Positions 1-58,330 of a stretch of 58,330 bases of DNA are shown here, one piece after another. Origin of the DNA: Acidimicrobiaceae bacterium (GTDB taxonomy: Bacteria > Actinomycetota > Acidimicrobiia > Acidimicrobiales > MedAcidi-G1). Below the pieces are notes generated by a model, which had not been told where the DNA came from, did not search any database, and saw only the letters and a program-made list of their open reading frames with translations. A program made the translations under genes and the position numbers. Location of the stretch: positions 25,450 to 83,779 of the forward strand of contig PBDJ01000032.1 in NCBI GenBank assembly GCA_002717365.1, in the 5' to 3' direction. Within the stretch, counting starts at the first letter, position 1, and each line of letters opens with the position of its first letter.

Positions 1-363
1 AACCACTGTTCCGTGTTCGGCACCGTGCTGGTCGATAACCGTCGCCCCGACCAACTCATGAACCCAGAGGGTCTTGTCGTCGGCCTCGAGAATCGCCGAG
101 GCGGACAGCACCACCCCGCGCCAGGCCTCGGCAGCGTCTCGGTCATCGATCCGGTCGAACCGGACCAAGTGGCGATGCTGGTGAGGTCGACTGGACACCA
201 CAGTCAGCGGCCCGCGTCCGGTCTCTAGAACCGATCCGGAGTCCAGCCTCTCTAGCCGCTGGGTAACGAGACTAACTACTACCTCCCCGCGCACACCGTG
301 GGGCTTGTCGATCCGGCCGACCTCGAGAAGGGTCGAACCGTCGGGGTCCGACCGGCCGTCCAT
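1..363 (-). CDS. rimM: 16S rRNA maturation factor RimM (3' part off the left edge)
   Basis: RimM binds the 30S subunit protein S19 and helps 16S rRNA maturation. I translated this frame from an ATG at 361-363. It gives the RimM N-terminal opening LLEVGRIDKPHGVRGEVVV near residue 13 and, near the edge, WVHELVGATVIDQHG, which is the start of the PRC-barrel half. The gene continues past base 1, so the C-terminus is missing. It starts 7 bases after the khpA stop in the conserved order rpsP-khpA-rimM(-trmD), so it should be co-transcribed with them. Identity is confident from motif plus synteny. Confidence 0.9.
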   Translation of the reverse strand, partial: MDGRSDPDGSTLLEVGRIDKPHGVRGEVVVSLVTQRLERLDSGSVLETGRGPLTVVSSRPHQHRHLVRFDRIDDRDAAEAWRGVVLSASAILEADDKTLWVHELVGATVIDQHGAEHGTVV

Positions 364-370
364 CGGACAG

Positions 371-619
371 TCAGTCGACGAAGTCGACGTCGATCTCGGT
401 CTCGTCCCGGACCGCGGCGGCCCGAACAATGGTCCGGATGGCGTTGGCCACCCGGCCGCGACGGCCGATAACCCGACCCATGTCGCCGTCGGCCACGGTC
501 ACCGAGAAGATGCACCGCTCCTCACCCGACGTTTCGATCCGAACCTCATCCGGCTCTTCAACAATCGACTTGATCAGGTACTCGAGCACTCCCTCGGCGA
601 TCTTGGCTTCGGCGATCAT
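371..619 (-). CDS. khpA: KH-domain RNA-binding protein KhpA
   Basis: Small single-KH-domain RNA-binding protein of 82 residues, the usual size of the KhpA/YlqC family. The KH signature GRVIGRRGRVANAI (about residues 48-61) supplies the GxxG loop that contacts RNA. The ATG overlaps the rpsP stop by four bases (ATGA), so translation is coupled, and rimM follows after 7 bases. In Firmicutes the family partners KhpB in a small-RNA-binding complex. The rpsP-khpA-rimM order is the same in mycobacteria. Confidence 0.93.
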   Translation of the reverse strand: MIAEAKIAEGVLEYLIKSIVEEPDEVRIETSGEERCIFSVTVADGDMGRVIGRRGRVANAIRTIVRAAAVRDETEIDVDFVD

Positions 620-984
620 GATGCGTCCTCCTTGACGGCTTCCTCGGCGGCTTCCTCGGCGGCTTCCTCGACCGGTGCCGACGCAGCGGGGGTAACAGGC
701 GCCGCAGTGACGCTAGTACCAACCGGCTGACCCTTGAACTCGTCCCAAGCCCCGGTGATCTTTAGGAGCTTCTCGACACGCTCCGTCGGCTGGGCACCGT
801 TGCGGAGCCACCCGACGGCCTTCTCGTTGTCGATCTCGATAACTGACGGATCACGGCGGGGATCGTAGAAACCGACCGCCTCGATGATCCGTCCGTTACG
901 CGCCTTGCGCGAATCGGCGGCCACCACACGGTAGGTCGGCTGCTTCTTCTTACCCATCCGCATCAGGCGGAGCTTCACGGCCAC
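616..984 (-). CDS. rpsP: 30S ribosomal protein S16
   Basis: Ribosomal protein S16, a 30S assembly protein. I chose the GTG at 984 because it gives the canonical N-terminus VAVKLRLMRMGKKKQPTYR and has a purine-rich Shine-Dalgarno (GAGAAGAGAG) just upstream; a longer frame exists but has no S16 homology. The core ends near residue 90. The rest is a low-complexity Ala/Glu tail, EEAAEEAAEEAV, encoded by a 12-base direct repeat. The tail is not part of the S16 fold. First gene of the rpsP-khpA-rimM run, with a 180-base leader after ffh. Confidence 0.95.
   Translation of the reverse strand: MAVKLRLMRMGKKKQPTYRVVAADSRKARNGRIIEAVGFYDPRRDPSVIEIDNEKAVGWLRNGAQPTERVEKLLKITGAWDEFKGQPVGTSVTAAPVTPAASAPVEEAAEEAAEEAVKEDAS
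637..671. repeat. Three 12-bp direct repeats in the 3' end of rpsP
   Basis: The unit ggcttcctcggc occurs three times in a row, the last copy incomplete by one base. It encodes the EEAA tetrapeptide repeats of the S16 tail. Because the unit is a multiple of three, copy-number change would keep the reading frame. Confidence 0.85.
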
Positions 985-1011
985 GTCGATACCACTCTCT
1001 TCTCGTGTGTA

Positions 1012-1033
1012 GCCCCGCACGGTCTGGCGGGGC
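1012..1033 (-). promoter_or_regulatory. Hairpin in the rpsP 5' leader
   Basis: A perfect 7-bp stem (gccccgc / gcggggc) with an 8-base loop lies 27 bases upstream of the rpsP GTG. No U-tract follows, so it is not an obvious terminator. It could be a leader element of the ribosomal protein operon or a processing site; that role is inference. Confidence 0.35.
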
Positions 1034-1145
1034 AGGAGTCGGGGCACAATGACGGTGCGCCCGTTCAGTCCGCACAGTCTGCCGTAACGCAGCCCGTTTT
1101 CCAGCCCCTCGAGCCGGAAGCCGCGAATGACAGCCGTCGCACCGA

Positions 1146-1162
1146 CCGGGCCCCGTGCCCGG
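1146..1162 (-). terminator. GC hairpin just after the ffh stop
   Basis: A perfect 6-bp stem (ccgggc / gcccgg) with a 5-base loop begins two bases after the ffh stop codon. There is no T-run, so it is at best a weak actinobacterial-type terminator or a processing barrier between ffh and rpsP. Confidence 0.35.
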
Positions 1163-1164
1163 GA

Positions 1165-2637
1165 TCAGCCCTTCGGGCGGTCCCCAAGCAGGTCTAAACC
1201 ACCGCCCGGAAACCCCGGAAGGCTCGCCTGGTCGCCCAAACCGGGCAAGGAAAGCCCCTTTTTTCTGTCCACCGGGACTGGGCCCCGGGCCGTGGTCCGA
1301 CCACCGCCCCCCTTCCGACCCTTCCGACCCTTCCGACCCTTCTTCTTCGTCATACCCCGGCCACCCATCTGCTTCATCATCTTCCGCATCTCGCGGAACT
1401 GCTTGACCAACTGGTTGATCTCACCTGCCTGAGTACCACTACCCCGGGCGATCCGGGCCCGACGGGAACCATCGACGATGTCGGGATCAAACCTCTCAGC
1501 CGGGGTCATCGAGTTAATGATCCCCTCGATCCGGTCGATGCGTCCATCGTCCACGTCAGCGTTGCCCATCTGCTGTGCCATGCCCGGGACCATGCCCACC
1601 AGGCTGCTGATTGGCCCCATCTGACGGAGTGCCCGGAGCTGATCTAAGAAATCGTCCAGGGTGAAGGTGCCCTCAAGCATCCGGGCAGCTGCCTCCTCAG
1701 CCTGCTCATTCTCAAAAGTCTCCTCGGCCTTCTCGATGAGGGTCTCCACGTCACCCATGCCCAGGATTCGCCCGGCCAAGCGGTCGGGATGGAAGGTCTC
1801 GAAGTCCTCCAGACCCTCCCCCGTCGAAGCAAAAGCGACTGGGCAGCCAACCACCTCTTTGACACTCAAGGCCGCACCACCGCGGGCATCGCCGTCGAGT
1901 TTGGTGAGGACTAGAGCATCGAGACTCAGGCGGGCGTGGAAGGCCTCGGCCGTTGACACCGCGTCTTGGCCAGTCATGGCATCGATAACCAGAAACGTGT
2001 GGTGGGGCTCCAGCACCCCGGATACCTCGGCCACCTCAGCCATGAGGTCGTCGTCGATGGCTAGACGTCCCGCCGTGTCGCAGACCACGACATCACGTCC
2101 TAGCCGGACCGCCTCAGCCAGACCAGCCCGAACAACGGCCACCGGGTCCGACGGCTCACTGAACACCGGGACGCCGATGCGGTCACCTAGAGTCCGTAAC
2201 TGCTCGACGGCCGCCGGCCGCCGGAGGTCAGCCCCGATCAGCATCGGGTTACGTCCCCGGGCCTTATACCAACGAGCCAACTTGGCCGCCGTAGTCGTCT
2301 TACCCGCTCCCTGCAGGCCCGCCAGGAGGACCACGGTCGGCGGCTTCGAGGCATACGGAAGATGAACCGCCTCGCCGCCCAGGACCTCGGTGAGTTCCTC
2401 GAGGACAATCTTCACCACCTGCTGGCCAGGGTTGAGTGCACCGACCAACTCGGCACCCACAGCGCGCTCCCGGATCCGGTCCTGGAGAGTGCGAACCACC
2501 TCCAGGTGGACGTCAGCCTCCAGGAACGCCACCCGGACCTCGCGGAGGAACTCGTCGACGTCATCAGAACCCAGACGACCCTTGCCACGGACCCTTCGCA
2601 GGATTCCCTCGAAACGGTTGGTCAGGCTCTCAAACAC
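1165..2637 (-). CDS. ffh: Signal recognition particle GTPase Ffh
   Basis: Ffh is the protein component of SRP. It binds signal sequences through its M domain and delivers ribosomes to FtsY. The GTG at 2637 has a good Shine-Dalgarno (AGGAG, 8 bases before) and gives VFESLTNRFEGIL, the normal N domain start. The G domain shows the P-loop GLQGAGKTTTAAKLA, DTAGRL and TKLDGDARGGAAL. The M domain includes GSGT and the MRKMMKQM methionine-rich helix. The C-terminus carries GRKGRKGRKG encoded by a 9-base repeat. Gene starts 22 bases after ftsY and is probably co-transcribed with it. 490 residues, slightly above the usual length because of the tail. Confidence 0.96.
   Translation of the reverse strand: MFESLTNRFEGILRRVRGKGRLGSDDVDEFLREVRVAFLEADVHLEVVRTLQDRIRERAVGAELVGALNPGQQVVKIVLEELTEVLGGEAVHLPYASKPPTVVLLAGLQGAGKTTTAAKLARWYKARGRNPMLIGADLRRPAAVEQLRTLGDRIGVPVFSEPSDPVAVVRAGLAEAVRLGRDVVVCDTAGRLAIDDDLMAEVAEVSGVLEPHHTFLVIDAMTGQDAVSTAEAFHARLSLDALVLTKLDGDARGGAALSVKEVVGCPVAFASTGEGLEDFETFHPDRLAGRILGMGDVETLIEKAEETFENEQAEEAAARMLEGTFTLDDFLDQLRALRQMGPISSLVGMVPGMAQQMGNADVDDGRIDRIEGIINSMTPAERFDPDIVDGSRRARIARGSGTQAGEINQLVKQFREMRKMMKQMGGRGMTKKKGRKGRKGRKGGGGRTTARGPVPVDRKKGLSLPGLGDQASLPGFPGGGLDLLGDRPKG
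1312..1338. repeat. Three 9-bp direct repeats in the 3' end of ffh
   Basis: The unit cttccgacc is repeated three times exactly in tandem and encodes the basic GRK/GRK/GRK stretch in the C-terminal tail of Ffh. In-frame, so copy number could vary without a frameshift. Confidence 0.85.
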
Positions 2638-2659
2638 CGTGCGATCTCCTGAACCCTTT

Positions 2660-3565
2660 TCAGGCCGGAACGTCGGACGCAAACAGGGCGTCCACGAACT
2701 CCTCGGGATCAAACGACACCAAGTCGTCCACGCCCTCGCCCACCCCAACCAACTTCACCGGAATGCCGAGGTCGTCCTGGACAGCCACGACGATCCCCCC
2801 GCGAGCCGAACCGTCCAACTTGGTCAGCACAATCCCAGTCACATCGACGGCCTCAGCAAATTGTCGGGCCTGGGCTAGGCCGTTCTGGCCGGTTGTCGCA
2901 TCGATCACCAGCAGGGTCTCGGTGACCGTACCGGCCCCCTTCTCGGCTACCCGTCGAACCTTGGACAGTTCGTCCATGAGGTTGGCTTTCGTGTGAACCC
3001 TCCCTGCGGTGTCGGCCAGCACCAGGTCGGCTCCCCGGGATGCTGCATGGGCCACGGCGTCGAACACCACCGAGCTGGGGTCAGCCCCCTCGGCCCCTCT
3101 CACCACGGTCAAACCCGACCGGTCGGCCCATAACGACAACTGGTCAGCCGCCGCGGCTCGGAACGTATCGCCAGCGGCGAACAGCACCCGGCGACCGGCC
3201 ATCGACTCCCTGTGACCCAACTTTCCAATGGTCGTCGTCTTGCCGACGCCATTCACGCCAACTAACAGCCAAACCGACGGCTCGCCGCCGAGGGCCAGAT
3301 TACGATCCGTCTCGCCCAGTCGAGCCAGGATTTCCGCCTTGAGCAGCCTCAGCAGGCCGTCGACGTCGACTACCCCCTCGCGTCCCACCCGATCCCGGAC
3401 ACCATCAACCAGTGCGTCAGTGGTGACCACACCCACATCGGCCAGAAGCAGGGCATCGGTCAGTCCCTCCCACGTGGAGTCGTCGATCGACGAGCCGTTC
3501 CACACCGGAGCGAGATGTGTGGACCAGGCGTCGCGAGCGCGACCAAGACGGGAGCGGAGACCCAT
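2660..3565 (-). CDS. ftsY: SRP receptor FtsY
   Basis: Membrane-associated GTPase that receives Ffh-ribosome complexes. The 301-residue protein is a bare NG unit: N domain helices (residues 1-90), then the P-loop GVNGVGKTTTIGKL, the insertion-box DTFRAAAADQL, DTAGRVHTKANLM and TKLDGSARGGIVV. The acidic A domain of E. coli FtsY is absent, which is common in Gram-positives. ATG at 3565 has no Shine-Dalgarno but a TAGGAT box 9 bases upstream, so the mRNA is probably leaderless. Followed by ffh after 22 bases. Confidence 0.96.
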   Translation of the reverse strand: MGLRSRLGRARDAWSTHLAPVWNGSSIDDSTWEGLTDALLLADVGVVTTDALVDGVRDRVGREGVVDVDGLLRLLKAEILARLGETDRNLALGGEPSVWLLVGVNGVGKTTTIGKLGHRESMAGRRVLFAAGDTFRAAAADQLSLWADRSGLTVVRGAEGADPSSVVFDAVAHAASRGADLVLADTAGRVHTKANLMDELSKVRRVAEKGAGTVTETLLVIDATTGQNGLAQARQFAEAVDVTGIVLTKLDGSARGGIVVAVQDDLGIPVKLVGVGEGVDDLVSFDPEEFVDALFASDVPA

Positions 3566-3574
3566 GGGAGACGC

Positions 3575-3580
3575 ATCCTA
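3575..3580 (-). promoter_or_regulatory. TAGGAT -10 box of ftsY (leaderless)
   Basis: TAGGAT on the minus strand ends 9 bases before the ftsY ATG. With a start point 6-8 bases downstream of the box, transcription would begin at or beside the start codon. Confidence 0.5.
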
Positions 3581-3621
3581 CCGGTGGGGTCCGAACCCAC
3601 CCCAGGGCACCAACCGGCGCG

Positions 3622-5331
3622 CTAGCCGGTGAAATGGTCGTCGAGGTCACCCAACTGAACCAGAGCCAGGTTGAGTTCGCCGTCGCGCTCATACTCCAAC
3701 TCGACTCGTGATCCCGGTAGCCGAATTTGGATATTGGCCCGCAGGGCGCCCATGTCGCGGATGATCCGACCATCCGATCGGAAGATACGGTCGCCGACCA
3801 ACAGGCCCGCCAGCTCGGCGGGCGATCCCTCCACCACTTCGACGATCACGGCACCCGGCAGGCCGTCAGTGGTCGACTCGCCTCGGATGCCCAGCCACGC
3901 CGTTCCGATCGGCTCGCCCAGGATCAGACGACGGGCTACTAGTACAACTGTGTCGCTAGGGATGGCGAAACCCACGCCGATGTTGCCGGTTGTGAAGCCG
4001 GCGCTTTGGATGGCCGTGTTCATGCCGATGACTCGGCCCTCGCGATCGGCCAACGGCCCTCCCGAGTTGCCCGGGTTGATCGGTGCGTCGGTCTGGATCA
4101 TGGACACCCCAGCGCACTCAGCGGCGAATCCCGACTGGCAGCCGTACGATTCAATGACCCTTCCTACGGCGCTCACGATTCCTGAGGTGACCGTGCGGTC
4201 CAGATCGAAGGGGCTCCCTAGGGCAACAGCCAACTGCCCTACCCGGACGTCTTCGGTGAAAGCAAATACCGCCGGCACCAGGCTTTCGTCCAACTCGGTC
4301 AACTGAAGCACAGCAACGTCACGCCGAACGTCGAACCCCACCACCTCGGCGGTGATTTGCCGGCCGTTGGGCAGGCTGACCACTACCTCCTCGACATCAT
4401 CTACCACATGGGCGTTGGTAACGATCAGACCTTCGTCGTCAAAGACGATGCCGGAACCGTGACTGGTATCGGGCACCGAGACCAGTACCACCGAGTCGAC
4501 CAGCGCCTCGGCTACGGCGACCACCGGCTCGTTGCCCGAGTCGTCGACCGGCGCCTCGGCAAACAGGCGGGCCACCAGCGACTCCACCTCCTCTGCAGTC
4601 AGGCCAGCCGACTCCTCGATAAGGCGTCCGACCACGAGCTCCACCTCTTCGGCCGAAAGACCGGCCGACTCCTCGACCACAGAGGCGGCGATGGACGCCA
4701 CGTCGTCGGCCGAAAGGCCGGGGGTCTCGGACAACCGGTCGGCCACGATGATCTCCACGTCGGCGGCCGAGAGCCCCTCGCGCTCAGACAGGATTCCCTC
4801 GACCAGAGCTGTCACCTCGGCCTCAGACAACCCCTCTTCAGCCAAGACAGCCTCCACCAGGACCGTCACCTCAGCCTCAGACAGACCTTCACTAGCAAGA
4901 ACGGCCTCGACCAGAGTCGTCACCTCCGCTGCCGACAATCCCTCGGCAGCCAGGACACCTTCGATCAAGGCCGTCACCTCAGCCTCGGACAACCCCCGGG
5001 TGGCCGGGGCTGTCCCGATTGCCTCTTCGGACCGGATCTCCAACGGGATACTGGAAACCGCGTCGCCACCCTCGCCCCGCAGTACCCAACCGGCCACAGC
5101 TCCAGCCACCAGTGCGGCCACCAGGACGGCCACGGCAAACAAGCCCGCCAAGAGTCGGCCACTGATACGGACCGGAGGTTCGATCGGCGGCACGGGTGCC
5201 GGTAACAGGCCCGGAAAGGTGGGCTCAACGGGCCGACGTCCCCCAACCTCAATGGACCGGCGATCAACAGACCGTCTCTGGTGGTCCTGGTCGCTTTCCA
5301 TCAGATCGAAAATAGGGCCCCCAACACCCAA
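3622..5331 (-). CDS. Membrane-anchored HtrA/PepD-type serine protease with eight-repeat stalk
   Basis: Trypsin-fold PDZ protease of the HtrA/DegP/PepD family, expected to act outside the membrane on misfolded proteins. Layout: cytoplasmic basic/proline-rich N-terminus (1-57), one membrane helix (about 59-84), eight helical repeats starting GLSxxEV (about 113-261), protease domain with triad His in TNAHVVD, Asp in RRDVAVLQL and Ser in NPGNSGGPL, then a C-terminal PDZ domain (about 480-560). The TTG at 5331 is the longest start. A GTG at 5325 with AGGGG upstream or the ATG at 5301 are alternatives. It lies 19 bases after the histidine kinase gene, an order like mprA-mprB-pepD. The repeat stalk is unusual. 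Confidence 0.92.
   Translation of the reverse strand: MGVGGPIFDLMESDQDHQRRSVDRRSIEVGGRRPVEPTFPGLLPAPVPPIEPPVRISGRLLAGLFAVAVLVAALVAGAVAGWVLRGEGGDAVSSIPLEIRSEEAIGTAPATRGLSEAEVTALIEGVLAAEGLSAAEVTTLVEAVLASEGLSEAEVTVLVEAVLAEEGLSEAEVTALVEGILSEREGLSAADVEIIVADRLSETPGLSADDVASIAASVVEESAGLSAEEVELVVGRLIEESAGLTAEEVESLVARLFAEAPVDDSGNEPVVAVAEALVDSVVLVSVPDTSHGSGIVFDDEGLIVTNAHVVDDVEEVVVSLPNGRQITAEVVGFDVRRDVAVLQLTELDESLVPAVFAFTEDVRVGQLAVALGSPFDLDRTVTSGIVSAVGRVIESYGCQSGFAAECAGVSMIQTDAPINPGNSGGPLADREGRVIGMNTAIQSAGFTTGNIGVGFAIPSDTVVLVARRLILGEPIGTAWLGIRGESTTDGLPGAVIVEVVEGSPAELAGLLVGDRIFRSDGRIIRDMGALRANIQIRLPGSRVELEYERDGELNLALVQLGDLDDHFTG
4549..4995. repeat. Eight 18-19-codon repeats coding the protease stalk
   Basis: Three 18-residue and five 19-residue units in tandem, each beginning Gly-Leu-Ser/Thr, then E/A-E/D-V and a hydrophobic i/i+3/i+4 pattern ending in E or P. 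The first four units are also similar at DNA level, which suggests recent duplication. The later ones have diverged. Confidence 0.88.
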
Positions 5332-5350
5332 CCCCTACGCATTGGGAAGT

Positions 5351-6562
5351 TTAGGGGTCCACATACCGGGGCAACCAAAGGGTGAACGTGGCCCCTTCAC
5401 CCTCCACCGAACGCACGGTGGACCGTCCGCCGTGGCCCTCGGCGATCTGGCGCACGATGGCCAGACCCAGGCCAGACCGACCGTCCTCCCGGGACGACAC
5501 CCGATCACCTCTCCAGAACCGCTGGAACACCCGGTCGATGTCACCGACGGCGATCCCTGGGCCGTGGTCGACGACCGAGGCCCAGACCATCTCCTCGTCC
5601 CGACCCACCAAGACCCGGACTGTCCCACCCCCTTCCGAGACTCGGATGGCGTTGCTCAGGAGATTCGCCACAGCGCGACGCAGGGACACAGCGTCCCCCA
5701 CCACCTCCAGACCGGTGATTCGGTCGTGGTCCAGCACTACACCAGACCGCGAAGCAGCTGCCGCGAAGTCCTCGACCGTCTCACCCACCACAGTGCCCAT
5801 GTCGATGGGCTCGCGTCGGCTGTCCGGACGCTCGTGGTGGGCATACAGCAGTAGGTCGTCGACCAAGGCCGACATACGCTCGGCAGCCCGGAGAGCCACC
5901 CGCCCAGCTGCCCGAAAGTCCTCCGGCCCGGACTCTGGATCGGCCATAACTACATCCAGGTTGGTGCGTAGCACAGCCAACGGGTTACGCAGTTCGTGTG
6001 ACGCCTCTTGCACGAATCGTGACTGACCCTCGAAAGCCTCATCCAATCGGTCCAGCATCTCATCGAAGGTGTCGGCTAGGTCCCGGAGCTCGTCCGACGA
6101 GCCGCCCAACTCGATTCGCCGAGACAGGTCGGTGGCAGTGATTTCCCGGGCAACAGCCGAAATCCGACCGATAGGCCGAAGAACCAGGCCAGCTACGTAC
6201 CAACCCACGGCCAAACTTCCAAGAAACACGCTGGCTAAAGCAGTGAACGAGTAGGCCCGCAGCCGTTCGAGAGCCCTCCGGTTGACCTCCTCCTCGAAGA
6301 TGACCAGCCACGGGCGATCTCTCTGCTGGTCAACCAACAAAGAGGCTTCGTCGGTGGAACCCTCCTGGGCCAACTGCTCGAACCGGGCCAAGTGTGACGT
6401 GGGCTGTTCGGACAGGGCTCGGGACAGACCCAGGTAGATCCCCCCCACCATTACAGCGGCCAGCGCGAAAAGGACGATGGAGTAAAGCAAGGCCAACCGG
6501 GTGCGCAGGCTGCCGAACCGATCCGGGAAGCGCCCGGCCAGGCCCACCCCCGTCCGGTTCAC
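5351..6562 (-). CDS. Two-component sensor histidine kinase (MprB-like)
   Basis: Sensor kinase of 403 residues. Membrane helices at about 22-45 and 104-128 flank a short, roughly 58-residue extracytoplasmic sensor. HAMP follows (about 129-180), with the phosphorylated His189 in ASHELRNPLAVL. The ATPase domain shows NLLSNAIRVS (N box), DHGPGIAVGD (G1), FQRFWRGD (F) and GRSGLGLAIV (G2). The start overlaps the response regulator stop (ATGA) and the PDZ protease follows, so the three form one operon. The arrangement resembles MprB, which senses envelope stress; the signal here is not visible from sequence. Confidence 0.94.
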   Translation of the reverse strand: MNRTGVGLAGRFPDRFGSLRTRLALLYSIVLFALAAVMVGGIYLGLSRALSEQPTSHLARFEQLAQEGSTDEASLLVDQQRDRPWLVIFEEEVNRRALERLRAYSFTALASVFLGSLAVGWYVAGLVLRPIGRISAVAREITATDLSRRIELGGSSDELRDLADTFDEMLDRLDEAFEGQSRFVQEASHELRNPLAVLRTNLDVVMADPESGPEDFRAAGRVALRAAERMSALVDDLLLYAHHERPDSRREPIDMGTVVGETVEDFAAAASRSGVVLDHDRITGLEVVGDAVSLRRAVANLLSNAIRVSEGGGTVRVLVGRDEEMVWASVVDHGPGIAVGDIDRVFQRFWRGDRVSSREDGRSGLGLAIVRQIAEGHGGRSTVRSVEGEGATFTLWLPRYVDP

Positions 6563-7251
6563 CGGTCCACCGGCTCGTCAACCAACCGGTAGCCCGACCC
6601 GACCACGGTCTCCAAGAGCGGCTCCTCACCCTTCAGGGAAAGCTTGCGGCGTAATGTCCCCACGGTCACCCGCACGGTGTTGGTGAATGGGTCGGCGTGC
6701 TCGTCCCACACGTGGTCCAGGAGGACCTCTTGGGACACCACTTCGCCGGGACGGGTCATGAAGTACCGAAGCAGTGCAAACTCCTTGGCCGTGAGGTCTA
6801 GGTCACGCCCACCCCGGCTGGCCCGGTGACGGGCCGTGTCCAACACCACGTCGCCGACCTCCAGTATGGCTCCCGACCGGCCCGGGTCGCGCCTCAGCAG
6901 GGATCGGATACGGGCCGAGAGCTCGTCAAAGGCGAACGGCTTGACCAGGTAGTCGTCGGCCCCAACGTCCAACCCCCGTATGCGGTCCTCGACGGTGTCC
7001 CGAGCCGTCAGCATCAGGATGCGAGGTGGAACCTCGCCCGGCGGGTCAGCCCTCAACGTTGAGCAGACCTCCAGCCCGTCGATCCCAGGCATGGTCAGGT
7101 CCAGGCAGATCAGGTCGTACGGGATGAAGGTGGCCTTCTCGATCGCCTCCGATCCCCCTTCGGCCGTGTCGACGGCGTAGCCCTCCCGTCGGAGCCCCCG
7201 GGCCACAGCGTCGAGCAGATCGACCTCATCGTCGACCACGAGGATGCGCAC
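6559..7251 (-). CDS. OmpR/PhoB-family response regulator (MprA-like)
   Basis: DNA-binding response regulator of 230 residues. The receiver domain has the acidic pair DD (7-8), phospho-acceptor Asp51 in CLDLTMPG, the TARD segment and Lys in YLVKPF. The C-terminal winged helix (about 130-225) ends in the family pattern ...TVRVTVGTLRRKL...GSGYRLV. Its GTG start is preceded by TACCGT 7 bases upstream, suggesting a leaderless mRNA and the operon promoter. Cotranscribed with the kinase (4-base overlap) and the PDZ protease. Autoregulation is likely by analogy to MprA but not shown here. Confidence 0.94.
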   Translation of the reverse strand: MRILVVDDEVDLLDAVARGLRREGYAVDTAEGGSEAIEKATFIPYDLICLDLTMPGIDGLEVCSTLRADPPGEVPPRILMLTARDTVEDRIRGLDVGADDYLVKPFAFDELSARIRSLLRRDPGRSGAILEVGDVVLDTARHRASRGGRDLDLTAKEFALLRYFMTRPGEVVSQEVLLDHVWDEHADPFTNTVRVTVGTLRRKLSLKGEEPLLETVVGSGYRLVDEPVDR

Positions 7252-7258
7252 GGGGATG

Positions 7259-7264
7259 ACGGTA
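7259..7264 (-). promoter_or_regulatory. TACCGT -10 box of the response regulator operon
   Basis: TACCGT on the minus strand ends 7 bases before the GTG start of the response regulator. This spacing leaves no room for a Shine-Dalgarno in the transcript. Confidence 0.5.
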
Positions 7265-7302
7265 CTCCGACCTTCCCCACGGCCGGACCGCGGGACTCCA
7301 AC

Positions 7303-10300
7303 TCAGCCGTTGGTCAGGACTCCGAGCCGCTGGGCCACCCGCTCGGCCTCCACCCGCTCGCTAATCACCCTCGATGACCCGCCGGGAGCCATCGACACGC
7401 CGTAAAGACAGTCGGCGGCCTCCATGGTTCGCTTCTGGTGGCTGACAATCATTAGTTGGGCGTGGTCCCGGAACTGATCAACCAGGCCCAGGAATCGGTG
7501 CAGGTTGACGTCGTCGAGGGCCGCCTCCACCTCGTCCATGACGTAGAACGGTGAGGGGCGACTGCGGAACACAGCAAACAGGAAGGCCAGGGCGGTCAGC
7601 GACCGCTCGCCGCCAGACAATAGAGAGAGCTTCTTGACGTTCTTGCCCGAGGGCCGCGCCTCCACGTCGAGGCCCGTCTCTAGCAAGTCGTCGGGATCAG
7701 TAAGGCGTAGCTGTCCCTGGCCGCCGGGAAAGAGAGCTTCGAAGAGGTCGGTGAAGTGGCCCGATACTTCAGCGAAGGCGGCAGCGAACACCGACACAAT
7801 CTCTTCGTCCACCGACCGAATGACCTTCCTTAGATCCTTACGGGTGGACCGGATGTCGCCCAACTGTTCCTGGAGAAACTCGTGGCGCTCCTGGAGACCG
7901 TCAAACTCGGCTAGAGCCAGCGGGTTGACCGGACCCATCAACTTCAGCTCACGCTCCAGGTCGGCTATCCGGTTCGCCGCCGTTACCCCCTCGTCCAGTT
8001 CGGGGCACGGAGCATTTAAAGCGGCGTCGGGCTCCAGGTCGAACTCGGCTCGAATCGACTCGGTAAGGCTCTCGAGGCGCAAACGTGTCTCGGCCCGCTC
8101 GATCTCCAACCTCGACTGGTGCTCACGGGCCTCCCTAAGGGCGGTCTCGGCAGTCGAACGCTCGCGACGCAGACCATCCAGCCGGGCAGCCACGGCCCGG
8201 ACCCGCTCAGACTGCCGACGCCGGTGATCGCGCAGAGCATCCAACCGGGTATCGGCCATCGACAGGCGCTCGTCCAACTCCGCAGTGAGTTGGCGGGTAG
8301 CGGCCTCCCGCCCATCCAGGTCGCTGCGCTGGACAGCAGCAGCGGCCCGCTCATCGGCCAACTGCCCTAGCCGTGACCTCAGATCGGCAGTCCGGGCCCG
8401 AACCACGGTCTGGCGACCCGTGACCTCGGCGACCCGAACGTCGTGGCCGGTTCGTCGGGCTCCCAACTCGGCGGCCCGCTCCTCCAGCGAACTCCGGGCA
8501 GCGTTCATCCGGTGTCCAGCTTCCACAGAGGCCTCCTCGGCCGCCTCCAGATCGGGTAAACACCGCTCCAGGTCGTCGACCCTCCGAGTCTCGTCTTCTA
8601 GGCGCTGGCCCAACTCGCCTAGGCGGGTACGTAGCGACTCGGCCTCGGTAGTCAGGTCCCGACGCTCGACCTGCAGCCGCTGGAGCGCCTCAGTCGACGC
8701 CGTGAACCGGCCGTCATGTTCGTCCAATGCCCGGTTCCGACGGGCCACCTCGTCGTCGGCGTCACCCGTTGCCCGTTCAGCCACGTCCAGGGCCCGGGTG
8801 GCCTCGCCCCGCTCGCCCTCGGCATCAGCCAATCGGCGCTCAGCGTCAGCCAAGGCCGCTCCGGTCGCTCCCCGTCCGTCCCCACCGATCCGCCAACCCG
8901 ACGGGCCGAAACGGTCACCGGTCAGGGTAACGATGATGGATTCCGGGTGGCTCAAGGCCAAGTCGATCGCGGCGTCGAGATCACCGTCGACGACCACGAC
9001 GTGGCCAAGCAGGCGGTCCAGGAGACCGTCGACACCCTCCCGTCGGGCCCGGACCCGAGACCGGATGGGCGACCCCACCGACGGAAAAGAGCAACCACTC
9101 GAGCTGGCGTCCAGGGCCAGCACAGCTGCCGAAAGCCGGTCCTCACGCAGAGCGGCCAAGGCGTGCCGAGCCTGGCCAACATCGCCAACCACCACAGCAT
9201 CCAGCGCCGAGCCCGCCGCTGCCTCGAAGGCTGCCTCGAAGCCATCGTCCACTTCCACTAGGTCCAGCAGTGTCCCCAACACGCCTTCGATGCCGGCCAG
9301 GTGCTCGGCACCGGCCCGCGACCGGGCCTCATTCAGGGCTAGAGATAGAGCATCCACTCGTGCTGTCACCGACTGGACCTCGGCCTCGGCAGCCATAAGC
9401 CGTTCCCAGGCCGCGTTCCGGGAGACGGCGGCCTCATGGGCCCGAGTCTCGGACTCAGCCACAGCCTCCACTAGGGGCTCCTCGGCTGTCTCGCCGACAG
9501 ACAGGTCCGAGCGGAGGCGACCGGCCTCAGTATCCAGACGGGTCGATGCCTCCTCCAACCCGGCCAGTCGAACGTCCAAGCGCTCACGCTCGGAGATGGC
9601 CTGGGCGACGGCGGCTCTCAGTACGCCGAGCTCGCCGCGGGCCTCGGCGGCATGACCACCCAGAGCCGGGACGCCCTCCGACCAGTCCATCTCGAAGGAC
9701 GCCCGATCGGCAGCTAACTCGGTCTCGGCCACGGCCAGACGCTCAGCCTCCGGGGCCAGGCGGTCAACCTCAGCGTCCAACTCGGCGACCTCGGCTTCGG
9801 TCCGCTCCAACTCCACCTCCAAGCCCACAACCACCTGCTGGGAGACCAGAGATGACCGTTCCCGCTCAATGCCTCGGAGTCGCTCCACTAAAAGGGCCCG
9901 AAGGCCCCGACCCCGCTCCCGCAGGGACTCCAGTCGCACCAGCCGATCACCCAGGTCGTCACCTCCCCGGGCTGCTAAATCGGTTTCGGCCGCCGCGACC
10001 TCGGCGTCCACTCGAGCCAGCACCCCACCCTGGGTTGACTCGTCGGCAGCCAGCGTGGAGCGCCGCCCAGCCTCGTCCCGGGCCCTGGTCTGGAGGATGT
10101 CCAGTTCTCGTCCCGCCCGATGCAGTCGCAAAGCGGTCAGCTCGCCCAGCAGATCACCGTGCCGGCGTGCAGCGTCGGCCTGACGTTCTAGCGGACGGAG
10201 TTGCCGGCGGACCTCGCGTAGCAGGTCGGACAGCCGGTCCAGATTTGTTTCGGTGGCCCGCAACCGCCGTTGAGCCTTCTCCTTACGGCGCCGGTACTTC

Positions 10301-10803
10301 AAGATCCCGGCAGCGTCTTCGATGATCATCCGCCGGTCCTCCGGACGGGCATTCAGGACGGCGTCGATCTGACCTTGGGAGATGATGACATGCTGTTGGC
10401 GGCCGACCCCCACGTCGGACAGCAGTTCCTGAATATCCAGCAGACGACAGGGCGCTCCATTCATCGAGTACTCGCTGTCACCGCTCCGGAACAAGGTCCG
10501 GGTGATGGTTACCTCCGATAACTCCACCGGGAGTTGGCCCAACGAGTTATCGATAGTTAGTGACACCTCGGCTCGGCCCAGGGCAGCCCTAGTGGACGTG
10601 CCAGCAAAGATGACGTCATCCATCTTTTGGGAGCGCACAGCGCTCGGCGCCTGGGCACCTAGTACCCACGCTATGGCATCCACCACGTTGGACTTACCGC
10701 TGCCGTTCGGGCCCACGACCACCGTGACGCCAGGCTCCATCTCCAGCGTCGCCGTGTCGGCAAACGACTTAAAGCCCTTGATAGTCAACTGTTTCAGGAA
10801 CAT
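7303..10803 (-). CDS. smc: Chromosome segregation SMC ATPase
   Basis: Condensin ATPase that organises the chromosome with ScpA/ScpB. At 1166 residues it has the full SMC layout: N-terminal ATPase half with GPNGSGKSNVVDAI (about 32-45), two long coiled coils, a hinge near 500-620 (IEGVLGTLLDLVEV...), and the C-terminal half with LSGGERSLTALAFLFA signature and Walker B FYVMDEVEAALDD. I chose the ATG at 10803 (MFLKQLTIKGFKSF), the standard SMC start, over a GTG seven codons upstream. It follows the Fpg-like gene with a 94-base gap holding two inverted repeats. In mycobacteria ftsY comes directly after smc, whereas here a stress operon is inserted. Confidence 0.97.
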   Translation of the reverse strand: MFLKQLTIKGFKSFADTATLEMEPGVTVVVGPNGSGKSNVVDAIAWVLGAQAPSAVRSQKMDDVIFAGTSTRAALGRAEVSLTIDNSLGQLPVELSEVTITRTLFRSGDSEYSMNGAPCRLLDIQELLSDVGVGRQQHVIISQGQIDAVLNARPEDRRMIIEDAAGILKYRRRKEKAQRRLRATETNLDRLSDLLREVRRQLRPLERQADAARRHGDLLGELTALRLHRAGRELDILQTRARDEAGRRSTLAADESTQGGVLARVDAEVAAAETDLAARGGDDLGDRLVRLESLRERGRGLRALLVERLRGIERERSSLVSQQVVVGLEVELERTEAEVAELDAEVDRLAPEAERLAVAETELAADRASFEMDWSEGVPALGGHAAEARGELGVLRAAVAQAISERERLDVRLAGLEEASTRLDTEAGRLRSDLSVGETAEEPLVEAVAESETRAHEAAVSRNAAWERLMAAEAEVQSVTARVDALSLALNEARSRAGAEHLAGIEGVLGTLLDLVEVDDGFEAAFEAAAGSALDAVVVGDVGQARHALAALREDRLSAAVLALDASSSGCSFPSVGSPIRSRVRARREGVDGLLDRLLGHVVVVDGDLDAAIDLALSHPESIIVTLTGDRFGPSGWRIGGDGRGATGAALADAERRLADAEGERGEATRALDVAERATGDADDEVARRNRALDEHDGRFTASTEALQRLQVERRDLTTEAESLRTRLGELGQRLEDETRRVDDLERCLPDLEAAEEASVEAGHRMNAARSSLEERAAELGARRTGHDVRVAEVTGRQTVVRARTADLRSRLGQLADERAAAAVQRSDLDGREAATRQLTAELDERLSMADTRLDALRDHRRRQSERVRAVAARLDGLRRERSTAETALREAREHQSRLEIERAETRLRLESLTESIRAEFDLEPDAALNAPCPELDEGVTAANRIADLERELKLMGPVNPLALAEFDGLQERHEFLQEQLGDIRSTRKDLRKVIRSVDEEIVSVFAAAFAEVSGHFTDLFEALFPGGQGQLRLTDPDDLLETGLDVEARPSGKNVKKLSLLSGGERSLTALAFLFAVFRSRPSPFYVMDEVEAALDDVNLHRFLGLVDQFRDHAQLMIVSHQKRTMEAADCLYGVSMAPGGSSRVISERVEAERVAQRLGVLTNG

Positions 10804-10822
10804 GCAGGACCCCGAGCGCCGC

Positions 10823-10843
10823 ACACCTGAATCACAGAGGTGT
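10823..10843. promoter_or_regulatory. Inverted repeat upstream of smc
   Basis: Perfect 6-bp arms acacct / aggtgt separated by 9 bases, about 20 bases upstream of the smc ATG. Spacing of about 1.5 helical turns fits a dimeric regulator site, but a chance palindrome cannot be excluded. Confidence 0.3.
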
Positions 10844-10874
10844 CATTTGCCATTCACGCCACCCTAGGCGCTCT

Positions 10875-10896
10875 GGAGGCGCCCAAGGGGCGCTCC
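10875..10896 (-). terminator. Hairpin after the Fpg-like gene
   Basis: A 6-bp perfect GC stem (gcgccc / gggcgc) with a 3-base loop, extended by three more pairs past a one-base bulge, lies directly after the Fpg-like stop codon (10898-10900). No T-run follows, so termination is plausible but unproven. Confidence 0.45.
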
Positions 10897-10897
10897 G

Positions 10898-11737
10898 TCA
10901 GACCTGAGTCTCGCAGAAGTAAGTCCAACTCCCCTTGAGCTTGATTCGCTGGATGGGCGATCGATTGCGTTCGCTGAGCGCACCCGCTCGGCCATAGACC
11001 GCGAGGTGGTCACCGTAGGTCCCGGGCTCGCCATACAGGTCGACGAACGGACGCTCTTCGAGATCAGCCCCTCGGTACTTAATGGCATCGTTGACCACCG
11101 AGATCATCGCCCCGTGGAGACGCCGGACCTCCTGGGTGGAAAGGGTGTTGCTGATCCGGTCGTAGCGCAGCCCGGCATGAAAAAGGATCTCGTCGGAATA
11201 GACGTCGCCAATACCTACTACCACCGTGTCGTCGCACAGGAGGTCCTTGAGCGGCTCTTCCCTAGCAAGGATCTGTCCTCCGAACATTGTCCACGGGACC
11301 ATCTCGCCGGCCGGATCGATTCCTAGCGTGGCCAGGTCTGGGAACTCAACGAGCAACTGGTCACCAGACACCACGCACACCTCCGAGGTGCCGTCGGGGT
11401 CAATCAGGCGAATCTGACCGCCCACCGTGAACGTGAACGTCATCTCGGTCCCGGGTACCTTCGCGTCTCGAGCGGCATGCCGTCGGATGCTGGAGCCAGC
11501 GCCCGGGCGGATGACCAGTAGGTCATCCTCCATCTTGATGACCAGAGTGAGGCCGATCCGACGGACCGGGCCCAACTTGCATCCCTCCACCGTTCCGGCG
11601 AACGACCGGCGAGTGCGATACCGGCCCAGGGTGGCCATCGAGGCGACCTCCACCGCCTTCACCTTGCGACCGGAAATCTCTCGGTCTAGGGCGTAGCGGA
11701 TGATCTCTACCTCGGGTAGTTCGTGTTCGAGAGTCAC
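10898..11737 (-). CDS. Fpg/MutM-fold protein lacking the catalytic residues
   Basis: Clear Fpg/Nei-family scaffold: HELPEVEIIRYAL at the N-terminus, VVGIGDVYSDEILFHAGL (helix-two-turn-helix) near 172-190, and AVYGR...TYFC at the end. Yet the chemistry is gone. The nucleophilic Pro2 is absent because the start is GTG ACT CTC GAA CAC GAA (M-T-L-E-H-E-L-P). The Asn of GIGN is Asp178. The conserved Lys after the N-terminal RRxGK loop is Leu. The zinc finger keeps one of four Cys (275), and the finger Arg is Ser270. The GTG overlaps the rnc stop (GTGA), so no other start restores Pro2. Probably a DNA-binding paralogue rather than an active glycosylase. Syntenic with mycobacterial fpg between rnc and smc. 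Confidence 0.85.
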   Translation of the reverse strand: MTLEHELPEVEIIRYALDREISGRKVKAVEVASMATLGRYRTRRSFAGTVEGCKLGPVRRIGLTLVIKMEDDLLVIRPGAGSSIRRHAARDAKVPGTEMTFTFTVGGQIRLIDPDGTSEVCVVSGDQLLVEFPDLATLGIDPAGEMVPWTMFGGQILAREEPLKDLLCDDTVVVGIGDVYSDEILFHAGLRYDRISNTLSTQEVRRLHGAMISVVNDAIKYRGADLEERPFVDLYGEPGTYGDHLAVYGRAGALSERNRSPIQRIKLKGSWTYFCETQV

Positions 11738-12489
11738 GTTGATTCCTGACCTGTCGTCGGGGTCCCAGCCTCGACCGGGGTTAGGTATTCAAGGGCGTTC
11801 CAGGCCAGCTGGGCCGCCGACTGCTCGGCCCGCTTGCGCGACGTGCCGGTGGCCGGGCCATACGAACGTCCGGCCACCTCGACCACGGCATGAAACCGCT
11901 TGTCGTGATCCGGACCGTCGTCGGTCAACACATAGCGCGGGGGCGGGTCAGATAGACGAGCGGCCAACTCCTGGAGACGCGTCTTGAAGTCATGAAGGCC
12001 GGGGTCGACCGCCGAGTCGACCAGCAAGTCGGAAAACAGCCGGTCCACAACCGTCCTCACGGCCGCCAGCCCACCGTCTAGGTAGACGGCGGCGACCACA
12101 GCCTCCAGAGCATCGGCCAGGATGGAGTCCTTGTCGTCCCCACCGGTCGACGACTCGCCTCGCCCTAGGCGGATTGCCTCACCCAGCGGGATCGACCGGG
12201 CCACGTCAGCCAGCGCCAAGGTACTCACCACGGCGGCCCGAATCAGGGCTAGTTGGCCCTCAGGCAGGCCCGGATGGTCGCGGTAAACACGTTCAGCGAC
12301 AGCGAAGCCCAGCACAGCGTCGCCTAGAAACTCCAACCGCTCGTTGGATGAAGCCTCGTGCTCGGCACACCAAGACCGGTGGGTCAGGGCGATCTCCAGC
12401 AGGCCGGGATCACCGAACTGGTGACCTAGACCCTCCTCGAGGGCTTCCGAAGCGACGGACCGCTGGTCAGCCGAGACGGGAGACGACAT
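11734..12489 (-). CDS. rnc: Ribonuclease III
   Basis: Double-strand-specific endoribonuclease for rRNA and mRNA processing. The RNase III signature NERLEFLGDAVLGF is near residue 50, with the second acidic cluster DALEAVVAAVYLDGG near 120. A C-terminal dsRNA-binding domain contains FHAVVEVAGRSYGPATGTSRKRAEQ as two stretches ending in the Ala-rich helix. I used the ATG at 12489, giving 251 residues, which overlaps the acpP 3' end by 23 bases. An in-frame ATG four codons earlier is also possible. Stop overlaps the Fpg-like start. The acpP-rnc-fpg order is widely conserved. Confidence 0.94.
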   Translation of the reverse strand: MSSPVSADQRSVASEALEEGLGHQFGDPGLLEIALTHRSWCAEHEASSNERLEFLGDAVLGFAVAERVYRDHPGLPEGQLALIRAAVVSTLALADVARSIPLGEAIRLGRGESSTGGDDKDSILADALEAVVAAVYLDGGLAAVRTVVDRLFSDLLVDSAVDPGLHDFKTRLQELAARLSDPPPRYVLTDDGPDHDKRFHAVVEVAGRSYGPATGTSRKRAEQSAAQLAWNALEYLTPVEAGTPTTGQEST

Positions 12490-12760
12490 AGTCGACGGCA
12501 TCTCGGACCGTCTTGAGGTCCTCAAGGTCATCGTCCTCGATCCGAAAGCCGGCAGAACGCTCGCTGAGCTCCTCCTCCAGGGCCTCCACCAACTCGATGA
12601 GGGCCAGCGAGTCGGCGTCGAGGTCATCAGCAAATGAATCGCCCTCGCCGATCTCAGACGGTTCGATATTCTCCAAGATGTCGGCGAGGCGGTCGCGGAT
12701 CAGTTCCAGGACCTCGTCGCGCCCAATCGGGACGCCCTCGACATGGGTTTCTGCGGGCAC
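12467..12760 (-). CDS. acpP: Acyl carrier protein
   Basis: Acyl carrier protein of fatty acid synthesis, acidic, 97 residues. The phosphopantetheine Ser lies in FADDLDADSLALIELVEALEE, the normal DSL motif. I chose the GTG at 12760 because GAGGAG sits 6 bases upstream; an in-frame ATG 12 codons earlier has no such site. A Glu/Asp-rich insertion after helix II (SERSAGFRIEDDDLEDL) is somewhat longer than in E. coli AcpP. Neighbours plsX upstream and rnc downstream are the standard order. Confidence 0.93.
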   Translation of the reverse strand: MPAETHVEGVPIGRDEVLELIRDRLADILENIEPSEIGEGDSFADDLDADSLALIELVEALEEELSERSAGFRIEDDDLEDLKTVRDAVDYVVSRLG

Positions 12761-12899
12761 GTCGGCTCCTCGCCGTTCAGAAATGTGGGTGATCATCGGC
12801 CGCCGAGGACAGTGAATCGGCCCCGGGAACGGTGGGTCATCCTACCGGTCTCAAACCTGGGACGGAGCGTGATTGAAAGAGGTGGAAATATTATGAAAG

Positions 12900-13883
12900 T
12901 CAGGTTTGGGCGACTACTGCCTCCGTGAGATGGTTGACCACGTCGGCACGCACCATCTCGGCAGCCACGCCGATGGCGTTTCGCATAGCCACGGCTCTCG
13001 TGGAGCCGTGGCTAATGACACAGACACCCTTGACACCCAGGAGCATGGCCCCGCCGTAGGTGTCCGGGTGGAACTCCCGGTAAAGGTCGTCCAACTCAGG
13101 GGCCAGTACGTCGGCCGCAGCCATGGCCTCCGGTCGTTCGGCCATAGCAGCCAGGAGGGCAGTCAAGAGGGCCTTGAGAGCCCCCTCGGCCGTCTTGAGC
13201 GCCACGTTTCCGGTGAACCCGTCGGTCACGATGACGTCGGCAGTATCAGTGAGGAGGTCGCGTCCCTCCACGTTGCCGATGAACTCGGCGCCACGGAACT
13301 CGGTGGCGGCCAGAGCCGCGTAGGCGTCCTTGACGAAGGGGCTTCCCTTCCCCGGTTCCTCACCGATGGACAACAGGGCTACCCGGGGCTGCTCGACTCC
13401 TAGGCGGGCTCGTGAAAACACGACACCCATCTGGCCGAACTGAACCAGCCACCCGGGACTGCACTCGGCGTTGGCTCCCGAGTCCAATAGCACGGTCGGG
13501 GTCCCACCGGGCACCGGGATCAGCGTAGCGATAGCAGGCCGAGCCACGCCGGAGATCCGTCCCATGCGGAGCAGGGCGCTGGCCATGGTAGCTCCCGTGT
13601 TGCCAGCGCTGACCATGGCCGATGCCCGGCCATCGCGAACCGCCTCGGCCGCCCGGACCAGTGAGGAGTCCTTCATTCGACGGACGCTGGAGCCCGGTTC
13701 GGCATCCATGGCGATGACCTCGGACGCCTCAAGAACTTCGAGGTCACCGGCATCGGTCAACTCGTCGGGGCGGCCGACGAGCAGCACCGGGACGCCGTCC
13801 TCTTCCTGGGCCTGCCGAGCGCCGGCGACGATCTCGGCCGGTGCGTAGTCGCCGCCCATGGCATCGACCGCTACAGGCAGCAT
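12900..13883 (-). CDS. plsX: Phosphate acyltransferase PlsX
   Basis: Converts acyl-ACP to acyl phosphate, the first step of phospholipid synthesis in the PlsX-PlsY route. The ATG at 13883 gives MLPVAVDAMGGDYAPAEIV, the hallmark N-terminus. Other family motifs are VSAGNTGA, DSGANAEC, SIGEEPGKG and VTDGFTGNVALK. At 327 residues it is the normal length. It starts 19 bases after rpmF; I see no clear Shine-Dalgarno. The rpmF-plsX-acpP-rnc set is a classic bacterial arrangement. Confidence 0.95.
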   Translation of the reverse strand: MLPVAVDAMGGDYAPAEIVAGARQAQEEDGVPVLLVGRPDELTDAGDLEVLEASEVIAMDAEPGSSVRRMKDSSLVRAAEAVRDGRASAMVSAGNTGATMASALLRMGRISGVARPAIATLIPVPGGTPTVLLDSGANAECSPGWLVQFGQMGVVFSRARLGVEQPRVALLSIGEEPGKGSPFVKDAYAALAATEFRGAEFIGNVEGRDLLTDTADVIVTDGFTGNVALKTAEGALKALLTALLAAMAERPEAMAAADVLAPELDDLYREFHPDTYGGAMLLGVKGVCVISHGSTRAVAMRNAIGVAAEMVRADVVNHLTEAVVAQT

Positions 13884-13902
13884 GATGTAAGGAAGGGGCA
13901 GG

Positions 13903-14082
13903 TCAGTCGACGTCGACGGCCTGACGACCCGCGTACCATCCGCAGTTCCCGCAGATGCGATGCGGACGCTTGGTAGCGCCGCAGCGGTCGCAGGCACTCC
14001 GGGCTGCACGATTCAGGGTCCAGGCGGACGCCTTTCGACTGCGGCCCTTGGCCTTGGAGGTCTTCTTCTTTGGGACGGCCAT
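13903..14082 (-). CDS. rpmF: 50S ribosomal protein L32
   Basis: 59-residue L32 of the zinc-ribbon type: MAVPKKKTSKAKGRSRK at the start and CDRCGATKRPHRICGNCGWY with all four Cys, so the zinc-binding form. The ATG at 14082 has GAGGAA 7 bases upstream. A longer in-frame reading exists but lacks homology. Sits between the DUF177 gene and plsX, as in many bacteria. Confidence 0.95.
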   Translation of the reverse strand: MAVPKKKTSKAKGRSRKASAWTLNRAARSACDRCGATKRPHRICGNCGWYAGRQAVDVD

Positions 14083-14218
14083 CGTCGGTTCCTCAGAGGC
14101 GGTCGGTGGGGTGAAAATCGGGTATGTCGACTGGGAGCGCCGACGGCTAGACGAGGCTACCGGCACCGGCTGCGAACCGGTACGGCCGTGGCGGGCACCG
14201 CTCTCGGAACCGGCCGCC

Positions 14219-14782
14219 TCACCCTAAGTCGGGTTCGTCAAACCGGAGAACGTCCAGCGCCGCCCACCGCGGATCACCCACCGGACCGTCCCCTGTTCCC
14301 GGTGGACTCCCAGAGGGCGAAAGCCACTTCGGGTCGGGGCCTGCGCAGTCATCGGCGCAGAGCGGTGAGAGGGGCAGAGCTAACAGAACAGCGTCGCGAA
14401 CCACAGGTTCTAGGTCGGCCTCATCTCCACCCAGCAGATAGACGTCGGCGTCTCCCCCCTCGGGTGCCGACCGATCCGGCTCGTAGGAGGCCATCACCTC
14501 GTGAACTCCCAGGTCGACCTCACCGACCACCGCCTCCAGGCAGCGTCGGCAGTCGCCGGACCATTCGGCCCGGACGCCGCCCGTCACCACCACCTCGGCA
14601 CCTCGGGCTTCGGCCTCCAGGTCCACGGCCACCCGACCATCCACCACCGACACGTCGCCTACCCGCAGGTCGTCGAGCACCACCGAAGCACGGATCTGTC
14701 GGGGATCGGCCCGCCGACGTAGAACGGCCAGGGATACCCGCAGGTCGTCAGTCACCGGGAGACCACCAGAGTGGGGCGGCAC
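14219..14782 (-). CDS. DUF177 (YceD-like) protein
   Basis: YceD/DUF177 family, a rRNA-associated metalloprotein family that nearly always precedes rpmF. Seen here: CRRCLEAV in the middle (about residues 77-84), the acidic stretch leading to VVRDAVLLALPLSPLCADDCAGPDP, in which LPLxPLCxxDCxG is the family signature with two further Cys. GTG at 14782; a second GTG nine codons later is possible. The C-terminal DPRWAALDVL is also typical. Its molecular function is not settled. Gap of 136 bases to rpmF shows nothing striking. Confidence 0.85.
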   Translation of the reverse strand: MPPHSGGLPVTDDLRVSLAVLRRRADPRQIRASVVLDDLRVGDVSVVDGRVAVDLEAEARGAEVVVTGGVRAEWSGDCRRCLEAVVGEVDLGVHEVMASYEPDRSAPEGGDADVYLLGGDEADLEPVVRDAVLLALPLSPLCADDCAGPDPKWLSPSGSPPGTGDGPVGDPRWAALDVLRFDEPDLG

Positions 14783-14795
14783 GTTCCCGCCGAGG

Positions 14796-15461
14796 TCACG
14801 GCCCCTCGGTCTCGGCGTCCTGGTCGAAGAACGTGACGCCTGGCCGACCGGCCGTCATCTCACGGGAGATCTGGGCAGCCTCGGCCGCACGGCGATCCCG
14901 GTCCCGGTCGAGGACGGTCTCCTGTAGGCGGCGTCGACCCTGAGCGATGGCATCACGGGTGCTGCTCAACAACGACTCGAAACTGCCCAGTTTCTGGTCG
15001 CAGTAGTCCTCGGTCTCTCGGCGCATCTTCCGGGTCTCGTCCTCGGCCTTTTCGACCAAGTGGCGGGCCTTCTGCTCAGCGGTCCTCACCACCTCGGTGC
15101 GCTGGACCAACCTCTCGGCGCGGGACCGAGCCAACTCAAGAATCTCGTCGCCCTCCCGGCGCACCTTGGCCAGAAACTCCTCCCGCTCCTTGAGCAACCA
15201 TCGAGCTGACCGGAGTTCGTCGGGAAGGCGGGCAATGGCCTCATCAACCAGACCCAGCAACTCATCCTTATTGACCATGGAGGAAGCGGACAGCGGCATC
15301 GGCCGAGCGTTAGCCACCTGCTCGCGGAGTTGACGCAGGATGGTCTCCATCTGGGGCGGTCGGTAGGGGTCCGGGGTCGTTGGCGTAACGGGCTGCTGTG
15401 GTAATGGCGCCGAGGCCGGGCCGACCGACTGAAGGGACGCCACCTCGGCAGGATCGGTCAT
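14796..15461 (-). CDS. DivIVA-like coiled-coil protein (Rv2927c type)
   Basis: 221 residues. A proline-rich N-terminus (about 1-38) is followed by an almost continuous charged coiled coil from about 75 to 200 (LLKEREEFLAKVRREGDEIL, AEQKARHLVEKAEDETRKMR). No catalytic motif. Mycobacteria encode a coiled-coil protein of this size at the same place (Rv2927c, next to DUF177 and rnc). The ATG overlaps the coaD stop (ATGA). A role in cell-wall growth or division is inference from the DivIVA-like character. Confidence 0.75.
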   Translation of the reverse strand: MTDPAEVASLQSVGPASAPLPQQPVTPTTPDPYRPPQMETILRQLREQVANARPMPLSASSMVNKDELLGLVDEAIARLPDELRSARWLLKEREEFLAKVRREGDEILELARSRAERLVQRTEVVRTAEQKARHLVEKAEDETRKMRRETEDYCDQKLGSFESLLSSTRDAIAQGRRRLQETVLDRDRDRRAAEAAQISREMTAGRPGVTFFDQDAETEGP

Positions 15462-15937
15462 GTCCCAAGCCGGTTCTCGAGACGAGTGCGCACCGGGACA
15501 GGCACCATGTCGTTGACGTCGCCACCGAGGCGGACCACCTCCCGAATCAATCGAGAAGCTAGGAACGACCGACGAGATGCCGTAGGCAGGAAGAGGGTCT
15601 GCACTCCAGAGATGGCGGCGTTCATCTGGGCCATCTGGAGCTCGCTTTCGAAGTCGGACACGGCCCGTAGTCCCTTGATAATGAAGTCGGCCCCGGCTTC
15701 AGTTGCCAGGTCAACGACCAGACCGTCGAACATGGTGGTCCGCACGTTCGTAAGGTGAGAGAAGCATTCGTTGAGCATCGCCATCCGCTCTTCCAAATCG
15801 AACAGGCCGTCACCCTTCGCCGGGTTGATCAGGGCGGCCACCACCACTTCGTCGAACAGCCCGGCTGCCGTCTCGACCATCTCAACATGGCCGTTGTGCA
15901 CCGGATCGAAGGATCCTGGATACAGGACGCGGGTCAC
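15458..15937 (-). CDS. coaD: Phosphopantetheine adenylyltransferase
   Basis: Fourth step of CoA synthesis: 4'-phosphopantetheine plus ATP to dephospho-CoA. The GTG at 15937 overlaps the rsmD stop (GTGA) and gives VTRVLYPGSFDPVHNGHVEM, containing the nucleotidyltransferase HxGH-type motif. Further on are IIKGLRAVSDFESELQMAQMN (substrate site) and the C-terminal ASRLIREVVRLGGDV. 159 residues, standard. The rsmD-coaD pair is conserved in actinobacteria. Confidence 0.96.
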   Translation of the reverse strand: MTRVLYPGSFDPVHNGHVEMVETAAGLFDEVVVAALINPAKGDGLFDLEERMAMLNECFSHLTNVRTTMFDGLVVDLATEAGADFIIKGLRAVSDFESELQMAQMNAAISGVQTLFLPTASRRSFLASRLIREVVRLGGDVNDMVPVPVRTRLENRLGT

Positions 15938-16521
15938 GGCCTCGGTACCTCTCGCTCGATCGTGGTCGGTTGGTCGGCGGCCCCCGCCGCCTCGGCCCCC
16001 GGTAGGAGCAGTGTTACCACGGTACTCCCGTACCGACGGCACGATTCGGCATGCCAACCGGGTCCCGGCTCGATCTGGTGGTCGGATTCGGCGACTACCG
16101 GACCGTCGACACGGTCGGCCAACCCGATGAGCAGGTCGGCCCAGCCGTCGAAGGAATACGGCGGGTCTAGGAGGACTAGGTCCCACCGGTCGTCGGTGGT
16201 GTCCAACCATCGCAGCCCATCGGCCCGAACCACCCGGGCTCGGTCTTCAAGATCACAGGACCGGAGGTTTCGGGACACTAGGTCCACCGCCTCGGCTGCC
16301 CAGTCCACGAACACGACCCGTCGGGCACCCCGCGAAAGCGCTTCAACACCCAGGGCCCCAGTCCCGGCGAACAAGTCAAGGACGTCAGCATCCACGATGG
16401 CGCCCCGACTGTGAAGGGCGTTGAACACCGACTCCCGGACCCGGTCGCTGGTGGGACGCACGTCCACCCCTGATGGTGAGGCCAGACGACGGCCCCGGGC
16501 GGTTCCAGCCACAACTCGCAT
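15934..16521 (-). CDS. rsmD: 16S rRNA (guanine966-N2)-methyltransferase RsmD
   Basis: SAM-dependent methyltransferase acting on G966 of 16S rRNA. Motifs: MRVVAGTARGRRLASP start, DVRPTSDRVRESVFNAL, SAM-binding VLDLFAGTGALGVEALSRG, and catalytic LVLLDPPY. 195 residues. The Ala/Glu-rich C-terminal 15 residues extend beyond the fold. A CATAAT box 6 bases upstream of the ATG is a candidate leaderless promoter. Coupled to coaD. Confidence 0.95.
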   Translation of the reverse strand: MRVVAGTARGRRLASPSGVDVRPTSDRVRESVFNALHSRGAIVDADVLDLFAGTGALGVEALSRGARRVVFVDWAAEAVDLVSRNLRSCDLEDRARVVRADGLRWLDTTDDRWDLVLLDPPYSFDGWADLLIGLADRVDGPVVAESDHQIEPGPGWHAESCRRYGSTVVTLLLPGAEAAGAADQPTTIEREVPRP

Positions 16522-16556
16522 CTGACCATTATGGAGGCCTGAAGGTCAGCGCGAAC

Positions 16557-16562
16557 TACGGT
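16557..16562 (+). promoter_or_regulatory. TACGGT -10 box of the zinc-ribbon gene
   Basis: TACGGT ends 7 bases before the GTG at 16570. It supports both the existence of the small gene and its start. Confidence 0.45.
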
Positions 16563-16569
16563 CGGCCGG

Positions 16570-16761
16570 GTGCGAGCCCCGGAGACCATCGTGTGCGTGG
16601 ACTGCGGAGGCACCTGCCACCTGCTAGTCCACCCCGAGACCGAGTTTGACCCGGGAGACCCGGTGGCCTACCGCTGTGCCGACTGCGTAGACCGCTGGGA
16701 CCTGGTGATGCCCGACGACGAGGATGACGGTCAGGGCGACGAGGTGTCCGGGGTCGTCTGA
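16570..16761 (+). CDS. Small zinc-ribbon-like protein
   Basis: 63-residue protein with CVDCGGTC (Cys 9, 12, 16) and YRCADC (Cys 36, 39), a spacing suited to a single zinc ribbon, followed by an acidic tail DDEDDGQGDE. Divergent from rsmD and starting behind a TACGGT box. I do not recognise a named family. It may be a DNA/RNA- or protein-binding zinc finger. The paired CxxC motifs and promoter box make chance coding unlikely. Confidence 0.65.
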   Translation: MRAPETIVCVDCGGTCHLLVHPETEFDPGDPVAYRCADCVDRWDLVMPDDEDDGQGDEVSGVV

Positions 16762-16771
16762 ACTGGACGCC

Positions 16772-17374
16772 TCAGCGGGGGTCGCGCCACATAAGCGGAA
16801 CCGTCGGACCGCCGTCAACGGCCACCTCACCGGTGACCACGAATCCGTGCCTTTCGTACAGCGGAACGTTGTCCGGATCGCTGGACTCCAGATAGGCCCC
16901 CAGGCCGTCTGCGTCGCAACGGTCAGTCACCGCCTCGATGCAGGCCGAGGCCAGCCCCCGCCCCCGATCCGCCCTCCGGGTGCCAACAAACGCCAGGTAC
17001 CAATGGGGCGTTCGCGGGTGAGCCCGGAAGATCGGGAACAACCGACTTAGACGCTCCATCGCTCCGGCATCTTCCAGGAGGGCCCGGTTGGCCGCCCCGG
17101 CCTCGGCAGCGGCCGCCTCCATATCGTCAGGATCGTGAGGCCCAACCCATAGGGCGGCGCACTGGCTCACCCCATCTGGGCCGGTGGGCGCCAGGATCTC
17201 GTCGAACCCGCTCCCAGCAGCCAGGCGGTTGGCAAACAGGGCAGCTAGTTGAGCGGGCCTCCGGTCGGCGTCGTCGAAGAGAAATGCCAGCACGGGATCG
17301 TGGACGAAGGCGTTGGCCAGGGTGGCGACCACGTCGGGCACCTCGCCAGGTCCGATCGTCCGAGCGTCGGTCAT
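16772..17374 (-). CDS. GNAT-family N-acetyltransferase
   Basis: 200-residue GNAT protein. The acetyl-CoA-binding motif A is RRADRGRGLASACIEAV (about 137-153), preceded by the strand WYLAFVGT and followed by LGAYLESSDPDNVPLYERHGFVV, the motif B core. The N-terminal half (VPDVVATLANAFVHDPVLAFLF) matches the actinobacterial GNAT group that also has an LSRLFPIFRAH segment. Substrate unknown. ATG at 17374 preceded by AGGAAGGG. Lies between convergent/divergent neighbours, so probably single. Confidence 0.85.
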   Translation of the reverse strand: MTDARTIGPGEVPDVVATLANAFVHDPVLAFLFDDADRRPAQLAALFANRLAAGSGFDEILAPTGPDGVSQCAALWVGPHDPDDMEAAAAEAGAANRALLEDAGAMERLSRLFPIFRAHPRTPHWYLAFVGTRRADRGRGLASACIEAVTDRCDADGLGAYLESSDPDNVPLYERHGFVVTGEVAVDGGPTVPLMWRDPR

Positions 17375-17422
17375 GGGGCCCTTCCTAGCCCGGTAGACGC
17401 CGTGACCACGACCCCGACGGAT

Positions 17423-19552
17423 TCACGACTTCAGTAGATAGCCGGACTCATCCTCTCCGAGAAACAGGGTGACCTCGTCAGCTAACTCGGGGTGATCAGC
17501 TAGGCCCCCTCCGCTACCTACCAGATGGAGGGCCTCCTCTCTAGCCGCCTCCACCCATTCCCGATCGCGGCGCAGCGAAGCCAGACGGAGGTCATTTCGC
17601 CCCTTCTGACGCTCCCCCATAATCGTGCCCTCACCCCGCAGGTCCAGGTCCACCTCGGCCAACTCGAAGCCGTCGGTGGTCCGCACCAACGCCCGAAGGC
17701 GCTCCTCGGACTCTGGGGTAGGCGCCTTACCGACCAGCAGGCAGCGACTGGCATGTTCGCCACGCCCCACCCGACCCCGGAGCTGATGGAGCTGGGCGAT
17801 GCCAAACCTGGCAGCGTCGAGCACCACCATCACGGTGGCGTTTGGAACGTCGACTCCAACTTCAATCACCGTGGTAGCTACCAGCACGTCGAGGTCACCA
17901 GACCGGAAGAGCCGCATGGTTTTCTCTTTTTCGGACCGACCCACCCGTCCGTGGAGCAACCCAACCCGCAGTCCGGTCAACTCGCCATCTGACAGCGACG
18001 TGAAGGCCTCCTCCGCTGACCGCACCTCAAGGTTCTCGGACTCTTCGATCAACGGGCACACCACGTAGGCCTGCCGGCCGGCCTCCACCTCATCTCGGAT
18101 GACCGGCCACACGTCGGAGTCGTCCTCATGCCAAGACGTCGCTATGGGGTTACGCCCCGGCGGCATCTCGTCCAGGACCGACACGTCAAGGTCTCCGTAA
18201 ACGGTCATGGCAGCCGTCCGGGGGATGGGCGTGGCTGTCATAACCAGCACGTCGGGAACCGTGCCGTCGTCGTTCTTCTCTCGAAGAGCAGCCCGTTGTT
18301 CGACACCGAACCGGTGCTGCTCATCGACGACCACCATGCCGAGCGACCTAAACCGGACCCCCTCCTGGATCAGCGCATGGGTGCCGATGAGCACGTCGAT
18401 GCCGCCGGCCACCAACTCTGTGCCAATTCGCCGACGCTCAGTCGTGGTGGTGCGGTTGGTCAACAATTCGACCTTTAGCGGTCGCTGTTCGAGCAGGGTG
18501 TCCGGGTCGTCGACGGTGATGCCATCCAGCATCTCGGCCACCCCCAGGTGGTGTTGTTCAGCTAGGACCGCGGTGGGCGCCATGAGGGCGCCCTGATATC
18601 CACCCTGGACGGCGGCCAGCAGCGCCGAGACGGCGACCACCGTCTTGCCGGAACCCACATCGCCCTGTAAAAGCCGGTGCATGGGTGCGGGTCGAGCCAA
18701 GTCCTCCAAAATCTGGGCCACCACCCGGTCTTGGGCATCGGTAAACGGGAAACCGAGGCCGGCCCGAAACTTCTCCATCAGGATGGTCGTGGCGGTGTCG
18801 TGGACAATCCCGACCGAGGTGCGCTCCAGATCCCGCTTGCGCTGAACCAGAGCTAGCTGGATCCGGAGTAGCTCGTCGAACACAAGGCGGCGACGGGCCT
18901 CGACCATCTCCTGCATCGACTCCGGGCGGTGGATGGATCGGTAGGCGTCCGAGCGCCCAACCATCCGGTACCGATCGAGGACTCCGACCGGTACCGGGTC
19001 GGACAGGCCCCGGACCTTCCCGACCCGACGGAGCGCCTCACCCACGAACCCGTCCACGTGCCAGCTCTGGATCCCGGCCGTCTCGGACTGCGGGTAGACG
19101 GCCACGATGCGTCCCGTCCGATCTCCCACCAGGTCCACCACGGGATTTGTCATCTGGAGGTCGCCTCGAAAGCTATCAACCTTCCCAAACACCACGGCCT
19201 CTCGACCCTCGGTCAGTTGTTTAAGGCGCCATGGCTGGTTGAAGAACGTCAGGCGCAACCCACCCGTGTCATCGGCTACTCGGACCTCGACCAGCGAACG
19301 CCCGTTGCGAGTCCGACGTGATGCCACAGCCTCCACCCGGACTAGGACCATGCCCTCCTCGCCGAGAGCCAACTGGTCTACGGTCGCCTCGCGGCTCCGG
19401 TCGAGATAACGGCGGGGGTAGTAGCCGAGGAGGTCCAGCACCGACCGGACCTCCACAGCGGCCAGTGAGCGGGCCCCGGCCTCCCCGACCCCGTTCAGGT
19501 CAGTGACCGGGCGCTCGTCAAGTTCCCGGAGGGTGATGCCGTGATCGGCCAC
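17423..19552 (-). CDS. recG: ATP-dependent DNA helicase RecG
   Basis: Branch-migrating helicase that remodels stalled replication forks. The 709-residue frame from the GTG at 19552 has the wedge/OB domain (about 60-200), then motif I LLQGDVGSGKTVVA, motif II VVDEQHRFGV, motif III VMTATPIPRT, motif VI LHQLRGRVGRGEHAS and the C-terminal TRG-type DLDLRGEGTIMGERQKG. A longer upstream frame lacks homology, and a TACCGT box ends 6 bases before this GTG. Follows the DAK2 gene (62-base gap), as in mycobacteria. Confidence 0.95.
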   Translation of the reverse strand: MADHGITLRELDERPVTDLNGVGEAGARSLAAVEVRSVLDLLGYYPRRYLDRSREATVDQLALGEEGMVLVRVEAVASRRTRNGRSLVEVRVADDTGGLRLTFFNQPWRLKQLTEGREAVVFGKVDSFRGDLQMTNPVVDLVGDRTGRIVAVYPQSETAGIQSWHVDGFVGEALRRVGKVRGLSDPVPVGVLDRYRMVGRSDAYRSIHRPESMQEMVEARRRLVFDELLRIQLALVQRKRDLERTSVGIVHDTATTILMEKFRAGLGFPFTDAQDRVVAQILEDLARPAPMHRLLQGDVGSGKTVVAVSALLAAVQGGYQGALMAPTAVLAEQHHLGVAEMLDGITVDDPDTLLEQRPLKVELLTNRTTTTERRRIGTELVAGGIDVLIGTHALIQEGVRFRSLGMVVVDEQHRFGVEQRAALREKNDDGTVPDVLVMTATPIPRTAAMTVYGDLDVSVLDEMPPGRNPIATSWHEDDSDVWPVIRDEVEAGRQAYVVCPLIEESENLEVRSAEEAFTSLSDGELTGLRVGLLHGRVGRSEKEKTMRLFRSGDLDVLVATTVIEVGVDVPNATVMVVLDAARFGIAQLHQLRGRVGRGEHASRCLLVGKAPTPESEERLRALVRTTDGFELAEVDLDLRGEGTIMGERQKGRNDLRLASLRRDREWVEAAREEALHLVGSGGGLADHPELADEVTLFLGEDESGYLLKS

Positions 19553-19558
19553 CGGCCG

Positions 19559-19564
19559 ACGGTA
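19559..19564 (-). promoter_or_regulatory. TACCGT -10 box of recG
   Basis: TACCGT on the minus strand ends 6 bases before the recG GTG, which fixes that start and implies a leaderless message. Confidence 0.5.
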
Positions 19565-19614
19565 CCCCCAGCATCCGGACGGACCGGGGTTTCCCGGGTC
19601 CGGAGGACGGTCGC

Positions 19615-21258
19615 CTACTCGACTCCCAGAAAGTAGGGGTAAAGGGGTTGGCTGCCGTCGTGCACCTCGACTTCGACGCCCGGGTGCTCGGCTTCCAGCC
19701 ACGAGACGATGGCCGCCGTGATGGCCTCCTCGGCCCCCTCTCCGACGATCACGGTGACGATCTCGTGCGAGTCGTCAATCATCTCGTTCAGGAGGCCGGT
19801 AGTGGCCTCAAACAGCGTGTTGGCGACCACCCGGACCCTTCCTCCGGTGAGACCCAGGTGGTCGCCCTCGGAGATGTCGCCCACGTCGCTTCCCGAGTCG
19901 CGTACAGCCACCGTCACCTCACCGGCCACCACGGCTTCAGCTGCCGCGGCCATAGCCGTCCGGTTGTCCTCGGCGGTGGACTGGGGGTCGTACTCCAGGA
20001 GCGAGGCAAACCCCTCTGTGATGCCCCGGGTCGGGACCACCCGGACGTTCTTATCGCTCTGGGCGTCAACCTGTTCAGCCGCGGCAACGACGTTCCCGTT
20101 GTTAGGCAGCACCACCACGTCGTGGGCAGGGACAGCCTCCACTGCGGCCAGCAGGTCAGCCGTAGACGGGTTCATGGACTGACCCCCAGCCACTACACGC
20201 CGCACCCCCAGGGACCGGAAGATGTCACGGATACCAGGACCGTTGGCCACGGCCACCACGGCACACGGCACCGGGTCTCCAACGTCCTCGGCGTCGATCA
20301 AGATCTGGTCGCGGACCCACGCCTGCTCCTCAACCTCCTCGAACAAGTCGGTAACTCGGATCCGGTTTGGGCGACCTACGGCGATCCCCGCCTCAATGGC
20401 GCCACCAATGTCATCGGTATGGACGTGGCAGTTCCAGACCCCGTCGCCCCCAACCACCACAATCGAGTCCCCCAGGGCGGCCCACGCCTTCTTGAAGCCG
20501 TCGACCAACCCGTCCGGTGCGTCAAGGAAGTACATGACCTCGTAGCGAGTCCCCGTTGCCCCGTCGGCGCCGTGGTCATCGGGACGCCCTTCGGTCGCCG
20601 GCGCCGCAACCTCCGGCGGGTCGGGCAGCGGCCGTCCGTCAACAACAGTGAGCATGGCGTCCAGCAGAAGCAGGTATCCGCTTCCCCCAGCGTCCACCAC
20701 GCCGGCCTTGGCCAGCACGGGCAGCAGCTCGGGTGTCCTGGCCAGACTCTCACCACCGGCCGATCGGGCCGCCTCGGCCACGGCTCGCAGATCGCCGCCT
20801 CCTTCAGCAACGACCTCCGCTGCCACCGATGACTCGCGGACCACAGTCAAAATGGTTCCTTCCACCGGCGCCATCACGGCCCGGTAGGCGGCCTCCGAGG
20901 CGGCGACCAGACCATCGGCCAGAGCCCGTCCGTCGACCGCTTCGGCCTCAGCAAACTTGGCGGCCAGGCCACGCAAGACCTGAGAGAGGATCACGCCGGA
21001 GTTACCGCGGGCTCCCATTAGCGAACCATGAGAGATGGCATCGGCTACCTCGACCATCCCCGGAGAATCGCCAGTGTCTAAGCCCTCCAACTCAACTACC
21101 ACTGATTCGACAGTCATGGTCATATTCGACCCGGTATCCCCATCGGGCACCGGGTAGACGTTGAGCAGGTTCAGCACATTCCGATGCGAGATCAGCGCAT
21201 CCCGGAAAGTCCCCATAAGGCCACGTAACGCCGTGGCATCCAACGAGGTGGCGGTCAC
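19615..21258 (-). CDS. DAK2/DegV-type protein (FakA-like fatty acid kinase)
   Basis: 547 residues from the GTG at 21258. N-terminal DhaL/DAK2 domain with LNVYPVPDGDTGSNM (nucleotide and metal binding) and HGSLMGARGNSGVILSQVLRG. The middle domain has YEVMYFLD and WNCHVHTDDIGGAIEAG with its conserved CHVHTDD. The C-terminal part has VVVLPNNGNVVAAAEQV and VVPTRGITEGFASLL. This is the FakA/YloV layout; FakA phosphorylates FakB-bound fatty acids. No FakB is visible nearby, so the substrate is inference. Divergent from rpmB and upstream of recG, the usual neighbourhood. Confidence 0.88.
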   Translation of the reverse strand: MTATSLDATALRGLMGTFRDALISHRNVLNLLNVYPVPDGDTGSNMTMTVESVVVELEGLDTGDSPGMVEVADAISHGSLMGARGNSGVILSQVLRGLAAKFAEAEAVDGRALADGLVAASEAAYRAVMAPVEGTILTVVRESSVAAEVVAEGGGDLRAVAEAARSAGGESLARTPELLPVLAKAGVVDAGGSGYLLLLDAMLTVVDGRPLPDPPEVAAPATEGRPDDHGADGATGTRYEVMYFLDAPDGLVDGFKKAWAALGDSIVVVGGDGVWNCHVHTDDIGGAIEAGIAVGRPNRIRVTDLFEEVEEQAWVRDQILIDAEDVGDPVPCAVVAVANGPGIRDIFRSLGVRRVVAGGQSMNPSTADLLAAVEAVPAHDVVVLPNNGNVVAAAEQVDAQSDKNVRVVPTRGITEGFASLLEYDPQSTAEDNRTAMAAAAEAVVAGEVTVAVRDSGSDVGDISEGDHLGLTGGRVRVVANTLFEATTGLLNEMIDDSHEIVTVIVGEGAEEAITAAIVSWLEAEHPGVEVEVHDGSQPLYPYFLGVE

Positions 21259-21266
21259 GATCCACG

Positions 21267-21272
21267 AGCGTA
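21267..21272 (-). promoter_or_regulatory. TACGCT -10 box of the DAK2 gene
   Basis: TACGCT on the minus strand ends 8 bases before the GTG of the DAK2 gene. Confidence 0.45.
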
Positions 21273-21328
21273 CGCCATCCCCACTGACCACCCCCCCACG
21301 TCCGACGGCCAACATGACGAGCCCGCAA

Positions 21329-21366
21329 CGGCGCACCAGTGGTTGGAGACCCCCTCAGGTGCGCCG
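21329..21366. promoter_or_regulatory. 9-bp inverted repeat spanning the rpmB promoter
   Basis: Arms cggcgcacc (21329-21337) and ggtgcgccg (21358-21366) match perfectly over nine bases, with a 20-base spacer. The spacer contains the candidate -35 TTGGAG, and the right arm abuts the -10 box. The geometry suggests an operator. Confidence 0.45.
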
Positions 21367-21372
21367 TAGCCT
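21343..21372 (+). promoter_or_regulatory. Candidate rpmB promoter
   Basis: TTGGAG (21343-21348), an 18-base spacer and TAGCCT (21367-21372) resemble a sigma-A-type promoter. Unlike most genes in the window this leaves a leader of about 50 bases with an AGGGG Shine-Dalgarno before the rpmB ATG. Confidence 0.5.
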
Positions 21373-21430
21373 TGTGCCGTTCGAGGACCGGGCCGGTAGG
21401 CCGACCGGTTGAGGTGAATAGGGGTTTGTG

Positions 21431-21625
21431 ATGGCGTCCGTCTGTGAGATCTGTGGCAAAAAGCCCTGGTTCGGTAAGTCCTTGAGTCACTCCCATCGGC
21501 GAACCAACCGTCGCTGGAACCCCAACATCCAGCGTGTACGCGCTGTGGTCGGCAAGTCGACCAAGCGCATAAACGTCTGCACCGGTTGCATCAAGGCCGG
21601 CAAGATCGTCAAGGCCAGCCACTAG
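21431..21625 (+). CDS. rpmB: 50S ribosomal protein L28
   Basis: 64-residue L28: [20 protein letters not shown], then [18 protein letters not shown] and [13 protein letters not shown]. It has the two CxxC pairs of the zinc-binding (C+) L28 form. The ATG at 21431 has AGGGG 7 bases upstream; a GTG one codon earlier is less well placed. Divergent from the DAK2 gene, as in many actinobacteria. Zinc-bearing L28 and L32 together suggest zinc-replete ribosome paralogues; no C-minus copies are in the window. Confidence 0.95.
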
Positions 21626-21647
21626 TCGGCCGGACGAGAACACCGCT

Positions 21648-21872
21648 GTGCAAGGAGTCGTCAAGTCCTACGACCCGGGAACCGGCGACGGCGTTGTCAT
21701 CCGGGACACTGACTTCGCCGAGTTCGACCTCGCCGACGACGCACTCGAGGGCTCGGTATTCCGCATGCTCCGTCAGGGGCAGCGGGTCCTGTTCGCCCTA
21801 GACGACCACCAGCGGGCTACCTCGCTGTCGCTGGGCTCCGAGGTTGATATGGGTACCCCGGACCTCACCTGA
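21648..21872 (+). CDS. Cold-shock-domain-like small protein with altered RNP motifs
   Basis: 74 residues starting at a GTG 22 bases after rpmB. The opening VVKSYDPGTGDGVVIRDTD parallels the cold-shock start (V-K-W-F-x-x-x-K-G-F-G-F-I), and the overall spacing fits an OB fold. The aromatic RNA-binding residues are absent: the RNP1-like position reads GDGVVI and the RNP2-like position reads AEFDLADDAL. Either a diverged Csp that no longer stacks on RNA or an unrelated small OB protein. Probably co-transcribed with rpmB. Confidence 0.65.
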   Translation: MQGVVKSYDPGTGDGVVIRDTDFAEFDLADDALEGSVFRMLRQGQRVLFALDDHQRATSLSLGSEVDMGTPDLT

Positions 21873-21909
21873 GGCAAGACGTTCCCCTAGGCTGGCCGAC
21901 CCCAGCCGA

Positions 21910-21939
21910 TTGACCACCGTCACACCCACTCCGTGTGAC
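21910..21939. promoter_or_regulatory. pckG upstream region: -35-like box and 7-bp palindrome
   Basis: TTGACC (21910-21915) looks like a -35 box. Immediately downstream is a perfect inverted repeat gtcacac-N7-gtgtgac (21919-21939), about 35 bases before the pckG ATG. A palindrome in the spacer/-10 region is the classic position of a repressor operator. The -10 itself is not clear. Confidence 0.45.
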
Positions 21940-21973
21940 ATCGTCGTGCCGGGACCACTAGAGATGGGCGGCC

Positions 21974-23782
21974 ATGGCGGAACGCGACGTACCGACCACC
22001 AACCGAGGACTCCTCGACTGGATTGAAGACTGGACCCAGGTCCTGGCCCCCGACGCCGTCCACTGGTGTGACGGGTCGGCTACCGAGTACGACCGCCTAG
22101 CCGCCGACCTGATCGAAGCTGGCACATTTCAGCGATTGGCCGATGACCGGAGGCCCGACAGCTATCTAGCTCTGTCTGACCCCGACGACGTGGCTCGAGT
22201 CGAGGACCGCACCTATATCGCCACGACCAGCCCGAGCGACGCCGGCCCCACGAACAACTGGCGGGACCCCTCCACTCTGAAGGCCGAAATGCTGAGCCTC
22301 TATCGGGACTGCATGCGGGGGCGGACCATGTACGTGGTCCCGTTCTCAATGGGTCCGCTGGATTCCCCTATCGCCCATATCGGCGTGCAGCTGACCGACT
22401 CGGCTTACGTGGCGGTCAGTATGAGAACCATGACCCGCATGGGTCGGGACGTCCTGGGCGTTCTAGGCGACGGCGACTTTGTCCCATGCGTGCACTCGGT
22501 GGGCGCCCCCCTGGAGGTCGGACAGGCCGACGTGCCGTGGCCCTGTGATCCCGCCAACCAGTACATCTCTCACTTCCCGGAGACCCGGGAGATCTGGTCG
22601 TACGGCTCCGGCTACGGCGGCAACGCCCTGTTAGGCAAGAAGTGCTTCGCCCTGCGGATCGCCTCCACCATGGCCCGAAACGACGGCTGGCTGGCTGAGC
22701 ACATGCTCATCCTCGGGCTGACCTCGCCAAAGGGCGAGAAGACCTACGTGGCCGCTGCCTTCCCGTCGGCGTGTGGCAAGACCAACATGGCCATGCTCGT
22801 GCCGACCCTGCCTGGGTGGAGAGTGGAAACGATCGGCGACGACATTGCCTGGATGAAGTTCGGCGACGACGGTCGCCTACGCGCCATCAACCCGGAAGCC
22901 GGATTTTTCGGGGTGGCTCCCGGGACCTCGGAAGCCACCAACGCCAACGCCATGGCGACTCTGTGGGGGAACTCCATCTTCACCAACGTGGCTCGCACGC
23001 CCGACGGCGATATCTGGTGGGAAGGCATGACCGACGTGCCGCCGAACCATCTGACCGACTGGCGGGGCGAGCCGTGGACACCGGAAAGCCCCACCCCGGC
23101 CGCCCACCCAAACGCTCGGTTCACCGTCCCGGCCGCCCAGTGCCCATCGATCGCCGACGAGTGGCAGGATCCGGCTGGCGTGCCCATCTCGGCCATTCTC
23201 TTCGGAGGGCGCCGGGCTACCAACGTGCCACTGGTGACCGAGGCTCGGGACTGGGACCACGGTGTTTTCCTAGGCTCCATAATGAGTTCAGAACGCACGT
23301 CGGCCGCCGCTGGAGCGGTCGGCCAGGTGCGGTTCGACCCCTTCGCCATGCTCCCGTTCATGGGCTACAACGTCGGCGACTACTTCTCCCACTGGCTGTC
23401 CATCGGCGACCGGGCCGAAGCCAATCGACTTCCCCGTCTCTTCTGGGTGAACTGGTTCCGCAGGGACGCCGACGGTGGGTTACTATGGCCCGGGTTCGGC
23501 GAGAACTGCCGGGTTCTGAAGTGGGTAGTTGAGCGAGTGGCCGGAACGGCCGACGCCGTCGAGACACCAATCGGCCTCGTCCCCACCTTGGACGCTATCG
23601 ACCGAGCAGGTCTCGATCTGGATGACGACGCTATGACCCGACTGCTGGCCGTGGACCCGGCGTCGTGGGGCCACGAGGTGGCCCTCATCGATGAGCACTA
23701 CGCCATGGTCGGTGACCGTCTGCCCAAGCGGCTGGACTCCGAGTTGGATGACCTGCGGCGCCGATTGGACGCTGAGTCCTAG
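21974..23782 (+). CDS. pckG: Phosphoenolpyruvate carboxykinase (GTP)
   Basis: Interconverts oxaloacetate plus GTP with PEP plus CO2, the gluconeogenic/anaplerotic node. 602 residues, the usual GTP-type length. Diagnostic motifs: [14 protein letters not shown], the P-loop [16 protein letters not shown] with the active-site Cys, [10 protein letters not shown] (metal site), [18 protein letters not shown], and [12 protein letters not shown]. The start ATG is preceded by GAGATGGGCGG. A palindrome 35 bases upstream suggests carbon-dependent regulation (inference). Convergent with the next gene with only 9 bases between stops. Confidence 0.97.
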
Positions 23783-23791
23783 AAACCACTA

Positions 23792-24175
23792 TCAGGCGAC
23801 AATCATGGCCCGGATGCTCAAGCCCATCAGGAAGAGGCCAGCGAACCCGTAGAGCAGGTGCCGGTGAGGGCGCAGACTCTGCCGGTAGCTGTAGACAATG
23901 CCCACGGTGATGAGGGCCACGAAGCCGTAGAACAGGTGGAACTGCGGCGGTTCGATGTCTTGGCCCGCGACCAGGCCAACCCCCAGAGTCACCTGTACGG
24001 CGATGATCACCTGAACGAGGGCGGTGAACCACCAGAGGGCTCGACCCCGGAGGGCATCCGTCCGGTGGGCAGCCAGGGCCCAGACTCCGGCCAGACCATT
24101 GCCGACCACCATCACCCAGGCCAGGCCCTCGTGGATGTCGCGCAGGGTGGCGAGGAAGATTGGAACGCTGGTCAC
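23792..24175 (-). CDS. Four-helix membrane protein with conserved-looking histidines
   Basis: 127 residues, four predicted membrane helices at about 15-36, 47-68, 79-97 and 108-126. His residues sit near helix starts (RDIHEGLAW, QFHLFYGF, HRHLLYGF), a pattern seen in haem-b-binding four-helix proteins. No family I can name with certainty. GTG start, no clear Shine-Dalgarno. It ends convergently against pckG and is 36 bases downstream of the PIG-L gene's stop. Could be a cytochrome b561-like redox protein. Confidence 0.7.
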   Translation of the reverse strand: MTSVPIFLATLRDIHEGLAWVMVVGNGLAGVWALAAHRTDALRGRALWWFTALVQVIIAVQVTLGVGLVAGQDIEPPQFHLFYGFVALITVGIVYSYRQSLRPHRHLLYGFAGLFLMGLSIRAMIVA

Positions 24176-24211
24176 TGGGCCAGCAGGGCTGGAGTGCCTG
24201 TCACTGGGCCG

Positions 24212-25036
24212 TTATGCCAGTAACAGGTCGTCACTCTGCATCCGTCCGTTGCGGGGGCGTCCAGGGTCCACGAACCACTCAGTTCCGAAAGTTGCAGTGA
24301 ACGTCTCATCGGGCATGGACAAGAAAAACGAATCAGCGGCCACCTGGCTTGCGTGGGCCCGAATCGCATCTCGCTTGCGGCTAATAACAGCCGTGACGTC
24401 CACAGCATGGGTGATCTCGGCGTCCGCCATGCCGAAGGTGTCGACCTCGACCCGCTGTCGCCGAAGCTCCAGCATCTCCTCATCGGCCCACGTGGCCTGA
24501 CCTGACGCGAACTCGTCAACCGCCCGGTCAATCGCCGACCGGATCGCGTCCCGGTTCATGGTCACCCAGCGCACCGGGACACCGCCAGCGGCCGAAGCCC
24601 ACCGGACACCCACCCGGTGGACCTGGATGTGGTCGGGATGCCCGTAGCCGCCGGACGGGTCATAGACCACCAGTAGATCGGGGTCCTCACCGTCCAGAAG
24701 GCCTCCAAGGCGTTCGGCGGCGGCGGTCACGTCAGCTTGCCAGAAGCAGTCGGGGTGGCCGTTGGCCGGGTCATCGGCCATGCCACTGTCCCGGTAACCC
24801 AAGAAGGCCACCCGGTGAACACCTAGGATTCCTGCCGCCGCGTGCAACTCGGCCGTCCGCCGGTCACCCAAAGCCTCGTCGTCTTCCAGTACCCCAGGCA
24901 CCGGTTCACCCTCCTCGCCCCGGGTTGCGGTGATCAGGACCACCCGATGGCCCTCGTCGACCAGGCGGGTCATGGTCCCCCCGGTCGCCAGTGCCTCGTC
25001 GTCCGGATGGGCGTGGAAGAAGGCGATGGTCGCCAC
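24212..25036 (-). CDS. PIG-L family deacetylase (MshB-like)
   Basis: Zinc-dependent N-deacetylase of the PIG-L/LmbE family. HAHPDDEALATGG at residues 8-20 gives the His-Pro-Asp-Asp metal motif, and GHPDHIQVH the third ligand His. ATRGEEGE and LGYRDSGM are typical of the mycothiol branch (MshB/Mca). At 274 residues it is near MshB length (about 300). A second paralogue at 40475-41374 is closer to Mca. MshB function (GlcNAc-Ins deacetylation in mycothiol synthesis) is therefore plausible but not certain. Starts 2 bases after the CoA-transferase stop. Confidence 0.85.
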   Translation of the reverse strand: MATIAFFHAHPDDEALATGGTMTRLVDEGHRVVLITATRGEEGEPVPGVLEDDEALGDRRTAELHAAAGILGVHRVAFLGYRDSGMADDPANGHPDCFWQADVTAAAERLGGLLDGEDPDLLVVYDPSGGYGHPDHIQVHRVGVRWASAAGGVPVRWVTMNRDAIRSAIDRAVDEFASGQATWADEEMLELRRQRVEVDTFGMADAEITHAVDVTAVISRKRDAIRAHASQVAADSFFLSMPDETFTATFGTEWFVDPGRPRNGRMQSDDLLLA

Positions 25037-25038
25037 GG

Positions 25039-26181
25039 TCAGGCCACAGCCCCCGACTCGCGGAGAGCGGCCACCTCATCATCACCTAGGCCAGCCTCAG
25101 CCAACAGTTCGTCGGTGTGCTGTCCCTCGTGGGGTGGCGGGCGGTGGACTTCTCCCGGCGTAGCACTCAGACGGGGGGCCGGCCCGGGCTGGACAATGCC
25201 CCCGATGTCGACAAAGGTGCCCCGAGCCACGTTGTGGGGATGCTCGACGGCCTCGGACACGGCCAGCACCGGGGCGTAACAGACGTCGGTCCCCTCAAGC
25301 ACGGCGTCCCACTCGTCGCGGGTCCGGGTGGCCACCACGGCCGCTACCTTCTCCTTTAACTCGGGCCAGCGAGACCGGTCGTGCTGGTCAGTAAAGTCCT
25401 CGAGGTCCAAGCCCAGCTTCTCGACCATCTCGGCATAGAACTGCGGCTCGATCGAGCCGAGAGAGATGTACTCCCCGTCGGAGCACTCGTACACGTCGTA
25501 GAAGTGGGCCCCGGTGTCCAGCATGTTCTCGCCTCGGTTCGGCGTGGAGAACCCGGTGTGGAGCATCCCGTAGAAAAAGGCCATGAGGCTGGCCGCCCCA
25601 TCGACCATCGCCGCGTCCACTACCTGACCCACGCCGGTGCGCTGGGCCGACAGCAGGGCACAGACGATGCCGTAAGCCAAGTACATGCCACCGCCCCCCA
25701 TATCGCCGACCAGGTTCAGTGGAGGAACGGGGCCGGTGTCATGACGCCCCATGTGGGCCAGAACGCCGGCCAGGGCGATGTAGTTGATGTCGTGGCCAGC
25801 CGACGTGGCGTACGGGCCGTCCTGACCCCAGCCGGTCATCCGCCCGTACACAAGGGCTGGATTCCGGGCCAAGCAGTCGTCGGGTCCGATGCCGAGTCGC
25901 TCAACCACCCCGGGCCGGAACCCTTCGAACACCACGTCAGCCCCCTCCACCAGGCGGAGCACCAACTCGCGGCCCGCGTCGGACTTGAGGTCCACGCCAA
26001 TACTTCGACGTCCGCGGCCGTTGACGAAGGCGGGCGGACGGTCGGGATCACCGCCGCGCACCGAAGCCGCCCGGTCGATTCGGACGACGTCGGCCCCCAT
26101 GTCAGCCAGCATCATCCCGCAGAACGGACCGGGCCCGATCCCGGCCAGCTCAATTACTCGGACGCCATCGAGTGCTCCCAC
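25039..26181 (-). CDS. CaiB/BaiF CoA-transferase family, probable alpha-methylacyl-CoA racemase
   Basis: Family III CoA-transferase fold. LDGVRVIELAGIGPGPFCGMML is the standard opening, followed by MGADVVRIDR. The racemase residues seen in MCR/AMACR are present: His in AGHDINYIALAG and Asp in NLVGDMGGGGMYLAYG. That favours 2-methylacyl-CoA racemisation over CoA transfer. I chose the GTG at 26181 because GAGGAG lies 9 bases upstream; a longer in-frame start exists. 380 residues. Lies between an alpha/beta hydrolase and a PIG-L gene on the same strand. Confidence 0.88.
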   Translation of the reverse strand: MGALDGVRVIELAGIGPGPFCGMMLADMGADVVRIDRAASVRGGDPDRPPAFVNGRGRRSIGVDLKSDAGRELVLRLVEGADVVFEGFRPGVVERLGIGPDDCLARNPALVYGRMTGWGQDGPYATSAGHDINYIALAGVLAHMGRHDTGPVPPLNLVGDMGGGGMYLAYGIVCALLSAQRTGVGQVVDAAMVDGAASLMAFFYGMLHTGFSTPNRGENMLDTGAHFYDVYECSDGEYISLGSIEPQFYAEMVEKLGLDLEDFTDQHDRSRWPELKEKVAAVVATRTRDEWDAVLEGTDVCYAPVLAVSEAVEHPHNVARGTFVDIGGIVQPGPAPRLSATPGEVHRPPPHEGQHTDELLAEAGLGDDEVAALRESGAVA

Positions 26182-26215
26182 GGTGATGTCTCCTCGGTCG
26201 GTTCTTTGGTCGTGG

Positions 26216-27052
26216 TCAGATAGTGCCATCGGCCCGGTGACAGTGGGTTGAGATGGCGTCGATCAGGTACGGCCAGGCTCCGGGGGCCAGGTCGTGGCCC
26301 CAGCCGTTTACCAGTACCAGGTCGGCCTCAGGTATGACAGCGGCCGTCCGCTCGCCACCCGACGGGGTGATCAGAGTGTCAGACGTGCCGTGGAGTACCA
26401 AGGTCGGGATTCTGATGGTGGCCAAGAGGTCTTCCCGAGAGCCCCCGTCGTAGGCGGCACGAGCCTGACGCCTCCAAGCGTGGTGGGGCTGAACCGACCG
26501 CTCGGCATAGGCGGCGAACACCGAGCCTGCGTGGTCGTCGTCATGCCAGACGCTGGCCCAGATGCGCCGATCGGCCAGGTTCTTCTTGGCGGCCAGCACC
26601 GGGTCTTCGGGGACGGCGACGCCCATGGCATCGCGGGCCTGGTCGGTGGCTCGGCCAAACCGGCGGTCGCCGGTGTGCGAGGCCATGGACACCAGGCTGC
26701 GACACCGCTGTGGGTGTTCGGCGGCCAGGACCTGGGCTGTCATGCCGCCTAGCGACAGCCCAACCACGTGGACGTCGGCGAACTCCAGGTAGTCCAACAG
26801 CCCCACCGCGTCGAGGGCCATGTCAGACAGCGTGTATGACGTGCCCTCCTCGAGGATCGTCGACCGCCCGCTGTCCCGCTGGTCATAGCGGACCACCCGG
26901 AAGCCTGTAGCGGCAAGCCCCTCACAGAAGCCTTCTTCCCATAGGAGCAGTTGGCTGCCCAGCCCATGCATGAGCAACACCACAGGATCGCCGGGATCGC
27001 CAAACGCCTCGTAGCAGAGGTCAATTCCCGAGGGCAAGGAGGCGATCGGCAC
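26216..27052 (-). CDS. Alpha/beta-fold hydrolase
   Basis: 278 residues from the GTG at 27052. Oxyanion region VVLLMHGLGSQLLLW, RYDQRDSGRS, nucleophile Ser in VVGLSLGGMTAQ, acid Asp in LHGTSDTLIT and His in NGWGHDLAPGAWP form a complete triad. Closest in style to esterase/enol-lactonase-like hydrolases; substrate unknown. The frame continues upstream but would run into the divergent acetyltransferase gene, so I stopped at this GTG. The CoA-transferase start lies 34 bases past its stop, so the two may be one operon. Confidence 0.85.
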   Translation of the reverse strand: MPIASLPSGIDLCYEAFGDPGDPVVLLMHGLGSQLLLWEEGFCEGLAATGFRVVRYDQRDSGRSTILEEGTSYTLSDMALDAVGLLDYLEFADVHVVGLSLGGMTAQVLAAEHPQRCRSLVSMASHTGDRRFGRATDQARDAMGVAVPEDPVLAAKKNLADRRIWASVWHDDDHAGSVFAAYAERSVQPHHAWRRQARAAYDGGSREDLLATIRIPTLVLHGTSDTLITPSGGERTAAVIPEADLVLVNGWGHDLAPGAWPYLIDAISTHCHRADGTI

Positions 27053-27099
27053 CCAGCCATCTTCGAACGCCGGCTCCGGGGGAGCAAACCCGTCGGGGC

Positions 27100-27105
27100 T
27101 AGCGT
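27100..27105 (+). promoter_or_regulatory. TAGCGT -10 box of the ElaA-like gene
   Basis: TAGCGT ends 7 bases before the GTG at 27113, marking that GTG as the start. Confidence 0.5.
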
Positions 27106-27112
27106 CCCGGCC

Positions 27113-27553
27113 GTGACCGACATCCACGACCGGCGCTTCGACGAGTTGGACGCGGCCACGTTCCACGACTTGGTCCGGCTCCGGGTGGATGTGTTCGTGA
27201 CCGAGCAGGAGTGCCCCTACCCTGAACTGGACGGCCGGGACGTGGAGGCCTGCACCCGCCACGTGTGGATCAACGGTGAGAACGGCCCGACCTCCTACCT
27301 GCGGGTCGTAGCCGAGGAGGGGGGCAGCCACAGGATCGGTCGGGTGGCGACCCGTTCCGACGCCCGGCGTAACGGCCTAGCCGGCGTGCTACTGGACCAC
27401 GTGCACGCCACTACACCTGGCCTCCTGGTCCTCGACGCCCAGACCTATCTGGTCCCCTGGTACACCGCCCTAGGCTACGTGCCCACTGGAACTGAGTTCG
27501 TGGAGGACGGCATCCCCCACGTTCCCATGGCCCGGCCGACTGCCGACACCTGA
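27113..27553 (+). CDS. ElaA-type GNAT acetyltransferase
   Basis: 146 residues, the usual ElaA size. RFDELDAATFHDLVRLRVDVFVTEQ is the family N-terminus (FxxLxxxxLYxLLxLRxxVFVVEQ), followed by CPYPELDGRD, RIGRVATRSDARRNGLAGVLLD (acetyl-CoA motif A) and LDAQTYLVPWYTALGYVPTG...EDGIPHVPM. Substrate of ElaA proteins is unknown. Starts at a GTG behind TAGCGT, divergent from the alpha/beta hydrolase with a 60-base shared upstream region. Confidence 0.9.
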   Translation: MTDIHDRRFDELDAATFHDLVRLRVDVFVTEQECPYPELDGRDVEACTRHVWINGENGPTSYLRVVAEEGGSHRIGRVATRSDARRNGLAGVLLDHVHATTPGLLVLDAQTYLVPWYTALGYVPTGTEFVEDGIPHVPMARPTADT

Positions 27554-27564
27554 CCGAAAGGCCT

Positions 27565-27909
27565 TCAGCCCCAGCCCAGGTCGTTGAGGGTGTCGTCATC
27601 GATACCGAAGTGGTGAGCAACCTCGTGGACCACGGTGACCACCACCTCACGCCGGAGCTCGTCGAGGTTGGCAGAGGCCTCGCAGAGGGTTAGGCGGTAC
27701 ACATGAATCCGGTCGGGTAGGGCCAGCCCGCCGTAGTCCTCGCGTTCGGTGAGGGGGACACCGTCGTAGAGGCCGAACAGGTCCGGGGGGTCACCTCGGT
27801 CGGCGGTCAGGACCACCACGTTGTCCATCAGGCCGGTCAGGTCGGGGGGTAGGGCGTCTAGGGCGTCGGCTACTAACGCCTCGAACTCCCGCCTACCAAC
27901 CGGCTCCAT
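27565..27909 (-). CDS. Minimal zincin metallopeptidase family protein
   Basis: 114 residues. The C-terminal TVVHEVAHHFGIDDDTLNDLGW holds HExxH with a downstream acidic residue, typical of the small actinobacterial metallopeptidase (DUF1025-like) family. The N-terminal helix FEALVADALDALPPDL and IHVYRLTLCEAS also fit. ATG at 27909 has a TACCAT box 6 bases upstream. Protease activity is not proven for the family. Divergent from the helicase gene. Confidence 0.85.
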   Translation of the reverse strand: MEPVGRREFEALVADALDALPPDLTGLMDNVVVLTADRGDPPDLFGLYDGVPLTEREDYGGLALPDRIHVYRLTLCEASANLDELRREVVVTVVHEVAHHFGIDDDTLNDLGWG

Positions 27910-27915
27910 AGGACG

Positions 27916-27921
27916 ATGGTA
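27916..27921 (-). promoter_or_regulatory. TACCAT -10 box of the metallopeptidase gene
   Basis: TACCAT on the minus strand ends 6 bases before the ATG at 27909. Confidence 0.45.
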
Positions 27922-27975
27922 GGCGCACTCTCCGACGGACTCAGCGGCCCCGCCGAAGCCGTCGTGGGCCGTCGC

Positions 27976-27981
27976 TAGGGT
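27976..27981 (+). promoter_or_regulatory. TAGGGT -10 box of the UvrD-type helicase gene
   Basis: TAGGGT ends 7 bases before the ATG at 27989. An in-frame GTG at 27980 overlaps this box and so is not the likely start. Confidence 0.5.
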
Positions 27982-27988
27982 GCGTCCG

Positions 27989-30319
27989 ATGGACGCGGCG
28001 GACCGATCCGAAGGCTGGGCAGCCACCCTCGAGGATGCCACCGTGTCGGACGCGGCCGACGCCGATGCTTTGCTCGCCGGCCTGAACGACGAGCAGAGGG
28101 AGGCCGTCACATCCGATTCCCTCCCGTTAGCGATTCACGCCGGTGCCGGATCGGGGAAAACCCGGGTCCTGACCCACCGGATCGCCTGGCGGACGCTGAC
28201 CGGTCGAAACGATCCCCGCCGGGTCCTGGCCTTGACCTTCACCCGAAAGGCGGCGGCCGAAATGCGTCGGCGGCTTTGGAGGTTGGGTATGAGGGACCAG
28301 GTGGCTGCCGGCACCTTCCACTCGGTGGCTTACGCCCAGTTACGCAACCTGTGGCGAGAAAACGGCCAACGGGAACCAGAACTGCTGGTCCGCAAGATGG
28401 GCCTGGTAGCCCCACTGCTCCCCCGCGATCATCGGGCCACCGCCGCCCTGGACGTGGTGGCTGAGATCGAGTGGGCCAAGGCCCGGCGTATCCGACCGGA
28501 GGCCTATCTAGACGCCGCCGAAGCCGCCGAGCGGAACCTCCCCCTGCCACCGCCCACTGTGGCCCGGATCTTTCGGGAGTACGAGGAGGTAAAGGATGAG
28601 AGACGGATGGTCGACTTCGACGACCTACTCGACCAGTGCCGTCGAGCCCTGGCCACTGACAAACGATTTGCCGACGCCCAGCGGTGGCGGTTCCGCCACC
28701 TGTACGTGGACGAGTTCCAAGACGTAAACCCGCTCCAGTTCCAGCTTCTCGACGCATGGCTGGACGGTCGACCTGACCTCTGTGTGGTGGGTGATCCCGA
28801 CCAGGCCATCTACGGGTGGAACGGCGCCGACGCCGACCACCTGCGCCGGTTCCCGGTCCACTTCCCCGGGGCGACGGTGCTGAGCCTGCGCCAGAACTAC
28901 CGCAGCACGCCGCAGATCCTGTGCACAGCGGCTGCTGTTCTGGGCGGACGCGACCCGATGCTGGCCAACCGCGACCGGGGTCCCGACCCGGTGGTGGAAC
29001 GCCACCCCGACCACGAGGCCGAGGCCCTCGCCGTAGCCCGACGCATCCGTGAGTTACGGGGTCCGGACGGTCGCTGGTCCGACCATGCCGTGCTAATGCG
29101 CACCAACGCCCAGGCCGAGCCGTTGGTGACCGCTCTCCAGGCGGCTGACATCCCGGTCCGGACCCGAGCTGGGAGCGGCCTGTTGGACCGAGCCGATGTG
29201 AAAGCACAGCTAGCCACCCTTGGTCGCAGCGACCGCCCCCTAGCCGACCGGATGGCTGACCTGAGCGCCGTCGGCGACAGAGCGAATGATGATGGAGAGG
29301 ACAGCGGGGATACCGAGAGGCAGGTGGCCTTCGCTGAGCTCCAGCGCCTAGCCGACGAGTTCCAGGCCCTGGACCCGTCGGGCACGGCCCGAGGCTTTGT
29401 CGCATGGACCCAATCGCAGGCCCGGGCGACTTTCGACGATTCGGCGGACGCCGTCGAGATTTCCACCTTCCACGCCGCTAAGGGGCTGGAGTGGTCGACT
29501 GTCCACCTGACCGGACTCGAGTTGGGTCTGGTGCCTATCGCCCACGCCCAGACCAAGGAGGCCCGGGCCGAGGAACGACGTCTCCTCTATGTGGCCCTCA
29601 CCCGGGCCGAGGACCGTCTCTTCTGCTCATGGGCCGCCCAGCGCACCTTCGGAACCCGTACCTCAGCCAGAAAGCCGTCGTTCTGGCTCGAGGACGTGGA
29701 AGCAGCCATCGCCGGGCTAGATCGTCCGGTCGGGCGAGCTGAGGGAGTGCGTCGGGTGACCGAGATCCGGCGGCGAACTGGTCGGACCAACCTCCCCGAC
29801 CATCCCGTAGTGGACGCTCTGCGTCAATACCGGTCTACGGCCGCCCAGGCAGCCGACGTTCCCGCTTACGTGGTGTTCACTGACGCCACACTGGCCGACC
29901 TAGTGTCCGTCTGGCCTACCACGACCGCCGAGTTGCTCAACGTCTCCGGGATTGGACCGACCAAGGCCGACCGACATGGGGAGGCCCTCCTGGCCCTGTT
30001 AGTCGCTCACGACCGGCCGGACCTGCCCGGATCCGACGACCCGGCCCCACCGACCGTGGTCGCGGTTCGGTCGTTTGACCCGGATGCCGCCGAACAATCG
30101 GAGGGGACCGTCCACGGCGCCCTGCGTACTTGGCGGCTGGAGGCCTCCCGAAAGGCTGGGGTTCCCGTCTACCGGGTTCTGACCAACCGTGCCCTAGACG
30201 CCCTCGTGGAACTCCAGCCAGTGGACGTTGACGAACTGCTGGCCGTCCCGGGAATTGGCCCCCGCACGGTGGAGGCCTACGGCGATGCGATTCTCGCCGT
30301 GCTGGCCGCTACCGGTTGA
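27989..30319 (+). CDS. UvrD2-type superfamily I helicase with two HRDC domains
   Basis: 776-residue SF1A helicase. Motif I HAGAGSGKTRVLTHRIAW, Ia LALTFTRKAAAEMRRR, II YVDEFQDVNPLQFQLL, III VVGDPDQAIYGWNGAD, IV LRQNYRST, V TFHAAKGLEWSTVHLTGLE, VI LLYVALTRAEDRLFCSWA. The C-terminus carries two HRDC-like domains, about 592-668 (HPVVDALRQYRS...GIGPTKADRHG) and 696-773 (GALRTWRLEASRKAGVPVY...GIGPRTVEAYG). Mycobacterial UvrD2 has one HRDC; a tandem pair is uncommon. Role in DNA repair is inferred from the family. Confidence 0.93.
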   Translation: MDAADRSEGWAATLEDATVSDAADADALLAGLNDEQREAVTSDSLPLAIHAGAGSGKTRVLTHRIAWRTLTGRNDPRRVLALTFTRKAAAEMRRRLWRLGMRDQVAAGTFHSVAYAQLRNLWRENGQREPELLVRKMGLVAPLLPRDHRATAALDVVAEIEWAKARRIRPEAYLDAAEAAERNLPLPPPTVARIFREYEEVKDERRMVDFDDLLDQCRRALATDKRFADAQRWRFRHLYVDEFQDVNPLQFQLLDAWLDGRPDLCVVGDPDQAIYGWNGADADHLRRFPVHFPGATVLSLRQNYRSTPQILCTAAAVLGGRDPMLANRDRGPDPVVERHPDHEAEALAVARRIRELRGPDGRWSDHAVLMRTNAQAEPLVTALQAADIPVRTRAGSGLLDRADVKAQLATLGRSDRPLADRMADLSAVGDRANDDGEDSGDTERQVAFAELQRLADEFQALDPSGTARGFVAWTQSQARATFDDSADAVEISTFHAAKGLEWSTVHLTGLELGLVPIAHAQTKEARAEERRLLYVALTRAEDRLFCSWAAQRTFGTRTSARKPSFWLEDVEAAIAGLDRPVGRAEGVRRVTEIRRRTGRTNLPDHPVVDALRQYRSTAAQAADVPAYVVFTDATLADLVSVWPTTTAELLNVSGIGPTKADRHGEALLALLVAHDRPDLPGSDDPAPPTVVAVRSFDPDAAEQSEGTVHGALRTWRLEASRKAGVPVYRVLTNRALDALVELQPVDVDELLAVPGIGPRTVEAYGDAILAVLAATG

Positions 30320-30347
30320 GCGGCCGCCAACACTCAGCGCGTGGCGA

Positions 30348-31130
30348 TCAGACCAGGGTGAATTCGGCCACTACCGGTGCGTGGTCGCTGGGCTTCTCGC
30401 CCTTGCGCTCGTTGCGATCCACTACTACGAAGTCCAGCGCCGTGGCAGCTGGCGCTGAGGCATAAACCAGATCGATCCTCATCCCCATGCGCTTGTAGAA
30501 CGCCCCACCCCGGTAGTCCCACCAGGAGTGCAGGCCATCCCCGTTGAACCGCTCGCGGAACACGTCGGTAAACCCGAGGGCCACCAGCCGGGCCAGGGCG
30601 TCCCGCTCGGGCGCCGTCACGTGGGTCATCCCCTCCAGGGCCGCCGGATCCCAGACGTCCCGGTCGTCGGGAGCCACGTTGAAGTCACCCACCACCACTA
30701 CGGGCTGGTCGGCAGGGTCGGTGTTAGCGGCCAGGTCATCGTGCAGACGCCCCAGCCAGTCCAACTTGTAGCGGTAGTGGTCGTGGTCGACCTCTCGCCC
30801 GTTGGGCACGTAGCAGCTCGCCACCCGTACGCCGCCGCATGTCGCCCAGAGGATTCGGGCATCCGGATCGGAATCTGCCCGGCCATCGGCGAACCCCCCA
30901 CGCACCTCGTCTAGCCCGACCCGGGAGATCACAGCCACGCCATTCCACTGTCCCTCGCCGTGGTGTGCCGACTCATAGCCCAACGCCTCAAAACGCTCGT
31001 GAGGAAACGCAGGGTCAGCCATCTTGGTCTCCTGAAGGCAGAGGACGTCTGGTCCTACGGCCCGGATCCAAGCCTCAACACGGTCGATGCGGGCCTTCAG
31101 CGAGTTGACGTTCCAGGTGACGATGCGCAC
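30348..31130 (-). CDS. xthA: Exodeoxyribonuclease III
   Basis: AP endonuclease/3'-5' exonuclease of base excision repair. 260 residues with RIVTWNVNSLKARIDRV, LQETKMAD (metal Glu), YVPNGREV, VVVGDFNVAPDDRDVWDP, FTDVFR, WWDYRGGAFYKRMGMRID and the C-terminal PSDHAPVVAEF with catalytic Asp-His. The GTG start at 31130 has a TACCGT box 7 bases upstream. Its stop faces that of the helicase gene 28 bases away. Confidence 0.95.
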   Translation of the reverse strand: MRIVTWNVNSLKARIDRVEAWIRAVGPDVLCLQETKMADPAFPHERFEALGYESAHHGEGQWNGVAVISRVGLDEVRGGFADGRADSDPDARILWATCGGVRVASCYVPNGREVDHDHYRYKLDWLGRLHDDLAANTDPADQPVVVVGDFNVAPDDRDVWDPAALEGMTHVTAPERDALARLVALGFTDVFRERFNGDGLHSWWDYRGGAFYKRMGMRIDLVYASAPAATALDFVVVDRNERKGEKPSDHAPVVAEFTLV

Positions 31131-31137
31131 CGGAACG

Positions 31138-31143
31138 ACGGTA
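31138..31143 (-). promoter_or_regulatory. TACCGT -10 box of xthA
   Basis: TACCGT on the minus strand ends 7 bases before the xthA GTG. It lies just beyond the stop region of the HAD gene on the same strand. Confidence 0.5.
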
Positions 31144-31147
31144 GCGG

Positions 31148-31828
31148 TCAGCCGAGCGGGAAGCCGACAATCGCCTCGAGTTCGGCGATGGCCTCCTCCG
31201 GATCCACAACCTTGATCGTGGTCATCCCCATGGCTCGGGCCGGCTTGAGGTTGATGCCGAGGTCATCAAGGAAGACGCATGCAGCGGGTTCCACTCCCAG
31301 GCGTTCGCAGGCGATCTCGTAGATCCGCGGCTCAGGCTTGCGGCAACCCTCGACACTCGACTGGATCAACTCGTCGAACAGGCCGACTACCTCTAGGACG
31401 TCCTCGGAGAACGGTTGAGATCCGATCGGAGTGATGTTGTTGGTCAGCATCCCGGTCCTGAGTCGGTCGGCGCACCGCCGGAGGGCCTCCACCATGGTCG
31501 GACGCAATGTCCCGTGGAGCCCTTCCATAATCCGGGTGGCATCCACGATGTAACCCTGGGCAGCAGCCTCGGCCTCGAACAGTCGTCCGAACTCGTTGGC
31601 GTCAACCTGTCGACGCTCGAATCGGGCCCAGGCGTTGTCGTCCGGGTTGGTCGAGTTGATACGTCGCACGGTCCCCGGTGGGAGGCCCACCTCAGCCTCG
31701 TAGGCGGCGAAGGCGTCGAACGGGCTGGTGAGAATGACACCGCCGAAGTCGAATAGCACGACCTCGATGTCGGTCGACGGGAGTGGGAGCACCGGCAGAG
31801 CGTAGGGACCGACCGGCCACGGGGCCAT
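31148..31828 (-). CDS. HAD-superfamily hydrolase
   Basis: 226 residues from the ATG at 31828. Motif I is VVLFDFGGVILTSP: the second Asp of DxD is Gly (DFGGV), as in the epoxide-hydrolase-like/phosphatase HAD subgroup. Motif II is GMLTNN, the motif III Lys is in SVEGCRKPEPRIYEIACERLG, and motif IV is VFLDDLGINLKPARAMGM. The cap (FERRQVDANEFGRLFEAEA) matches acyl-CoA-dehydrogenase-associated HAD domains (ACAD10 type). Substrate unknown. Earlier in-frame ATG at 31858 would overlap the divergent ettA start. Confidence 0.85.
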   Translation of the reverse strand: MAPWPVGPYALPVLPLPSTDIEVVLFDFGGVILTSPFDAFAAYEAEVGLPPGTVRRINSTNPDDNAWARFERRQVDANEFGRLFEAEAAAQGYIVDATRIMEGLHGTLRPTMVEALRRCADRLRTGMLTNNITPIGSQPFSEDVLEVVGLFDELIQSSVEGCRKPEPRIYEIACERLGVEPAACVFLDDLGINLKPARAMGMTTIKVVDPEEAIAELEAIVGFPLG

Positions 31829-31842
31829 GCCGGGACCGCCGG

Positions 31843-31848
31843 TAGCCT
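31843..31848 (+). promoter_or_regulatory. TAGCCT -10 box of ettA
   Basis: TAGCCT ends 8 bases before the ettA ATG at 31857. Confidence 0.5.
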
Positions 31849-31856
31849 CGGCTCCC

Positions 31857-33554
31857 ATGGGAGCCCAGTTCATCTTCACCATGCACCGGGTGGGTCGGTT
31901 CTATCCGCCGGACCGGGACGTGCTCTCCGATATCACGCTGGCCTTCTACCCTGGGGCCAAGATCGGCGTCCTGGGAGCCAACGGGGCCGGTAAGTCGTCG
32001 TTGCTGCGGGTCATGGCCGGAGTAGACGACGGGTTCACCGGCGAAGCCCGGCTGACCGAGGGGTTCACCGTGGGACTCCTGGAACAGGAACCGAAGTTGG
32101 ACGTAGACAAGGACGTGCTGGGCAACGTCATGTCCGGGGTGGGTGAGGTGGCGGGCCTGCTGGCCCGCTACGAGGAGGTTTTAGCCGGGTGGGGTGATCC
32201 CGATGCTGACTACGACAAGTTAGGCGTCGACCAGGCCGAATTGGAGAAGAAGATCGAGGCAGCTGGCGCCTGGGACCTCCAGCGAACGATCGAGATCGCC
32301 ATGGATGCCCTCCGCCTACCACCTGGTGAGGCCGACGTGGCCACCCTGTCCGGTGGCGAACACCGACGGGTAGCGCTGTGCCGGCTGCTGCTGTCCCGCC
32401 CTGACCTGCTGCTGCTGGACGAGCCCACCAACCACTTGGATGCCGAATCGGTGGCATGGTTGGAACGCACCCTGCGCGACTACCACGGCACCGTGGTGGC
32501 CATCACCCATGACCGGTACTTCCTGGACAACGTGGCCGGGTGGATCCTGGAGCTGGACCGGGGGAAAGGCATCCCCTACGAGGGCAACTACTCGGGCTGG
32601 CTGGAACAGAAATCGGCCCGTCTGGCCGCTGAGAACCGGGAGGACTCGGCCCGCCGACGCACCCTGGAACGCGAACTGGAATGGGTGCGGATGGCCCCCC
32701 GGGCACGCCAAGCCAAGGGTAAGGCCCGCCTTTCGGCCTACGAGCGTCTCGTAGCCGAAGCGGCCGAGACCGAGCGTCGGGCCCGGGAACTCCAAATCGA
32801 CATCCCGGCTAACCAACGGCTGGGGGACCAGGTGATCGAGGTCGTGAACCTGTCCAAGGGGTTTGGTGACCGCCTGCTCATCGACGACCTCTCGTTCTCC
32901 CTACCTCCGGCCGGAATCGTCGGCGTGATCGGAGGTAACGGCGCCGGGAAAACCACGCTGTTCCGGATGCTCACTGCTACAGCCGACGGCACAGCCGTCG
33001 GGGACACGGCGCCCGATACCGGTGAAATCCGGATCGGTCCGACGGTAGAGATGGGCTACGTCGACCAGTCCCGCGAGAGCCTGGATCCGGACCGGACCGT
33101 CTACCAAGAAATCACCGATGACCGGGAGTTCATCGAGGTGGGTCGCCGGGAGGTGAACGGCCGGGCCTACGTGGCGTCGTTCAACTTCAAGGGCGCCGAC
33201 CAGCAGAAGCGAGTCGGGGATCTGTCAGGCGGTGAACGCAACAGGGTGCACCTGGCCAAGGTGCTTCGCAGCGGAGCCAACGTGCTGCTGCTCGACGAGC
33301 CAACCAACGACCTGGATGTCGATACTCTGCGGGCTCTGGAAGCGGGCCTAGACGCTTACGCCGGATGTGCCGTGGTGATCAGCCATGACCGGTGGTTCTT
33401 GGACCGAGTGGTCACCCATGTTCTGGCCTTCGAGGGTGACTCTCAGGTGCGGTGGTTCGAGGGGAATTTCTCCCAGTACGAGGCCTACCGGAAGGACGAG
33501 TTGGGTCTAGACGACCAGCCCCACCGCATGAAGTACAGGCCGCTGATCCGATGA
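31857..33554 (+). CDS. ettA: Energy-dependent translational throttle protein EttA (ABC-F)
   Basis: Ribosome-binding ABC-F ATPase that gates the first peptide bond according to ATP/ADP ratio. 565 residues. GAQFIFTMHRVGRFYPPDRD is the EttA-specific N-terminus. ATPase 1: GANGAGKSSLLRVMAG, LSGGEHRRVAL, LLLDEPTNHLDAES. The arm/linker region follows (about 240-320), then ATPase 2: GGNGAGKTTLFRML, LSGGERNRVHLAK, LLLDEPTNDLDVDT. The TAGCCT box 8 bases upstream fixes the ATG. First gene of a run ending with the geranylgeranyl reductase-like gene, overlapping the next gene by 4 bases. Confidence 0.95.
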   Translation: MGAQFIFTMHRVGRFYPPDRDVLSDITLAFYPGAKIGVLGANGAGKSSLLRVMAGVDDGFTGEARLTEGFTVGLLEQEPKLDVDKDVLGNVMSGVGEVAGLLARYEEVLAGWGDPDADYDKLGVDQAELEKKIEAAGAWDLQRTIEIAMDALRLPPGEADVATLSGGEHRRVALCRLLLSRPDLLLLDEPTNHLDAESVAWLERTLRDYHGTVVAITHDRYFLDNVAGWILELDRGKGIPYEGNYSGWLEQKSARLAAENREDSARRRTLERELEWVRMAPRARQAKGKARLSAYERLVAEAAETERRARELQIDIPANQRLGDQVIEVVNLSKGFGDRLLIDDLSFSLPPAGIVGVIGGNGAGKTTLFRMLTATADGTAVGDTAPDTGEIRIGPTVEMGYVDQSRESLDPDRTVYQEITDDREFIEVGRREVNGRAYVASFNFKGADQQKRVGDLSGGERNRVHLAKVLRSGANVLLLDEPTNDLDVDTLRALEAGLDAYAGCAVVISHDRWFLDRVVTHVLAFEGDSQVRWFEGNFSQYEAYRKDELGLDDQPHRMKYRPLIR

Positions 33555-33898
33555 GCGCCGCCGATGCCCGCACCCGGCTCCTCACCCCGAGAACCCTGCG
33601 AGGAGCGGCCCTGCTGTTGTGCGCTGCCGGCATCGCGGGGATGATCGTCACCTCGATTGCCGACGAGGTTGGGGCGGCCATCACCTTCGGGTTCATCGGG
33701 GCAACCGGGGCCTTTGTCCTGCTGCTAGTCGGCGTCCTGGTACCTGCCGTGGAGTCCGCCGCCTCGTGGGACGAGGAGCGTGCCGCTGCGGTCGAGGATG
33801 CGGTCCAGCGTCTGGTGGCTGCCGGTGCCGACGAGGAGGACCTGCGGTTCACCATCACCGCTGCTATCCATCTGGGTCAACGGTCGGCCGGAGACTGA
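33551..33898 (+). CDS. Two-helix membrane protein of unknown function
   Basis: 115 residues, two predicted membrane helices (about 18-42 and 46-69), then a soluble acidic region with AAAVEDAVQRLVAAGADEEDLRFTITAAIHLG. The ATG overlaps the ettA stop (ATGA), so the gene is translationally coupled. No family recognised. The pairing with ettA and the downstream cysQ-like and nucS genes gives no clear function. Confidence 0.75.
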   Translation: MSAADARTRLLTPRTLRGAALLLCAAGIAGMIVTSIADEVGAAITFGFIGATGAFVLLLVGVLVPAVESAASWDEERAAAVEDAVQRLVAAGADEEDLRFTITAAIHLGQRSAGD

Positions 33899-33909
33899 TC
33901 CACTCCAGC

Positions 33910-34674
33910 ATGGCGACGCCCGACGACCACGCCCTGGCCGCTGACCTGGCTACCCGGGCCGGTGTCCTCCTCATGGAGGTCCGGGGCCGTCTGGCCTCCG
34001 GGAACACCTCCCTGGAGGCCCTGAAGCGGGAGGGCGACCAGCGGTCTCACGAGTTTCTGATGGACGCCTTGGCTAGGCATCGCCCGCAGGACGCCGTACT
34101 GTCCGAGGAGGGTGCGGCGGCCGCCGTCCATCCCGACCGGACCGGGACGTCGCGGGTCTGGATCGTGGACCCGGTGGACGGGACGAGGGAGTACGGCGAT
34201 CCGTCCCGTACCGACTGGGCGGTCCATGTGGCCCTAGCCGAAGACGGCCGTCCGACGGCCGGGGCGGTGGCGCTCCCGGCGCTTGACCTCACGCTGTCCA
34301 CCATGTCCCTGTCAAATCCCAAGGACCTCCCGTCGATCCCCGACCGTCCCCGGGTGGTAGTCAGCCGGTCCCGTCCCCCAACTGAGGCGGTGAACGTGTG
34401 CAACGCCCTGGGTGGGGTGGTGGTGGAGTTGGGCTCGGCTGGAGCCAAGGCCATGGCGGTGGTGCGAGGCGAGGCCGAGGCTTATGTCCACTCCGGCGGC
34501 CAGTACGAGTGGGACAGCTGCGCGCCGGTAGCCGTGGCGATCGCCGCCGGCTTGCACACCTCAAGAATTGACGGCACGCCGCTGCGCTACAACTCCACCG
34601 ACCCGTACCTCCCCGACCTGGTGATCTGCCGGGTCGAGCTGGCCGAAGCGGTGCTGGCCGCCCTAGCGGGTTGA
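33910..34674 (+). CDS. Inositol-monophosphatase-family phosphatase (CysQ-like)
   Basis: 254 residues. Li-sensitive phosphatase fold: EALKREGDQRSHEFLMDAL, metal site LSEEGA, WIVDPVDGTREYGDPSRTDWAVHVAL (the DPxDGTxE motif) and C-terminal YVHSGGQYEWDSCAPVAVA (WDxCAPVAI-like). The GTREY form and length favour 3'(2'),5'-bisphosphate nucleotidase CysQ, which removes pAp from sulfate assimilation, over inositol monophosphatase. ATG at 33910, 11 bases after the 2TM gene; nucS follows after 3 bases. Confidence 0.88.
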   Translation: MATPDDHALAADLATRAGVLLMEVRGRLASGNTSLEALKREGDQRSHEFLMDALARHRPQDAVLSEEGAAAAVHPDRTGTSRVWIVDPVDGTREYGDPSRTDWAVHVALAEDGRPTAGAVALPALDLTLSTMSLSNPKDLPSIPDRPRVVVSRSRPPTEAVNVCNALGGVVVELGSAGAKAMAVVRGEAEAYVHSGGQYEWDSCAPVAVAIAAGLHTSRIDGTPLRYNSTDPYLPDLVICRVELAEAVLAALAG

Positions 34675-34677
34675 CCG

Positions 34678-35361
34678 ATGCGCCTGGTTGTCGCCCGCTG
34701 CACCGTCGATTACGACGGCCGGCTGACCGCTCACCTGCCCGAGGCAGTCCGACTCCTGATGGTTAAAGCCGACGGCTGCGTGGCCATCCACGCTGACGGC
34801 GGGGCCTATAAGCCGTTGAACTGGATGAACTCCCCCAACACCCTGACGGTGGGCGATGACCCGAAGGCCGAAGACGACCGGGTGATCTGGACGGTCCGTA
34901 ATCCAGGGGGCGAGACGCTAATCATTACCCTCCACGAGGTTCTGTCCGACGAGACCCACGAGATGGGCCTCGACCCCGGCCTACAGAAGGACGGCGTAGA
35001 AGCCCACCTCCAGGAGTTGCTGGCCGCCAACCCGACGGCCATCCTCGACGGCCTGCGCCTTGTTCGACGGGAGTATCCCACCGACATCGGGCCGGTGGAC
35101 CTGCTCTGTCGCGATGCCCAAAGCGAGGCGGTAGCCATCGAGGTAAAGCGTCGGGGCGAGATCGACGGCGTGGAGCAACTCACCCGCTACCTCGAGTTCC
35201 TGAACCGGGACCCCTTGCTTCGTCCCGTACGAGGGATGTTCGTGGCCCAGGAGATCCGACCACAGGCTCGAGTCCTCGCCGAGGATCGGGGTATCGACTG
35301 CATGGTTGTGGACTACGACAACCTGAGGGGCGTTGAGTCCGACGAGTTGAAGCTCTTCTGA
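34678..35361 (+). CDS. nucS: Mismatch-specific endonuclease NucS (EndoMS)
   Basis: Cleaves both strands at mismatches; the MutS/MutL-independent mismatch repair enzyme of most actinobacteria. 227 residues. N-terminal DNA-binding part has [17 protein letters not shown] and [10 protein letters not shown]. The RecB-like nuclease part has [15 protein letters not shown] and [20 protein letters not shown] with the Asp-Glu-Lys triad. The last residues, DELKLF, look like a beta-clamp-binding motif. Third in the ettA run, starting 3 bases after the phosphatase stop. Confidence 0.96.
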
Positions 35362-35371
35362 GGATCACAGG

Positions 35372-36574
35372 GTGGTCGATCTAGCAATCGTGGGAGGAGG
35401 TCCCGCCGGCTCGGCAGCTGCCGTTACCGCTGCTCGGGCCGGGGCCTCTGTCCTGGTGGTCGACAAGGCCTCGTTCCCCCGTGATAAGTGTTGTGGCGAC
35501 GGGCTGACCTCCCTGGCCCTCCGCCTAGGTGAGGAACTCGGCCTAGATCCTGGATCCATCGCCGGATGGCAGGTTGTAGACGGAGCGGTCCTCCATAGCC
35601 CCTCGGGTCGGACCATCCGGTTCCCCCTACCCCAGGGCGACGGACAATACGCCGCCGTCGTGCCCCGTCGCGAGTACGACGCGGCCCTCCTCGACCTAGC
35701 CCACCGGGCCGGCGCCAACGTTCAAGTCGGTCACGCGATGGTTGGAATCGAAGTCGATGGCAAGGGTGCAACCCTCGCCATCGACGGGATGGACAAAGTA
35801 CGTGCCACAACGGTGGTGGCAGCTGACGGCATGTGGTCACCAACGCGACGCCTGCTAAGGCTCGCCGACGAGAACTACCGGGGTGAGTGGCACGCCTTCC
35901 GGCAGTACGTGGCCGATGTCGGACCGGCGGCGACTGACCTCCATGTCTGGTTCGAACCCGACCTGCTGCCCGGCTACGCCTGGTCGTTCCCCCTCTCCGG
36001 TCGTCGGGCCAACGTGGGTTTTGGGGTGCTCCGGGGAGGGCGGGTCGCCGTAAGCGATACCGGACGACTGTGGGATGGACTCCTAGACCGACCGGCTATC
36101 CGGGAGGTTCTGGGTCCCTCAGCCCAGCTAGTGGGGCGTCGTATGGCCTGGCCCATCCCAGCCCGGGTGGGCTCGTCAACACTGGATCACGGACCGGTCT
36201 TGTTCGCCGGGGATGCCGCAGCGGTCACCGATGTATTAACCGGGGAGGGCATCGGCCAAGCCTTGTTGACCGGGATCCTGGCTGCCGAGGCCTCACTGGC
36301 TGGTGGTGGGCAGTACCGGGTCGCGGCCCGGTACCGACGGCGGGTACTTGGTGACCTTCGGGCCGACCATCGAATATCGGTTGCCCTCCAGCAGATCCTG
36401 ACTCACCGGATCGGCGCCGACAGTGCCGTCCTACTCGCCGGGATGTCACCGTGGACCCGGCGGAACTTTGCCCGCTGGATGTTCGAGGACTATCCCCGGG
36501 CCCTAGTGGCTACCCCTCGACGATGGAGACGAGGAGCACTCTCCACCTCAGGGGCCTACCGAGACGGTGGCTGA
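35372..36574 (+). CDS. Geranylgeranyl reductase-family FAD-dependent oxidoreductase
   Basis: 400 residues. VDLAIVGGGPAGSAAAVTAARAG is the FAD-binding Rossmann loop. KASFPRDKCCGDGLTSLAL is the geranylgeranyl-reductase signature with paired Cys. VLFAGDAAAVTDVLTGEGIGQAL is the C-terminal FAD motif. The family saturates isoprenoid chains such as those of menaquinone or carotenoids; the substrate here is not visible. GTG start 10 bases after nucS with a GAGGAT-type site. Last gene of the run. Confidence 0.9.
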   Translation: MVDLAIVGGGPAGSAAAVTAARAGASVLVVDKASFPRDKCCGDGLTSLALRLGEELGLDPGSIAGWQVVDGAVLHSPSGRTIRFPLPQGDGQYAAVVPRREYDAALLDLAHRAGANVQVGHAMVGIEVDGKGATLAIDGMDKVRATTVVAADGMWSPTRRLLRLADENYRGEWHAFRQYVADVGPAATDLHVWFEPDLLPGYAWSFPLSGRRANVGFGVLRGGRVAVSDTGRLWDGLLDRPAIREVLGPSAQLVGRRMAWPIPARVGSSTLDHGPVLFAGDAAAVTDVLTGEGIGQALLTGILAAEASLAGGGQYRVAARYRRRVLGDLRADHRISVALQQILTHRIGADSAVLLAGMSPWTRRNFARWMFEDYPRALVATPRRWRRGALSTSGAYRDGG

Positions 36575-36620
36575 ACGTCTCCCTGGATTGGAGCGAATCG
36601 GCTCCCGACTCTGCCCGCCG

Positions 36621-36626
36621 TAGGCT
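36621..36626 (+). promoter_or_regulatory. TAGGCT -10 box of the PAP2 gene
   Basis: TAGGCT ends 6 bases before the GTG at 36633, separating this gene's transcription from the upstream operon. Confidence 0.5.
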
Positions 36627-36632
36627 GGATCG

Positions 36633-37286
36633 GTGGCTACCGCCGAGGTACCGGCCCGCGAGCCGGTTGACCAGCCAGCCGATCTCTCCGCTCCGTCCGA
36701 CCCGGACCTCCGGGACTATGCGGCTGGGCTGCTGGACGAGGGGTTGGACGACGATCCCCATCCGTTGGGTTCGATCGGCGCCTCGCTGGACGAGGCAGTG
36801 GATCAGGCCTGGAATCGGCTGCGGGGAAACCCGACCATGGACCGGCTCTTCTACACAGCTAGCGAGTTGGGTGACTTCAGCCTGATCTGGCACCTCCTGG
36901 GCACAGCCCGTGGTGTCGCCACCCGCGGTGGAACCCGGGAGGCGGCTCGCCTGGCCCTCGCCTTGGGGGCCGAATCGGCACTGGTCAACGGCGCCGTGAA
37001 GTCTGTCTTCAAGCGTGAGCGACCCATCCAAGATGGGAAGCGGCCCCACCACCTGCGCCTTCCGCTGACCAGCAGTTTTCCGTCTGGACACGCCTCGGCA
37101 GCCTTCCTGGCTGCCGCTTTGCTCTCAGAGCGGTCGAAGGTAAAGCCACTCTGGTACGGGTTAGCCGCTGTGGTCGCCACCTCGCGGATCCACGTCCGGA
37201 TCCACCACGCAAGCGATGTGCTGGTGGGAGCAGGGGTCGGCCTGACACTAGGACGCCTAATCCGGAAGGTCTTCCCGCTGCGCTGA
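36633..37286 (+). CDS. PAP2-family phosphatase
   Basis: 217 residues with the three PAP2 phosphatase motifs: KSVFKRERP, SSFPSGHASAAF and SRIHVRIHHASDV, so the catalytic His pair and Arg are present. A charged N-terminal region of about 60 residues precedes. Hydrophobic helices around the motifs suggest membrane association. Could be a lipid phosphatase, for example in polyprenol or glycerolipid recycling; substrate unknown. GTG start defined by a TAGGCT box 6 bases upstream. Confidence 0.9.
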   Translation: MATAEVPAREPVDQPADLSAPSDPDLRDYAAGLLDEGLDDDPHPLGSIGASLDEAVDQAWNRLRGNPTMDRLFYTASELGDFSLIWHLLGTARGVATRGGTREAARLALALGAESALVNGAVKSVFKRERPIQDGKRPHHLRLPLTSSFPSGHASAAFLAAALLSERSKVKPLWYGLAAVVATSRIHVRIHHASDVLVGAGVGLTLGRLIRKVFPLR

Positions 37287-37308
37287 AACAGGCCGACCGG
37301 GCCGATGG

Positions 37309-37494
37309 TCAGTTGGTGGAAACGGCCTCAAGTTCGGCGTCGCTCGCCGCCAGTAGCAGACGGAGGTCGAGAAGGAGGTCCGCAACCTCCGAAGCAGCAA
37401 TCAGCTCACGGCTCTTCGTGGTCCCCAGACCGCGGTCGATGATGGCCCGGATCTCTTCAATCGTCGCCGTATCGAGTACCTCGGTCACCGCCAT
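37309..37494 (-). CDS. Small acidic helical protein
   Basis: 61 residues, acidic, predicted all-helical (TATIEEIRAIIDRGL, ELIAASEVADLLLDLRLLLAAS). No recognised family. A strong GGGAGG site lies just upstream: its spacing is better for the GTG at 37488 than for the ATG at 37494. A TAGGGT box further upstream could be its promoter. Good initiation signals and coding-like composition support a real gene. Confidence 0.65.
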   Translation of the reverse strand: MAVTEVLDTATIEEIRAIIDRGLGTTKSRELIAASEVADLLLDLRLLLAASDAELEAVSTN

Positions 37495-37598
37495 GTCCTC
37501 CCGCTTCTCATCGATCGCCCCACCCTAGACGGCAATTGGGGAGAACGGCGCCACAGATTCCCCGATCGGAATCTGGAACGTCGCTCTTAAGCATCCCC

Positions 37599-38414
37599 TC
37601 AGCGGGGATTACGGGGATTACGGGGGTTACGGAACTGACAGGTCTGGCTAGCTGTAGCCAGCAAATGTCCGTCATCGGCCCACAGGTGGACCGTGCCGTG
37701 GGCATAGCCATGCACGAGGCTGCCCACCCGGACGTCCACCAGGACCCACTCGGTGTCGACCGGATCGACCACCCGGAGGGTGTTGTCCAGGCTCTGTCCC
37801 CCGCCCAGGCCTCCACCTACCGCGTCACGGCCACCCCAGGGGACATAGTCGCCGAGCACGGCCAGAAAGGCCGGATCGACCACCAGGTGGTCTGGGACCC
37901 GCACCCACATTGCAACCCGCCCGTCGTCCATGGCTGGCTCGTGGTCGACGGTGCGCCCCCGTACCAGGCGTCTCTCCAGGTTGGCCGAAACCGACCGGGT
38001 AGCAGACCGGCTGGGGAAGGGTGGACAGTCCTGCGGTGGTGGGGCGTCCGGCGGGGAAACCCAAACGCCGGACCGGGCAACGTCCCGCCGGCCCAGGGTG
38101 GCGAAAACGGCGATGACCTCGCGACCGTCGACGTGGCCCCGGGCCCGGGCCTGTGTGGTGGCCCGACCCTCGGCGAGCAAGTCCACCTCGAGGGCCAGGT
38201 CCTCACCTGGCTCGGCATGGGAGATGAACTGGGCAGTGGCCCACACAAGGGGCCGGGCGGCGTCGGCCTCCAAAGCCCGCACGGCCGCCCCCAGACCCGT
38301 CCCTCCGAACAGGCGACCCGCTCCCGAGCACTCGTCCTCCGTGAGGGGAAGGACCCAATTCCGAGGGGTCGAACCACGACGTAACTCTGTGCTCAGGTAG
38401 GACCGGCGGACCAT
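37599..38414 (-). CDS. Acyl-CoA thioesterase family protein (double hot-dog)
   Basis: 271 residues from the ATG at 38414. TPRNWVLPLTEDECSGAGRLFGGTGLGAAVRAL is the hot-dog helix region of the TesB-like group, seen here as the stretches PLTEDEC and GGTGLGAAVRALE. The second half has MWVRVPDHLVVDPAFLAVLGDY, SLDNTLRVV and WVLVDVRVGSLVHGYAHGTVHLWADDG, the TesB C-terminal pattern. Hydrolyses acyl-CoA in the family; chain length unknown. The C-terminus ends NPRNPRNPR from a 9-base repeat. Frame extends upstream without homology. Confidence 0.85.
   Translation of the reverse strand: MVRRSYLSTELRRGSTPRNWVLPLTEDECSGAGRLFGGTGLGAAVRALEADAARPLVWATAQFISHAEPGEDLALEVDLLAEGRATTQARARGHVDGREVIAVFATLGRRDVARSGVWVSPPDAPPPQDCPPFPSRSATRSVSANLERRLVRGRTVDHEPAMDDGRVAMWVRVPDHLVVDPAFLAVLGDYVPWGGRDAVGGGLGGGQSLDNTLRVVDPVDTEWVLVDVRVGSLVHGYAHGTVHLWADDGHLLATASQTCQFRNPRNPRNPR
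37603..37631. repeat. 9-bp direct repeats at the 3' end of the thioesterase gene
   Basis: Three near-identical units ggggattac/ggggattac/gggggttac encode the terminal Asn-Pro-Arg triplets. In-frame, so slippage would change tail length only. Confidence 0.8.
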
Positions 38415-38513
38415 GGTCCGATGATGCCGTCGCTGACCCGTCCGTCCCTCATCCGGAGCACGTCGGAAGGGTCCACAGCGGCAACTGTCACACCTCGTAG
38501 CCAAGATGGGGAT

Positions 38514-38762
38514 ATGGAAATGCAGCTTCCCTTCCCGAACCAAGCTCCCCGCCGGTCGGCGACCCGGCATCGTCCGGTGCTGGGGGCCTTCCCGTCCGGT
38601 GGGCTCACCTCGATAGGCCGACTCGACGAGGAGACACGGCGGATCGGCCGAGCCGGACTGGCAGATGCCCGGGCCACCCTGGCGGCCAGCCGCTGGCCTC
38701 ACGATTCGTTGGCCCAGGAGCCGCCCCCGGACAGCGAGGCCGGCGCCGCCGTCCCGGCCTGA
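38514..38762 (+). CDS. Small hypothetical protein
   Basis: 82 residues from the ATG at 38514, basic N-terminus (QLPFPNQAPRRSATRHRP) and Ala-rich remainder; no motif recognised. Its stop codon overlaps the next gene's ATG (TGATG), which argues for a real, translationally coupled gene. Divergent from the thioesterase. The start could also be the ATG two codons later. Confidence 0.55.
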   Translation: MEMQLPFPNQAPRRSATRHRPVLGAFPSGGLTSIGRLDEETRRIGRAGLADARATLAASRWPHDSLAQEPPPDSEAGAAVPA

Positions 38763-39187
38763 TGCCTATTCCAGACTTCTGGGGTGAAGGCGGCTACGAG
38801 GGCAAGTGGATACTCGCCGGTCAGGTCCCAGACGACGAGGAGATCTGGATGGGCGGTCAGAAGGTCGACCTCGCTGAGTTGCTACGTCCTCCCACCGACG
38901 AGGAGCGCCGTGACCTCTCGAGCTACTACGAGGCCAGAGCGAACTACCGGCCGAACTTCGTGGACAGGTTTGGGGTGATGTCCCGCTACACCTGGAAGGA
39001 CATCGAGGCCCTCATAGACCTGGAGTTCAAGTCCGGCTACTCCGAGGTCACCCTCCTGGACTTCTTGTCCTTGGCCCGGTCCATCCCTACACGCTGGTAC
39101 ATCCTGACGGAATACGACGTGTGGCGTAACAATAAGGCCGGGTGGGAAGAACCAAGTGATTACCACAAGGGCGAGTCCAAGCCCTGA
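38762..39187 (+). CDS. Conserved-looking protein of unknown function
   Basis: 141 residues, rich in aromatic and acidic residues (DFWGEGGYEGKWILAG, IWMGGQKVDLAELLRPP, SRYTWKDIEALIDLEF, SIPTRWYILTEYDVWRNN). No membrane segment, no known motif. The compact aromatic composition fits a folded cytoplasmic protein. Coupled to the preceding small gene through TGATG. Confidence 0.7.
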   Translation: MPIPDFWGEGGYEGKWILAGQVPDDEEIWMGGQKVDLAELLRPPTDEERRDLSSYYEARANYRPNFVDRFGVMSRYTWKDIEALIDLEFKSGYSEVTLLDFLSLARSIPTRWYILTEYDVWRNNKAGWEEPSDYHKGESKP

Positions 39188-39226
39188 TAGACGGGGCGGG
39201 CGGTGATACGGGGAGAGACCGTCGGG

Positions 39227-39232
39227 TACCGT
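39227..39232 (+). promoter_or_regulatory. TACCGT -10 box of the ChbG-like gene
   Basis: TACCGT ends 7 bases before the GTG at 39240. Confidence 0.5.
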
Positions 39233-39239
39233 TCGCTAC

Positions 39240-40070
39240 GTGACCACCTTGGGCGAGCGACTCGGCCGAAGCCCCGACGACCGACTCCTGATCCTCACCG
39301 CTGATCTGCTGGGGATGTGCCACGCCACAAATGTTGGCGTCTACGAGAGCATCCGCAGCGGCCTGGCCACCGGTGCCGGCCTGATGGTGCCTGGCCCGTG
39401 GGCCCGTGACGCAGCGTCCCACTACCGCGGTGAGGCGGTCGGAGTGCACCTCACCCTCAACGCCGAGTTGGACTGCTATCGCTGGCGGGCCATCACCCAG
39501 GCCCCCAGCCTCCACGACGGCGATGGCGGCTTTCCCCGTACTGTGGAGGACCTTTGGGACCACGCTGACCTGGACGAGACCCGGCGCGAGTGCCGGGCTC
39601 AGTTAGAGCGGGCCGTCCTCTGGGGTTTCGATATCAGCCACTTGAGCACCCACCTCGGTGCTCTTCAAAACCGCCCTGAATTCTTCGATCTGTACCTGGA
39701 ATTGGCTGTCGACTTCGGCCTGCCCATCCGTTTGGAAGGAGGCCAGGCCGAGGAGGGGGCCGGGTTCCCATTCCGGTCCCTGGCCGCCGACGAGGGCGTG
39801 CTGACCGTCGACCACCACCGGTCGCGCCGGCTGGCTGACCCGGCGAGCTTGGAACGGATAGCCATGGACCTCCAACCCGGGGTGACCGAGATTGTGGTCG
39901 AGCCGGCCGCCGACACGCCGGAGTTGCGGGCCGTCTGCGATGAGTGGGGACGACGGGTCGAACACCGAGATCTGGTGTGCGGCAACACCGAACTGCTGGC
40001 CGACCTGGACCGGGGCGGGATCACCCTGGCCAGTTGGCGGGACCTGCGCGACGCCCAACGGACCGGCTAG
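39240..40070 (+). CDS. ChbG/HpnK (YdjC) family deacetylase-like protein
   Basis: 276 residues. The fold is indicated by LLILTADLLGMCHATNVGVYESIRSG (family: NADDFGLs...VNxGI), GVHLTLNAEL (family GvHLtLt) and ISHLSTHLGALQNRPEFFDLYLELA (family HiDSHqHvH). The second Asp of the metal-binding ADD is Leu, and the DSHxH motif reads STHLG, keeping one His. Activity on N-acetylated sugars is therefore doubtful, or the metal site is rearranged. GTG start behind a TACCGT box. Convergent with the SCP2 gene. Confidence 0.8.
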   Translation: MTTLGERLGRSPDDRLLILTADLLGMCHATNVGVYESIRSGLATGAGLMVPGPWARDAASHYRGEAVGVHLTLNAELDCYRWRAITQAPSLHDGDGGFPRTVEDLWDHADLDETRRECRAQLERAVLWGFDISHLSTHLGALQNRPEFFDLYLELAVDFGLPIRLEGGQAEEGAGFPFRSLAADEGVLTVDHHRSRRLADPASLERIAMDLQPGVTEIVVEPAADTPELRAVCDEWGRRVEHRDLVCGNTELLADLDRGGITLASWRDLRDAQRTG

Positions 40071-40079
40071 GCCTCCGAC

Positions 40080-40475
40080 TCAGAACTCTGTACGAACCGC
40101 CATGTCGGCCAGCAAGTCGGCCCATGCTGGGCTGCCGAACACCGTCCGGAGGTCGAATATGTAGCGGGCGTAGGCATCTTCTACTTTGCACCTACCGGTC
40201 ATGTAGGCCACGTCGGGATCCAGTTCCCCTTTGAACTGGGCTACCGCGTCGGCGTACTTCCAGGTGACCGTTGCTTCAGCCTCGCCGTCGCGCCCGACCA
40301 GCACCTCAGCCACCCGACCGTTAGACACCACAAGCCGGAACTGGACTTTGCCGTGCGGGGTGCTGGTCACCACAAACCGCACCACGCCGTCTACTCCAGG
40401 CTGTTCGGGGAGATCGGCCGCTCCGTCAGCCAGGTCGGCAAGCCACTCCTCGGATAGGAATGAGAGGTTGGCCAT
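40080..40475 (-). CDS. SCP2-type sterol carrier domain protein
   Basis: 131 residues forming one SCP2-like fold: VVRFVVTSTPHGKVQFRLVVSNGRV, then EAEATVTWKYADAVAQFKGELDPDVAYMTGRCKVEDAY, where the AxxxGxxxPxxAYMxGRxKVxG pattern is the family signature (here seen as FKGELDPDVAYMTGRCKV). Binds lipid-like ligands in the family. The ATG overlaps the mca stop (TGATG), so the two are coupled; a role with the mycothiol amidase is unproven. Confidence 0.85.
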   Translation of the reverse strand: MANLSFLSEEWLADLADGAADLPEQPGVDGVVRFVVTSTPHGKVQFRLVVSNGRVAEVLVGRDGEAEATVTWKYADAVAQFKGELDPDVAYMTGRCKVEDAYARYIFDLRTVFGSPAWADLLADMAVRTEF

Positions 40476-41374
40476 CAGGCGACCGACTCCCCGGTGGACC
40501 GGATCCCGACAAAAAGGTCCTCCTCGACCTCCCCGTCTGCCGGATAGCCGACTTGGCTGACCTCCAACCGGTACTCGTCAAATGGGTGAATCGTCCGGGC
40601 CACCTCGTCCGAAAGTCCGAACCAGAACGGAGACGCTGGATCGATCTGCGTGGCGTGCGCCCGGAGCGCGTCGACCCCCACCTGCCAGTGGTCAGCGATC
40701 GGCACCCTCGTGGTAATTAGGTGGTCTCGCGACGGGCGCTCGAACCACCAGTCGTCATACGGCGACTCCAGGCCCAACTCCAGGAATTTGGCGTGCCGGC
40801 CGAGAATCCGGGCGCGGGACCACAGGGTGAAGTAGAGCTTTGACGGCTGCCAGGCCGGGCCGGCCTCTGGGTAGCACTGTGGGTCGCCGGCGGCGTGGAA
40901 GGCGGGCACCGAGACGTCGTGTACCTGGACGTGGTCCGGATGGTCGTACTCTCCCCGGACATCCGGGTAGGTGACGATGACCTGTGGGCGGACCCGGCGG
41001 ATAATGGCCACCAGGCGGCCGACGGCTTCGTCTTGATCGGCGTTGGCAAAGGCCCCGGGGTGGTTGTTGGCTTCCGAGTCCTTCATGCCTGAGTCCCGGT
41101 AACCGAGCATGACCACCTCGTCGTAGCCGATGATCTCGGCCGCCCGGGCCAACTCGGCCTCTCGCACCGCTGTGATGTCGGCGTGGACCTCCGGCCGGTC
41201 CATGGCCGGGTTCAGAACATCGCCCGCCTCTCCCCCCGTGCAACAAACCAGCACACAGTGGACTCCCTCGGCGTGCAGAGAGGCCACGGTGGCCGCTCCC
41301 TTGGATGCCTCGTCGTCCGGATGGGCATGAACGGCTAGGAGACACAGCGGGACGTTAGGAGAAACGGTGGACAC
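40475..41374 (-). CDS. mca: Mycothiol S-conjugate amidase
   Basis: Cleaves mycothiol S-conjugates to release mercapturic acids during detoxification. 299 residues. LLAVHAHPDDEASKGAATVA is the Mca-type zinc motif; CTGGEAGDVLNPAMD, MLGYRDSGMKDSEANNHPGAF and YPDVRGEYDHPDHVQVHDV follow, matching Mca more than MshB. GTG start at 41374 with TACCGT 8 bases upstream. Implies the organism makes mycothiol. Divergent from nfeD. Confidence 0.9.
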   Translation of the reverse strand: MSTVSPNVPLCLLAVHAHPDDEASKGAATVASLHAEGVHCVLVCCTGGEAGDVLNPAMDRPEVHADITAVREAELARAAEIIGYDEVVMLGYRDSGMKDSEANNHPGAFANADQDEAVGRLVAIIRRVRPQVIVTYPDVRGEYDHPDHVQVHDVSVPAFHAAGDPQCYPEAGPAWQPSKLYFTLWSRARILGRHAKFLELGLESPYDDWWFERPSRDHLITTRVPIADHWQVGVDALRAHATQIDPASPFWFGLSDEVARTIHPFDEYRLEVSQVGYPADGEVEEDLFVGIRSTGESVA

Positions 41375-41382
41375 GAGTTGGA

Positions 41383-41388
41383 ACGGTA
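41383..41388 (-). promoter_or_regulatory. TACCGT -10 box of mca
   Basis: TACCGT on the minus strand ends 8 bases before the mca GTG. Confidence 0.5.
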
Positions 41389-41466
41389 GCGGCCACCACC
41401 GGGCCCGAAGCGGCCTCCGGCTTACCCCGTAGTACGTTGCTGAGAGACGTCGCGAGGAGAAGTCTG

Positions 41467-41916
41467 ATGGAACCCGAGGTCTGGCGCTGGATCTGGCTGG
41501 CCACCGCCGCCACGTTCATCGTCGGTGAAATCGCCATGACCGGGGCGTTCTTCCTCCTGCCCTTCGGCGTCGGAGCCGCCGCGGCAACAGGGGTCGCCTT
41601 CACCGGAGCTAACGCCACCTGGCAGTGGCTGGCCTTCGTGCTGGTCTCGGTAGCCGCCTTTGCCGCCGTCCGACCGATGGCCCGCCGGATGAAACGGGGC
41701 GGTAATCCGGTCGGGGTGGGGGCCGATCGACTGGTTGGCGAAACCGGCATCGTGGTGACCGACCTCTCCCCCGATCCCGAACGTCTGGGTACCGTCCGCA
41801 TCGGACGCGAGGAGTGGCACGCCGAGACCCCGGACCGCGGACACCTCTCGGCCGGTACCCCCGTCGAAGTGGTCCGGATCGAAGGAACCCGCGCCGTGGT
41901 CCGATCCACCTACTAA
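41467..41916 (+). CDS. NfeD-like membrane protein
   Basis: 149 residues from the ATG at 41467, which has GAGGAG about 7 bases upstream. Three hydrophobic segments (about 7-28, 33-52, 55-72) are followed by a C-terminal OB-fold NfeD domain: LVGETGIVVTDLSPDPERLGTVRIGREEWHAE and GTPVEVVRIEGTRAVV. NfeD proteins partner SPFH proteins, and the stomatin-like gene follows after 39 bases, so the two likely form a membrane-microdomain pair. Confidence 0.9.
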   Translation: MEPEVWRWIWLATAATFIVGEIAMTGAFFLLPFGVGAAAATGVAFTGANATWQWLAFVLVSVAAFAAVRPMARRMKRGGNPVGVGADRLVGETGIVVTDLSPDPERLGTVRIGREEWHAETPDRGHLSAGTPVEVVRIEGTRAVVRSTY

Positions 41917-41955
41917 CCCAAATAACCAAGACCACCAACTCGAGGAGCACCACCA

Positions 41956-42963
41956 ATGGCCGCCACGATTGTCCTAATCGCCATCGCCTTTGTCTTGTTC
42001 GCTTTCGCAGCGTCCGGGATCAAGATCGTCCGGCCATACCAGAAGGGCATCGTCGAACAACTGGGGCGCTACAAGGCCACCGTCGAGCCGGGCCTGAAAG
42101 TGATCATCCCGTTCATCCAATCCCTGACCCGTGTGGACATGCGAGAACAGGTAATCGACGTGCCCCCACAGGAGGTCATCACCAAAGACAACGTGACGGT
42201 CACCGTGGACGCCGTCATCTACTACGAACCCACCGACGCCCAACGACTCATCTACAACGTGGCCAACTTCATCCTGGCTGTCACCAAGTTGGCCCAGACC
42301 AACCTCCGAAACGTGATCGGCGACATGTCGCTGGACAACGCCCTGACGTCCCGAGACAACGTCAACGTGGCCCTTCGGGAGGTACTCGACGACGCTACCG
42401 ACAAGTGGGGCGTCCGAGTGGTCCGCGTCGAGATCCAGCGAATCGACCCACCGGGCGACGTGATGCACGCCATGCACGAACAGATGAAGGCCGAGCGGAA
42501 CCGTCGGGCCGTCGTTCTGGAGGCCGACGGCACCCGAGAGGCGGCCATCACCCGGGCCGAGGGCGACAAGCAGGCGGTCATCCTGGCTGCCGAGGCCGTC
42601 CGGCAGCAGGCCATCCTGGAGGCCGAGGGCGAGGCCCAGGCCATCCGAGCCGTAGCCGACGCCGAGCGGTACCGCCAGTTGACGGTGGCCGAAGGCGAAG
42701 CCGACGCCATACGCAGCGTCTACGGCGCCATCCACGACGGCGACCCGACGCCTGACCTGCTGGCCATCAAGTACCTAGAGGCCCTGGGAACGGTGGCCGA
42801 CGGACAGGCCACCAAGATCTTCCTGCCCGCCGACATGAGCGCCACCCTCGGCTCGCTGGGCGCCATCGCCGAACTGTTCACTGGCGACGATCCGGAGGGC
42901 GACCGTCCAGAGGCATCGGCCCGAGATACTGCTCTCGCCGAGCACGAAGACCTGACCGACTGA
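41956..42963 (+). CDS. SPFH/stomatin-family membrane protein
   Basis: 335 residues. One N-terminal membrane helix (about 2-20), SPFH domain with IVRPYQKGIVEQLGRYK, VDMREQVIDVPPQEVITKDNVTV and NLRNVIGDMSLDNALTSRD, then a long charged coiled coil rich in Ala-Glu (VLEADGTREAAITRAEGDKQ; EAEGEAQAIRAVADAERY). The stomatin type, expected to oligomerise and organise membrane domains. A GAGGAG site lies 10 bases before the ATG. Operon partner of nfeD. Confidence 0.94.
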   Translation: MAATIVLIAIAFVLFAFAASGIKIVRPYQKGIVEQLGRYKATVEPGLKVIIPFIQSLTRVDMREQVIDVPPQEVITKDNVTVTVDAVIYYEPTDAQRLIYNVANFILAVTKLAQTNLRNVIGDMSLDNALTSRDNVNVALREVLDDATDKWGVRVVRVEIQRIDPPGDVMHAMHEQMKAERNRRAVVLEADGTREAAITRAEGDKQAVILAAEAVRQQAILEAEGEAQAIRAVADAERYRQLTVAEGEADAIRSVYGAIHDGDPTPDLLAIKYLEALGTVADGQATKIFLPADMSATLGSLGAIAELFTGDDPEGDRPEASARDTALAEHEDLTD

Positions 42964-43001
42964 CGATCCGAGCACTCAAGGTGGACTAGACCGGAGATTG
43001 G

Positions 43002-43358
43002 TCAGCCAGCAGGAACCAGTTCGTCCCCGCCCTCGTCGTCTTCCACCAGTTCCCAACCGCACATAGCGGCCAGGAGTACCTGGCCCTCCTCGGGGCCGCT
43101 GGCAATGACCTCGTCGCCGGCGGCCAGGAGCACTGGCCCCCGCGGTCGGTAGACGTACCCGCCGCCGCGTCGGACGGCCAAAATCGTGAAGCCCGGCTCG
43201 ATGTTCAACCTGAGGTCCTTTAGCGTCGAACCGTCGAGGGTCGAGTTGGAGGCCACCGGAAATCGCACCACCACCTCGTCCGCCTCTGCAAGGGCGACGA
43301 TCCGCTGGCGGGCGTCGGTTGTTGGAACAACCGAAAGGGAGCGCAACGCGGAACGCAT
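43002..43358 (-). CDS. Stand-alone TrkA-C (RCK_C) domain protein
   Basis: 118 residues. The C-terminal 75 fit a TrkA-C regulatory domain: STLDGSTLKDLRLNIEPGFTILAVRRGGGYVYRPRGPVLLAAGDEVIASGPEEG, seen as the core LRLNIEPGFTILAVRRGG and LLAAGDEVIASG. The usual partners (TrkA-N Rossmann domain, channel helices) are not in this frame or beside it. It may be an independent ligand-binding subunit or a remnant. ATG at 43358; acidic tail at the C-terminus. Confidence 0.7.
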   Translation of the reverse strand: MRSALRSLSVVPTTDARQRIVALAEADEVVVRFPVASNSTLDGSTLKDLRLNIEPGFTILAVRRGGGYVYRPRGPVLLAAGDEVIASGPEEGQVLLAAMCGWELVEDDEGGDELVPAG

Positions 43359-43429
43359 CCCAACCAGTGTGATGAACCGCCGGTCGGGTGGTCGTGACCT
43401 TTCCGCGGCCCGCGGGTCAGATAGTCCGG

Positions 43430-44227
43430 TCAGCCGACTAGGCCCTGGATAAGGGCGCTGACCTCAGGGCCACAGTCGCTGAGGTCCCCGTCGGCGATAC
43501 AAGGCTGGCCCAGTAACTGGGCCACCAGTTGTGCACCCAAATTCCCAAACATTCCCACCGTCGTGCTCGGCGGCGAAACGGTGGTCGCCGGAACAACCGT
43601 GGTCGTCGTGGTCACCGGAACAACCGTGGTCGTCGTGGTCGCCGGAACAACCGTGGTCGTCGTGGTCGCCGGAACAACCGTGGTCGTCGTGGTGGCCGGA
43701 GTGGTGGTGGTCGGGACAACCGTGGTGCCCGGAACAACCGTGGTCGTCGTGGTGGCCGGAGCGGCGGTGGTGGGAGGTGCCGGAACGCCTTCGACCGAGA
43801 GCCCTCGGGACTCGTTCTCGGCCAGGTGTGCCTCTCGGGTGGCCGGCCCGTACCAGCCGTCGGCTGACACACCCAGCACCTCCTGGAGCAGGACGGTGTC
43901 CACGCTCGGCCCCCAGGCGTAGGGCGCTGTTAGCACCGCCAGTTCATCCACCGGGGCCGCCGTGGTGGTGGTTGTAGCGGCAACGGTGGTGGTGGCGGCA
44001 ACGGGAACGGTGGTGGTCGTGGACGGTGCCGCCGTCGTAGTGGTCGTAGTTGCCGGGACGGTTCCCGCCGACGTCTCTGCGAGAACCGGTACAACGGTCG
44101 TCGCCGGAGATACCGAAACGGGGTACAGGACGGGCCTCACCGAGGGTTCGGCCACGCGCGCCGCGATGATCACGACCACGCCGATGACACCAAGGGTCAT
44201 TAGAGCATTGAGGATCCGGCGAACCAC
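43430..44227 (-). CDS. Thr-rich repeat surface protein with peptidoglycan-binding-like segment
   Basis: 265 residues. N-terminal membrane anchor (about 4-25), then Thr/Ala/Pro-rich linker (55-92), a 45-residue folded segment (VDTVLLQEVLGVSADGWYGPATREAHL) resembling a PG_binding_1 repeat, then a second Thr-rich tract of about nine VPATTTTTV-type nonamers (150-225) and a short Cys-containing C-terminus (GQPCIADGDLSDCGPEV). Predicted extracytoplasmic; Thr-rich tracts are likely glycosylation substrates. GTG start. Divergent from the PLP gene with a 155-base gap. Function unknown. Confidence 0.8.
   Translation of the reverse strand: MVRRILNALMTLGVIGVVVIIAARVAEPSVRPVLYPVSVSPATTVVPVLAETSAGTVPATTTTTTAAPSTTTTVPVAATTTVAATTTTTAAPVDELAVLTAPYAWGPSVDTVLLQEVLGVSADGWYGPATREAHLAENESRGLSVEGVPAPPTTAAPATTTTTVVPGTTVVPTTTTPATTTTTVVPATTTTTVVPATTTTTVVPVTTTTTVVPATTVSPPSTTVGMFGNLGAQLVAQLLGQPCIADGDLSDCGPEVSALIQGLVG
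43574..43768. repeat. Minisatellite of 27-bp units in the Thr-rich gene
   Basis: Unit gtcgccggaacaaccgtggt plus cgtcgtg recurs in near-identical tandem copies, encoding VPATTTTTV. Several units are identical at DNA level, others differ by single changes (VPVTTTTTV, TPATTTTTV, VPGTTV). Units are in frame, so expansion or contraction alters stalk length. Confidence 0.88.
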
Positions 44228-44370
44228 GGGGGACAGCCTTGCATCGCGGCACCCTGGATCCGCGGCACCCCGACGTGGTATCGGGCACAGTGCCCCACAT
44301 GGTTTGGATAGTTACCGTCGTTTAGCTCTTCAAGATCAACATTTTGTCAATCCGATCCGCGGGAACTGGC

Positions 44371-44376
44371 TAGCCT
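44371..44376 (+). promoter_or_regulatory. TAGCCT -10 box of the PLP-enzyme operon
   Basis: TAGCCT ends 6 bases before the ATG at 44383. A TTGTCA further upstream is 21 bases from the box, too far for a standard -35. Confidence 0.5.
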
Positions 44377-44382
44377 GCAGCC

Positions 44383-45945
<1,563 letters not shown>

Positions 45946-45967
45946 CCGGCCGGATCCGACGAGGCCG

Positions 45968-47197
45968 ATGGACGAGACGGCGACCGGTGGACGAGACCGT
46001 TCCATTGGCCTGCTAGGCCGGCCACCGGGTGCCCGGTGGCCGGATCCGGAGGCGGAGGCCGACCCCAACCCCTTCATAACCTTCCGCTCGCTGCTCTGGT
46101 CGCACCATACGTCCCTAGCCGCCGGCTGGACCGACAACCGGTTCGTAGACGAAGTCAAGCGACTGGACGACGCGGTGGGCGAGGTAGACGGACGGAGCTT
46201 CCGCACCACTCCGCTCCACTGCCTTGACGACCTGGCGGCGGCCATCGGCCAGGACGGTGGCCTCTGGGCCAAAGACGAGACGGGGGCCGTATCAGGCAGC
46301 CACAAGGCCCGCCACCTCTTCGGCCTGGCCCTCCACCTAGCCGTCGACGGCGTTCCCGTCGACACCCCACTGGCCATCTCGTCTTGTGGCAACGCAGCAC
46401 TAGGCGCCGCGGTAGTGGCCCGAGCCGCCGGCCGACCTCTCGTCGTCCATGTGCCCGCCTGGGCCAACCCAGTGGTGCTGGACCGCCTCTCCGACCTAGG
46501 AGCCGACGTCCGGACCTGTAAGCGGCGTGACGGCGAGTCCGGTGACCCTTGCATCTCGCGGTTCCGGGAACTGGTCTCCGAGGGAGCTCTCGCCTTCGGA
46601 TGCCAGGGGACCGACAACCTCCTGACCCTGGACGGTGGTCGAACCCTGGGCTTCGAACTGGCTGTCGCCTGGTCGGGATCCGAGCCAACACCCGATCGCC
46701 TGTTCGTACAGGTGGGGGGCGGTGCGCTGGCCAGCAGCACAGCCCAGGCCCTGGACGACGCGGTGGCCCTAGGTGGCCTGAAACGCCGGCCCCCGCTGAT
46801 CGCCGTCCAGGCAGCTGGGTGTGCACCGCTGGCCCGGGCCTTCAACCTGGTGTCCGAAGCGGCCGATCCCATGGCCGCCCTAGCTGATCCCGAGGGTGCC
46901 GCAATGTGGGCGTGGGACAACCCCTCGTCGGCAGCTACCGCGATACTGGACGACGTGGCCTATGACTGGCGATCCGTGGTGTACGACATGCTCCTCGGGA
47001 CCGTCCCCGGAGGTCCGGTGGTGGCCCCGGAAGAAGACGTGTTGGAGGCCTGCCGCCTAGTCTCCACCCACTCCCCGATCTCGGCCGACGCCACCGGTAC
47101 AGCCGGCCTGGCCGGGCTGCTAGCCGCCCGGCGGGATGGGTGCATCGGTGCCAGTGAAGTTGCCGCCGTCCTCCTGACCGGTGTCGAACGGAGCTGA
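45968..47197 (+). CDS. PLP-dependent threonine-synthase/diaminopropionate-lyase-like enzyme
   Basis: 409 residues from the ATG at 45968. RTTPLHCLDDLAAAIG then LWAKDETGAVSGSHKARH places the PLP Lys at about 113. SSCGNAALGAAVVARAAGRP is the SxGN loop, and VQVGGGALASSTAQAL the phosphate-binding glycine loop. Closest in general style to threonine synthase or diaminopropionate ammonia-lyase; the exact reaction cannot be told. Pairs with the preceding PLP enzyme in one operon and ends convergently against the nucleoside permease gene. Confidence 0.82.
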   Translation: MDETATGGRDRSIGLLGRPPGARWPDPEAEADPNPFITFRSLLWSHHTSLAAGWTDNRFVDEVKRLDDAVGEVDGRSFRTTPLHCLDDLAAAIGQDGGLWAKDETGAVSGSHKARHLFGLALHLAVDGVPVDTPLAISSCGNAALGAAVVARAAGRPLVVHVPAWANPVVLDRLSDLGADVRTCKRRDGESGDPCISRFRELVSEGALAFGCQGTDNLLTLDGGRTLGFELAVAWSGSEPTPDRLFVQVGGGALASSTAQALDDAVALGGLKRRPPLIAVQAAGCAPLARAFNLVSEAADPMAALADPEGAAMWAWDNPSSAATAILDDVAYDWRSVVYDMLLGTVPGGPVVAPEEDVLEACRLVSTHSPISADATGTAGLAGLLAARRDGCIGASEVAAVLLTGVERS

Positions 47198-47231
47198 TGC
47201 AGGGCCGGCGGCAACCAATCAATGGTCCAGT

Positions 47232-48164
47232 TCAGCGTTCCTCGCGTCGGTAGGCAATGCCTAGAGCCGCCGGAGCCGGCGACGGCCGGTTCCGGGCCCG
47301 GATCGAGATGGCCACCAACACGCCCACCGTCAACAGGTACGGGAGCATGGACAGCAGGATCGGTGAGAAGTCCACGCCGAAAGTCTGGAGGCGGGTCTTC
47401 AGCGCCAACGTCATGCCGAAGAGAAGTGAGCCGAGGGCCACCCTTCCCGGCCGCCAAGCGCCGAAGATCACGAGGGCCACGGCGATCCATCCTCGACCAG
47501 CCACAATGCCCTCAGCCCACTGTGGGGTGAGGGACAGTGTCAGGTATGCCCCTGCTGCTCCGGCCAGGGCACCCCCCATGGCAACTGCCCCGAGACGCAG
47601 GCCAGCCACCGAGTGCCCGGCGGCGTCTGCGGTAGAAGCTGACTCGCCGGCCGCCCGTAGAGCGAGACCCAACCGGGTCCGGCCAAGCACAAACCAGGCC
47701 ACCACCCCAGCCACCACGGCGAGGTAGACGAACGGAGACTGCTGGAACAACACCGGTCCGAACCATGGGATATCGGAGAGTGGCCCCCAGTCCACAGAAG
47801 ACAGTTCGGCCCCCGCCGGTCGGCCGACAGAGCCTTTCCCGAGATAGGCAGCAAGGCCGATGCCCAGGATGGTCAGCGACAGGCCCGACACCACCTGATC
47901 GGCTCCCATCACCACGGTGAACAGGCCGTGTAGGAGGGCCACGGCCGCACCGGCGGCCACCGCCCCGGCCAGAGCCACCCAGGGATTCCCCGTGTGGAGG
48001 GCGACCACGAACCCGGTGACGGCACCCATAGCCATCATCCCCTCGACTCCGAGGTTCAGGATTCCGGCCTTCTCGGCGATCATCTCTCCCAGGGCAGCCA
48101 GATACAACAGGGCGCCGAAGGACACCGTGGCCTCCAGAAGGCCGATAACCGACGCCTCGGTCAC
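47232..48164 (-). CDS. ABC transporter permease, BMP/nucleoside type (NupQ/YufQ-like)
   Basis: 310 residues, about 8-9 membrane helices. GLLEATVSFGALLYLAALGEMIAEKAGILNLGVEGMM is the hallmark start of this permease type (seen as EKAGILNLGVEGMMAMGAV); G-x-R-AAGE-S in LALRAAGESASTADAAG and GAGGAYLTLS-like AAGAYLTLSLTPQW follow. I chose the GTG at 48164; the frame extends upstream through the neighbouring permease gene. Last gene of the ABC set, 16 bases after the other permease. Transports purine/pyrimidine nucleosides in characterised relatives. Confidence 0.92.
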   Translation of the reverse strand: MTEASVIGLLEATVSFGALLYLAALGEMIAEKAGILNLGVEGMMAMGAVTGFVVALHTGNPWVALAGAVAAGAAVALLHGLFTVVMGADQVVSGLSLTILGIGLAAYLGKGSVGRPAGAELSSVDWGPLSDIPWFGPVLFQQSPFVYLAVVAGVVAWFVLGRTRLGLALRAAGESASTADAAGHSVAGLRLGAVAMGGALAGAAGAYLTLSLTPQWAEGIVAGRGWIAVALVIFGAWRPGRVALGSLLFGMTLALKTRLQTFGVDFSPILLSMLPYLLTVGVLVAISIRARNRPSPAPAALGIAYRREER

Positions 48165-48180
48165 GAGCCAGGCTCCCGGA

Positions 48181-49257
48181 TCATGCGGCAGCCTCCGCGG
48201 CGTCACCGGACACCATCTCCACCCGATACCGGCTAAATACGCCTGCTGCGATAGCCCCAAAGAGGATGAGAGCCTGCAGGATGGTCGAGACCGAGGAGGA
48301 CACCCCCATGGTCTGGATGCTCTGGCCTCCGATCTGAACCGCGCCGAACAGCAGTGCCACCGCGGCGACTCCCGACGGCCGCATAAGAGCCAGGGCGGCC
48401 ACAATGATCCCCGCGAAGCCAAATCCGTTAGAGAGCCCCTCGGTGATCCGATCGGAGGCCCCGGTCAACTCCACGCCGCCTGCGAGGCCGGCAACGCCAC
48501 CGGACACCACTAAGACGGTCAGGATCTTGCGCTGAAGGGAAATACCGGCATAGCGGGCCGTGGCCCCCGAAGATCCGGCCACCCGGAGTTCGTAGCCCCA
48601 TGCCGTCCTGCTCGCTGCCAGCCCAAACAGTGCGATAACCACGCCAGCCAGCACCACGCCCACATGGGCCCGCTCGAACAGGTTCGGCAACCGACCCTGT
48701 TCAGGAAGCATCGGGGCCAGGGGAAAGCCGTGGGAGTCCGGGTCCTTCCACCGACCGTGGATTAGCCACTGGACTAGCCGTAGCGCTACCTCATTGAGCA
48801 TCAGCGTGGTGATGATCTCGTTGACACCAATCCGCGCCCTTGCCACCGCAGGCCCCAGCGCCAAGAGCCCGCCACCCACTACGGCAGCAGCGAGCATGGC
48901 CGGCACCAGGACCGGTCCCGGCCAGCCCTCGCCGATCCGGGCCACCCATGTCGCACCGATGGCACCGGCCATGATCTGGCCCTCGGCACCGATGTTCCAG
49001 AGGCCCATCGAGCCGGCTACAGCCACCGCCAAACCGGCCAGACCCAACGGCACGGCACGGTTCAGGGTCACGGACCAAGCTCGAGAGCTTCCCAGAGAAG
49101 CATCGAACATTCGCTCGTAGACCCGCATCGGATCATGTCCGGACCCCATGAGCAGGACGACGCCCACGACGAGGGCCACGAGGAGGCCGACCCCGAAGGC
49201 CAGGGGCTGACCACCCCGAAGCACCTGGTCTCGTCGGGCCAGTACCGGACGGCTCAT
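48181..49257 (-). CDS. ABC transporter permease, BMP/nucleoside type (NupP/YufP-like)
   Basis: 358 residues with about 9-10 membrane helices. AVPLGLAGLAVAVAGSMGLWNIGAEGQIMAGAIGA is the family signature (WNIGAEGQ), with GVNEIITTLMLNEVA and YELRVAGSSGATARYAGIS (AxGxxxxAAxYAGI) further on. Pairs with the smaller permease to form the heteromeric pore. The ATG overlaps the ATPase gene's stop (ATGA). Confidence 0.93.
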   Translation of the reverse strand: MSRPVLARRDQVLRGGQPLAFGVGLLVALVVGVVLLMGSGHDPMRVYERMFDASLGSSRAWSVTLNRAVPLGLAGLAVAVAGSMGLWNIGAEGQIMAGAIGATWVARIGEGWPGPVLVPAMLAAAVVGGGLLALGPAVARARIGVNEIITTLMLNEVALRLVQWLIHGRWKDPDSHGFPLAPMLPEQGRLPNLFERAHVGVVLAGVVIALFGLAASRTAWGYELRVAGSSGATARYAGISLQRKILTVLVVSGGVAGLAGGVELTGASDRITEGLSNGFGFAGIIVAALALMRPSGVAAVALLFGAVQIGGQSIQTMGVSSSVSTILQALILFGAIAAGVFSRYRVEMVSGDAAEAAA

Positions 49258-50816
49258 GTCACGACTCCCGTCGAAGCATGCCCAACCATCGCCTCTCCGA
49301 TGGTATGGCGTCGGGCGCTCTCCGGGTCGAACTCGGCCACCACCCGGCCGTCGTGCATCACCAGCAGACGGTCGGCCAGCATCAGGAGTTCGTCGAGGTC
49401 CTCGGAGATCAGCAGGACAGCGACACCGGCTCCCCGTTCAGCCACCAGGAGGTCCTGGATCGCCTTGACACCCTGGACGTCAAGACCCCGGGTCGGCTGG
49501 GCCGCAACCACGACTTGAGGGTGATCACTCAACTCGCGCCCAACCAGCAGCCGTTGCAGGTTCCCACCCGACAATCCGGCGATCGGTTCGTCCAGTGGTC
49601 CGGTCCGGACGCCGAATCGGTCCACGAGGTGCTGACAGTGATTGGTCGCCGCTCCAGCATCAAGAAACGGGCCTTTTCGGTGCGACGTGTAGGTCCGGAG
49701 GATGGCGTTGTCAGTGACGCTCAACCGGGGAGCCAAACCCACCCCGATGCGGTCCTCAGGGATGTAGCCCAGCCCAGCGGTGAACCGCTGACGGGGTGTA
49801 GACGTTGTGAGATCGGTTCTCCCCAGGCGTACCGAACCGCCGGTAGTCGGGCGCAGCCCGGCAATGGCCTGTGCCAGCTCGCGTTGCCCGTTTCCTGCTA
49901 CCCCGGCGATACCGACGATCTCACCGGAATACACCGTCAGGTCGACCTCATGAAGGGCAGGGAGGCCCCGATCTCCCAGACAGGACAACGCCTCTACCTC
50001 GAGCATGGGCTCGCCGACGACACACGGCGGTGGGCGTTCGTTGGCCATCGGGGCCGATCCCACCATGAGGCCAGCCAAAGTCGAGGCGTCTGTCCCATCC
50101 ACCGGTAGCGAGGCGGCGACCGTCTCACCACCACGCAGAACTGTTGCCTCGTCGCAGAAGCCGGTTACCTCGTGCAACTTGTGACTGATGAAGACCACCG
50201 TGCGACCGTCGTCGGCCATACGTCGGAGAACGCCACCCAACTCGTCGGCTTCGCCTGGCGTGAGCACTGCTGTGGGCTCGTCCAGGATGAGGATGCGAGC
50301 GTCTCGCCACAGCGCCTTGAGGATCTCGACTCGCTGGCGCTCCCCCATCGAAAGTTGCCAAACCGGTCGGACGGGATCGGTTGCTAGGCCGAATCGTTCG
50401 GCCAGATCCCCAACCGCCGATTCGATGGACTGTCGTCGGACAATCCGGTCGACAGCACCTAGCACAACATTTTCTGCCACGGTGAACGACGGCACCAGAC
50501 GAAACTCCTGGTGGACCATGCCCACCCCGGCGGCCAGGGCGTCGGCCGGTGACCGGAAGTGGCGGGCTGTACCGTCGATACGGACCTCTCCCTCGTCGGG
50601 ACGGTAGACACCGGCCAAGACGTTCATCAGGGTGGACTTTCCCGCTCCATTTTCTCCCAGAACGGCGTGCACTGTTCCGGTCAGGACGGTTAGGTGTGCC
50701 CCTGCGTTAGCTACTACGCCGGGGAATCTCTTCCATATGCCGCTCAACTCGACGGCCGGCGGTCGATGGGCCGTCGAGTTCGTCGGAGAACAACTCGTCG
50801 AATCCGTTTCGTTCAC
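49254..50816 (-). CDS. ABC transporter ATPase with two nucleotide-binding domains (NupO/YufO-like)
   Basis: 520 residues, two ABC domains. Domain 1: GENGAGKSTLMNVLAG, LSMGERQRVEILKAL, ILILDEPTAVLTP. Domain 2: GVAGNGQRELAQAIAG (degenerate Walker A usual for this type), LSGGNLQRLLVGREL, and AQPTRGLDVQGV instead of a DEPT Walker B. A GTG at 50816 has AAGGGG 5 bases upstream; a GTG six codons earlier is also open. No BmpA-type binding protein gene lies beside it. Drives uptake with the two permeases. Confidence 0.92.
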   Translation of the reverse strand: MNETDSTSCSPTNSTAHRPPAVELSGIWKRFPGVVANAGAHLTVLTGTVHAVLGENGAGKSTLMNVLAGVYRPDEGEVRIDGTARHFRSPADALAAGVGMVHQEFRLVPSFTVAENVVLGAVDRIVRRQSIESAVGDLAERFGLATDPVRPVWQLSMGERQRVEILKALWRDARILILDEPTAVLTPGEADELGGVLRRMADDGRTVVFISHKLHEVTGFCDEATVLRGGETVAASLPVDGTDASTLAGLMVGSAPMANERPPPCVVGEPMLEVEALSCLGDRGLPALHEVDLTVYSGEIVGIAGVAGNGQRELAQAIAGLRPTTGGSVRLGRTDLTTSTPRQRFTAGLGYIPEDRIGVGLAPRLSVTDNAILRTYTSHRKGPFLDAGAATNHCQHLVDRFGVRTGPLDEPIAGLSGGNLQRLLVGRELSDHPQVVVAAQPTRGLDVQGVKAIQDLLVAERGAGVAVLLISEDLDELLMLADRLLVMHDGRVVAEFDPESARRHTIGEAMVGHASTGVVT

Positions 50817-50900
50817 TTGTTCCCCTTGTTCCACCGGAGGGCGCCCGACCCTACCGGCTGGCCGGTCGTCGGGCCGGAGCCGGTGGGGTTCAAAACGGTG

Positions 50901-50928
50901 GGAGGTCGGGCCTTGCGGCCCGACCTCC
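50901..50928 (-). terminator. Perfect 12-bp hairpin between the DUF77 and ABC genes
   Basis: ggaggtcgggcc and ggcccgacctcc pair perfectly around a ttgc loop. It begins 8 bases after the DUF77 stop codon. On the minus strand it is followed by CACCGTTTTG, a weak T-run. Likely ends or attenuates the catabolic operon before the transporter genes. Confidence 0.75.
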
Positions 50929-50936
50929 TCTTGGCT

Positions 50937-51170
50937 TCAGGTCACCGTCAACTGCAGCGACACTCTGGTAGCACCGTGGTCGATAGCTGCCCGAACGACG
51001 GCGTCAACGGTCTCCAGCACCGATTCGGATTCACCGCTAACCGAAGTCCCGAAGGGCCCCACGTCGACAGCCAGGCCGGCGGCTTCGGCCACGTCGATAG
51101 CCGCCCGGACATGAGGCCCGGGTGCTCCCTCGACGAATGGTTCGATGGTGAACTCGGCGGAGATTTCCAC
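50937..51170 (-). CDS. Thiamine-binding-like protein, DUF77/MTH1187-YkoF family
   Basis: 77 residues. ISAEFTIEPFVEGAPGPHV, GLAVDVGPFGTSVSGE and GATRVSLQLTV are the family pattern of MTH1187/YqgV proteins, whose relatives bind thiamine or its precursor. GTG start at 51170, 42 bases after the deaminase stop, and a strong hairpin follows the gene. Presence in a nucleobase operon is unusual; it could bind a pyrimidine-like ligand. Confidence 0.85.
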   Translation of the reverse strand: MEISAEFTIEPFVEGAPGPHVRAAIDVAEAAGLAVDVGPFGTSVSGESESVLETVDAVVRAAIDHGATRVSLQLTVT

Positions 51171-51212
51171 GACAACATCATGGCCTATCGGGCCGGCCGT
51201 TGCGTCGGTCGC

Positions 51213-52511
51213 TCAGGCCTCCCAGAGGCGACGGGCACGCCCTGCCAGGTCACGGTGTGCCTTCGCTAGGTCGGCGCCTAACAGTAGGCCGTCAGCCACT
51301 ACCGCCCGCCCTTCAACAAAGAGGTGCCGGACCCTGCGGTCCGGCCCAAGCACGAGGGCCGTCAGCGCGTCGGCGATGTCTCCCAGGTCGTCACCCGGCC
51401 AAACGGCTAGGTCGGCTCGCATTCCGACCTGTACCGATCCCACATCGTCTAAGCCGAGACATTGGGCACCTCCGCGAGTACCCATCTCTATGGTGTCGGC
51501 CGGCATCAGAGCGTCCGGGCGGAGTTCTCGGAGCCGGGCCGTGTAGAGAGCCTGGCGCAGTTCACCGAAAAGCCCTCCCGACTCGTTGGAGGCAACACCG
51601 TCTACTCCTAGGCCCACAGGGCATCCGGCGGCCCGGAGGTCGGTGACTCGGCACATACCCGCCGCGACGCGGGCGTTGGACGAGGGGCAGTGGGCCACCC
51701 CAGTGCCGGCGGTTCCAAGCCGACCCATCTCGTCATCGTCTATGTGGATTCCGTGGGCTAGCCACACGTCGTCGCCCACCCAACCCCACTCGTCCAGCAT
51801 TTCGACTGGTCGGCGACCGAACCGTTCCAGGCAGTGTTCTTGCTCCTCGACCGTCTCACAAAGGTGGGTGTGAAGCCTTAGCCCGTGACGTCGGGCCAAC
51901 TCTGCCGATTCCACCATCAACCCCGGGGTGACCGAGAAGGGGCTGCATGGTGCCACCGTGACGTGAACCATCTCACCGTCGTGGTGGCGGGCAATGACCG
52001 ATTCGGTGGAGGCCAGGATGGCGTCTCGGTCCTCCACTACGTGGTCCGGCGGCAACCCTCCCAGGCTCTCCCCAAGGTCCATGGAGCCTCGAGAAAGGTG
52101 CAGTCGCAGGCCAACCTCGCCAGCGGCATCCACGATGGCGTCGAACACTGCGTCGTCACCACGGGGAACGAGGTAGTGGTGGTCGGACGCTGTGGTGCAA
52201 CCGGTGGCTGCCAACTCGCCGAGACCGACCAGAGCGGCAGCCCGTACATCTTCTACCGATAGCTGGCCCCACACGGGGTACAACTCGACTAGCCAGTCGA
52301 AAAGGTTGCACCCCACGGCCCGGCCGCGAGTCATCCACTGATACAGGTGGTGGTGGGTGTTCACGAGGCCTGCGGTGACCACGTCACCCTCGCACCGCAC
52401 CACTTCGTCGCCAGGTTCGGCGGGCACTGTTCCCACGGCCACGATCCGACCTTCGGCAACGGCCACGTCGCCCGGATGGCGGGCACCGCGTAGGACAAGG
52501 CGGGGGCTCAT
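51213..52511 (-). CDS. 8-oxoguanine/guanine deaminase-like amidohydrolase
   Basis: 432-residue COG0402 amidohydrolase with the complete metal site: LVNTHHHLYQWMTRG, LHTHLCETVEEQEHCLERFG, WLAHGIHIDDDEM, VAHCPSSNARVAAGM and VGLGVDGVASNESGGLF. The NTHHHLYQ start and SNxR motif match 8-oxoguanine deaminases, which yield uric acid and ammonia, better than plain guanine deaminase; exact substrate is inference. Start ATG at 52511, 28 bases after the LLM gene. Confidence 0.88.
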   Translation of the reverse strand: MSPRLVLRGARHPGDVAVAEGRIVAVGTVPAEPGDEVVRCEGDVVTAGLVNTHHHLYQWMTRGRAVGCNLFDWLVELYPVWGQLSVEDVRAAALVGLGELAATGCTTASDHHYLVPRGDDAVFDAIVDAAGEVGLRLHLSRGSMDLGESLGGLPPDHVVEDRDAILASTESVIARHHDGEMVHVTVAPCSPFSVTPGLMVESAELARRHGLRLHTHLCETVEEQEHCLERFGRRPVEMLDEWGWVGDDVWLAHGIHIDDDEMGRLGTAGTGVAHCPSSNARVAAGMCRVTDLRAAGCPVGLGVDGVASNESGGLFGELRQALYTARLRELRPDALMPADTIEMGTRGGAQCLGLDDVGSVQVGMRADLAVWPGDDLGDIADALTALVLGPDRRVRHLFVEGRAVVADGLLLGADLAKAHRDLAGRARRLWEA

Positions 52512-52539
52512 ACCGTCCAGCCTCGCGTGTCCGGCCCGG

Positions 52540-53541
52540 TCATGGCGTCCAGTCGGCGAAGACGTCGATCATCAGGCGGACGTCGGGCCCCAACGGGTAA
52601 AGGATCGGACAGGTGCACCCGTCGGCCATGTACTGGGCCACCTTCTCCCGGACCTCATCGGCCGTGCCCGCGGCACAGATCATCTGCACGACCTCGTCTG
52701 GAACCAATTTCGACGCAGCCTCGACCTGTTCGTGGGTTGCCGGCCAGGTCAGCGCTCGTCCGATTTCCTCGAGGAGGGACTCAGGCACACCGGAGGCCTT
52801 CATGATGTGGGGTTGCTGGCCTAGGTACTGGGTGACCATGAGACGGGCTCCGTCTAGAGCCTCGGCTCGATTTTCGGCCACCGAGCAGACCACCAGTTGC
52901 GGTCGGTCCAGGTCATCCACCGACCGACCGGCCCGGGCCGCACCGTCAGCCAGGCGGTCCATGGCCCGCCGGTTGTACTCCGGGGACACCAGGTAGTTCA
53001 GAACTACCCCGTCGGCAATCTCACCGGTCAACTCCAGCATTCGGTCGCCGGTAGCCCCGATGTAAATCGGGACGTCCTTAGGCCGACGCTCCTGATACAC
53101 GTAGTCCAGTTCGACCCCGTCGAGGTGCACAAACTCGCCGTCATAGGTCACCGTCTCGTCGGCCAGCAGGGCACGACAGGCCTCGACGGTCTCTCTCATG
53201 GCCTTCAGCGACCGGTGCCGATTCACACCGACCTTGGTGGCCAACGGCTCCCACCAGGCCCCGATGCCCAAGATGATCCGGCCGGGCGCCAGGTCGTCGA
53301 GCGTCGAGAACGTGGAGGCCAGCCGGGCCGGGTTGCGGGTCCAGCAGTCGACGACACCAGAGCCGATCCTGATGGTCTCGGTACAAGTGGCGAAGGCGGC
53401 CATGGGAACCACGGCGTCACGAACTAGACGGGAATCAGCCTGCCAGACCGCCTCGAAGCCACGCTCTTCGGCGTACTGGACGTAGCCGACGGCATCGGGG
53501 ATCGAATGGGCGTCTTGCAGGTAGATGGCCAAACGGGTCAT
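52540..53541 (-). CDS. LLM-class (F420-dependent-type) oxidoreductase
   Basis: 333 residues, luciferase-like TIM barrel. Seen: [66 protein letters not shown] (pieces [15 protein letters not shown] and [13 protein letters not shown]), [31 protein letters not shown]. The motif set is that of F420-dependent methylene-tetrahydromethanopterin reductase-like enzymes of actinobacteria rather than RutA. Reaction unknown; inside the nucleobase operon it could carry out a ring reduction or oxidation. ATG 12 bases after the SsnA-like stop. Confidence 0.88.
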
Positions 53542-53553
53542 AGAGGGCTCCTC

Positions 53554-54603
53554 TCAGCCGTCCTCAAGGCGATAGTGAAGACGGGCAGCCTCCTCGGCAG
53601 CCCGGGCCCGGACCTCGTCGGCATCAACCAGGGTGGGCCGGCCGTCGGCCAGGACTACCCGACCATCGACCTCTACGGTCCGGGGTCCGACGTTGGTAGT
53701 AAAGGCCAGCCTCCATGGGTCCATATCGGTGTATGTCCAGGTCACCCGGTCGGCTACCGCTTCGGGGAATAGGTCCCAACCGGTAGCCAGCCAGCCCCAG
53801 GCCACCTCAGGCGAGGCCGTCACGTCGTCTTCGCGGTGACGCGCGTAGGCCACTCGGAACTCGTCGAGCATGTCGGCCCCAATCCCATCACTGCCCAAGG
53901 CCACCGGATTGGCGAACCGGATGGGTCGGGCGTAGCCGACGGCATTGTTCATGTTGGATCGAGCATTGTGGACGATGGTCCCAGCCAGACCGTGGTCGTC
54001 GGGAAGGTGTACCCCGTGGACCAAAAGCCAGTCGTCGGTAGCTAGGTGTCTTAGCCGATCGGCCGCTCCGGCGTCTACCGGGCCCTCGGCCACATGCACG
54101 TGGACACCCACACCCCGATCGGCGGCTAGGCCGGCCGCCGCCTCCAGGCTCTCGTCAGAGCAGGTGAACCCGGCGTGCACACCGACCATGCCCCGTCCGC
54201 CCTCTTGAAGGAACCGCTCGTTTTCAGCCAGCCCGCGCCGGGCCCCATCGGCACCGTGGCGGTCGGTGATCCCGTAGGCGCAGGACACCCGTACCCCCAC
54301 CTCGGCACACGCCTCGGCGATGATCGACAGCGAGCCGTCGATGGCGTTAGGGGACTCGTGGTGGTCGATGATCGCTGTGCAGCCGCGTTCGAGGGCCTCC
54401 ACGGCGCCCAACATGGCCGACCACCGGATCGACTGGTCGTCTAGTGCCCGGTCGAGTCGCCACCACACCAGCTCTAGGATCTCGGTGAACCCGGTTGGTG
54501 TCCGGGGCGGGGTTGGCATACCACGAGCCAGCGCCGAGTAGAGGTGGTGGTGCGCGCAGACCAAGCCCGGGGTCTGGTTAGCGGTTAAAGCGGCGGTAGC
54601 CAC
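53554..54603 (-). CDS. SsnA-like aminohydrolase with missing N-terminal segment
   Basis: 349 residues from the GTG at 54603, 4 bases after the xanthine dehydrogenase stop. Metal site present: LVCAHHHLYSALARGMP, IIDHHESPNAIDGSLS, VGVHAGFTCSDESL, VGVHVHVAEG, LVHGVHLP, HNARSNMNNAVG, ALGSDGIGADMLDEF. These resemble SsnA/COG0402. The roughly 45-60-residue N-terminal beta-sandwich part that other members have before the HxH motif is absent; only about 15 residues precede it, though its C-terminal partner strands remain. The frame runs further upstream but inside the neighbouring gene. Activity uncertain. Confidence 0.8.
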   Translation of the reverse strand: MATAALTANQTPGLVCAHHHLYSALARGMPTPPRTPTGFTEILELVWWRLDRALDDQSIRWSAMLGAVEALERGCTAIIDHHESPNAIDGSLSIIAEACAEVGVRVSCAYGITDRHGADGARRGLAENERFLQEGGRGMVGVHAGFTCSDESLEAAAGLAADRGVGVHVHVAEGPVDAGAADRLRHLATDDWLLVHGVHLPDDHGLAGTIVHNARSNMNNAVGYARPIRFANPVALGSDGIGADMLDEFRVAYARHREDDVTASPEVAWGWLATGWDLFPEAVADRVTWTYTDMDPWRLAFTTNVGPRTVEVDGRVVLADGRPTLVDADEVRARAAEEAARLHYRLEDG

Positions 54604-54607
54604 AGGA

Positions 54608-57187
54608 TCAACGTCCGTCCCAGGCGGCCCAGTGGTCCTCCTGGTCCGGATCGGCCATGGGAAGGCTGTGACGCCAACCGCCGTCGTGGGCATGCAGAGC
54701 GGCGGCCACTGCACCGGCCGTCGGCACTAAGCCGATCTCTCCCACCCCCTTGATGCCGTAGGGCGAGTCGGGCTGGGGTGACTCGATCAGCCGAACGTCG
54801 ACTGCCGGCATGTCCTTAGGTCGGATGATGCCGAGGCTTCGTAGAGTCTCGTTACGGGGACGGGCGTCAGTGTCGGTCGGGAAGCCCTCGGTCAAGGCGT
54901 AGCCAAGGCCCATGTGGACCGCCCCCTCAACCTGACCCTCGCACATCAGGGGGTTGACGGCTCTGCCCACGTCGTGGGCGGCCACCACACGGTCCACCAG
55001 GCCGGTCTCCGGGTCCAGAACCACCATCTGGGCCGCGTAGCCGAAGGTGGAGTGGATGATGGGATTCTCCAGGCCGTCGTTCAGCGAGTTGGTCCAGTCC
55101 ACCCGGTACTCGCCCTCGTAGTCCACCTCCGGACGACAGCCGTCGGCCAAGGCATTGCGGCAGGCGTCGGCCACCGAGCCAGCGCCCATCAAGGTGCCCC
55201 GGCTGCCAGTGGTCTGGCCGGCACCCAGTTCACGGGTGGTGTCCACGATGACGTCCACGGTCTCCGGGTCAACGCCCAGTTCTTCGACGGCTACCTGCAG
55301 GGCGACTGTGTGTACGCCCTGGCCCATCTCGGTCCAGCAGTGTCGAACCTCCACCCGGCCGTCCCCGGTAAACCGAATGACGGCCCGGGCGACCTCCTTG
55401 AAGCCGTTGCCCAGGCCCGAGTTCTTTAGTCCGAGGCCTAGGCCGACCGGTCGGCCGTCGGCTACCGCCTCGTCATATGCGGCCTTCACCTCGTCCAGAC
55501 AGGCCCGGGCGCCTAGGCAGCCGTCGTCCATGACCTGGCCGGGACCCCAGATGGCGCCTGGGGTCACGACGTTGCGGCTCCGGATCTCCCATCCCGAAAT
55601 CCCAACCTGCTCGGCTAGGCGATCCATGACTCCTTCCATGGCGAACTGGGCTTGGTTGGCTCCGAATCCCCGGAACGCTCCGCCAACCGGGTTGTTGGTG
55701 CGGACTGCCGTGGACTCCACGTCGATGGTGGGCAGAACGTAGGGGCCGCTGGCGTGGCCGGCGGCCCGTTCCAACACCTTCATACCCACCGACGCGTAGG
55801 GCCCTGAGTCGCCGATCATTCGGGCCCACAGTCCGGTCAGTCTTCCGTCGGCGTCGCAACCCGCCCGGTAAGCCATCCGGATGGGGTGGCGCTTGGGGTG
55901 CATAAGGAGCGACTCTTCGCGGGAAAGCGTGCACCGGACTGGGCGTTTCAGTAGCCAGGCGGCCAACGCCGTGTGGGCCTGGTTGCACATGTCCTCCTTG
56001 CCTCCGAACGCCCCGCCGTTGGATACCAACTCGACGGTGATGCGCCCGGTGTCGATTCCCAGAACCGAGGCGACCTGGTTACGGTCATCCCACACCCCCT
56101 GACCACCCGAATACATGTGAAGCCCGTCGTCGGTGGGCACAGCCAGAGTCGACTCGGGTTCCACAAAGGCGTGCTCGATGCGCTGGGTCTGGAAGATCTC
56201 CTCGACCACGTGGGCCGAGCCAGCCAGGGCCGCTTCTACGTCGCCCCGGGAGTAGGTGGAGACGGACAGCACGTTGCCGTCCAATTCCCACACAGCGTCC
56301 TCGTCGGCCTGCAGGGCCACTACGGGGTCGCTGTAGACGGTCAGAGGAATCTGCTCGACGACCACCAGGGCGGCGGCTTTCCGAGCTGTCTCGCGGTCGT
56401 CGGCTACCACCACGGCCAGCACATCTCCCAGGTAGGAGGTGCGTCCCCCCTCGGGGATCATGACCGGCCAGTCGGTGTGGATGATGCCTACCCGGAGAGC
56501 GCCTGGGATGTCCGCTGCGGTGAGAACGCGGTGAACTCCTTCGACCTTCTCGGCGGCCGCAGTGTCGATACGTACTATGTCGGCCCGGGCGTGGTCGGCC
56601 AGGCGTAGGGCTGCGTGCAGCAAGCCGTCGGGGGCTAGGTCATCGATAAACGGTCGGTCGCCAAGACTTAACTCGCTCGCCTCGACCTTCACGCCACGGG
56701 ACCCCACGCCACCCTGAGGTAGAGGTACAGGGGTTTCTCCTGAGGCCAGAGACTCCACGGCATCCAGGATCTTCACGTAGCCGGTGCAGCGGCACAGATG
56801 GCCACCCAGGTGCCGGGCCGCCTCGTCGCGGGTCAGCGCCTCACCCTTCCTGTCGATCAGTGCCTTGGCCCGCATGACGATTCCCGGGGTGCAGAAGCCG
56901 CACTGCAAGGCCCCGTGGGCGGCGAAGGCCGTGGCGTACTGCTGTCGCTCCTCGTCCGTCAGCCCCTCAACGGTGGTGACGGCCACCCCCTCAACTCTCT
57001 CCATGGACGTCTGGCAGGCCACGCGGGCCTTTCCGTCCAGCAGGACAGTGCAGCAGCCGCATTGCCCGGACGGCGCGCAGCCATCCTTGGGCGAGGTCAC
57101 TCGTAGCTCGTCGCGGAGGGCGGCCAGTAGGTGCGGGTGGCCGGCGGATGCCTCAACCGTCCGGCCGTTCAGGTCGAAGGTGGTCAC
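54608..57187 (-). CDS. Xanthine dehydrogenase-family fused 2Fe-2S/molybdopterin subunit (XdhD-like)
   Basis: 859 residues. N-terminal plant-type ferredoxin: GCAPSGQCGCCTVLLDGK, then the helical 2Fe-2S domain with LQCGFCTPGIVM and HLCRCTGYVKI (all eight Cys). After a linker (about 155-170) the molybdopterin domain: NGGAFGGKEDM, GGAFRGFGANQAQFAME, TEMGQGVHTVALQVA and the active-site Glu in GIKGVGEIGLVPTAGAV. Fusion without an FAD subunit resembles E. coli XdhD. Hydroxylates a purine or related N-heterocycle. ATG overlaps the amidase stop (ATGA). No FAD-binding partner gene is in the window. Confidence 0.93.
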   Translation of the reverse strand: MTTFDLNGRTVEASAGHPHLLAALRDELRVTSPKDGCAPSGQCGCCTVLLDGKARVACQTSMERVEGVAVTTVEGLTDEERQQYATAFAAHGALQCGFCTPGIVMRAKALIDRKGEALTRDEAARHLGGHLCRCTGYVKILDAVESLASGETPVPLPQGGVGSRGVKVEASELSLGDRPFIDDLAPDGLLHAALRLADHARADIVRIDTAAAEKVEGVHRVLTAADIPGALRVGIIHTDWPVMIPEGGRTSYLGDVLAVVVADDRETARKAAALVVVEQIPLTVYSDPVVALQADEDAVWELDGNVLSVSTYSRGDVEAALAGSAHVVEEIFQTQRIEHAFVEPESTLAVPTDDGLHMYSGGQGVWDDRNQVASVLGIDTGRITVELVSNGGAFGGKEDMCNQAHTALAAWLLKRPVRCTLSREESLLMHPKRHPIRMAYRAGCDADGRLTGLWARMIGDSGPYASVGMKVLERAAGHASGPYVLPTIDVESTAVRTNNPVGGAFRGFGANQAQFAMEGVMDRLAEQVGISGWEIRSRNVVTPGAIWGPGQVMDDGCLGARACLDEVKAAYDEAVADGRPVGLGLGLKNSGLGNGFKEVARAVIRFTGDGRVEVRHCWTEMGQGVHTVALQVAVEELGVDPETVDVIVDTTRELGAGQTTGSRGTLMGAGSVADACRNALADGCRPEVDYEGEYRVDWTNSLNDGLENPIIHSTFGYAAQMVVLDPETGLVDRVVAAHDVGRAVNPLMCEGQVEGAVHMGLGYALTEGFPTDTDARPRNETLRSLGIIRPKDMPAVDVRLIESPQPDSPYGIKGVGEIGLVPTAGAVAAALHAHDGGWRHSLPMADPDQEDHWAAWDGR

Positions 57188-58170
57188 AGGTACTCCTCCC
57201 CGGTGTCGTTGGACGCTTCGGACTCCCCTGCTCGGCCCTCCCGGATCCCTTCGGGAACCAACGGCCCCCGCTGTCCGGTGATGGCGCCGTATACCTCGGG
57301 GCGCCGGTAGCGCTCAAAGTCGAACAGGGTCTCCTTGTAGTCGGCACACAAGTCCAAGTCGACGCGGGCCACGGCAAGCTCGTCGCCCTCGGTCGTGCAG
57401 GTGGCATGGACCTCACCTGATGGGCCGATGATGGCGCTCTCACCCAGTAGGGCACAGCCCTCTTCCTCTCCAGCCTTGGCTACGCCGACCACCCACATGC
57501 CGTTCTGGTATGCGCCCGATTGGAGCACCAGGCGGTTGTGGAAGCCCTGGAGTCGATCCTGGTCCGGATCGGGGGCGTAGTGGATCGGCGTGTTGTAGCC
57601 GATTAGGGCTAATTCGCAACCCTGAAGGCCAAGGACCCGGTAGGTCTCGGGCCAACGCCGGTCATTGCAGATGGCCATGCCGACTACTCCGCCGAAGGCA
57701 CCGTGGACAGCGAAACCGTCTCCGGGCTCGAAGTAGTAGCGCTCCAGGTGCTGGAAGGCCCGCCATGGCTCGTGGTCCTCGTGGCCTGGAAGGTGCACCT
57801 TGCGATACCGGCCGACGATGGTGCCATCCCGCTCGACCAGGATCGCCGTGTTGTACCGGTGACCGTCCGGGGTTAGTTCGGCGTACCCCAAATGGAAACC
57901 CACGCCCAACTGCTTGGCCTTGTCGAACAGGGGGCGGGTCTCGGGACCGGGCATCTCGGTCTCGTAGAAGTGGTCGGCCTCGGACAGGTCGTCGACCCAC
58001 CATCGGGGAAAGAACGTGGTCAGAGCCAGTTCCGGGAACACCACTAGGTCGCAGCCAGCGTCGGCACCACTGTGGAGCAGGGCCAGGAGCCGCTCCACCA
58101 CCTCTGGTCGGGTGTCGGAACGCTGGATGGGGCCCATCTGCGCTGCACCAACGGTCACGAAGCGACTCAC
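57184..58170 (-). CDS. N-carbamoyl-D-amino-acid hydrolase-like nitrilase-family amidase
   Basis: 328 residues. Very close motif match to N-carbamoyl-D-amino-acid amidohydrolase: VVFPELALTTFFPRWW (catalytic Glu), FYETEMPGPETRPLF, GFHLGYAEL, RYRKVHLPGHEDHEPWRAF (Lys), HLERYYFEPGD and MAICNDRRWPETYRVLG (Cys). Hydrolyses the carbamoyl group to amine, CO2 and ammonia. The extra 25-residue C-terminal tail is acidic. GTG at 58170 overlaps the M20 gene's stop (GTGA). In this operon the substrate may be a carbamoyl intermediate of ring opening. Confidence 0.93.
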   Translation of the reverse strand: MSRFVTVGAAQMGPIQRSDTRPEVVERLLALLHSGADAGCDLVVFPELALTTFFPRWWVDDLSEADHFYETEMPGPETRPLFDKAKQLGVGFHLGYAELTPDGHRYNTAILVERDGTIVGRYRKVHLPGHEDHEPWRAFQHLERYYFEPGDGFAVHGAFGGVVGMAICNDRRWPETYRVLGLQGCELALIGYNTPIHYAPDPDQDRLQGFHNRLVLQSGAYQNGMWVVGVAKAGEEEGCALLGESAIIGPSGEVHATCTTEGDELAVARVDLDLCADYKETLFDFERYRRPEVYGAITGQRGPLVPEGIREGRAGESEASNDTGEEYL

Positions 58171-58330
58171 GCTGTGACTCCCGATCCGGGTTCCGCCAGG
58201 TCGGAGGCATCCAAGGCCAGCAGGGTTCGCATGAGCACGTTGGCCCCGGCCACCAGGTGTTCGGGGTCGGTGTGCTCGGCCGGGTTGTGGCTGATGCCGT
58301 CGCGGCTGGGCACGAAGACCATGCCGGTCG
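58167..58330 (-). CDS. M20-family ureide/carbamoyl amidohydrolase, C-terminus only
   Basis: I translated the frame that enters from the right edge. The last 53 residues include GMVFVPSRDGISHNPAEHT and EHLVAGANVLMRTLLALD, which is the C-terminal signature (MIFVPSxxGxSHxxxE) of the M20 Zn-dependent hydrolases: allantoate amidohydrolase, N-carbamoyl-L-amino-acid hydrolase and beta-ureidopropionase. Which one cannot be decided from this fragment. Its stop overlaps the start of the nitrilase-family gene, so it is the upstream operon member. Confidence 0.85.
   Translation of the reverse strand, partial: TGMVFVPSRDGISHNPAEHTDPEHLVAGANVLMRTLLALDASDLAEPGSGVTA

Follow-up and report, generated by a model that had tools for sequence, protein, structure and literature searches.

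A probable F420-linked variant of reductive uric acid degradation encoded by an operon of Acidimicrobiia

Which ring reaction is performed by an LLM-family enzyme (PF00296) encoded in an operon that otherwise recalls the ygfK/ssnA/xdhD cluster of Escherichia coli, and which compound does this operon serve to degrade? The question is raised by a stretch of 58,330 nucleotides from an Acidimicrobiaceae bacterium of marine type (contig PBDJ01000032.1 of assembly GCA_002717365.1), which is called the window in the following. Reductive uric acid degradation was reported in 2025, mainly for gut bacteria growing anaerobically; its cluster is known in E. coli, C. difficile, Enterococcus and others, its reactions were established for the E. 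coli and C. difficile enzymes, and the E. coli YgfK homologue catalyzes the reductive dearomatisation (Li et al., 2025; PMC12507026). The same report already proposed a putative F420 luciferase-family (PF00296) gene beside ssnA in Chloroflexota as yanthine reductase. The operon described here probably encodes an F420 variant of this pathway, with the LLM enzyme in place of the usual ring-reducing enzyme, as we judge from sequence comparison.

A first-pass annotation of the window had described a same-strand operon with overlaps or gaps of 4–42 bases, and this organization was confirmed: all genes from 47232 to 58330 lie on the minus strand, and the spacing from the M20 gene to the DUF77 gene is −4, −4, +4, +12, +28, and +42 bases. 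The contig end truncates the operon inside the gene of the M20 hydrolase (hydantoinase/carbamoylase family), whose C-terminal 53 codons (58167–58328) are within the window. It is followed by an amidase of the N-carbamoyl-D-amino-acid hydrolase type (57184–58170, PF00795 174 bits), proposed as 2-ureido hydrolase in the role of YgeW/UacY, by XdhD, a fused 2Fe-2S/Mo hydroxylase of TIGR03311 type (54608–57187) and proposed urate to yanthine reductase, by a short form of the aminohydrolase SsnA (53554–54603, probable GTG start at 54603), and by the LLM enzyme (52540–53541), the proposed F420H2-dependent yanthine reductase in the role of YgfK/UacX. An 8-oxoguanine deaminase-like aminohydrolase (51213–52511, NF006055 547.8 bits, cut-off 532), which may supply urate, and a small DUF77/Thiamine_BP family protein (50937–51170, PF01910 41.4 bits) come next. 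Of the BMP-type importer annotated behind DUF77, the ATPase (49254–50834, PF00005) and two permeases (48181–49257 and 47232 to about 48164, both PF02653, the second start being placed by comparison with relatives) are present, its nucleoside type being judged from neighbours in relatives, whereas BmpA is absent from the window, where DUF77 and the ABC gene are about 100 bases apart. Two plus-strand genes just outside the annotated region, for the convergent PLP-dependent enzyme PALP2 (45902–47197, PF00291 128.7 bits), a candidate 2,3-diaminopropionate lyase, and the divergent PLP-dependent enzyme PALP1 (44383–45945, PF00291 45 bits), are part of the system.

The gene set recurs across the class: among 296 genomes, XdhD was found in 112, SsnA in 122, both in 111, and either one in 123, the latter being referred to as core genomes. 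In relatives the full order comprises a three-subunit xanthine dehydrogenase (XDH) upstream of M20, then D-carbamoylase, XdhD, SsnA, LLM, 8-oxoguanine deaminase, DUF77, usually BmpA, and the ABC importer, after which two convergent PALP genes close the set. DUF77 and the ABC gene are both visible in 16 contigs of the same family, and in 13 of these a full-length BmpA gene separates the two (it is missing in G032 and a mere fragment in G024), and the gene preceding the ABC gene of relatives matches PF02608 Bmp with 167.6 bits. At a distance of up to 12 kb from XdhD/SsnA, DUF77 is encoded in 20 of 31 contigs of the same family and in 10 of the 46 others. PALP2 is conserved next to the operon in relatives; PALP1 was found in 61 of 208 class genomes, every one of them belonging to the XdhD/SsnA set, and is absent from up to 14 of 78 core genomes (those up to G255), so that it is not universal. 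Record titles assign some of the Acidimicrobiia with these genes to ocean and lake samples.

The label XdhD-like, given by the annotation, applies to a fused Mo enzyme that scores 818.3 bits with TIGR03311, just under the cut-off of 830.45, and does not extend to the E. coli XdhD subfamily TIGR03313, which is matched with 162 bits only. Homologues encoded in ygfK-carrying clusters of Enterococcus faecalis and Collinsella share 41% and 37% identity with this protein, respectively. Its classical active-site Glu and Arg, which we take to be those of ordinary xanthine dehydrogenases, are present in 132 of 132 alignment rows. For E. coli XdhD, Glu606 was suggested as relevant (Li et al., 2025). This residue is absent from the XdhD studied here and was dropped as a marker, being not conserved and located in a column that shifts with the alignment (Asp vs. 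Pro in 131 of 132 rows). Since the enzyme keeps the Glu and Arg of XDH and is without Glu606, it might oxidise instead; the residues do not decide the direction, and reduction of urate to yanthine is presumed. With its E. coli counterpart, SsnA has 34% identity (E = 3e-57) and shares the sequences WWRLDRALD and HNARSNMNN as well as the metal ligands; it lies far under the cut-off of TIGR03314 (237 vs. 455 bits).

The proposal that LLM acts on the ring was examined by comparison with YgfK. Among the 123 core genomes, 49 contain LLM only, 65 YgfK (N-domain) only, four both and five neither, compared to one with LLM and none with YgfK among the 173 genomes devoid of XdhD and SsnA, a count that takes related genomes as independent. 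One slot has two occupants, the orders being XdhD-SsnA-LLM and XdhD-SsnA-YgfK; in G052 and G053, YgfK sits between M20 and D-carbamoylase, and D-carbamoylase accompanies YgfK in some sister clusters. In the same-family contigs LLM fills the slot and YgfK, the dearomatising reductase searched for, is found in none of the operons, the single TIGR03315 match in the genome of the window (G000; E = 3.4e-52) being far weaker than the N-domain rows. On the XdhD tree of 132 rows, at least six switches between LLM and YgfK were counted, one of them separating two species of a single genus (G042 vs. G210). A tree-based pair test yielded five supported pairs, of which three to four are opposite and almost none the same; this is not significant (p 0.125–0.625) because independent pairs are too few. 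LLM is tied less closely to its neighbours than YgfK: 42 of 54 LLM vs. 65 of 69 YgfK cases lie no more than 12 kb from XdhD/SsnA, and 33 of 53 vs. 62 of 69 no more than 1.5 kb from SsnA. The likeness to the E. coli cluster, noted in the first-pass annotation, is supported by this class-wide co-occurrence and swap, and its suggestion that LLM would reduce the ring where YgfK does so otherwise gains comparative support from the shared slot, the mutual replacement and the finding of neither uricase nor OHCU decarboxylase in 61 genomes.

By sequence and by fold, LLM falls nearest to F420-binding members of its family. Its top NCBIfam matches are models of Mer, F420-dependent methylenetetrahydromethanopterin reductase, with scores below cut-off (196 vs. 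276 and 180 vs. 349 bits); the nearest solved relatives by sequence are Mer (141 bits) and then FGD, and the leading fold matches are Mer (TM about 0.82), Adf and FGD. The enzyme differs from Mer, its closest solved relative, by its position under the Mer cut-offs and by its purine pathway context. CofH, involved in F420 synthesis, was above cut-off in 53 of 61 genomes and was not seen in the genome of the window, which is 78% complete. LLM is most likely an F420H2-dependent yanthine reductase, and its use of F420 is predicted from these relationships.

Further candidates were compared for the later steps. The full-length M20 hydrolase of relative G007 (L023:6895-8199) matches TIGR01879 with 395.8 bits (cut-off 204); M20 gives no BLAST match to YgeY, to which it is related by Pfam family. 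YgeW/UacY was searched for in the operon and not found, D-carbamoylase being present instead. The best solved relatives of this amidase are N-carbamoyl-D-amino-acid hydrolases (387 bits, residues 1–302 aligned), from which it would differ in its substrate, putatively 2,3-diureidopropionate, and Glu47, Lys124, and Cys168, presumably its catalytic triad, are at the expected places. PALP2 is weakly similar to YgeX (E = 7e-5) and PALP1 gives no BLAST match to it, both sharing its Pfam family. That no dihydropyrimidinase is visible holds for the surroundings of same-family operons, where hydantoinase is encoded within 12 kb in none of 31 contigs, but not for the genome, since contig C7 of G000 encodes a hydantoinase (TIGR02033 547 bits, cut-off 393) in an apparent pyrimidine cluster. 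Hydantoinase is above cut-off in 103 of 123 core vs. 24 of 173 other genomes, and in G079, G083, and G114 it lies about 1.1 kb beyond LLM. The pathway roles of hydantoinase and the PALP enzymes remain putative.

Homologues of LLM (57%) are also encoded on haloarchaeal plasmids, of which 22 were found and four examined, all four with a matching gene set. The Mo gene beside the haloarchaeal LLM is, among the proteins compared, closest to E. coli XdhD (34–35%), and both records that were compared also have, near LLM, amidohydrolases similar to SsnA and to HyuA and a hydrolase similar to M20. Genes annotated as D-aminoacylase and thrC-type are present on all four plasmids examined, the thrC genes having at best a weak match to PALP2 or YgeX. 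The Haladaptatus cluster, one of the four, contains npdG for an NADPH-dependent F420 reductase, and Haloarcula hispanica has a compact version of the gene set.

In the proposed pathway, XDH would convert xanthine to urate; 8-oxoguanine deaminase yields urate as well and thereby would feed the same route. XdhD would strip urate of its 6-oxygen, forming yanthine (2,8-dioxopurine), LLM would reduce yanthine with F420H2 to the dihydro form, and SsnA would open the ring to ureidomethyl-hydantoin. The hydantoinase encoded elsewhere might then open the hydantoin to 2,3-diureidopropionate, from which the D-configured 2-ureido group would be cleaved by D-carbamoylase and the 3-ureido group by the M20 enzyme; a PALP enzyme would convert the presumed 2,3-diaminopropionate into pyruvate and ammonia. 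Order and stereochemistry of the ureido cleavages are predicted in the same way.

Other readings have to be weighed against this pathway. XdhD could be a second hydroxylating xanthine/purine dehydrogenase and LLM an FMN-dependent monooxygenase that opens the purine by oxidation, comparable to the action of RutA on uracil; this would agree with the name xanthine dehydrogenase of the best XdhD model, with the classical Glu and Arg in all 132 rows, with the finding that 56 of 61 relatives encode subunit I of cytochrome oxidase and with the occurrence of monooxygenases within the LLM fold. We consider it unlikely, as the nearest relatives of LLM by sequence and fold are F420-dependent reductases, an F420 reductase gene is part of the Haladaptatus cluster, and the place of LLM is taken in other clusters by YgfK, the homologue of which in E. 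coli dearomatises reductively (Li et al., 2025). It is quite improbable that the substrate is not urate but 8-oxoguanine or a different N-heterocycle, to which SsnA and XdhD homologues would have been recruited: the deaminase above its 8-oxoguanine cut-off, the nucleoside-type importer in the operon, and the low TIGR03314 score of SsnA would fit, but on general biochemical grounds the product of the deaminase, urate, enters the same route, and the deaminase is near XdhD/SsnA in only five of the 46 other-family contigs examined, whereas 111 genomes have XdhD together with SsnA.

An ordinary oxidative ureide operon, in which M20 is an allantoate amidohydrolase, the amidase a ureido hydrolase and urate oxidase is encoded elsewhere, could explain why the M20 of G007 scores 414.4 bits with an allantoate amidohydrolase subfamily model (cut-off 399). 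The annotation had seen no uricase in the window, and this extends to whole genomes: with positive controls, uricase and OHCU decarboxylase were each found in none of 61 genomes. The oxidative urate pathway was set aside on the strength of this search for the two enzymes and is very improbable.

The reductive, F420-linked reading can be compared with the cluster of Li et al. (2025). The two have in common enzymes of the XdhD and SsnA types, an M20-family hydrolase and a PALP-family enzyme, together with a candidate hydantoinase encoded elsewhere or, in some genomes, nearby; the net reductive logic would also be shared, and sister lineages have YgfK in the slot of LLM. In contrast, LLM replaces YgfK/UacX and D-carbamoylase replaces YgeW/UacY here, M20 and PALP belong to other subfamilies, XDH, 8-oxoguanine deaminase, DUF77, and the BMP-type importer are inside the operon, and 56 of 61 relatives bear cytochrome oxidase subunit I. 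The pathway thus cannot be called undescribed, as the first-pass annotation had supposed, given the reported reductive route and the F420 LLM variant proposed for Chloroflexota. The PF00296 gene beside ssnA is likened to LLM by its description and was named for Chloroflexota; Acidimicrobiia, haloarchaea, the swap evidence from slot and co-occurrence tests and D-carbamoylase at the YgeW/UacY position are added here. Among the matches listed from the open-licence PMC literature there was no report of the F420 variant in Acidimicrobiia or haloarchaea, the search for Acidimicrobiia and urate settling little.

Tentatively, and as a possibility rather than an expectation, aerobic plankton and haloarchaea may perform an O2-tolerant reductive uricolysis with LLM and F420H2, in which the two Mo hydroxylases would shuttle electrons from xanthine oxidation to urate reduction, xanthine being in effect isomerised to yanthine without an outside reductant, and in which the 2-ureido group would leave first, giving D-albizziin. 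If true, D-carbamoylase would settle which ureido group is removed first and in which configuration, a question called open by a commentary. The compact version in Haloarcula hispanica makes the proposal testable in a cultured organism. The known range of reductive purine-nitrogen recycling would be widened to mostly cytochrome-oxidase-bearing Acidimicrobiia and to plasmids of cultured haloarchaea, and F420 would be given a new reaction, the dearomatisation of purines.

The operon lies on the minus strand at the right end of contig C15 of the host genome (1.87 Mb, 78% complete) and runs, in transcription order, from the end of an M20 hydrolase gene through a nitrilase-family amidase, a fused 2Fe-2S/Mo hydroxylase (XdhD), an SsnA-like aminohydrolase and the PF00296 enzyme LLM (52540-53541) to an 8-oxoguanine-deaminase-like enzyme, a DUF77 protein, an ABC ATPase and two permeases. 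With the SsnA start placed at the GTG at 54603, the spacings from M20 to DUF77 are -4, -4, +4, +12, +28 and +42 bases, as in the first-pass annotation, which had described overlaps and gaps of 4-42 bases. Two PLP-dependent genes, PALP1 and PALP2, adjoin the importer end on the opposite strand. Next to them lies a minus-strand reading frame (43430-44227) with long Thr/Val/Pro-rich repeats. In stretches from relatives mapped by tblastn, the full order is xanthine dehydrogenase (XDH) FAD, 2Fe-2S and Mo subunits, M20, D-carbamoylase, XdhD, SsnA, LLM, 8-oxoguanine deaminase, DUF77, BmpA, ABC ATPase and two permeases, followed by the convergent PALP2 and PALP1; the FAD subunit and BmpA, which the same annotation had proposed to seek beyond the window, are both part of this order. 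The XDH Mo subunit of one relative, G007, is of the PucD type (842 bits; cut-off 784).

Of the same-family contigs, 31 contain XdhD or SsnA; within 12 kb of either gene, LLM is found in all 31, M20, D-carbamoylase, the XDH Mo gene and the deaminase in 29 each, DUF77 in 20 and PALP1 in 12, some of these counts being reduced by contig ends or stretch limits. DUF77 (Thiamine_BP) genes adjoin XdhD/SsnA in LLM and YgfK clusters alike (20/31 same-family and 10/46 other contigs). In 13 of the 16 same-family contigs that show both DUF77 and the ABC ATPase, a full BmpA gene lies between them; it is missing in the window (50835-50936) and in G032, is a fragment in G024, and is absent together with the ABC ATPase and permease 1 in G005. 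Some relatives carry a different cluster at the expected importer position. In several, a second cluster follows the operon on the opposite strand (L065/L028; G021:C42:24001-41000); it appears to encode LLM enzymes and SsnA-like aminohydrolases together with a 2Fe-2S-fused Mo hydroxylase, an ABC importer and a creatininase-like protein.

For Chloroflexota, Li et al. (2025, PMC12507026) note that YgfK/UacX is replaced by a putative F420 luciferase-family enzyme. The distribution of LLM and YgfK was surveyed in a single draw of 296 class genomes with XdhD, YgfK (TIGR03315), LLM, SsnA and hydantoinase as queries. LLM rows were kept at ≥512 bits; the LLM tally fell from 55 to 54 genomes because three weaker rows (G286, G284, G090; 380-383 bits) were dropped. 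YgfK rows were chosen by eye among the matches listed (to ~245 bits), requiring coverage of the N-terminal domain and at least 291 bits, and rows with the C-terminal part alone, probably glutamate-synthase-like, were dropped. Second XdhD fragments in G166 and G182 were dropped as well, and SsnA/XdhD duplicates were counted once per genome. XdhD was found in 112/296, SsnA in 122/296 and both in 111/296 genomes, co-occurrence in other Acidimicrobiia being a check that the first-pass annotation had proposed, with LLM in 53 of the 123 core genomes (XdhD or SsnA present) vs 1 of the 173 others (G297), in which YgfK is found in none. Of the core genomes, 49 carry LLM only, 65 YgfK only, four both (G132, G146, G180, G274) and five neither (G186, G237, G284, G302, G313). 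In the four with both, YgfK is near SsnA and LLM away from it. The distance to XdhD or SsnA is at most 12 kb for LLM in 42 of 54 genomes and for YgfK in 65 of 69. The Fisher value of the genome count, 8e-23, ignores the relatedness of the genomes.

The two genes also occupy the same slot: the order XdhD-SsnA-LLM is found in eleven genomes (G079, G083, G114, G129, G193, G224, G250, G264, G279, G326, G332) and XdhD-SsnA-YgfK in six (G120, G161, G172, G228, G246, G291), the three genes being separated or cut in the other stretches. In G052 and G053 YgfK is placed between M20 and D-carbamoylase; the G053 YgfK reaches 432 bits to TIGR03315, and SsnA of this genome is on another contig. This YgfK (L040:13456-15300), ~615 residues long, contains the N-terminal domain and 4Fe-4S motifs and lacks the model's C-terminal part. 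In G182, the hydantoinase, M20, D-carbamoylase, PALP1, PALP2, XdhD, SsnA, LLM, deaminase and XDH genes lie within 16 kb, with M20, PALP1, XdhD and XDH FAD each split into two pieces. An XdhD tree built quickly from 132 rows, which omits G182 and 8 of the 112 survey genomes and includes 29 rows from outside the draw labelled from the available stretch alone, needs six LLM/YgfK changes, rows with both or neither being uncounted. A pair test respecting relatedness gave five pairs with branch support, or seven when all branches are used (p 0.125-0.625), of which three or four are opposite in direction and almost none the same; it agrees in direction with the alternation and cannot reach significance.

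Uricase and OHCU decarboxylase, sought as signs of an oxidative urate pathway, were each found in 0/61 genomes, with working positive controls. Cytochrome oxidase subunit I was found in 56/61 genomes at E≤1e-100 (51/61 over cut-off). CofH is over cut-off in 53/61 genomes and was not found in the window's own genome (78% complete). Hydantoinase is over cut-off in 103/123 core vs 24/173 other genomes and lies ~1.1 kb past LLM in G079, G083 and G114. PALP1 was found in 61/208 class genomes, and all 61 belong to the core set. A PALP1 row is lacking for 17 of the 78 core genomes whose handles run up to G255; no more than 14 of these are true misses, G022, G024 and G053 evidently being outside the search draw since tblastn mapping shows PALP1 in them. 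A separate cluster on contig C7 of the host genome (L113:5692-12071) seems to encode a nitrilase, an aminotransferase, a dihydropyrimidinase, a semialdehyde dehydrogenase and a further LLM enzyme; this LLM might replace PydA in the breakdown of pyrimidines.

Among named genomes, a scan confirmed at least 587 LLM relatives, the best 80 of which have titles of Acidimicrobiia, Actinomycetota or bacterial MAGs plus a few odd labels, some naming ocean or lake sources. Three MAG records titled Bifidobacterium breve (L210, L231, L233), whose LLM genes are 72-74% identical to the query, are probably mislabelled. On plasmids, LLM homologues were found on 22 records, all haloarchaeal by genus and below 60% identity (best 57.6%). 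The four opened (Haloarcula hispanica, Haladaptatus halobius, Natrinema caseinilyticum, Haloarcula marismortui) all carry, by annotation, paired 2Fe-2S and Mo genes along with LLM, thrC, genes for a Zn hydrolase and a D-aminoacylase, and two amidohydrolase genes, with a BMP importer additionally on both Haloarcula plasmids and npdG, an NADPH-dependent F420 reductase, on that of Haladaptatus. These stretches (L294, L296, L298, L299) form a compact, uricolytic-looking gene set of the LLM type. When two of the records were compared by BLAST with the genes of the window and of the E. coli cluster, the closest match was XdhD of E. coli for the Mo gene (34-35%), and HyuA (29-32%) and SsnA (27-28%) of E. 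coli for the two amidohydrolases, one each; the Zn hydrolase matches the window M20 at 41-42%, and thrC matches PALP2 and YgeX weakly in one record and not in the other. UacY is a D-aminoacylase homologue (PMC12507026), and therefore the haloarchaeal LLM seems to be paired with a known kind of 2-ureido hydrolase, the partner seemingly being a D-aminoacylase (by annotation) in haloarchaea and a D-carbamoylase in Acidimicrobiia.

The nearest relatives of the window's amidase are N-carbamoyl-D-amino-acid hydrolases (387 bits), followed by the N-carbamoylputrescine hydrolase group (77 bits). XdhD falls slightly short of the TIGR03311 cut-off (818 bits against 830), and its score to TIGR03313 is only 162 bits. 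Among its plasmid-borne relatives the best are those in Enterococcus faecalis (41%) and Collinsella (37%); both are annotated as selenium-dependent xanthine dehydrogenase, and their stretches carry ygfK and, taken together, also ssnA, hydA, dpaL, ygeY and ygeW. SsnA shares 34% identity with its E. coli counterpart, and the metal ligands as well as two signature segments are common to both. The best solved relatives of LLM by sequence are six Mer sequences and then FGD1, and Mer is also the first fold match of its AlphaFold model (mean pLDDT 77, 14 sequences). Because XDH and XdhD share the operon, XdhD may, as a guess, accept electrons from the XDH next to it. A commentary (PMC12990295) regards as open in which order the ureido groups are cleaved and with what configuration. 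For the Acidimicrobiia carrying this operon, LLM most likely catalyzes the dearomatising step with F420H2.
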